A DNA stretch of 34,459 nucleotides from an uncultured Coriobacteriia bacterium. Its GTDB lineage: Bacteria; Actinomycetota; Coriobacteriia; Anaerosomatales; PALSA-660. The translations under genes and the position numbers were made by a program. Below the pieces are notes generated by a model. It did no database searches, was not told where the DNA came from, and saw nothing but the letters and a program-made list of their open reading frames with translations. The stretch is taken from positions 1 to 34,459 of the forward strand of contig CAIKZH010000069.1 in NCBI GenBank assembly GCA_903831865.1, in the 5' to 3' direction. Every line of letters begins with the position of its first letter. Position 1 is the stretch's first letter. Positions 1 through 34,459 of the stretch are shown here, piece by piece.

Positions 1-106
1 CACCGCGGTCGAGCGTGTAGCTCACGCCGTCGACGGCCTTGACGATGCCGTCGCGCGTGTAGAAGTGCATCCTGAGATCGTCGACGACGAGAAGATGATC
101 GCTCAT
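1..106 (-). CDS. oppD: Oligopeptide ABC transporter ATP-binding protein, N-terminus only (partial)
   Basis: Only the first 35 or so codons lie in the window. The start is an ATG at 104-106 on the minus strand, with an AAGGA ribosome-binding site a few bases upstream. The N-terminus (MSDHLLVVDDLRMHFYTRDG, then IVKAVDGVSYTL) is the usual first beta strand of the OppD/DppD ATPases, ahead of the Walker A motif, which is outside the window. It begins 4 bp after the oppC stop, in the order oppA-oppB-oppC-oppD, so it should energise the peptide importer encoded alongside. OppD versus DppD cannot be told apart from this fragment. Confidence 0.85.
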   Translation of the reverse strand, partial: MSDHLLVVDDLRMHFYTRDGIVKAVDGVSYTLDRG

Positions 107-110
107 GGCC

Positions 111-1115
111 CTAGTCCTTCATCTTCACGTCGAGCGCGTCACGAACGCCGTCGCCAAGCAGCGTGAACGCGAGCACGGTGGTCACGATGGCGAGTCCGGG
201 CCACAGGACGACCCCCGGGCTGGAGGTCAGATACGGCTGGCCTTGGGCAATCATCTGGCCCCACGAGATCATCGTCGAGAGGTTGTTCGGCAGGATACCG
301 AGCCCGAGGACCGACAGAGCGGCTTCGGTGAGGATGGCGCCGCCGACCGACATCGTCGCGTACACGAGAATAGGTGCGATCGCGTTGGGCAGGATGTGCC
401 GCATGATGAGGCGCCCGTCGTTCGCACCGAGCGCGCGGCCGGCATCGACGTAGTCATTCTGTTTCACCGACAGGATCGAACTGCGCAGGACGCGCGCGAT
501 CGACGGCCAGCCGAGCACTCCGATCGTGAGCACTGTCGGTAAGATGCTGCCGGTGACGAAGTCGCGCGGCAGTACGGACAGCACCAGCAACGCGAAGATG
601 ATGTACGGGAACGCCAGGAACACGTCTGCGACACGCATGATGAGCGTGTCCGCGAGCCCGCCGTAGAAGCCCGAGATCGCGCCGAGCAGAAGCCCAACCA
701 CGACCGCTATCGCGACCGCGAGGAACCCGACACTCAGCGAGACGCGCGCGCCGTATACCACCTGGGAGAACATGTCCTGCCCGAGCTGGTTGGTGCCGAA
801 TGGATGGCCGAGCGACGGGCCGAGGAACTGATTCGCTTCGGCCGTGGCTGTGTTGATGGCGTTCGGCATCCCGAAGTGCTGCGGCACCCACAGGTCCGCT
901 GTCAGTGTCACGGCGACGAGGATGACGATCCAGGTAAGCGCCGCGAGCGCCATCTTGTTGCGCCGAAGCCGGTACCACGCGTCTCCCCAAAGTGTCCGCG
1001 TGCCCGCCAGCTCGCGTCTCGCGAGATTCTCGGTGGGGGGCTCCTGTTCGGGAGGGGCTTGGGGGCCGACGACGCCCCCCTGAAGGACCTCGGATGCTCG
1101 AATGTCGTCGCTCAT
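111..1115 (-). CDS. oppC: Oligopeptide ABC transporter permease OppC
   Basis: This is a 334-aa inner-membrane permease of the OppC/DppC family. It has a hydrophilic N-terminus of about 50 residues, a first membrane segment (ALAALTWIVILVAVTLTADL), a periplasmic stretch containing GHPFGTNQLGQD, and five further hydrophobic segments. The cytoplasmic EAA-type loop (GANDGRLIMRHILPNAIAP), which contacts the ATPase, lies near residues 220-245. The ATG start has a GAGGGGTG ribosome-binding site formed by the last codons of oppB, whose stop lies 4 bp upstream. It should pair with OppB as the two transmembrane halves. The substrate (oligopeptide, dipeptide or another solute of this family) cannot be fixed from sequence. 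Confidence 0.93.
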   Translation of the reverse strand: MSDDIRASEVLQGGVVGPQAPPEQEPPTENLARRELAGTRTLWGDAWYRLRRNKMALAALTWIVILVAVTLTADLWVPQHFGMPNAINTATAEANQFLGPSLGHPFGTNQLGQDMFSQVVYGARVSLSVGFLAVAIAVVVGLLLGAISGFYGGLADTLIMRVADVFLAFPYIIFALLVLSVLPRDFVTGSILPTVLTIGVLGWPSIARVLRSSILSVKQNDYVDAGRALGANDGRLIMRHILPNAIAPILVYATMSVGGAILTEAALSVLGLGILPNNLSTMISWGQMIAQGQPYLTSSPGVVLWPGLAIVTTVLAFTLLGDGVRDALDVKMKD

Positions 1116-1119
1116 GCCT

Positions 1120-2133
1120 TCACCCCTCGACCTTCGAGCCGAGTCGGATCCTCGGATCGAGGAAGGCGTAGCTGATGTCGACGAGCAGGTTCACGACGAG
1201 CACGATGAAGAGGATGAGCGACACACCGCCGAAGATGACCGGATAGTCACGGCGCCCGATCGCCTGGTAGATCATGTTGCCGATCCCCGGCCAGTTGAAG
1301 ACGGTCTCGGTCAGGATCGCGCCTGAGAGCATCGCGCCGAGGTCGAGTCCGATGAACGTCACAACTGGGATGAGCGCGTTCTTCATCTCGTGGCCCCACA
1401 GGACGGCACTCGGGGAAAGCCCTTTCGCTTGCGCGGTCCGCACGTAGTCCTGCCCACCCACCTCGAGCAGTTGGCTTCGCATGATGCGGGCCGCGTACGC
1501 TGTCGAGACCGAGGCCAGCGTCACCGCCGGCAGGATCAGGTACTGCCAGTCGGCGAATGGGGGGCCGGAGGCGCCCGCGATGGGCAGGTAGAAGATTCCA
1601 CCGGTCCACTGCTGCAGCAGGATCCCGAACAGGTACTGCAGCATCACGCCGAGCCAGAAGACCGGGAGCGCCACAAGGATGGACGTCGAGAGCGTCGCGA
1701 ACGTGTCCCAGATCGAGAACTGCTTCACCGCCGCGACGATGCCGACGCCGATACCGATCACGATCTCGACGGCGATGGCGGCGAACGCGAGTTCCGCGGT
1801 GTACGGGAACGTCTCCTCGAACATCGCGATCACCGGACGGCCATAGCTGATCGACACGCCGAGATCAGGCCCGGGGAATCGCAAACCCGACTTCGGCGAA
1901 TAGCGCACTGGCGAGAGTGACCCCAGGTAGTCGACGTACTGCACGTACCACGGTTTGTCGAGCCCGTACGCGTGGCGCAGCGACTTGTACACCGCCGGAG
2001 ACAGCGGCTTCGTGCCCGCCCTCACTGCCACAGGATCGCCGGGGAGGACCGTCGTGATGAAGAAGAGGATCAGCGTCACCCCGAGGAACACCGGGATGAA
2101 CTGAGCGATCCTTCGTGCAATGTACCGGCCCAT
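1120..2133 (-). CDS. oppB: Oligopeptide ABC transporter permease OppB
   Basis: This is a 337-aa permease that begins MGRYIARRIAQFIPVFLGVT, the characteristic N-terminus of OppB/DppB proteins. The reading frame is open for 60 codons further upstream, but that stretch is Arg-rich and runs through the stem-loop and the end of oppA. The ATG at 2133, preceded by AAAGGCAG, is therefore chosen. An EAA-type loop (AKGLSPSAVLWGHEMKNALI) lies near residues 235-255, followed by the ILTETVFNWPGIG motif typical of the family. It is separated from oppA by 97 bp that contain a strong stem-loop, and is followed closely by oppC. Confidence 0.93.
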   Translation of the reverse strand: MGRYIARRIAQFIPVFLGVTLILFFITTVLPGDPVAVRAGTKPLSPAVYKSLRHAYGLDKPWYVQYVDYLGSLSPVRYSPKSGLRFPGPDLGVSISYGRPVIAMFEETFPYTAELAFAAIAVEIVIGIGVGIVAAVKQFSIWDTFATLSTSILVALPVFWLGVMLQYLFGILLQQWTGGIFYLPIAGASGPPFADWQYLILPAVTLASVSTAYAARIMRSQLLEVGGQDYVRTAQAKGLSPSAVLWGHEMKNALIPVVTFIGLDLGAMLSGAILTETVFNWPGIGNMIYQAIGRRDYPVIFGGVSLILFIVLVVNLLVDISYAFLDPRIRLGSKVEG

Positions 2134-2165
2134 ACGCTGCCTTTGACTGGTTCGGGAACCGAAAC

Positions 2166-2199
2166 GGGTGGCAGGATGCCTTGAGGCATCCTGCCACCC
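2166..2199 (-). terminator. Strong stem-loop between oppA and oppB
   Basis: This is a perfect inverted repeat: 15-bp arms at 2166-2180 and 2185-2199 around a 4-base loop. It lies 32 bp after the oppA stop and 33 bp before oppB. No uridine tract follows on the minus strand, so full intrinsic termination is unlikely. In binding-protein transporter operons, such hairpins usually stabilise the upstream message or cause partial termination, so that the binding protein is made in excess over the permeases. The structure is seen directly; the role is inferred. Confidence 0.7.
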
Positions 2200-2230
2200 C
2201 CTTCTGCCCTCGTTCGGACGGTCCTCGTTG

Positions 2231-3931
2231 CTACTTCGATATCCAGCACTTCGACAGGTCCGCCAGATACATCGACGAGAAGATGAAGTTGTGTACTCGC
2301 GACGACACCACATGGTGGTGCTTGTAGAACATGAGCGGGATCACCGGCACCTGATCGCCGATCTGCTTGTCCAGCGCCTGATAGGCCGCCAGACGCTGCG
2401 TCGGATCTGTCATCTTGCGGGCGGCGTCGATCTCCGCGTCGAATGTCTTGTTCGGGAAGACGAAGTAGTTGTTGCTCGATGTCGTCCGGAACAGCGGGTT
2501 CATGAAGTCGTCGATGATCGGGTAGTCCGCGACCCAACCCAGCCTGCCGACCATGAAGTTCTTCGCGGTCAGTGCCTTCAGGTACGTCGGGAAGTCCGCG
2601 AACGGGTTGAGCTTGACCTTCAGCCCGATCTTCGTTAGGTCGGCCTGGACGAGCTCCATGATCGGCTGGTGGCCACCGTCGGCGTTGTACGCGAGGGTAA
2701 TCTGCGGAGCGCCCTTGCCGCCCGGGTAACCCGCGTCGGCGAGCGCCTTCTCAGCAGCCGCCACGTCGTACTTGGCATACTGCCACGCGCCCGGCTGATA
2801 GCCCGCAATGCCCGGCGGCACGATGTTGTCCGCCGGCTGGCGGCTGCCCTGGAAGATGGTGTCGCAGATGGCCTGGCGGTTGATCGCAAGCGACAGCGCC
2901 TCCCGGAACTTGAGATTGTTCAACACCGAGATCTTGTTGTTGATGAGGAGGTAATAGACTGAGTTCTCCGCGCCGAGCAGCACCTGCTTGCCGGGGTTCG
3001 AAGTGTAGCCGTCGGCGGAATCGCCATACTTGCTCTCCGCGTCCTTGATCTTGCCGGTCCCGATCTGCGAGAAGTCCAGCGCGCCGGACTGGAACGCCAG
3101 GTACGCGGTGTCGGGGTCCTTGTACTCCATGAAGTTGACGCCTGCGAGATACGGCTTGGCGCCGTAGTAAGTGTCGCTGGCTACCACTTTGATGTACTGG
3201 TTGTGCTTCCACGGTTGCGACATCTTGAATGGACCATTGCCAACCGGCATCTCGCCGAAGGCGACCTTGCTGCCGTTGTAGTCCACACCGCCCTCGACGA
3301 GGCTCTTCTCAACCGGCGCCAAGCCGGGGTGGGCGACCACATAGTCGAACTCGGCGAACGGCGCCTTGAGGGTGACCTGCAGAGTGTTGGCGTCGAGAGC
3401 CTTGAGGCCGGAAATGCCCTTCGGCGCGTTCCCGTAGTCGTCGGTGCCCCTGACGAAGGCCAAGTGATAGCTGATCTGCGAGGGATCCGCCTTCTTCGTG
3501 GCCGTGTTCACGGTGTTCGGGTTGGCGATGCGGTTCCACGCATAGATGAAGTCCTGCGCGGTGACCGTATTGCCGTCGGAGAACTTGTCCGCCGGGTTCA
3601 GGTGGAACGTCCAAACGGTGGCGTCCGCGTTGACCGTCCACGTCGACGCGGCCGCGGGGACGAGCTTGGTCGCGTCATAGTCATCGAAGTCGGTCAGGCT
3701 CCTGAACAGCTGGTGGACCACTTGCACGCCCTCGGTCTCTTGGGCGTTGTACGGGTCGATCGCGGCCGGCTCGCCGATGTAGTAGCTGAGCGTCCCGCCC
3801 TTGACAGGCGTACTCGACGAGCTGCTGGTGGTCGCCGCCTTCGGCATGCACCCCACCGCTCCGAGTACTCCCACGGCCAAGACCATCACCGCGGCGAGCA
3901 CGATCACCGAACGAAAACGAGGTGTACTCAC
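2231..3931 (-). CDS. oppA: Oligopeptide-binding lipoprotein (SBP_bac_5 family)
   Basis: This is a 566-aa extracytoplasmic solute-binding protein. The GTG start at 3931 is chosen because it has an AGGAAGGGGG ribosome-binding site 7 bases upstream and opens a lipoprotein signal peptide. That signal has positive charge, then a hydrophobic core VIVLAAVMVLAVGVLGAVG, then Cys28, which would be lipidated. A Ser/Thr-rich linker follows, then the SBP_bac_5 fold (LSYYIGEPAAIDPYNA, WTFHLNPADKFSDG, GRLGWVADYP). The same frame is open 86 codons further upstream, but that part is low-complexity and Arg-rich. It is the first gene of the opp operon, and the permeases follow after a stem-loop. Peptide binding is inferred from family membership; nickel or sugar ligands are known in relatives. 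Confidence 0.93.
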   Translation of the reverse strand: MSTPRFRSVIVLAAVMVLAVGVLGAVGCMPKAATTSSSSSTPVKGGTLSYYIGEPAAIDPYNAQETEGVQVVHQLFRSLTDFDDYDATKLVPAAASTWTVNADATVWTFHLNPADKFSDGNTVTAQDFIYAWNRIANPNTVNTATKKADPSQISYHLAFVRGTDDYGNAPKGISGLKALDANTLQVTLKAPFAEFDYVVAHPGLAPVEKSLVEGGVDYNGSKVAFGEMPVGNGPFKMSQPWKHNQYIKVVASDTYYGAKPYLAGVNFMEYKDPDTAYLAFQSGALDFSQIGTGKIKDAESKYGDSADGYTSNPGKQVLLGAENSVYYLLINNKISVLNNLKFREALSLAINRQAICDTIFQGSRQPADNIVPPGIAGYQPGAWQYAKYDVAAAEKALADAGYPGGKGAPQITLAYNADGGHQPIMELVQADLTKIGLKVKLNPFADFPTYLKALTAKNFMVGRLGWVADYPIIDDFMNPLFRTTSSNNYFVFPNKTFDAEIDAARKMTDPTQRLAAYQALDKQIGDQVPVIPLMFYKHHHVVSSRVHNFIFSSMYLADLSKCWISK

Positions 3932-4071
3932 GTGCGTGCCCCCTTCCTGCGTGCCAACGAGTCCTGAACACATGCCCCTTACGTTCCCGCCCCCTTGTGG
4001 CCTCGCGGCCCCTGGGAGGCGGATGTCGCGTCGCGGACGTGGCCACAACCCCCCACCGGTCCGTGAGCATC

Positions 4072-4085
4072 GGACACGAGTGTCC
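4072..4085. promoter_or_regulatory. Palindrome upstream of oppA, possible operator
   Basis: GGACAC-GA-GTGTCC is a 6-bp inverted repeat with a 2-bp centre, about 140 bp upstream of the oppA start in otherwise non-coding DNA. A weak promoter-like TTGCGC lies just upstream on the minus strand, so the palindrome would overlap the -10 region. The rest of the 3932-4160 gap shows no clear gene or riboswitch. Operator function is a guess based on symmetry and position. Confidence 0.3.
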
Positions 4086-4161
4086 CCCGTAACGGTACGT
4101 ATGCGCAAGTGCGGCACCGCGCCCCCACGGCGCGCCCCGGCGCATCGAAAAGCACGCGAAA

Positions 4162-4189
4162 GTGGCCCGCCTGCATACAGACGGGCCAC
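4162..4189 (-). terminator. Intrinsic terminator after secG
   Basis: On the minus strand, GTGGCCCGTCTG pairs with CAGGCGGGCCAC (12 bp including one G-U) around a TATG loop. It is followed by TTTCGCGTGCTTTT, a broken T-rich tail. It sits 49 bp downstream of the secG stop, where a terminator is expected, and separates secG from the oppA promoter region. Confidence 0.65.
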
Positions 4190-4237
4190 CGGAGGCGCAC
4201 GGGGAATGTCAGACGCGCGAACTTGCGCGGCTCACGG

Positions 4238-4477
4238 CTATACGGGCCGGTAGAACATCATGAGCAACACGGACGTGATAGCCCATCCGACCGCGAGGAA
4301 GATCGTGATGCGATCCAGGTTCTTCTCGATGATGCTTGTTCCGCTCGCTGCCGACGAGATCCCGCCGAACATCGACGACAGGCCGGTGCCTTTGCCCGAG
4401 TGCAGAAGCACGAACACGATCAGCCCGAGTGCGAGGACGACGTGCACGGCCACGATGAGGTAGATGATCGGGTTCAC
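4238..4477 (-). CDS. secG: Preprotein translocase subunit SecG
   Basis: This is a 79-aa inner-membrane protein of normal SecG length. It has two hydrophobic segments (about residues 3-24 and 57-75) flanking a cytoplasmic loop with the family pattern HSGKGTGLSSMFGG. SecG associates with SecYE and helps SecA-driven protein export. The GTG start at 4475-4477 has a GGAG ribosome-binding site (CAGGAGACAGAA). It follows gpmI by 89 bp and has its own promoter and terminator, so it can be transcribed as a single gene. secG next to the gap-pgk-tpiA-gpmI cluster is a common Gram-positive arrangement. Confidence 0.93.
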   Translation of the reverse strand: MNPIIYLIVAVHVVLALGLIVFVLLHSGKGTGLSSMFGGISSAASGTSIIEKNLDRITIFLAVGWAITSVLLMMFYRPV

Positions 4478-4530
4478 TTCTGTCTCCTGGTCCTATGACG
4501 AAGCAGCGCGCCGCGCGCGCGCCGGAAGCG

Positions 4531-4559
4531 AGTATAGCCGCCTCGGCGCTCGCCCTCAA
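4531..4559 (-). promoter_or_regulatory. Sigma-70-type promoter of secG
   Basis: On the minus strand, TTGAGG (4554-4559) is separated by exactly 17 bp from TATACT (4531-4536). The -35 box begins just after the gpmI stop codon. Transcription would start near 4524, giving a leader of about 47 bases before the secG GTG. This is the best match to a housekeeping promoter found in the window. Confidence 0.65.
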
Positions 4560-4566
4560 CTCCGCG

Positions 4567-6135
4567 TCAACGCGACAGCAGGCTCCGGCCGGTCCACTGA
4601 GGCGGCACGGCGAGCCCGATGAGGTCCAGCAACGTGGGCGCCACGTCCGCGAGCCGCCCTCCCTGACGGACCCCCGTCACGCCCTTCGCGATGGCGATGA
4701 GCGGCACCGGATCGGTGGTGTGGGCGGTGAACGGCGTGACCCCATCGTCGGCGATCATCTTCTCCGCGTTACCGTGGTCGGAGGTCACGAGAGCGACGCC
4801 GCCCTTCGCCTCGATGGCCCCCACGGCGCGCCCCACGCCCGAGTCGACCGCCTCCACCGCGCTGACGGTGGCGGCGAGGACGCCCGTGTGACCCACCATG
4901 TCGCAGTTCGCGTAGTTCACGATGTAGACGTCGGCATGATCGTGCTCGATCGCCTCGACGAGACGGTCGGTGACCTCCGGCTCGCTCATCTCGGGCTGAA
5001 GGTCGTAGGTGGCCACCTTGGGACTCGGGACGAGGACACGCTCCTCACCCGGCTTCGGCGTCTCGACGCCGCCGTTGAGGAAGAAGGTGACATGCGCGTA
5101 CTTCTCGGTCTCGGCCACGTGCATCTGCCGAAGCCCCTCGTCCGCCAGCACGTCGGCGAGCGTGCATGTCGGCAGCTCCTTGGGGAAAGCGACCGGCGCC
5201 GGGATCGTGGGATCGTACTGGGTGAGACAGACGAACCTGAGGCGCGGTCGGACCGGCCGCTGGAACCCGTCGAACGCCGGATCGACCAGGGCCCGCGTGA
5301 TCTCGCGAGCGCGATCGGGACGGAAGTTGAAGAACACGACCGCGTCGCCGTCCCGCATCAGCCCGTCGACTCCTGAGACGATGGCGGGCTCGACGAACTC
5401 GTCGGTGACGCCCTCGGCGTAGCTCCGCTCGACGGCCTGCACCGGATCGTCGACAGTCCTGCCCTCGCCCAAGACGAGCGCCCGCCATGCGCGCTCGACG
5501 CGCTCCCACCTCCGGTCGCGGTCCATCGCGAAGTAGCGACCCTCGACTGTGGCGATCTTCCCGATCCCGAGCGCAGCGAGCCGGTCGCGCACCTGTGAGA
5601 CGAACCCCGCGCCCGACTCCGGGGGGACGTCACGCCCATCCAGGAAGCAGTGGACGAACAGCCGGCTGGCTCCGCGTTCCTTCGCGACCTCGAGCAGACC
5701 GAACAGGTGGGAGATGTGGCTGTGGACGCCGCCGTCGGAGAGCAGTCCCATCAGGTGGACGGCCCTGCCCTCACGCACAGCGCCGTCGATCGCCTCGAGG
5801 AGCACGGGGTTCGCGTCGATGGAGCCGTCGGCGATCGCGAGATTGATCCGCGTGAGTTCCTGATAGACCACGCGGCCGGCTCCGATGTTGAGGTGACCGA
5901 CCTCCGAGTTGCCCATCTGGTCTTCCGGCAGCCCCACGTCCTCCCCGGAGCAGGCCACGGGCGCCCAGGGGAAGCGCTCGAAGAGCCGGTGCAGGGCGGG
6001 AGTGTCCGCGAGCGTCACGGCGTTGCCGGGACCCGGCGGCGCAAGGCCGTAGCCGTCCATGATCACGAGCAGAGCAGGCAGACACAGCCGATCGCGCTCG
6101 ACCTCGGCGATCGGGTCGAATCGGGTATCGCTCAC
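4567..6135 (-). CDS. gpmI: 2,3-bisphosphoglycerate-independent phosphoglycerate mutase
   Basis: This 522-aa enzyme interconverts 3-phosphoglycerate and 2-phosphoglycerate in the cytoplasm through a phosphoserine intermediate. The metal-site motif VIMDGYG (Asp27) and the catalytic serine in QMGNSEVGH (Ser77) are both present, as are HSHISHL, the FFNFRPDRAREI motif and the C-terminal metal ligands in TSDHGNAE. Length matches the alkaline-phosphatase-superfamily enzyme. The start is a GTG at 6133-6135 that overlaps the tpiA stop as GTGA, so translation is probably coupled to tpiA. It is the last gene of the gap-pgk-tpiA-gpmI operon; secG downstream has its own promoter. Confidence 0.96.
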   Translation of the reverse strand: MSDTRFDPIAEVERDRLCLPALLVIMDGYGLAPPGPGNAVTLADTPALHRLFERFPWAPVACSGEDVGLPEDQMGNSEVGHLNIGAGRVVYQELTRINLAIADGSIDANPVLLEAIDGAVREGRAVHLMGLLSDGGVHSHISHLFGLLEVAKERGASRLFVHCFLDGRDVPPESGAGFVSQVRDRLAALGIGKIATVEGRYFAMDRDRRWERVERAWRALVLGEGRTVDDPVQAVERSYAEGVTDEFVEPAIVSGVDGLMRDGDAVVFFNFRPDRAREITRALVDPAFDGFQRPVRPRLRFVCLTQYDPTIPAPVAFPKELPTCTLADVLADEGLRQMHVAETEKYAHVTFFLNGGVETPKPGEERVLVPSPKVATYDLQPEMSEPEVTDRLVEAIEHDHADVYIVNYANCDMVGHTGVLAATVSAVEAVDSGVGRAVGAIEAKGGVALVTSDHGNAEKMIADDGVTPFTAHTTDPVPLIAIAKGVTGVRQGGRLADVAPTLLDLIGLAVPPQWTGRSLLSR

Positions 6136-6905
6136 CTTGCGGCGTGCACGATGTCGGCGAAGGACGACGCCACCAGCGCCGCGCCGCCGACGAGCGCCCC
6201 GTCGATGTCGGGTTCACCGAAGAACATCGAAGCGTTCTCGGGTTTGACCGATCCGCCGTAGAGCACACGCGCGGCCGTCGCGGCCGGCGGCCCGTACATC
6301 GCGCCGACGGTCGCCCGGATCGCGCGCGCCACGTCGTTCGCCGCCTCGGGGACGGGAGTGCGACCGGTGCCGATCGCCCAGATCGGCTCGTAGGCGATCA
6401 CGAGTGTCGCAGCCTGCTCGGGAGTGAGACCCGCGATGCCGCCGCGCACCTGGTCGCGGACGAACGACTCGGCGTTGCCCGCGTCATGCACCGACAGGGA
6501 CTCGCCGCAGCACACGATCGGTGTGATGTCGTGCCTGAAGAGTGCCTGCACCTTGCGGTTCACGGTCTCGTCCGTCTCGCCGAAGAACTCGCGGCGCTCC
6601 GAGTGCCCCACGATGCAGTAGCGGCAGGAGAACTCCTCGAGCATGCGGGGGGCGATCGCCCCGGTGAACGCGCCCTCCTCCTCCCAGAAGACGTCCTGGG
6701 CCCCGAGTCCGATCGAGAGACCGTCGAGCTCGATCATGGTCGAGATGCTACGCAGCGCGGTGAAGGGCGGGCAGACCACGACCTCGACATCGTCCTCGGT
6801 GCCTCGGATCGCGTCGACCACGTCCGAGACGAGCACGGAACCCTCGCCCGACGTCTTGTACATCTTCCAGTTGCCCGCGATCAGCGGCTTGCGGCTTCCG
6901 GCCAT
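6132..6905 (-). CDS. tpiA: Triosephosphate isomerase
   Basis: This 257-aa TIM-barrel enzyme converts dihydroxyacetone phosphate to glyceraldehyde 3-phosphate. All catalytic residues are visible: Lys14 in GNWKMYK, His102 in IVGHSERR and Glu174 in AYEPIWAIGTG. The phosphate-binding LYGGSVKPENA and GALVGGAAL loops are near the C-terminus. The ATG at 6903-6905 has a near-perfect GGAGGTGAT ribosome-binding site, which suggests high expression. It lies 54 bp after pgk and overlaps gpmI by 4 bp. Confidence 0.97.
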   Translation of the reverse strand: MAGSRKPLIAGNWKMYKTSGEGSVLVSDVVDAIRGTEDDVEVVVCPPFTALRSISTMIELDGLSIGLGAQDVFWEEEGAFTGAIAPRMLEEFSCRYCIVGHSERREFFGETDETVNRKVQALFRHDITPIVCCGESLSVHDAGNAESFVRDQVRGGIAGLTPEQAATLVIAYEPIWAIGTGRTPVPEAANDVARAIRATVGAMYGPPAATAARVLYGGSVKPENASMFFGEPDIDGALVGGAALVASSFADIVHAAR

Positions 6906-6959
6906 GCCGGATCACCTCCATGTTCGTTGGCCGAACGCGCGGCGGTCCCGCCCCGCGGT

Positions 6960-8147
6960 CTAGCGGTCGAGCAGAGCCGTGAGTCCCGGAAGAGGAACGC
7001 CCTCGAGCAGCTGCATGGACGCGCCGCCGCCCGTCGAGACGAAGGTCACCCGCTCCTCCAGGTCGAACTTCTTCAGGGCCGCCACCGAGTCGCCGCCCCC
7101 GACGATGGATGCAGCCCGGTTGTTGCGGGCGACCGCGAGGGCGACCTGCCGCGTCCCGTTCTCGAACGGCGGCATCTCGAACACTCCCATCGGGCCGTTC
7201 CAGAAGATCGTGCGCGCCTCCGAGATGGCATTCTTGAACAGCTCGACGGTGGTGGGACCGATATCGAGCCCCATCATGCCGTCGGGGATCTCCTCGCGGG
7301 CGACGATGCGCGTCTCTGCGTCGGGTTCCATCGCCTCCGCCACCACGAAGTCCACAGGCAGCAGGATCTCGATGCCGCGCTCTTCGGCCTTCGCCATCGT
7401 CGCCTTCGCGGAATCGACCCATTCGGGCTCGACGATCGAATCGCCCACATCCACGCCCTTCGCAACGAGCATCGTGAAGCACATGCCCCCGCCGATCACG
7501 AGCGTGTCACAGCAGTCCATGAGGCGGTCGATCACCCCGAACTTGTCCGAGACCTTGGAGCCGCCGAGTATCGCGACGAAGGGCCGGGCAGGGTCGGTGA
7601 GCATCGCGGTGAGGGTCTCGACCTCGTGCGCCAGCAGGAGTCCCGCGTACGCCGGCAAGATACGCGCGACGCCCGCGGTCGACGCGTGGTCGCGATGCGC
7701 CGCGCCGAACGCGTCGTTCACGTAGATGTCCGCAAGCGACGCGAGGGCGCGCGCGAACTCCGGGTCGTTGCGCTTCTCGCCCGGGTCGAACCTCACGTTC
7801 TCGAGCATGAGGACCTCGCCGTCGACCATGCGCGAGACCGCCTCGTGCGCCTCGGGCCCGACGATGTCGTCGACGAAGACCACGTTGCGCCCGAGCAGAC
7901 GCTGCAGCGTGCGGCGCACGGGGCGCAACGAGTAGCGCGGGTCCGGCGCGCCGTCAGGCCGGCCAAGGTGGCTCACGACGATCACACGCGCGCCGTGGTC
8001 CACCAGGTAGCGCAAGGTGGGAAGGGATGCGCGCACGCGGGTGTCGTCGACAACGGCGCCGTCCACGAGCGGGACGTTGACGTCCACCCGCACCAGCACC
8101 CTCTTGCCGCGAACGTCGACGTCCTTGACGGTCTTCTTGGAGAACAC
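6960..8147 (-). CDS. pgk: Phosphoglycerate kinase
   Basis: This 395-aa enzyme transfers phosphate from 1,3-bisphosphoglycerate to ADP, giving ATP in glycolysis. Family motifs run in order: VLVRVDVNVPL, VVSHLGRPDG, LLENVRFDPGEKRND, DAFGAAHRDHAST, LGGSKVSDK, and the C-terminal nucleotide loop SIVGGGDSVAAL with FVSTGGGASM. Length is normal. The GTG start at 8145-8147 has a G-rich ribosome-binding site and lies 10 bp after the gap stop, so the two are co-transcribed and supply consecutive glycolytic steps. Confidence 0.97.
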   Translation of the reverse strand: MFSKKTVKDVDVRGKRVLVRVDVNVPLVDGAVVDDTRVRASLPTLRYLVDHGARVIVVSHLGRPDGAPDPRYSLRPVRRTLQRLLGRNVVFVDDIVGPEAHEAVSRMVDGEVLMLENVRFDPGEKRNDPEFARALASLADIYVNDAFGAAHRDHASTAGVARILPAYAGLLLAHEVETLTAMLTDPARPFVAILGGSKVSDKFGVIDRLMDCCDTLVIGGGMCFTMLVAKGVDVGDSIVEPEWVDSAKATMAKAEERGIEILLPVDFVVAEAMEPDAETRIVAREEIPDGMMGLDIGPTTVELFKNAISEARTIFWNGPMGVFEMPPFENGTRQVALAVARNNRAASIVGGGDSVAALKKFDLEERVTFVSTGGGASMQLLEGVPLPGLTALLDR

Positions 8148-8157
8148 CGCTGCCCCG

Positions 8158-9309
<1,152 letters not shown>

Positions 9310-9326
<17 letters not shown>

Positions 9327-10296
9327 CGCTTTGCTCGTCAAGCACGCCGCTGTCGAACGCCGCGCGAGCGCGCAACTCCGCAGCCATCTGCTCGAGTCGC
9401 CGGATGCGATGGTAGACCGCGGACTTGGAGAGCGGCGGCGAGGCGAGCTCACCGAGCTCGCGGATCGAGACGTCGGGATGGTCGAGCCTGAGCTGAGCCA
9501 GTTCCTGCAGCGCGGGCGGAAGCCCCTCGATGCTTCGGAAGTCCGTGAGGTAGCGGATGTCCTCCACCTGCGAGATCGCCGCCTCCGCGGACTTCTGGAG
9601 GTTCGCCGTCTCCGCGTTGACGAGGCGGTTCACATCGTTGCGCATCGACTTGATGATGCGGACGTCCTCGGTGCGGAGCAGGGCCCTGTGGGCGCCCACG
9701 AGCGCGAGGAACGTGACGATCGGCTCCGCGCCCTTGAGGTAGACGGCGAAGAGGCCTCGCCTGCGCGTCACCTTCGCCTCGATGCCGAACCTCGACATGA
9801 GGACGACGAGGTCTCGGGCGACCTGCTCAGTCTCCGCGGTGAGCTCGAAGTGGAAGTCGCCGTGCGGGTCGGCCACGAAGCCGCCGCCGAGGAACGCGCC
9901 GCGCAGGTACGAGATCGCGCAACAGTCCTTGCGGACCAGCCGGGCCGGGACGCCGTAGGCGATGCCGGCAGTCTCGTCGAGGATGCCGAGGTCGGTGAGC
10001 GCGGCGGGCAACGACGGCTGCGTGGGAACGGTGATCAGGTAGTTGTTCGTCTTGTGCAGGACGCTGCGGCGCACCGTGAGCTCCGTCTTCAGTCCGTAGA
10101 GCTGGTGCATGAGCTTGATGGCCTTGCGGGCCACAGGCGCCGTCTCCGTCGCCATCTCCAGACGCATCCGTTCGGCTCCCGCGATGTGCAGGGAACCCTC
10201 CACCCTGATGAGCGCCGCGAGTTCGGCCTTGGGGCAGCACTGCCGCTGCGGCATCACGCGCGACAGCTCCTCCTTGACCTCCGCGGTGAAGCTCAC
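9310..10296 (-). CDS. whiA: DNA-binding protein WhiA
   Basis: This is a 328-aa WhiA protein. It has an N-terminal LAGLIDADG-endonuclease-like domain (VKEELSRV, CCPKAELAALIRVEGSLHI, SYLRGAFLGGGFVADP) that has lost nuclease use in this family. A C-terminal helix-turn-helix follows (LGELASPPLSKSAVYHRIRRLEQMA). WhiA controls sporulation septation with WhiB in Streptomyces and affects cell division and chromosome segregation in Bacillus. The GTG at 10294-10296 is chosen over a longer frame because it overlaps the yvcK stop as GTGA and begins the typical VSFTAEVKEEL sequence. It is the third gene of the rapZ-yvcK-whiA module, which is conserved across Gram-positive bacteria. Confidence 0.95.
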
Positions 10297-11243
10297 GAGC
10301 GGAACACCGCCTCGAGCGCGCGGCACAGCAGTTCGCGGTCGTGGTGCATCGGTTCGGCTCTGTCGGCCACATCGGCGACCACGACCTCGATCCCCATGTC
10401 GCGCACACGCTCGACCTGCGCGGCCCCCGCGATCACCGGCTCGACGCCGTCAGGCAGCGGCCACTGTCCGGGGTCGTGGAAGAGCGCGACATCGAACACG
10501 TCCGTGAGACCGTGCCGCTCGAGTGCGTCGAGGTGGTCGGCAGCGTCCATCCCCGCCGTCTCGCCACGCTGGTTCGCGACGTTGCCGACGTAGATGACCA
10601 GTCCGCGCGTGGCGCGCAGGGCGTCGGCGATCCCTTCCACCAGGAAGTTCGGCAGGATGGACGTGAAGAGCGACCCGGGACCGACCACGACAAGATCCGC
10701 GTCGCGGAGCGCTCGAGCGGCCGGCCCGTACGCGAGAGCCGGCTCCTCAGCGGCGAAGCGGACACAGGCGATCGGCTCGACGCTCTCAGCCACGTTGACC
10801 TGTCCGACCACGCGGTCCCCGGAGACGTTCTCCGCTGTGAGGATCACGTCGTCCAGCGTCGAAGGCAGGACCCTTCCACGCGAGCGGAGCAGCTCGCCGG
10901 CCGTCGCCAGCGCCTTCGGGAACGAGCCCTCGATATCGGCCAGGGCCGCGATGACGAGGTTGCCGAGCGCGTGCCCCGCGAGACCCTCGCCGTGCGGGAA
11001 GCGGTACGAGAACACGCGCGCGAGGGACGAGCCCGGGTCCGCTGACATCGCGACGAGACAGTTGCGGGCGTCTCCGGGCGGCAGCATCCCCAGCTCGCGG
11101 CGCAGGTGGCCGCTCGACCCGCCGTCGTCGGCCATCGTGACGACCGCCGTGGTCTCGAACCCCATGTCCAGCAGACTGAAGAGCACCTTGGGCAGCCCGG
11201 TGCCGCCGCCGACCGCGACCGCGCGCGGCGCTTCGCCGCTCAC
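10293..11243 (-). CDS. yvcK: Gluconeogenesis factor / YvcK family protein (CofD-like)
   Basis: This 316-aa protein is of the YvcK/CuvA family, with the CofD-like fold. The N-terminal AVGGGTGLPKVLFSL motif binds a sugar nucleotide (UDP-GlcNAc in characterised homologues). It is followed by VVTMADDGGSSGHLRRELG and PPGDARNCLVA, all strongly conserved. A later GPGSLFTSILPNFLVEGI motif completes the family signature. In Bacillus and Mycobacterium it is needed for growth on gluconeogenic carbon and for normal peptidoglycan synthesis. The GTG at 11241-11243 overlaps the rapZ stop as GTGA; the frame upstream of it is the shadow of rapZ. It ends by overlapping whiA by 4 bp. Confidence 0.95.
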   Translation of the reverse strand: MSGEAPRAVAVGGGTGLPKVLFSLLDMGFETTAVVTMADDGGSSGHLRRELGMLPPGDARNCLVAMSADPGSSLARVFSYRFPHGEGLAGHALGNLVIAALADIEGSFPKALATAGELLRSRGRVLPSTLDDVILTAENVSGDRVVGQVNVAESVEPIACVRFAAEEPALAYGPAARALRDADLVVVGPGSLFTSILPNFLVEGIADALRATRGLVIYVGNVANQRGETAGMDAADHLDALERHGLTDVFDVALFHDPGQWPLPDGVEPVIAGAAQVERVRDMGIEVVVADVADRAEPMHHDRELLCRALEAVFRS

Positions 11244-12160
11244 CCTCGGTCCTTGTCGCGGCGGATGTCGCGGTGACGCACGCTCACGTCGTACCCGAGA
11301 CCGCGAAGGTACTCGGCGGTCCTCTCGGCGAGGACGACGCTGCGGTGCATGCCGCCGGTGCAGCCGAGAGCGATCGACAGGTGATGCTTGCCCTCGACGA
11401 GATAGTCCGGCAGCAGGCCGGTGAGCAGCGGGAGCCACCTGTCCAGGAAGGTCGTCGTCTCGGCGCGCTCGAGCACGAACCTCTTCACTGCACCCTCCAG
11501 GCCCGTCTTGTGCCGGAGCTTCTGCACGTAGAACGGGTTCGGGAGGAATCTCACGTCCATGACGATGTCCGCGTCGATGGGCAGTCCGTACTTGAAGCCG
11601 AACGAGCTCACGCTCACCGAGAGCGATTCCTTCAGAGAGTCCGAGAGGAAGCGGCGCCGTATCGCCTCACGCAGTTGGGAGGGCAGCATCTCGCTCGTGT
11701 CGATGATGAGGTCAGCGCGCTCACGCACCTGCGCGAGACCGTCCCGCTCGGCGCGGATGCCTTCGACCACGGAGCCGCTCTCGCACAGGGGATGCCGGCG
11801 GCGAGTGGTCTTGAACCGGTTGACGAGCACCTTGAGCGCCGCCTCGACGTAGAGGATGCGATAGGGGTGGCCGGCCGCCTCCAGCTCGTCGAGCTCCGTG
11901 AGCAGTTCGGTGAAGAACTCCTTCGCCCTCATATCGCAGACCACCGCGACACGGCGGATACGACTGCCCGGAAGGACGGTCAGCTCGACCAGGCGCGAGA
12001 GAAGCGCGGGGGGCAGGTTGTCGATGCAGAAGTAGCCCAGGTCCTCGAAGGTGTGCATCGCCTCAGAGCGACCCGCGCCGGAGAGGCCGGTGATGACCAC
12101 CAGCTCCGGAGGGACGACCGCCGCCTCAGCGGTGTCGCATGCGGGGATGTCGTCGGTCAT
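11240..12160 (-). CDS. rapZ: RNase adapter / nucleotide-binding protein RapZ
   Basis: This 306-aa member of the RapZ/YvcJ family is a P-loop protein that binds ATP/GTP. In E. coli it targets a small RNA for RNase E decay and senses glucosamine-6-phosphate. The Walker A motif reads GLSGAGRS (25-32), with Arg31 where most bacteria have Lys; this substitution is common in actinobacterial homologues. EDLGYFCIDNLPP follows directly. The C-terminal domain carries SFGFKYGLP, DVRFLPNPFY, and the sugar-phosphate site region ALGCTGGMHRSVVLAE with HRD near the end. The ATG at 12158-12160 has only a weak ribosome-binding site. It is the first gene of the rapZ-yvcK-whiA operon. Confidence 0.95.
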   Translation of the reverse strand: MTDDIPACDTAEAAVVPPELVVITGLSGAGRSEAMHTFEDLGYFCIDNLPPALLSRLVELTVLPGSRIRRVAVVCDMRAKEFFTELLTELDELEAAGHPYRILYVEAALKVLVNRFKTTRRRHPLCESGSVVEGIRAERDGLAQVRERADLIIDTSEMLPSQLREAIRRRFLSDSLKESLSVSVSSFGFKYGLPIDADIVMDVRFLPNPFYVQKLRHKTGLEGAVKRFVLERAETTTFLDRWLPLLTGLLPDYLVEGKHHLSIALGCTGGMHRSVVLAERTAEYLRGLGYDVSVRHRDIRRDKDRG

Positions 12161-12288
12161 GAGACCACGCGCCTAGCTGCTCCGCTCGGTGGCGATCGCG
12201 GTACGCGGGGTGAAGCGGGTCACACCCAACCACCCCCGTCACGGCCTCGCGCCGGTCACGCGGGACACCGGACCTCCCGCGTCGTGAA

Positions 12289-12297
12289 GTATAGCAA
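12289..12297 (-). promoter_or_regulatory. Extended -10 promoter candidate for rapZ-yvcK-whiA
   Basis: The minus strand reads TGC-TATACT, an extended -10 element, in the 166-bp gap between uvrC and rapZ. No good -35 box lies upstream at 16-18 bp, which is acceptable for extended -10 promoters. The leader would be about 120 bases. Confidence 0.45.
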
Positions 12298-12326
12298 CGA
12301 GCCCACGCCCGAGCGCTGTGGCAGGT

Positions 12327-14255
12327 TCACCCTCCCGGCGTGGTGCGGCCGGGTCCGCCGGCCTCGTGCGTCGAGGCGGGCGCCCCCGCGATCTCCTCAG
12401 CGGCGAGGAAGTCGACGATGTCGCTCGCCAGACCCTTCGGGATCCCCTTGACCTGCGCGATCTGCTCGGGTGACGCCGCGCGGAGACGCCGGACAGATCC
12501 GAACGCCTTGATGAGCGCGCTCCGGCGGCCCGGACCGACCCCGGGGATCTCGTCGAGCACGGAAGCCGTCATGGCCTTGTCGCGCAGTTCACGGTGATAG
12601 GTGATCGCGAAGCGATGCGCCTCGTCCCTCACCCTCTTGACGAGGTAGAGCGAGGCGGAGCCGGCGGGCAGCACGACCGGCTCGTCCCATTCGGGCACGA
12701 AGAGCTCCTCCTCGCGCTTCGCGAGGGCGGCCACGGGCACGCCCTCGACGCCGATCTCCGCCAACGCCTGCATCGCGGCCGTCAGCTGCGGCTTCCCCCC
12801 GTCGACTATGAGGAGGTCGGGCCTGCGGGCGAACCGCTTGCCCTCCCTCGCTTCGCGCAGGAAGCGCCTCTCGAGCACCTCGCGCATCATCAGGAAGTCG
12901 TTCGACTCGGGCGTCTCCGCTCGGATGCGGAACCTGCGGTAGCCCGCGGGATCCGACCTCCCGGCCTCGAACACGACCATGGACCCGACCGAGAACCGGC
13001 CGTGCAGTGTCGAGATGTCGTAGCACTCGATCCGTAGGGGCGGCGCCGGCAGGGCGAGCGCACTCTCCAGCTCGAGGAGGGCCTGGTTCACCCGCTGCTC
13101 ATCGTAGCGAGTGCGGAACTTGTAGCGCGCCAGGGCGTGGCGTGCGTTCGTCGTGGCGAACTCGAGCAATCGGCGCTTCTCGCCACGCAGGGGGACCGCG
13201 AGGCGCACGGCGTGTCCCCGCAGCCGAGCGAGCCATTCGGCAAGCGCATCCGCCTCGGGCGGCGCGACCTCCGTCAGGACCTCGCGAGGCACGTGAGTCG
13301 CCGCGTCGTAGTAGCGCAGGATGAAACCATCGATGATCTCGGCATCCGAGACGTCCAGCCCCTGGTCGAGGATGAACTCGCTCGAGCCCATCACCCGGCC
13401 CTCGCGCACGTGCACGACATGCGCCGCGGCGATCGTCTCCTCGCGATGTATGCCGATCGCGTCGAGGTCGAGCGCCGTGCGACTCACGATGCGCTGGCGC
13501 TCGAGCACGGAGCGGACCGCCTCGAGCCGGTTGCGGAAGCGCGCCGCGCGCTCATAGTCCAGGTCGGCCGAGGCCTCCTGCATGGCCCCTTCCAGTTCGC
13601 GCTCCACCTCCGCGCGCCGCCCCTCGAGGAACGCCTCCACCCGGGCGACCGTCAGTGCGTACTCCTGCCGCGTGATCGCCCCGACGCACGGACCCGGGCC
13701 CTTGCCGACGTGGAAGTCGAAGCAGGGCTTGCCGGTGGGCTGCCCATCGTGCGCGGTCACCCTCTTCCACTCCACGCAGTCACAGCGGCAGATGGGGTGG
13801 ATCCTGCGCACGACGTCGATGGTCGCCCGTGCTGCCCTGGCGTCCGTGTAGGGACCGAAGTAGCGCGTGCCCGCTCTACGCCTCTCGCGAGTGAACTTGA
13901 TGCCCGGGAACGGGTCAGACGCGGTGATCGCGATGTAGGGGTACGACTTGTCGTCGCGATAGTCGACGTTGTAGCGCGGCCGGTGCTCCTTGATGAGGTT
14001 GTTCTCGAGGATGAGCGCGTCGACCTCGCTCGATGTGACGACGTAGTCGAAGGAGGCGACCCGGGACATCATCTCGGGCACCATGACCCGCTCGTCGTGC
14101 CCTCCGACGTACTGCGTCATGCGACGGCGCAGCGCCTTCGCCTTGCCCACGTAGAGGACGGTGCCCTCGGCGTCCTTCCACAGGTAGACGCCCGGCTGCT
14201 CGGGCACCTCGGACAGCTGCCGGCGGACGTCCTCGCTGCCGTTGCGCGGGGTCAC
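12327..14255 (-). CDS. uvrC: Excinuclease ABC subunit C
   Basis: This 642-aa nuclease makes the two incisions of nucleotide excision repair. Domains in order: GIY-YIG nuclease (PGVYLWKDAEGTVLYVGKAK, about 21-50); a Cys-rich region (Cys156, 158, 160, 178, 190); a UVR domain that binds UvrB (DLDYERAARFRNRL, about 230-255); an RNase H-like endonuclease domain; and tandem helix-hairpin-helix motifs (LDEIPGVGPGRRSALIKAFG). The GTG start at 14253-14255 has a GGAAGGGT ribosome-binding site. The Cys-rich region departs from the usual [4Fe-4S] pattern: the Cys normally in the G-[RK]-C-x3-C motif is Gly186. It sits near uvrA, its pathway partner; uvrB lies about 17 kb away. Confidence 0.96.
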   Translation of the reverse strand: MTPRNGSEDVRRQLSEVPEQPGVYLWKDAEGTVLYVGKAKALRRRMTQYVGGHDERVMVPEMMSRVASFDYVVTSSEVDALILENNLIKEHRPRYNVDYRDDKSYPYIAITASDPFPGIKFTRERRRAGTRYFGPYTDARAARATIDVVRRIHPICRCDCVEWKRVTAHDGQPTGKPCFDFHVGKGPGPCVGAITRQEYALTVARVEAFLEGRRAEVERELEGAMQEASADLDYERAARFRNRLEAVRSVLERQRIVSRTALDLDAIGIHREETIAAAHVVHVREGRVMGSSEFILDQGLDVSDAEIIDGFILRYYDAATHVPREVLTEVAPPEADALAEWLARLRGHAVRLAVPLRGEKRRLLEFATTNARHALARYKFRTRYDEQRVNQALLELESALALPAPPLRIECYDISTLHGRFSVGSMVVFEAGRSDPAGYRRFRIRAETPESNDFLMMREVLERRFLREAREGKRFARRPDLLIVDGGKPQLTAAMQALAEIGVEGVPVAALAKREEELFVPEWDEPVVLPAGSASLYLVKRVRDEAHRFAITYHRELRDKAMTASVLDEIPGVGPGRRSALIKAFGSVRRLRAASPEQIAQVKGIPKGLASDIVDFLAAEEIAGAPASTHEAGGPGRTTPGG

Positions 14256-14332
14256 CGCCGACCCTTCCGGCCGACGAGAGCCGTTGGCGAGCGCGTGAGC
14301 ATGCGATCCATGAAGAGCGCCTCGGGACCCAT
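14252..14332 (-). CDS. Candidate 26-aa small protein upstream of uvrC
   Basis: A short frame starts at ATG 14330-14332 with a strong ribosome-binding site (GGGAAGGGG, 5 bases away). It encodes MGPEALFMDRMLTRSPTALV plus GRKGRR and stops with a TGA that overlaps the uvrC GTG as GTGA. The uvrC ribosome-binding site lies inside it. The C-terminus is basic. It matches no family known to me. It may be a translational leader for uvrC or a real small protein. The rest of the 147-bp gap between the dehydrogenase and uvrC shows nothing else clear. Confidence 0.4.
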   Translation of the reverse strand: MGPEALFMDRMLTRSPTALVGRKGRR

Positions 14333-14402
14333 GCCCACCCCTTCCCGCATCCGTCGTCGAGACGTCGGCCGTCTCCGCCGCGAGCGCCGCGCGCTTGCCT
14401 TC

Positions 14403-15390
14403 TCAGTATCCTTCCCGCACGACGTTCTCGAGAGGTTCATCGCGCGCGAGGCGTTCGAGTTGGGCGTGGACGAGCGCGATGATGCGCGCCGCGAGACGCT
14501 CACTGGCGCCGGCGATGTGAGGGGTCACGAGGAGACCGGGCGCACGCCACAGAGGGTGGTCCGCCGGAAGCGGCTCCGGGTCGGTGACGTCCAGCACCGC
14601 GCGGATGCGACCCGTCCGAAGGGCTTCCAGAAGGGCCGCGGTGTCCACGATCTTTCCCCGGGCCGCGTTCACGAGCAGAGCGCCCGGCTTCATCGCCGCA
14701 AGGAAGTCCGTCCCCACGAGGCCGCGGGTCTCGGCCGTGAGCGGCAGCAGCACGATGACCACGTCTGCGGCCGGAAGGACACCCGGCAGCGCGTCCATGG
14801 TCAGCACACCTTCGCGCGCGTGGCGGGCAAGGCGCACGATGGACTTCGGCTCGAACGGCTCCAGTCGCCGCTCCACGGCATGCGCGATCGAGCCGTAGCC
14901 CAGCAGGAGCACGTTCGCCCCCGAGAGTTCGGGCAGGTCCTCGGAGGCCCACCGTCCTTCGTGCATATCGTTGCGGAACCGGTCCAGGTCCTTGAAGCCG
15001 GCGAGGACCGCCGCGAGCACCCACTCCGACACGGGGATATCGTGCACCCCGCGGGCGGAACATACCGCGACGCCGGGCGGGATGTCCCCGATGATCCAGT
15101 CCACGCCCGCCGAGGGCACCTGCACGTAACGCAGCGAGGTCATGCGCTCCCACAGCCCGGCGAAGAGGCCCGTCGGGTCTCCCGACGGCGTGCGCATGGG
15201 CATGACGACGAATTCCACGTCGGCGAGCCCCGGGTCACCACCCGGAGCCTTCGGGATGGGCCTGACATCGAGAGTCTCAGGCAGGACGCCGAGCGCGTCG
15301 AGCTCCTCGCCGGGCACCCAGACAAGCCGGAGCGCCGCCCGGTCGGCTGTGCGCAGGTCCACCGTCCCTCCGGGCCGCTGCCCTCCATGC

Positions 15391-15398
<8 letters not shown>
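14403..15398 (-). CDS. D-isomer-specific 2-hydroxyacid dehydrogenase family protein
   Basis: This 331-aa NAD(P)-dependent dehydrogenase is of the D-2-hydroxyacid family. A substrate-binding half contains VPSAGVDWI and [20 protein letters not shown]. The nucleotide-binding half has the glycine loop LLLGYGSIA (about 165-172), in which the usual third Gly is Ala172, then [17 protein letters not shown]. Catalytic residues are visible: Arg247 in VNAARGKI, the acidic cluster in [15 protein letters not shown], and His294 in TPHIAGAS. It overlaps the uvrA stop by 8 bp, so it is in the uvrA transcript. The ATG at 15398 is used; a GTG at 15362 with a GGAGGG site just upstream is an equally plausible start. 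The substrate is unknown. Confidence 0.85.
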
Positions 15399-18309
<2,911 letters not shown>

Positions 18310-18368
18310 GTCTGTTTCCGGTCCTTTCGAAAAGCTGCGCGAATGGGCGGCAAAAGCCGCGATTCTTC

Positions 18369-18374
18369 ATTGTA
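18369..18374 (-). promoter_or_regulatory. Candidate -10 element of uvrA
   Basis: The minus strand has TACAAT about 60 bp upstream of the uvrA GTG, a five-of-six match to the -10 consensus in very GC-rich DNA. No convincing -35 hexamer accompanies it. A 5-bp GCGGC/GCCGC hairpin (18347-18360) would lie at the start of the transcript. Confidence 0.4.
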
Positions 18375-18469
18375 CCTGCCGCGGCAAGGACGAGCGGGGC
18401 TGCCGAGGGCGACACCACGCGATGGCCGCTGAGCTCGCGACCATCGGTCGACGCACCGCTCGTCGCCAT

Positions 18470-18528
18470 GTTTCGGCCACGTTTCCATCCTTCTCCCATT
18501 CGCCACGCTCTCGAAATACGCACGAAAC
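18470..18528. promoter_or_regulatory. Paired GAAAC-type repeats upstream of amt
   Basis: GTTTC-n6-GTTTC (18470-18485) and GAAAT-n6-GAAAC (18513-18528) are two repeat pairs, each with 11-bp periodicity. They are oriented towards one another, with centres 43 bp apart. They occupy the 299-bp divergent region between uvrA and amt, about 80-140 bp before the amt start. Actinobacterial GlnR boxes also use GAAAC-like half sites separated by 6 bp, so a nitrogen regulator site is plausible. The regulator is inferred and no such gene lies in the window. The rest of the 18375-18608 gap shows only a ribosome-binding site. Confidence 0.4.
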
Positions 18529-18608
18529 ACGAACCCGACACCATGCCGCACAAGTCGGCACCCCCGGGGAGATGCCGGCGTCGCGTACCGGACGACCGAG
18601 GAGGCCGG

Positions 18609-20208
<1,600 letters not shown>

Positions 20209-20213
20209 CCGGC

Positions 20214-22499
20214 GTGGCGGGAGTCGAAGCCTTCCTGCACGCTCGAGAGGTGATGGTCGGGTCCGCTCGGCCCGGCCCTCGGGCCGCCCGCGACTTGAGC
20301 GATCTCACAGACGGGGCCGTCTCCGCACTCGCGGAGACGGCCCTCGCTGGACTCCGGGCGCCTTGGGCGGTGGTCGCGCTGGGCGGCTGGGGGGCACGGC
20401 GGCTGCTCCCGCTGTCCGACCTCGACCTCCTCATCGTCACCGACGCGAGGGACCCGGGCCTCGAACAGGCACTGCGAGGTGTCCTCTACCCGCTGTGGGA
20501 TGCGGGTCTCGACGTGGGTCACCAGGTGCGCTCCCGACCCGACCACCTGCGGATGGCACGTGGGGACATCGACACGCTCACGGCCACGTTGACCGGTCGC
20601 CGGCTCTGCGGCGACGCCGACCTCGCCGAGCGCGTCCTGGCAGAGACCGCCTCTGACGCCCACCGCCGTCGTCGCACTCTGATCCCACAGCTGTGCTCGC
20701 GTGAGCGACCGGGCTCTCCCTACCTGCTGGAGCCTGACCTCAAGGGCGGCGCTGGCGGACAGCGCGATCTTGATGAGATGACTTGGCTCGGGGCCGTGCT
20801 CACCGGCGCTTCCGCACACGACCCGTCGGTGCTTGTCACCGGTGGGGCACTCGACGCGCAGGAGGCGACCGTGCTCGCCCTCGCCGGTGACCGGATCACG
20901 GAGGCGCGCTGGGTCGTCCAATGCCACGCGGTCCGTCCCACCTCCACGCTCACCGAGGACCTCGCCGGAGACGGTACCCTCGACCTTGCGCTCACCCAGG
21001 CGGCCCTGGCCGACGCCCATCACGTCCTGCTGCGAGCCCGCTCACGTCTCGGGCATGGCGCGACATCCTTCGACCCGCGCCACGTCGAGGAGATCCAGCT
21101 GTCCGCCCCTCGGCTGTTCGATCTGCTCGATGATGGGCCCGACGGCCTTGCGCCACTCGAGGAAGCCTCATGGGCCGGGCTCCTCGAGGAGCTGGCTCCC
21201 GGGTTCCGGGATCTTCTCACGCTGAGGCGACCGGCGCTGTCACACCTGTACACCGTCGGCGACCACTGCCTTCGCGCGGCGACGGGCCTGCGGACGGCGG
21301 CCGCTGAACGCCTTGGCGACTCGGGTGCGGAACACACGTCGGCTCCCATCGGCCGTCCCCTCCAGGTCGCGGCGCTCCTGCACGACACGGGAAAGGTGCT
21401 GCCCGGTCGGGGCCACTCGGAGCGCGGCGAGGACAGGGTGCGACAGATCGGGGCTCGCTTCGGACTCGATCCGGCCCAAGTGGACGAGGCGGCCATGCTC
21501 GTGCGCGAGCATCTCCTGCTTCCGGAGACCGCCTTCGGCCGGGACATCCACGACGAGGACGTGGTCCTCAAGACCGCCGCACGGGTCGGCCGGGCACAGC
21601 TCGTCGAACCTCTGCTCAGGCTGACGATCGCCGACTCGCTCGCGACCGGCCCGGGCGCGTGGACGCCATGGCATGCGGCGCTGCTCGGTGAACTCGCCCA
21701 GAGGCTCCGCGTCGCGCTTGACGAGGAGAGTTCCGGTGCCGGGATCGCGGAGAGGGCGCGTACTGTTCGAGAGGAGGCGCTCACGCTCGCGGGCGAGGAC
21801 GTGCGCCTGCGCCGCGCCATCGAGCGAGCTCCCCTTCGCTACCTGGCCGCGCAGCGCCCGGGTGACGTCCTGGTCCATGCGGGACTCACCGCAGGTGTCG
21901 CCTCCTCGGGGGACCCCCTGGCGATCGAACTCGCCGTCTCGCCGGGGCCCACCGACGGCACCTGGCGAGCGAGCGTGGCCGCTGCGGATCGACCCGGACT
22001 CTTCGCTGCGCTCTGCGGCGCATTCGCGCTGAGCGGACTGGACATCATGGCGGCCGACGCGTACGACGCCCATGACGATGTCGCGCTCGATGTCTTCGTC
22101 GTCGGGTCCGACACGCTCGCGTCCGTGGAACCCGCCACGTGGGCGGCGTTCCAGCGAGCGCTGCGGGCGGCGCTCATCGATCCGGCAGGGCTGGAGACGC
22201 GTCTCACCGAGCGCCGCCGGCACTATCTGCCGCGGGTCACGGTCGAGACACGCGTGGCGACCGCCCTCGCGGAGTCGTATGCCACCGCGGTGAGGGTGGT
22301 GGCCGCTGACCGGGTCGGCCTCCTCTACGACATCGCGCGGGCCTTCGCGGACGGGCAGCTCGACATCCACTGGGCTCGCGCGATCACCCAGGACGGCGTC
22401 GCGCACGACGTCTTCCACGTCACCGATGCGCAGGGAGAACCCGTCACCGACCCGGGGGTGCTCGGACATCTCGCCATGCGGATACGCGAGCGGGTCTGA
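20214..22499 (+). CDS. glnD: PII nucleotidyltransferase / nucleotidyl-removing enzyme GlnD
   Basis: This 761-aa bifunctional sensor of glutamine modifies and de-modifies PII. The nucleotidyltransferase motif GGWGARRLLPLSDLDLL (57-73) retains both catalytic aspartates (Asp69, Asp71). An HD domain for removal has ALLHDTGK (His390-Asp391) and downstream HxxHL-type residues. Two C-terminal ACT domains start near 584 (WRASVAAADRPGLF) and 692 (RVVAADRVGLLYDIARAF). It is shorter than the enterobacterial enzyme (about 890 aa). The GTG at 20214, 5 bp after the PII gene, is used; an ATG at 20253 with a GAGAGGTG site nearby is an alternative. A strong hairpin lies within its first 45 codons. Confidence 0.92.
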   Translation: MAGVEAFLHAREVMVGSARPGPRAARDLSDLTDGAVSALAETALAGLRAPWAVVALGGWGARRLLPLSDLDLLIVTDARDPGLEQALRGVLYPLWDAGLDVGHQVRSRPDHLRMARGDIDTLTATLTGRRLCGDADLAERVLAETASDAHRRRRTLIPQLCSRERPGSPYLLEPDLKGGAGGQRDLDEMTWLGAVLTGASAHDPSVLVTGGALDAQEATVLALAGDRITEARWVVQCHAVRPTSTLTEDLAGDGTLDLALTQAALADAHHVLLRARSRLGHGATSFDPRHVEEIQLSAPRLFDLLDDGPDGLAPLEEASWAGLLEELAPGFRDLLTLRRPALSHLYTVGDHCLRAATGLRTAAAERLGDSGAEHTSAPIGRPLQVAALLHDTGKVLPGRGHSERGEDRVRQIGARFGLDPAQVDEAAMLVREHLLLPETAFGRDIHDEDVVLKTAARVGRAQLVEPLLRLTIADSLATGPGAWTPWHAALLGELAQRLRVALDEESSGAGIAERARTVREEALTLAGEDVRLRRAIERAPLRYLAAQRPGDVLVHAGLTAGVASSGDPLAIELAVSPGPTDGTWRASVAAADRPGLFAALCGAFALSGLDIMAADAYDAHDDVALDVFVVGSDTLASVEPATWAAFQRALRAALIDPAGLETRLTERRRHYLPRVTVETRVATALAESYATAVRVVAADRVGLLYDIARAFADGQLDIHWARAITQDGVAHDVFHVTDAQGEPVTDPGVLGHLAMRIRERV
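20314..20343 (+). other. 13-bp perfect hairpin inside early glnD coding sequence
   Basis: Arms of 13 bp at 20314-20326 and 20331-20343, entirely GC-rich, enclose a 4-base loop. It lies about 100 bases after the proposed glnD start and has no T-tract. It could slow or reduce expression of glnD relative to amt and the PII gene, or it may only reflect codon bias. Confidence 0.5.
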
Positions 22500-22561
22500 C
22501 CCGGCGCGCCGACCTGCGGGTACCATGTGTCGTGACGACGATGACACCGCAGGGAGCCCGC

Positions 22562-23104
22562 ATGCCGATCTACACCCGCACCGGCGACGACGGTACGACC
22601 TCGCTCGCCGACGGCTCCCGGCTCTCCAAGGACTCACCGCGCGTGGAGTTGCTGGGCACTTTGGACGAGGCGACGAGCCACATCGGCCTCGCGCGAGTCC
22701 ATGTGGTCGACAGCGATCTGGACGAGGTGCTGGCCTTCGTGCAGCACCGCCTTCTCAACTGCGGTGCGTGCGTGGCGTCGCTGGCGCCCATCCAGGACGT
22801 CCCCGGCGTCGACGACGCCGACGTCGCGTCACTGGAGCGGGCGACGGACAGGTACGCCACGCGGATCGCGCACCTTCCCGGGTTCATGCTCCCGGGATGC
22901 GACGAGGCGTCCTCGAGGCTGCACGTCGCACGCACCGTCATGCGCCGCGCCGAGCGGCGAGCGGTCACGCTGGCGAGCCACGAGCCGGTCTCGCCTGAGG
23001 TACTCGCGTTCCTGAACCGCGCCGCTGACCTGCTGTATGTCGCCGCGCGCTACGTGGGCGGCGGCGGCGAGTGCCCGTGGCGACCCGACCAGCCTCGGCC
23101 ATGA
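22562..23104 (+). CDS. PduO-type cob(I)yrinic acid a,c-diamide adenosyltransferase
   Basis: This 180-aa enzyme is of the PduO/MMAB family. It transfers the adenosyl group of ATP to cob(I)alamin or its precursor, giving coenzyme B12. The N-terminal ATP-binding signature YTRTGDDGTTSL (4-15) is clear, followed by SRLSKDSPRVELLGTLDEATSHIG and, near the C-terminus, LPGFMLPG, ARTVMRRAERR and FLNRAADLLYVAARY. The ATG at 22562 is chosen for its AGGGAG ribosome-binding site; ten further codons are open upstream. It follows glnD by 62 bp. No B12-dependent enzyme or other cobalamin gene is in the window, so its client is unknown. Confidence 0.9.
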   Translation: MPIYTRTGDDGTTSLADGSRLSKDSPRVELLGTLDEATSHIGLARVHVVDSDLDEVLAFVQHRLLNCGACVASLAPIQDVPGVDDADVASLERATDRYATRIAHLPGFMLPGCDEASSRLHVARTVMRRAERRAVTLASHEPVSPEVLAFLNRAADLLYVAARYVGGGGECPWRPDQPRP

Positions 23105-23154
23105 ACCGCCAGGCACCACTCGACGACCGCCTCGACCCATGGGAGCGCCCGTGA
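23101..23154 (+). CDS. Candidate 17-codon minicistron between the adenosyltransferase gene and larE
   Basis: An ATG at 23101 overlaps the adenosyltransferase stop as ATGA, and the frame (MNRQAPLDDRLDPWERP) ends with TGA overlapping the larE GTG as GTGA. No clear ribosome-binding site precedes it, so it would need translational coupling. Its length makes chance likely. It would explain how ribosomes pass the 46-bp gap to larE. Confidence 0.2.
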   Translation: MNRQAPLDDRLDPWERP

Positions 23155-23963
23155 CCGACGCCTCACGCAAGTACGACCTGCTGCTCGAGCGCCTGGGAGC
23201 TCTCGGAAGCGTCCTTGTCGCCTACTCCGGCGGCGTCGATTCCACGCTGCTCGCGGTGGCTGCGCATTCGGTCCTCGGTGACCGGACCCTGGCTGTGCAC
23301 GCGGTTTCCGACACCTGCGCGCCCGGCGAGACCGATTCCGCCCGTCGCACCGCCGCCGAGCTGGGCCTCCATCTGGAGGAGGTCGAGACCAACGAACTCG
23401 CGGATCCTCGTTTCCGCGCCAATCCGCCCGACCGCTGCTACTACTGCAAGCAGGAGCTGTTCGACATGCTCAGGACGATCGGCGACGCCCGCGGACTGCG
23501 CTATGTCGCCGACGGGAGCAACGCGGACGACGAGGGCGACCATCGCCCGGGGCGTCGCGCGGCGGCGGAGTTCGGTGTGGTGAGCCCGCTGTTGGAGGTG
23601 GGGATGACGAAGGAGGACATCCGTGACGTGTCCCGGATCCTCGGCCTCCCCAACTGGGACAAGGCAGCTATGGCATGTCTCGCGTCACGATTCCCCTACG
23701 GCACGGCCATCGATGAGGCGGGGCTCACTCGCGTGGCTCGCGCGGAGGAGGCCCTGCGAGGACTCGGGCTCATGCGAGCGCGGGTGAGGAGCCACGGCGA
23801 CGTGGGTCGACTCGAGGTGGACCCGGCGGACATGGACCGCGCGTGGGCGGCACGCATCCAGGTCGCTTCGGCGTTGCACGTCGCGGGCTTCTCCTACTCG
23901 GCCCTCGACCTCGACGGATACCGGACCGGCTCGCTCAACGAGGTGCTGCCGCCCAGTGAGTGA
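23151..23963 (+). CDS. larE: LarE-type ATP-dependent sulfur transferase
   Basis: This 270-aa PP-loop protein is of the LarE/ExsB group. LarE inserts sulfur into the pyridinium-based nickel-pincer cofactor of lactate racemase and related enzymes. The pyrophosphatase motif YSGGVDSTLL (Ser26-Ser31) is followed by DRCYYCKQELF (Cys96, Cys99), ADGSNADDEGDHRPGRRAA and MACLASRFPYG with Cys176. The last Cys corresponds to the sulfur-donating Cys of single-Cys LarE proteins. Having all three cysteines fits the LarE subtype that carries an Fe-S cluster. The GTG at 23151 has GGGAG 5 bases upstream; an ATG 12 bases earlier is possible. No larA, larB or larC is in the window, so the cofactor pathway here is inferred. 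Confidence 0.85.
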   Translation: MTDASRKYDLLLERLGALGSVLVAYSGGVDSTLLAVAAHSVLGDRTLAVHAVSDTCAPGETDSARRTAAELGLHLEEVETNELADPRFRANPPDRCYYCKQELFDMLRTIGDARGLRYVADGSNADDEGDHRPGRRAAAEFGVVSPLLEVGMTKEDIRDVSRILGLPNWDKAAMACLASRFPYGTAIDEAGLTRVARAEEALRGLGLMRARVRSHGDVGRLEVDPADMDRAWAARIQVASALHVAGFSYSALDLDGYRTGSLNEVLPPSE

Positions 23964-24035
23964 TGGCCGGCGGCGACAGGGGCGGGCGGCCGCGATGGAC
24001 TGTGGCGCGGAGTCCGGTCCGCGAAGGGAGGACGC

Positions 24036-25091
24036 GTGACGGCTCTGCCGAGCATCGCCCTTGCCGGAGTCTTCCTTGCCGGCGCGGCCGCCACGTGGAT
24101 CGCCGGCGCCTACCTGTCCAACGCCACCGACGCCCTCGACTTCCGCTGGCACCTGGGTGATGCGTTCGGCGGCATGGTGCTGCTCGCGATCTCTGGAAGC
24201 CTCCCCGAGGTGGCCATCACGGTCTCCGCGGTCCTCGCCCACCGGCTCGACATCGCCGCCGGGAACCTCCTGGGAGGGATCGCTGTCCAGACGGGCGTCC
24301 TCGTGATCTGCGACTACTTCGTCACGGAGGAGAAGCCCCTCAGCTACCTCGTGGGCTCGCTCATGCCCGTGCTCGAGGCCTCACTGGTGATCGGCGTCAC
24401 GGCGGTGGCGATGCTCGGGGCGCTGCTCCCCGCTCGTGAGACCGTGCTCGGCGTGAGTCCCGCGTCCATCGCGATAGTCGTCGTGTGGGCTGCCGGCCTC
24501 TACATCATCGAGCGCGTCCGCAAGGCGCCGAGATGGAAGGTCGTCATGCCGGGCAGCCTGCCGGGCCGGCCGCACCGCAGGGTGCCCCACCCCACCGTGA
24601 AGCACCCGTTCACGGACGTGCCCACCCCCGCAGTCGCGCTGATCTTCCTCGGTGGGTCCGCGGTCACCCTGCTGGCGGGCGTGGCGCTCACCGTGACAGG
24701 CGGCGCGCTTGCGGACAGGGCGGGCATCAACGGAGTCATCTTCGGCGCGACAGTCCTGGCGGTGGCGAGCGCGCTACCGGAGATCGCCACCGGCATCTCG
24801 GCCGCGAGGCTCGGCGACAACCAACTCGTCATGGGCGACATCTTCGGAGGCAACGCGTTCCAGGTCTGCCTCTTCCTGCTCGCGGATCTCATCGCCGGGA
24901 GGTCGGTCCTCTCGCAGGCGGGCGCGGCAAACAGCTGGCTCGCCGGCCTGGGCATCCTTGTCACGCTGGTCTACGCGGCGGGCATCATCGTGAGACCGCA
25001 GAAGAACGTCCTGCGCGTCGGCATCGACTCGATCGTCGTCCTCCTGCTGATCGTGATCGGGATCATCGGTCTCACTCGGATCCCTGTCTGA
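24036..25091 (+). CDS. Calcium/cation antiporter (CaCA family)
   Basis: This 351-aa membrane protein has about ten hydrophobic segments and the two inverted alpha repeats of Ca2+/cation antiporters. Alpha-1 is AISGSLPEVAITVSAVLAHR with LDIAAGNLLGG (51-81; Glu58). Alpha-2 is VASALPEIATGISAARLGD with GDIFGGNAFQ (242-275; Glu248). The two glutamates are the expected ion ligands. A charged loop (about 160-192) divides the halves. It should exchange Ca2+ or another cation for Na+ or H+. The GTG start has GGGAGG upstream. It follows larE by 72 bp and ends only 4 bp from the convergent kinase gene. The ion preference cannot be read from sequence. Confidence 0.87.
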   Translation: MTALPSIALAGVFLAGAAATWIAGAYLSNATDALDFRWHLGDAFGGMVLLAISGSLPEVAITVSAVLAHRLDIAAGNLLGGIAVQTGVLVICDYFVTEEKPLSYLVGSLMPVLEASLVIGVTAVAMLGALLPARETVLGVSPASIAIVVVWAAGLYIIERVRKAPRWKVVMPGSLPGRPHRRVPHPTVKHPFTDVPTPAVALIFLGGSAVTLLAGVALTVTGGALADRAGINGVIFGATVLAVASALPEIATGISAARLGDNQLVMGDIFGGNAFQVCLFLLADLIAGRSVLSQAGAANSWLAGLGILVTLVYAAGIIVRPQKNVLRVGIDSIVVLLLIVIGIIGLTRIPV

Positions 25092-25095
25092 TCCC

Positions 25096-26451
25096 CTACG
25101 CGGTCAGCTCACGCATCGCAGCGCGCCACGCAAGCGGGAGGCGCTCCTTGAGGAGGTCCCACGAGCCGATGCTCGTGCCGATCATCCGGGTCACGAAGGG
25201 TCGGGCGGTCTCCATGATGTCGATGTCGGGGTACAGGCGCCGGGCCACGCCCTCCACCGTCGCCAGGGACTTCACGAGCAGCCCGTAGCCCGGCGGCACC
25301 GCGATGGAGTGCCTCCTCAGCAGCCGCAGGAACCCGAGACCGAAGTGGCGGAAGTCGCCGTTCGGACCGGCGGGCGTCACATCGAGGAGTTCGCCGAGCT
25401 CTCGGCGAAGCACCGGCACCTTGCGCGATGGGACGCGCACCCCCAGGCGCGCCGAGTAGCGCAGCGCGCGATCGGCGTCCCGATAGACGAACGCCGCGAG
25501 GACCTGAGCGATGTCACCCCGTTGCGTGTCGGTGAGATGGCCGACGATACCGAAGTCGAGATACGCGATGCGCGAATCCGGGGTCACGAAGAGGTTCGAG
25601 GGGTGCAGGTCGGCGTGATAGCGCCCGTGGACCATCACCTGCCGCATGAAGGCCGTCGCACCGTGGACCGCGAGCCCATGGGCGTCGATGCCGGCGAGCT
25701 CGGCGTCGTCCAGCTCGGACAGCCGCCAGCCGTACATGCGCTCCATGGTCAGAACGCGCGACGAGGTCCGGCTCCAGACGATACGCGGCACCGCGATCAT
25801 CGGGTCGTCGCGGAAGTCGAAAGCGAAGCGGTCGGCGACGCGCCCCTCGACCCTCAGGTCGAGCTCCCGGCGTATCGAGGCCTCGAACTCGTCGAGCAGG
25901 GCAAGAAGATCGATGCCGCGCGTGAGAGCGCGCACGGCGCGCCCCCCTGCGATCGAGCGGGCCTCCGCCACATCTCCCAGCAGAGCATCCGCCGCGCCCG
26001 GCCGGATGACCTTGACCGCGACCTTGCTGCCCGCCGGCAACTCCGCGCCCCATACCGGCCGGCACGGTTCGGCGAGCACCGCCGCGTGCACCTGCGCGAC
26101 CGAGGCGGAGGCGAGCGGCTGCTCCTCGAAGGAGTCGAACAGCGCAGAGGGTGGGCGGGCGAAGGTCTGCTCGATCACCGCGGCGATGTCGGAGTACGGG
26201 GCGGGAGCGACCTCGTCGCGCAGCCGGGACATCTCCGAGGCGAGCTCGTCGCCGAACTCGTCCGGACGCACCGAGATGAGCTGGCCGAGCTTCAGGAACG
26301 CGCCACCGAGCTCGTCGAACGCCTCGCGCCACTCCACCGCGAACGCCTGCAGGCGAGCGCCCTTCGCGAGCCCCGCGCGCACTGACCGCGCGGATGCGCG
26401 GCGCAGGTGCCGACCGAGGGTCGTGGCGATACGCCGGGACCGCACCGACAT
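25096..26451 (-). CDS. ABC1/UbiB-family atypical kinase
   Basis: This 451-aa member of the ABC1 (ADCK/UbiB) atypical kinase family has the KxGQ motif in AFLKLGQLISVRPD (Lys54-Gln57), the Ala-rich loop PLASASVAQVHAA (112-124), Lys147 in VAVKVIRPG, the catalytic-loop motif HADLHPSNLF (His279-Asp281) and the metal-binding DFG at 299-301. In bacteria and mitochondria these proteins support isoprenoid quinone synthesis through ATPase activity. This one is about 100 residues shorter than E. coli UbiB and has no C-terminal pair of membrane helices. It follows the small coiled-coil gene by 15 bp. No quinone biosynthesis gene is nearby, so its role is open. Confidence 0.9.
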   Translation of the reverse strand: MSVRSRRIATTLGRHLRRASARSVRAGLAKGARLQAFAVEWREAFDELGGAFLKLGQLISVRPDEFGDELASEMSRLRDEVAPAPYSDIAAVIEQTFARPPSALFDSFEEQPLASASVAQVHAAVLAEPCRPVWGAELPAGSKVAVKVIRPGAADALLGDVAEARSIAGGRAVRALTRGIDLLALLDEFEASIRRELDLRVEGRVADRFAFDFRDDPMIAVPRIVWSRTSSRVLTMERMYGWRLSELDDAELAGIDAHGLAVHGATAFMRQVMVHGRYHADLHPSNLFVTPDSRIAYLDFGIVGHLTDTQRGDIAQVLAAFVYRDADRALRYSARLGVRVPSRKVPVLRRELGELLDVTPAGPNGDFRHFGLGFLRLLRRHSIAVPPGYGLLVKSLATVEGVARRLYPDIDIMETARPFVTRMIGTSIGSWDLLKERLPLAWRAAMRELTA

Positions 26452-26466
26452 CCGGATGCGGCCTCC

Positions 26467-26808
26467 CTACGCCTGGGACGCGCCGAGGTGCAGCGCGATC
26501 GCGTCGAGGCTCGCCTGCATCTGATCCAGCCGGCCCCGCAGTTCGCCCACCTCGAACCGCAACTCCTCGAGGCGCCCGTCCTGCGCCTCGGGGGCCAGTG
26601 CGGCCCCGCCTGCGAGCCCGGCCTTCAGGCGGTCCTTCTCCTCCGCGATCATGGCCATGAGGCCGTCGGTGAAGGCGTCCGGGCCGCTCGTCATGCCTTC
26701 ACGCGCCGCATCCGCCCCACGGGCGACCGCGGCCTTCATGAGCTCGTCGGCCTGTTCGTGCGCCAGCATCCACATGGCGAACAGGCGCATCACGTCGACA
26801 TCCGACAT
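26467..26808 (-). CDS. Small alpha-helical, coiled-coil protein (phasin-like), function unknown
   Basis: This 113-aa soluble protein is predicted to be almost all helix. The N-terminal part (MSDVDVMRLFAMWMLAHEQA) is amphipathic, a Gly/Ala/Pro-rich hinge lies near residues 64-76, and the C-terminal 35 residues (RLEELRFEVGELRGRLDQMQ) form a clear heptad coiled coil. AAGGAGG precedes the ATG. Similar small phasin-like helical proteins are often encoded beside ABC1-family kinases in Gram-positive genomes, so it may bind or position the kinase downstream. That is inference from context and general memory, not from a search. Confidence 0.65.
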   Translation of the reverse strand: MSDVDVMRLFAMWMLAHEQADELMKAAVARGADAAREGMTSGPDAFTDGLMAMIAEEKDRLKAGLAGGAALAPEAQDGRLEELRFEVGELRGRLDQMQASLDAIALHLGASQA

Positions 26809-26835
26809 CCTTGTGCCTCCTTGCGGCCGCCCGAC

Positions 26836-26862
26836 GGTGGCCGCACCCGGGACGCGGCCACC
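26836..26862 (-). terminator. Hairpin after zntA
   Basis: GGTGGCCGC and GCGGCCACC form a perfect 9-bp stem with a 9-base loop, 36 bp after the zntA stop and 28 bp before the small coiled-coil gene. There is no T-tract on the minus strand. It may be a weak terminator or a leader structure of the downstream gene. Confidence 0.35.
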
Positions 26863-26897
26863 CCGCCATCGTAGCGCGACGTGCTGTCACGCACTCT

Positions 26898-29522
26898 TCA
26901 GGCGGCATGAGCACGCAGCAGGCGCAGTCCGTTCAGCGTCACGAGCAGCGAGACGCCCGTGTCTGCGAACACGGCGAGCCACAGCGGGGCGATGCCGATC
27001 GCCGCGAGCACCAGCACCACCGCCTTCGTCGCGACGGAGAACGCGACGTTGGCGCGGATCGTCGACACCGTTCGGCGGCCGAGGTCGAGAAGGCCCGGCA
27101 GCGCGCTGATCTCCGGCGTCATGAGTGCCACGTCCGCGGTCTCCAGCGCGGTGTCGGAACCGGCGGCGCCCATCGCGATCCCCAGCGAGGCCGCCGCCAG
27201 CGCCGGCGCGTCGTTCACGCCGTCGCCGACCATCGCGACGGTCCCGTACTCGACCGCGAGCTCGCGCACCGCTCCGACCTTGTCGGCTGGCAACAAGCGC
27301 GACCTGTGCTCGCGGACGCCGGCGAAGGCCGCGACTGCCGCGGCGGTGCGTTCGTTGTCTCCTGTGAGCATGACCACATGCCTGACCCCGCCGCGCCGCA
27401 GCGCGTCCACCACTGACGCGGCTTCGGGACGCACCTCGTCAGAGAGCGCGATGAGCCCGAGCGTGGTGGAATCCGCGACGAGCGCCATCACGGTGGCGCC
27501 CCGCTCCTCGATGCGGCCGATGTCGGCCTCCACTTCGGGCGTGACCGCCCCCAAGCGGCTCGCGAAGTCGGGGCTCCCGATCGCGTACTCCCGCCCCGAG
27601 ATCGTCCCTCTGACGCCTCGCCCCGCGCTCTCGATCAGACCCGTCACGGCGCCCGCGGTCGGGAGCCCGTGGTTGGCCCGCACCACAGCCAGCGCGAGCG
27701 GATGCGTCGAACCGATCTCGAGCGCCGCCGCAAGGCCCAGCACGCGGTCCGCATCGGGCTCCGCGAGGGGCACGACCTCCACAACGACGGGCCTGCCGAA
27801 AGTGAGCGTGCCGGTCTTGTCGAACGCGACAGCCCGGACCTCGGCCGCCACCTCGAGGTAGGTGCCGCCCTTGATGAGGACGCCGTCGCGCGCGGCACGG
27901 GTGATCGCCGAGACGATCGCCACCGGGGTCGAGATCACGAGCGCGCACGGACACGCCACGACGAGCATCACGAGCCCGCGATAGACCCAGGTCGACAGCG
28001 CGCCGAGCCCCAGCACCGGCGGCCCGAGCGCGACCGCGACCGCCCCGGCTATCACGACCGGCGTGTAGTAGCGCGTGAACCGGTCGACCGTCCGCTGGAG
28101 AGGCGCCCTCTGCGCCTGCGCCTCCTCGACAAGGAAGATCACGCGGGCGAGCGTCGAGTCCGCCGCCAACCGGGTGACCTCGATCTCCAGAAGCCCACTC
28201 GTGTTGAGCGATCCCGCGAACACCTCGTCACCGGGCTGCTTGTCGGCCGGCACCGACTCCCCCGTGATCGGCGACTCGTCGACAGCGGACGCTCCAGCGC
28301 GGACGAGGCCGTCCAGGGCGATGCGCTCGCCCGGTCGGACAACGAGCGTGTCTCCGGCGACGACCTCCGCCGCCTGCAGCTCGACCTCGCCGCCATCGCG
28401 CCTGACCAGGGCAGAAGGCGGCGTCAGATCCATCAGGTCCCTGATCGAGCGGCGGGTCCGGGCGAGCGCTCTGCTCTCGAGCGCCTGGCCGATCGAGAAG
28501 AGGAACATCACCGTGGCCGCCTCGGCGAAGTCGCCGAGCCCGATGGCTCCCACCACAGCAAGGGTCATGAGCACGTTCATGTCGAGGCTGCGCGCGCGCA
28601 CCGACGCCCATGCCCGGCGAGCGGTGAGCGCTCCGCCCACCAGGGCGGCGATCACGAAGGCCGCTGACGGAGCGCCGGCGGACGCGGGGAACACCCTCGC
28701 GATCTCGAGAACGTAGCCGACCGCGATCAGGACGCCGCTGACGATGAGGCTCGCCTCGTGTCCATGAAGGAGCCACCAACTCGCGGGAGGGAGCGGCGGC
28801 TCCTCGAAACGGGGATCGACTTCGGCGTCGTAGCCGGCCTCACGGATCGCCTGCGCGAGCTTCCTCGTGTCGGTGACCGCGGGGTCGTAGCCCACGCGAA
28901 GGGTGGCGGTGCCGAAGTCCGCCTCGGCCGTCTCCACGCCATCGAGCCGTCCGAGGCCTCGGGCCAGCTTCGTCGCGCACTCGGCGCAGTCGAGCCCCTT
29001 GAGCCGGAACCGCGCGATGCACCCCGACTCGGCCGTCTCCAGCGACTCGACCCCGTGGCCGGCGGCGCGCACCACGTCCAGGACCGCCCCGCGGGCGTCG
29101 TCGGCAGGGTCGTACTCCATCATCAGCACACCGGTGGCGAAGTTCAGGTCCGCGGAGATGACACCGGGGATCTGCCTGGCGGACTTCTCGACTGTGCGGG
29201 CGCAGTCGGGGCAGTCCAGCCCGATGACCCGCCACGCGGCGTGGGCGACACCCTTGCCAAGGTCCATCCCGAGCCTGCGGACCTCGGCCTCGATCGCCGC
29301 CTCCGGAAGCCGGGACGTGTCGTGCACGACCGTGAGCGTCGCCGCGCGCGCATCCAGTCGGGCGGAGACGACCCCGTCTATCGACTCCACGCCCGCCCGC
29401 AGCTTCTCGACACACCGCGCGCAGTTGACCTGGGACGGGACGATGAGTCCCAGACGCAGGGAATGTGTGTGCCGCGACGCGCTCTCGGACGGTTCGATTG
29501 CATCCTTCGTGTGATCGTCCAT
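26898..29522 (-). CDS. zntA: Zn2+/Cd2+/Pb2+-exporting P1B-type ATPase (ZntA/CadA type)
   Basis: This 874-aa heavy-metal pump has three N-terminal metal-binding (HMA) domains with Cys pairs at 34/37 (NCARC), 104/107 (DCPDC) and 179/182 (DCAEC). The membrane core carries CPC at 524-526 (VVACPCALVIS). The cytoplasmic domains show TGES, phosphorylated Asp568 in DKTGTLT, the HP motif (607-608), TGDN and MVGDGVNDAPA. Lys833 in the seventh and Asp854 in the eighth membrane helix (FADTGVSLLVTLNGLRLL) mark the P1B-2 class, which exports Zn2+, Cd2+ or Pb2+, rather than copper. The ATG at 29520-29522 is used; a TTG 12 codons upstream is less likely. It is divergent from the 29641 gene. Confidence 0.94.
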   Translation of the reverse strand: MDDHTKDAIEPSESASRHTHSLRLGLIVPSQVNCARCVEKLRAGVESIDGVVSARLDARAATLTVVHDTSRLPEAAIEAEVRRLGMDLGKGVAHAAWRVIGLDCPDCARTVEKSARQIPGVISADLNFATGVLMMEYDPADDARGAVLDVVRAAGHGVESLETAESGCIARFRLKGLDCAECATKLARGLGRLDGVETAEADFGTATLRVGYDPAVTDTRKLAQAIREAGYDAEVDPRFEEPPLPPASWWLLHGHEASLIVSGVLIAVGYVLEIARVFPASAGAPSAAFVIAALVGGALTARRAWASVRARSLDMNVLMTLAVVGAIGLGDFAEAATVMFLFSIGQALESRALARTRRSIRDLMDLTPPSALVRRDGGEVELQAAEVVAGDTLVVRPGERIALDGLVRAGASAVDESPITGESVPADKQPGDEVFAGSLNTSGLLEIEVTRLAADSTLARVIFLVEEAQAQRAPLQRTVDRFTRYYTPVVIAGAVAVALGPPVLGLGALSTWVYRGLVMLVVACPCALVISTPVAIVSAITRAARDGVLIKGGTYLEVAAEVRAVAFDKTGTLTFGRPVVVEVVPLAEPDADRVLGLAAALEIGSTHPLALAVVRANHGLPTAGAVTGLIESAGRGVRGTISGREYAIGSPDFASRLGAVTPEVEADIGRIEERGATVMALVADSTTLGLIALSDEVRPEAASVVDALRRGGVRHVVMLTGDNERTAAAVAAFAGVREHRSRLLPADKVGAVRELAVEYGTVAMVGDGVNDAPALAAASLGIAMGAAGSDTALETADVALMTPEISALPGLLDLGRRTVSTIRANVAFSVATKAVVLVLAAIGIAPLWLAVFADTGVSLLVTLNGLRLLRAHAA

Positions 29523-29556
29523 GCTCCCGGTGTACCCCGCGGGACCGCTCCAAGAC

Positions 29557-29585
29557 AAGACGGTGTCGTCCGACAGGTCTAGAAT
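29557..29585 (+). promoter_or_regulatory. Candidate promoter for the 29641-31141 gene pair
   Basis: AAGACG (29557-29562) and TAGAAT (29580-29585) are separated by 17 bp. The -10 box is a five-of-six match and the -35 box matches at GAC only. Transcription would start about 50 bases before the ATG at 29641. The same 118-bp gap must hold the divergent zntA promoter, for which no clear boxes were seen. Confidence 0.4.
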
Positions 29586-29640
29586 CTGGTCGCGGCGGGA
29601 GGCGTCGGGACTCCCGCTCTACTGCAGGGGGCGCATCGAG

Positions 29641-30369
29641 ATGAGCGACGAGTCGACACGAGGAACCGTCGTGATGGAGCCGCAGGGCGCGGGGCGTGCT
29701 CCGTCGCCGCCCGCGACCGCAAGCGCCGTGGGACCCCCGCCCCGTCGAGGCGTGCCGGTCTGGCTCGTCGTCGTCCTGATCCTGCTCGCCGTCCTGATCG
29801 CGGGGGGTGCTGCCTGGCTGCTGCGGGGCTCCTCGTCCGCTCCCGCGTCCGGCACCGCGGTGACGACGTCGACTGAACCGGCGACAGGGACCGCGAATAC
29901 GACGCCGAACGTTGCTGTGGCGACCGCCGCGCCCAAGCCTGTCGTGAAGCCGAGTGTCAAAGTGCCGACCTCGGTGCGCGAGGCGGCGATCGTGAAGAAG
30001 GTGACCGGGAACACGTCGACGGGCTATCACCTCACGGTCGACTACGTGCAGTGGCTCACCGGCAAGGCGGCGGCGGCAGCGGCCAAAGCCCACGGCGACG
30101 AGTCCCCTCCGCCGAACGACTACTACATCGTCAACGACAGCCCCAAGCTGCGGACGTTCGTTCTCCCCCCCTCCGCGACGATCAGCGTACTGGGCTGGAA
30201 GGGCGACGGAACGGACACGCTCAAGCCCAGACTCATCACCCCGGCGCAGTTCCAGAGCGTGCTCACCGGCGGATCCCACCCTCGGACCGAGTATACGGAC
30301 GGGACTTTCTGGCTCACTGTGGTCGACGGCGCCAAGGTGACCAGGATCGTTCAGCAGTTCAGACCGTAG
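29641..30369 (+). CDS. Membrane-anchored extracytoplasmic protein, paralog A, function unknown
   Basis: This 242-aa protein has a cytoplasmic N-terminus rich in Pro and Ala (1-37), one membrane helix (38-61, VPVWLVVVLILLAVLIAGGA), a Ser/Thr/Ala-rich linker (62-110) and an extracytoplasmic domain (about 111-242). The domain contains LTVDYVQWLTGKAA (131-144), then NDYYIVNDSPKLRTFVL (159-175), and ends DGAKVTRIVQQFRP. I do not recognise a named family. The next gene encodes a paralog with the same layout. The ATG has AGGGGGCGC upstream; the frame is open 40 codons earlier but that part carries the promoter. It is divergent from zntA, with no evidence of a shared function. No catalytic motif was seen. 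Confidence 0.8.
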   Translation: MSDESTRGTVVMEPQGAGRAPSPPATASAVGPPPRRGVPVWLVVVLILLAVLIAGGAAWLLRGSSSAPASGTAVTTSTEPATGTANTTPNVAVATAAPKPVVKPSVKVPTSVREAAIVKKVTGNTSTGYHLTVDYVQWLTGKAAAAAAKAHGDESPPPNDYYIVNDSPKLRTFVLPPSATISVLGWKGDGTDTLKPRLITPAQFQSVLTGGSHPRTEYTDGTFWLTVVDGAKVTRIVQQFRP

Positions 30370-30442
30370 CCAGCGCCGGACGCGCACGACCGGCGGCCGG
30401 GCCGCGCGGACAGTGTCCGACCCCGTACGAAGGGACGAGCGG

Positions 30443-31141
30443 ATGAGCGACCTCTCACAGTCTGATGACTCCAGGCGCGTCGGGCGGACCGCTCCGCTGT
30501 GGGCGGTGATCGTGATCGGCATCGCCGCGCTGCTGGTCGGCCTGCTCGGCGGCGCCCTGTTGCTGCAGGCCCTCCAGGCGGGAACGAGCGCGAAGCTCGC
30601 CGAGGTGGAGAGCCAGAACGCGACCCTCACCGCGCGCGTCGATGCGCTGACAGCAAGCCTCACGGTGGCGGCCAGCCAGGTGGCGACGACTCCGACACCC
30701 GCCGCCTCCGTGGCGGTCGTACCGAAGCCGCCGGCGACCGTGAAGGTCTACACGTACATCAAGAGCGCATCGGTCAGCGGCGGCACGCTCACCATCGTCG
30801 CGGACTACGTGCAGTACCTCACAGGGAGCGCCGCCACCCACGCCGCGGCCGTCCACGGCGGCTCGGTCGGCTACGGAGGCTCGTACGTCCTGAACGAGAG
30901 CTCGACTCTCCGACACCTGCACCTGCTGTCCTCGGCGAAGGTGCTGCTCATCGAATGGTTCGAGACGGGCACGGCGGGATCGAGCATCAAGACCGGACAG
31001 GTCACGTCCAAGGACTTCGTCGACGCGGTGCGGGGCGTGCTCACATCGCCATCGGGTGTCTGGTCACCTGCGCACCACGTCTTCGCCATGACGGTGACCG
31101 GCGACGACGTGAGCAGGATCGAGCAGCTGCCGGGCTACTAG
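30443..31141 (+). CDS. Membrane-anchored extracytoplasmic protein, paralog B, function unknown
   Basis: This 232-aa protein has one membrane helix (19-42), a short extracytoplasmic coiled coil (about 49-80, KLAEVESQNATLTARVDALT), a Thr/Pro/Ala-rich linker (81-97) and a C-terminal domain (about 98-232). The domain aligns with that of the preceding gene: LTIVADYVQYLTGSAA (116-131) against LTVDYVQWLTGKAA, SYVLNESSTLRHLHLL (147-162) against YYIVNDSPKLRTFVL, and a shared V-x-RI-x-Q ending. The aromatic residues and HG that follow the LTG-AA block are kept. The coiled coil is absent from paralog A. The ATG has AAGGGACGAG upstream. It lies 73 bp after paralog A, probably co-transcribed, and ends 20 bp from convergent uvrB. 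Confidence 0.8.
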   Translation: MSDLSQSDDSRRVGRTAPLWAVIVIGIAALLVGLLGGALLLQALQAGTSAKLAEVESQNATLTARVDALTASLTVAASQVATTPTPAASVAVVPKPPATVKVYTYIKSASVSGGTLTIVADYVQYLTGSAATHAAAVHGGSVGYGGSYVLNESSTLRHLHLLSSAKVLLIEWFETGTAGSSIKTGQVTSKDFVDAVRGVLTSPSGVWSPAHHVFAMTVTGDDVSRIEQLPGY

Positions 31142-31161
31142 AGACGGGCCCCGGCCGCGGG

Positions 31162-33273
31162 TCACCGCCGCTTGCGGTGCCCGTAGGTGGAGCCTTTTCG
31201 AGCGCCCTTCTTCAGCCGCGCGAGCGCCTCGTCCTCGCTTGAACGATCCACCTGCGAACGAAGCTTCACCACCTGATCGCGGAGCCGCACGGCGGACTCG
31301 AAGTCCAGGGCCTCGGCCGCGCTCGTCATGTCCTCCTCCAGGGAGGCGATCAGGCGGAGCACCTCGTCGTGAGGCAGCCCGGCGAGTTCCCTTGCGACCT
31401 CCTCGGCGGCCATCCCTTCTCCGCCCTCCGACTTCGCATAGCTCACGATCGCGTGGATCGCCTTGCGGATGGTCTGGGGCTCGATCCCGTGCTCCGTGTT
31501 GTAGGCGACCTGCTTCTCGCGGCGACGATTGGTCTCGTCGATCGCAAGGCGCATGGAGTCCGTCACGGCGTCCGCGTACATGATCACCGAGCCGGAGACG
31601 TTGCGCGCCGCCCTCCCGATGGTCTGGATGAGCGAGCGGAAGTTGCGGAGGAAGCCGGCCTTGTCGGCGTCGAGGATCGCCACGAGTGACACCTCGGGCA
31701 GGTCCAGACCCTCGCGCAGGAGGTTGATGCCGACGAGGCAGTCGAACTCGCCCGCGCGCAGGTCGCGCAGGATCTCGATGCGCTCGAGCGTCGCGATGTC
31801 CGAGTGCAGGTACCTCACGCGCAGGCCCTGGTCCGCCAGGTAGTCCGTGAGGTCCTCGGCCATCTTCTTGGTGAGCGTGGTGACCAGGACGCGCTCGTTC
31901 TTCTCGGCGTGCTCGCGCACCTCGTGCACGAGGTCGTCGATCTGCCCCTTGGTGGAGCGCACGGAGATGACGGGGTCGACGAGGCCCGTCGGGCGGATGA
32001 TCTGCTCCACGATCCGAGGCCGGGAGATGTCGAGCTCGTAGTCGCCGGGTGTGGCGGAGACGTAGACGACCTGAGGGACGCGCTGCTCGAACTCGTCGAA
32101 ACGCAGAGGCCGGTTGTCGAGCGCGCTGGGCAGGCGGAACCCGTGCTCCACGAGCGTGAGCTTGCGGCTGCGGTCGCCTTCGTACATGCCGCGGATCTGC
32201 GGGACCGTCACGTGACTCTCATCGATGATGGTGAGGAAGTCCGGCGGGAAGTAGTCGATCAGGCAGTGCGGCGGCTCCCCCGGCCCGCGCCCGTCAAGGT
32301 GACGCGAGTAGTTCTCGATCCCCGAGCAGAACCCGATCGTCTCCAACATCTCGAGGTCGTAGTTCGTCCGCATCTCCAGCCTCTGCGCCTCGAGCAGCTT
32401 GCCCTCGGAGCGGAAGAAGGCCAGCCGCTCGTTCAGCTCGTCTCGGATGGACACGAGAGCCGCCTGCAGTCGTTCCGGGACGGTGACGTAGTGTGTGGCG
32501 GGCCAGACGGGCACGGACTCGAGCCGCGCGACGACCTCGCCGCTCACCTGGTCGACCTCGACGACCGACTCCACCTCGTCGCCGAAGAACTCGACGCGCA
32601 GGGGCCGCTCGGAGTAGGGCGGGAAGATGTCGAGCACGTCGCCGCGCACCCTGAAGGTCCCGCGAGCGAGGTCGTAGTCGTTGCGGTCGTACTGGATGTC
32701 GATGAGACCGCGGATCAGCACGTCGCGGTCCAGGTCGCTGCCCACTTTGAGGAAGACCGCACGGCCCGCGTAGTCCTCCGGCGACCCGATGCCGTAGATG
32801 CAGCTCACGGACGCGACCACGACGACGTCACGACGAGAGAGCAGCGCCGCCGTGGCGGCGTGGCGAAGCCGCTCGACCTCCTCGTTGATCGAGGAGTCCT
32901 TCTCGATGAACGTGTCGGTGGAGGGGACGTAGGCCTCGGGCTGGTAGTAGTCGTAGTAGGAGACGAAATATACGACCGCGTTGCCCGGCATCAGGTCCTG
33001 GAGCTCGGACGCGAGCTGGGCCGCGAGCGTCTTGTTCGGCGCCATCACCAGCGCCGGCCTCTGCACCGTCTCGATGGTCTTGGCCATCGTGAACGTCTTG
33101 CCCGAGCCGGTGACCCCGAGGAGCGTCTGATGGGCCGCGCCGGCGCTGACGCCCTCGGAGAGTCGCGCGATGGCGGCGGGCTGGTCGCCGGCGGGCTCGT
33201 ACGCGGCCTCGACTCTGAACCGGTTGCTCAACTGCCCAACGCCCCCTCTCGCTGCCGATCCCTGGTCGGTCAC
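31162..33273 (-). CDS. uvrB: Excinuclease ABC subunit B
   Basis: This 703-aa helicase-like damage-verification protein loads UvrC in nucleotide excision repair. Walker A is GVTGSGKT (53-60). The DNA-clamping beta-hairpin lies in [20 protein letters not shown] (105-124), and the DEAD-like box is [10 protein letters not shown]. Helicase motifs V and VI appear as [14 protein letters not shown] and QTIGRAARN. The C-terminal UVR domain that binds UvrC is [20 protein letters not shown]. Length is normal. The GTG start at 33271-33273 overlaps the transglycosylase stop as GTGA, so translation is probably coupled. It is apart from uvrA and uvrC, which lie 13-20 kb away. Confidence 0.97.
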
Positions 33274-33866
33274 TTGCCGTCGAACGCGTGCGGGTAGAGC
33301 CTGCGGTACACGGCAGCCTGGGCAACGACTTCGCCGACGTAGTGTCGCGTCGCGGGGAATGCGATCGAGTCGTTGAACGACGTGCCGGCCGCGTGTGCCC
33401 GCACGGACCAGCGGTCCGCATTCTTCATGCCCGCGTTGTAGGCGGCAAGTGCAAGCTCGCGGTTCCCTCCGTAGCGCCGGACCAGGTAGCCGAGATAGCG
33501 CGTGCCCACACGTATGTTCGTCCCCGGTCGTAGCAGCGTCGTCGCATCGACGTGCTCCGGCAGATCGGCCTGGGCCGCGACGGCCCGGGCGGTCGACGGC
33601 TTGATCTGCATCAGGCCCACGGCGCCCGCATCCGAGACGGCGCCGGACCGGAACCCCGATTCGACGTTGATCACGGCTGCCACCAGGTAGGGGTCAAGCC
33701 CCGCGGAGCCGGCCTCCGCCCCGATCGTCGGCGCGTAGTCGAGGGGATGGTACAGGCGCTGATACCAGTCAGGCCCGCGGAGGGCGAGCAGTGCCACAAC
33801 CGCCAGCCCGACGAGTACCACGACCGGGAAGAGGCGGTGCCACGACAGCGCGTGCTCACGCGCCAC
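33270..33866 (-). CDS. Small membrane-anchored lytic transglycosylase (SLT domain)
   Basis: This 198-aa protein has an N-terminal membrane helix (about 13-30, [17 protein letters not shown]) and a compact SLT domain. The catalytic Glu69 lies in [14 protein letters not shown], followed by [27 protein letters not shown] and [11 protein letters not shown]. It should cleave glycan strands of peptidoglycan outside the cell, leaving 1,6-anhydroMurNAc ends. The GTG at 33864-33866 is chosen; it has GGAG 4 bases upstream and overlaps the coaE end by 11 bp. The frame is open much further upstream, but that part is the shadow of coaE. It is translationally linked to coaE and to uvrB. Confidence 0.9.
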
Positions 33867-34459
33867 GAGTCTCCACCACTCTCTCCCACAGGACCCGAAG
33901 GTCGGACTCGAACTGCTCCAGAGTGCCGTCGTTCTCGACGACGTATTCAGCGATGTCGCGACGCTCCACGTCGCTCGCCTGTACCGCGATCCGCGCCCGG
34001 ACGTCGGAGGCATCCCACCCGTTGGCGACCAGGCGCGAAACGCGGGTATCCTCGTCCGCGGAGATCGCCAGCACCGCATCGAGCAGGTCGAAGAACATCG
34101 GCGCCTCGACCAGCAGCGGGATGTCGATGACCACCACCTCCGGGGGCTCCGGAAGCTGCACGAGAGCATCGAGCGCCCCGGCGCAGGCGGCGAACACAGC
34201 CGGGTGCACCAGCGCGTCGAGGCGGCGGGCATCCCCTGCAGAGGCGAAGGCACGAGCCGCCAGGGCGCGCGGGTCGACGCCGCCGTCACGTGCAACGATC
34301 CCGCTGCCGAAAGCCGCCGCCACCGCTTCCACGAGAGGACCACCCTTGGCGAGCAGAGGCTTCGCAAGGTCGTCGAGATCGATGACGACTGCGCCGAGAG
34401 AGCGGAACAGGCGGGCGGCCGCCGACTTGCCGGAACCGATGCCGCCCGTCACGCCCAGA
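33856..34459 (-). CDS. coaE: Dephospho-CoA kinase (partial, 5' end outside window)
   Basis: About 200 residues are visible. This P-loop kinase makes the last step of coenzyme A synthesis, phosphorylating the 3'-OH of dephospho-CoA. The frame runs off the window edge reading LGVTGGIGSGKSAAARLF, so only the first few residues are missing (most CoaE start xxIGLTGGIGSGKS). Further motifs: DLDDLAKPLL, LDALVHPAVF, VVIDIPLLVEAPMF and the lid region SRLVANGWDASDVRARIAVQ. It ends within the transglycosylase gene, which starts 11 bp before the coaE stop codon is complete. Confidence 0.93.
   Translation of the reverse strand, partial: LGVTGGIGSGKSAAARLFRSLGAVVIDLDDLAKPLLAKGGPLVEAVAAAFGSGIVARDGGVDPRALAARAFASAGDARRLDALVHPAVFAACAGALDALVQLPEPPEVVVIDIPLLVEAPMFFDLLDAVLAISADEDTRVSRLVANGWDASDVRARIAVQASDVERRDIAEYVVENDGTLEQFESDLRVLWERVVETRGA

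Follow-up and report, generated by a model that had tools for sequence, protein, structure and literature searches.

What do two adjacent genes do that encode membrane proteins ending in the same nameless domain? The question is raised by positions 29641–31141 of the window, which is the whole stretch of 34,459 nucleotides analyzed here, from an uncultured Coriobacteriia bacterium. A first-pass annotation had described tandem paralogous membrane-anchored proteins at this site. Both ORFs, here called A and B, are where it had placed them, and their layout and the homology of their domains were borne out. We suggest, with a probability of roughly 0.4, that they are stalked extracytoplasmic binding modules, with A the canonical copy and B a lineage-specific diverged copy. 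This is the most likely reading of the locus.

Results

Genes A and B

The two proteins have a common layout: one membrane helix, then a low-complexity stalk, then a C-terminal domain that is homologous between them and about 130 aa long. The features of the locus are as follows.

26898..29522, − strand: divergent neighbour, CPx-type heavy-metal P-type ATPase (copA-like), with three CxxC metal-binding motifs, CPC and DKTGT; not a family member
29641..30369, + strand: gene A, canonical copy, 242 aa, with a single membrane helix, Ala/Thr/Pro stalk and C-terminal domain, end QQFRP
29758..29823, + strand: membrane helix of A, residues 40–61 (hydropathy and direct reading)
29824..29976, + strand: low-complexity stalk of A, residues 62–112, without coiled coil
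29977..30366, + strand: C-terminal domain of A, residues 113–242 (alignment; AlphaFold pLDDT 92.5, pTM 0.84)
30100..30126, + strand: hallmark loop ESPPPNDYY of the canonical domain, in A (near-invariant alignment columns; conservation across 100 representatives)
30370..30442, + strand: A–B gap, 73 bases, with purine-rich GAAGGGA ahead of the ATG of B
30443..31141, + strand: gene B, diverged paralogue, 232 aa, with a single membrane helix, coiled-coil then low-complexity stalk, and C-terminal domain
30497..30565, + strand: membrane helix of B, residues 19–41 (hydropathy and direct reading)
30587..30670, + strand: heptad repeat, predicted coiled coil of B, residues 49–76 (shuffle test)
30743..31138, + strand: C-terminal domain of B, residues 101–232 (E = 1e-18 to a B-free profile; AlphaFold pLDDT 90.2, pTM 0.83)
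31162..33273, − strand: convergent neighbour uvrB, syntenic

Gene A starts at the ATG at 29641 and reads MSDESTRG..., and gene B starts at the ATG at 30443 (MSDLSQ...); the MSD... start is common to A, B and the A-type relatives. Relatives from its genus and family share about 39–57% identity with A where they align. The reading frame of B is unbroken and coding-like in its base pattern (GC by codon position 0.64/0.52/0.90); a ribosome site ahead of it is plausible, and its coiled coil is well formed. The aligned domain is followed by no further residue in A and by 2 residues in B. Since RR (inside) stands ahead of the membrane helix of A, its C-terminus is predicted to be outside. By standard topology rules, the basic residues before the membrane helix and the lipoboxes of relatives predict an extracytoplasmic domain, with cytoplasmic tails of about 39 residues in A and 18 in B.

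The identity of A and B had been put at roughly a third by eye, and BLASTP gives 35% across 141 aa, with E = 3e-10. The Smith–Waterman score of the two C-terminal domains is 114, while 1000 shuffles gave a mean of 29 and a maximum of 49 (Z = 17). Furthermore, an HMM of 28 relatives from which B was left out matches B at E = 1e-18 over the whole domain of about 126 positions, and the best of 300 shuffled sequences reached E = 0.15. A matches the family profile by construction. The E-values of iterated profiles with the queries included were not counted as proof of homology. The motif reported as LT-(x0-2)-DYVQ is present in both domains, but its spacing has to be corrected, as one residue separates LT from DYVQ in A and three do so in B. 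The membrane anchor had also been described as shared. The layout is indeed the same; however, the N-terminal halves, consisting of the membrane helix and linker, are not alike beyond composition (score 69, best shuffle 72, Z = 4.8). The linkers do differ as reported, since the heptad pattern at residues 49–76 of B was reached by none of 300 shuffles, and no such pattern is found in the linker of A.

Predicted fold of the domain

Structure prediction with AlphaFold of each domain alone gave one fold for A and B, not two. Both models run in one order, from two long strands (1 and 2) through a helix spanning LTGxAA, strands 3–5, a short strand and a second helix to a closing hairpin. In the model of A, the C-terminal tail is placed with confidence. 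A and B are paralogues with a common predicted fold.

No known family had been recognised in the first reading, and profile searches led to the same result. Neither sequences nor alignments found a family in Pfam, NCBIfam or PHROGs above the curated cut-off or with a convincing E-value, and PDB searches by sequence, with single sequences and alignments, gave no convincing relative of the domain. The best Foldseek matches in PDB have E-values of 0.62 for A and 0.17 for B, with TM-scores mostly of 0.2–0.3, and none is significant. A fold search of A against viral models gave no significant match either, and a literature search found nothing on the domain. As no solved structure is like the models, binding cannot be argued from the fold. 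Actinobacterial FtsL (NF053549) was rejected as an identification for B, which scores 22.2 bits against a cut-off of 55 (E = 1e-4), over the helix and coiled coil only.

The domain family

Single-sequence searches found relatives in 37 of 61 near genomes. With a profile, the family was found in 48 of the 69 genomes of the order and in 52 of the 397 genomes sampled from the phylum Actinomycetota; the nearest named records to the domain are metagenome-assembled Coriobacteriia. The family is broad within the phylum. One relative is titled Alphaproteobacteria, and in 249 genomes sampled from that phylum the domain was present in that one genome only; thus, in this sampling, which did not include Bacillota, the family looks sporadic outside Actinomycetota. 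We searched for plasmid, phage and viral-contig relatives and found none, so a mobile or phage origin is without support. Four further loci (L052, L054, L060 and L043) carry the titles Rhodocyclaceae, Slackia, Aeromicrobium and Firmicutes. Their family genes adjoin uvrB like those of Coriobacteriia, and copA adjoins in three of them too. Given these surroundings, the four are probably mis-titled metagenome bins.

The domain is tethered and C-terminal throughout the family. When the anchors of 102 distinct members were classed by simple hydropathy and a lipobox rule, 72 were membrane helices and 26 were lipoboxes. The anchor is followed by a stalk that is Thr/Pro/Ala/Glu-rich or coiled-coil, and the domain ends 0–7 residues from the C-terminus in nearly all of the 102. 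Even among close orthologues of A, within its own family, the stalk may be coiled-coil or Thr/Pro, and so the difference in linkers, which had been taken as a mark of this pair, does not distinguish it.

The conserved motifs of the domain are D(Y), LTG..A, PND, N.N..LR and QY.P, and neither Cys nor His is conserved among 100 representatives that share less than 80% identity. Proline closes the protein in 90 of these 100, and QYLP is the commonest ending. ESPPPND is present in A, and its end, QQFRP, fits (Q)Y-x-P but with F for Y. In B, ESPPPND is replaced by GGSVGYGG, and the end is LPGY, not (Q)Y-x-P. For comparison, the last residue of uvrB is R in 26 of 28, over much closer sequences. As uvrB also has a fixed last residue, the terminal proline should not be taken to prove a special mechanism.

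A few members carry additional domains. The lipoprotein at L091:700–1842 (+) has GerMN (Germane, E = 8e-12) followed by the family domain at its C-terminus. The arrangement is the same in the lipoprotein at L099:745–1845 (+), where the GerMN match is weak and under the Pfam cut-off. At L114:3027–4289 (−), a class III cyclase (PF00211, E = 7e-14), a membrane helix and the extracytoplasmic family domain are joined in one protein. By eye, a propeller-like lipoprotein (L107) and an anti-sigma-like protein (L110) also have the domain; Pfam confirmed neither assignment.

Could the domain be a structural cap or assembly piece of an envelope scaffold, in which the coiled coil and stalk set spacing and oligomerization? 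A scaffold-type role has been suggested for GerMN-type and FtsL-type proteins. The GerMN fusion in lipoproteins, the coiled coil in B and in many relatives, and the weak FtsL-like match of B, which is under the cut-off, are consistent with such a role. However, the FtsL score of 22 against 55 bits comes from the helix and coiled coil only, and the patchy presence and fast copy turnover of the family are unlike those of core assembly parts. We regard a structural envelope role as rather unlikely, and as the main rival to the binding module.

Gene order and copy number

In 38 named loci, a copA-like gene lies upstream of the family gene in 26, uvrB lies downstream in 28, and both are present in 22, with short contigs explaining some of the missing neighbours. 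The copA–A–uvrB position is conserved, and the second copy turns over. In many loci there is an ABC transporter between copA and A. Two more genes follow copA in the window. One (26470–26886, −) is small and conserved, looks coiled-coil-like towards its C-terminus and is seen again in 23 other loci; the second (25096–26451, −) is a UbiB/ABC1-like kinase gene, seen again in 21 others. Outside the class, no consistent partner emerged: the recurrent neighbours amount to an MFS/MarR cluster confined to one family and a small number of ABC ATPases unconnected with one another. In six loci of one actinobacterial family (L082, L083, L085, L086, L089 and L112), the family gene is near an MFS transporter gene, and a MarR-type regulator is beside some of them.

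The copA-like gene, directly divergent in the window and upstream in most of the named loci, might suggest that A and B are accessories of the heavy-metal ATPase, acting in metal capture or in a metal-stress response. But uvrB is equally conserved on the other side, so the link to copA looks like inherited gene order. Furthermore, the ABC transporter intervenes in many loci, no Cys or His is conserved in the domain, and copA is not among the recurrent neighbours of members in other classes. A role in metal handling is very improbable.

The number and type of copies at the copA/uvrB locus vary among relatives. A is alone in G003, G006 and G007. G002 has A and a near-identical second copy that is frameshifted in the assembly; this copy (L151:3718–4383, +) changes frame right after ESPP, which may be a sequencing error or a decaying duplicate. 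In G005, A is accompanied by a different second type, common to G040, G053 and G460, and four copies stand side by side in each of G053 and G460. G044 likewise pairs the canonical copy with one of the second type, and G029 has one copy at the locus. The only member in G004 is divergent. A third type, with a domain beginning GQLKGIRDESGG, occurs in several genomes of family f12. A paralogue clade with this beginning (GQLKGIRDESGG...EEQPRDPYYEP; support 100/100) includes L013:772–1497 (−), L019:1873–2604 (+), L015:766–1497 (−) and others. Its members adjoin the canonical copy in the loci read and have a 7-residue C-terminal extension, again with proline at the end. Overall, 14 of the order's 48 family-positive genomes have neighbouring copies, and among second copies the ESPPPND loop tends to be missing. 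This variation at a fixed locus indicates that tandem duplication is recurrent.

The duplication had been thought to be old, with both copies kept. This is not supported by the relatives, in which the second copy is absent, near-identical or of another type, nor by B, for which no orthologue was found in any genome searched. In a tree built from few alignment columns, B is a lone long branch with 1.63 changes per column, and A is placed close to its family's canonical copies, though the support is not strong. The A–B pair in this window is not an old, jointly conserved unit.

Is B then a recent, fast-diverging and dispensable duplicate heading for loss, so that A alone matters? Its singleton long branch, its absence from relatives, whether by loss or because it was never present, and the frameshifted second copy in G002 would fit this explanation. 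However, the B reading frame is intact, with the coding-like base pattern and plausible ribosome site described above, the coiled coil is well formed, and the domain is still predicted to have the family fold. We consider it unlikely that B is dispensable.

The first-pass annotation had raised the possibility that A and B act together as a heteromer, either a surface sensor or a pair that binds a ligand. They are adjacent on the same strand, and no terminator-like site was found in the gap between them; tandem partners recur in the order, and one distant member, L114, is fused to a class III cyclase. Yet the close relatives G003, G006 and G007 keep A alone, B lacks an orthologue, and the types of partner vary by lineage. 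Moreover, A and B both lack a cytoplasmic output domain, and the neighbours are a P-type ATPase and uvrB, not a kinase or cyclase. We found no positive evidence for a heteromeric sensor, and such a pair is quite unlikely. The cyclase fusion does no more than keep sensing a possible function for the family.

Discussion

The binding module that we prefer would work as follows. A and B would be bitopic in the cytoplasmic membrane, with the N-terminus in and the C-terminus out, and a flexible or coiled-coil stalk would hold the small beta-rich domain outside the membrane. In the family as a whole, the domain is tethered by a helix or lipid and almost always forms the very end of the protein, in some members after other extracytoplasmic domains. 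A candidate ligand is a component of the envelope or a protein. A would retain the conserved ESPPPND / NDN..LR surface, and B may be a lineage-specific duplicate that has kept the fold, lost the motifs and changed its partner or ligand. We infer the topology, co-expression and binding role, and the last is the weakest step. Against binding, the invariant residues may be structural and not contact a ligand: the C-terminal tail has a confident position in the model of A.

A bolder version would make the family a phylum-wide actinobacterial sensory domain, extracytoplasmic, with a fold absent among solved structures and a fixed C-terminal -QYxP carboxylate. It would signal via the fused class III cyclase in some lineages and via partner proteins elsewhere, and recurrent tandem duplication would give pairs of canonical and motif-less copies. 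We think this improbable.

The family is common in uncultured subsurface Coriobacteriia, spread over Actinomycetota and missing from the libraries searched, and a name for it would bring annotation to many lipoproteins and membrane proteins together. A confident model with no counterpart in PDB recommends the domain for structure determination, and the fusions to GerMN and to a cyclase offer concrete ways into its function.

Comparison with known systems

OB-fold proteins (SSB, PriB and ribosomal S17) dominate the weak fold matches of A and appear among those of B. With E-values of 0.6 or worse, TM-scores of about 0.2 and rmsd of about 10, these matches are not significant and do not support an OB-fold identity; their dominance hints at a small barrel at most. 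DUF5666 (PF18914) and DUF3221 (PF11518) have, by eye, a like ladder of short strands and occur in genomes of the same order. Both were rejected as parent family, with hhalign probabilities of <1% and 0.3%, respectively.

The GerMN lipoproteins (PF10646; LpqB- and GerM-like) are also extracytoplasmic, lipid-anchored and actinobacterial, and GerMN is fused ahead of the family domain in L091 and, more weakly, in L099. The family domain differs in having no PF10646 match, and A and B contain no GerMN. Class III adenylate/guanylate cyclases with an extracytoplasmic domain (PF00211) resemble L114 in the order of cyclase, membrane helix and family domain, whereas A and B have no cyclase or other output domain. 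The domain family is new to the libraries searched, and its general kind, a tethered extracytoplasmic domain of Gram-positive bacteria, is familiar.
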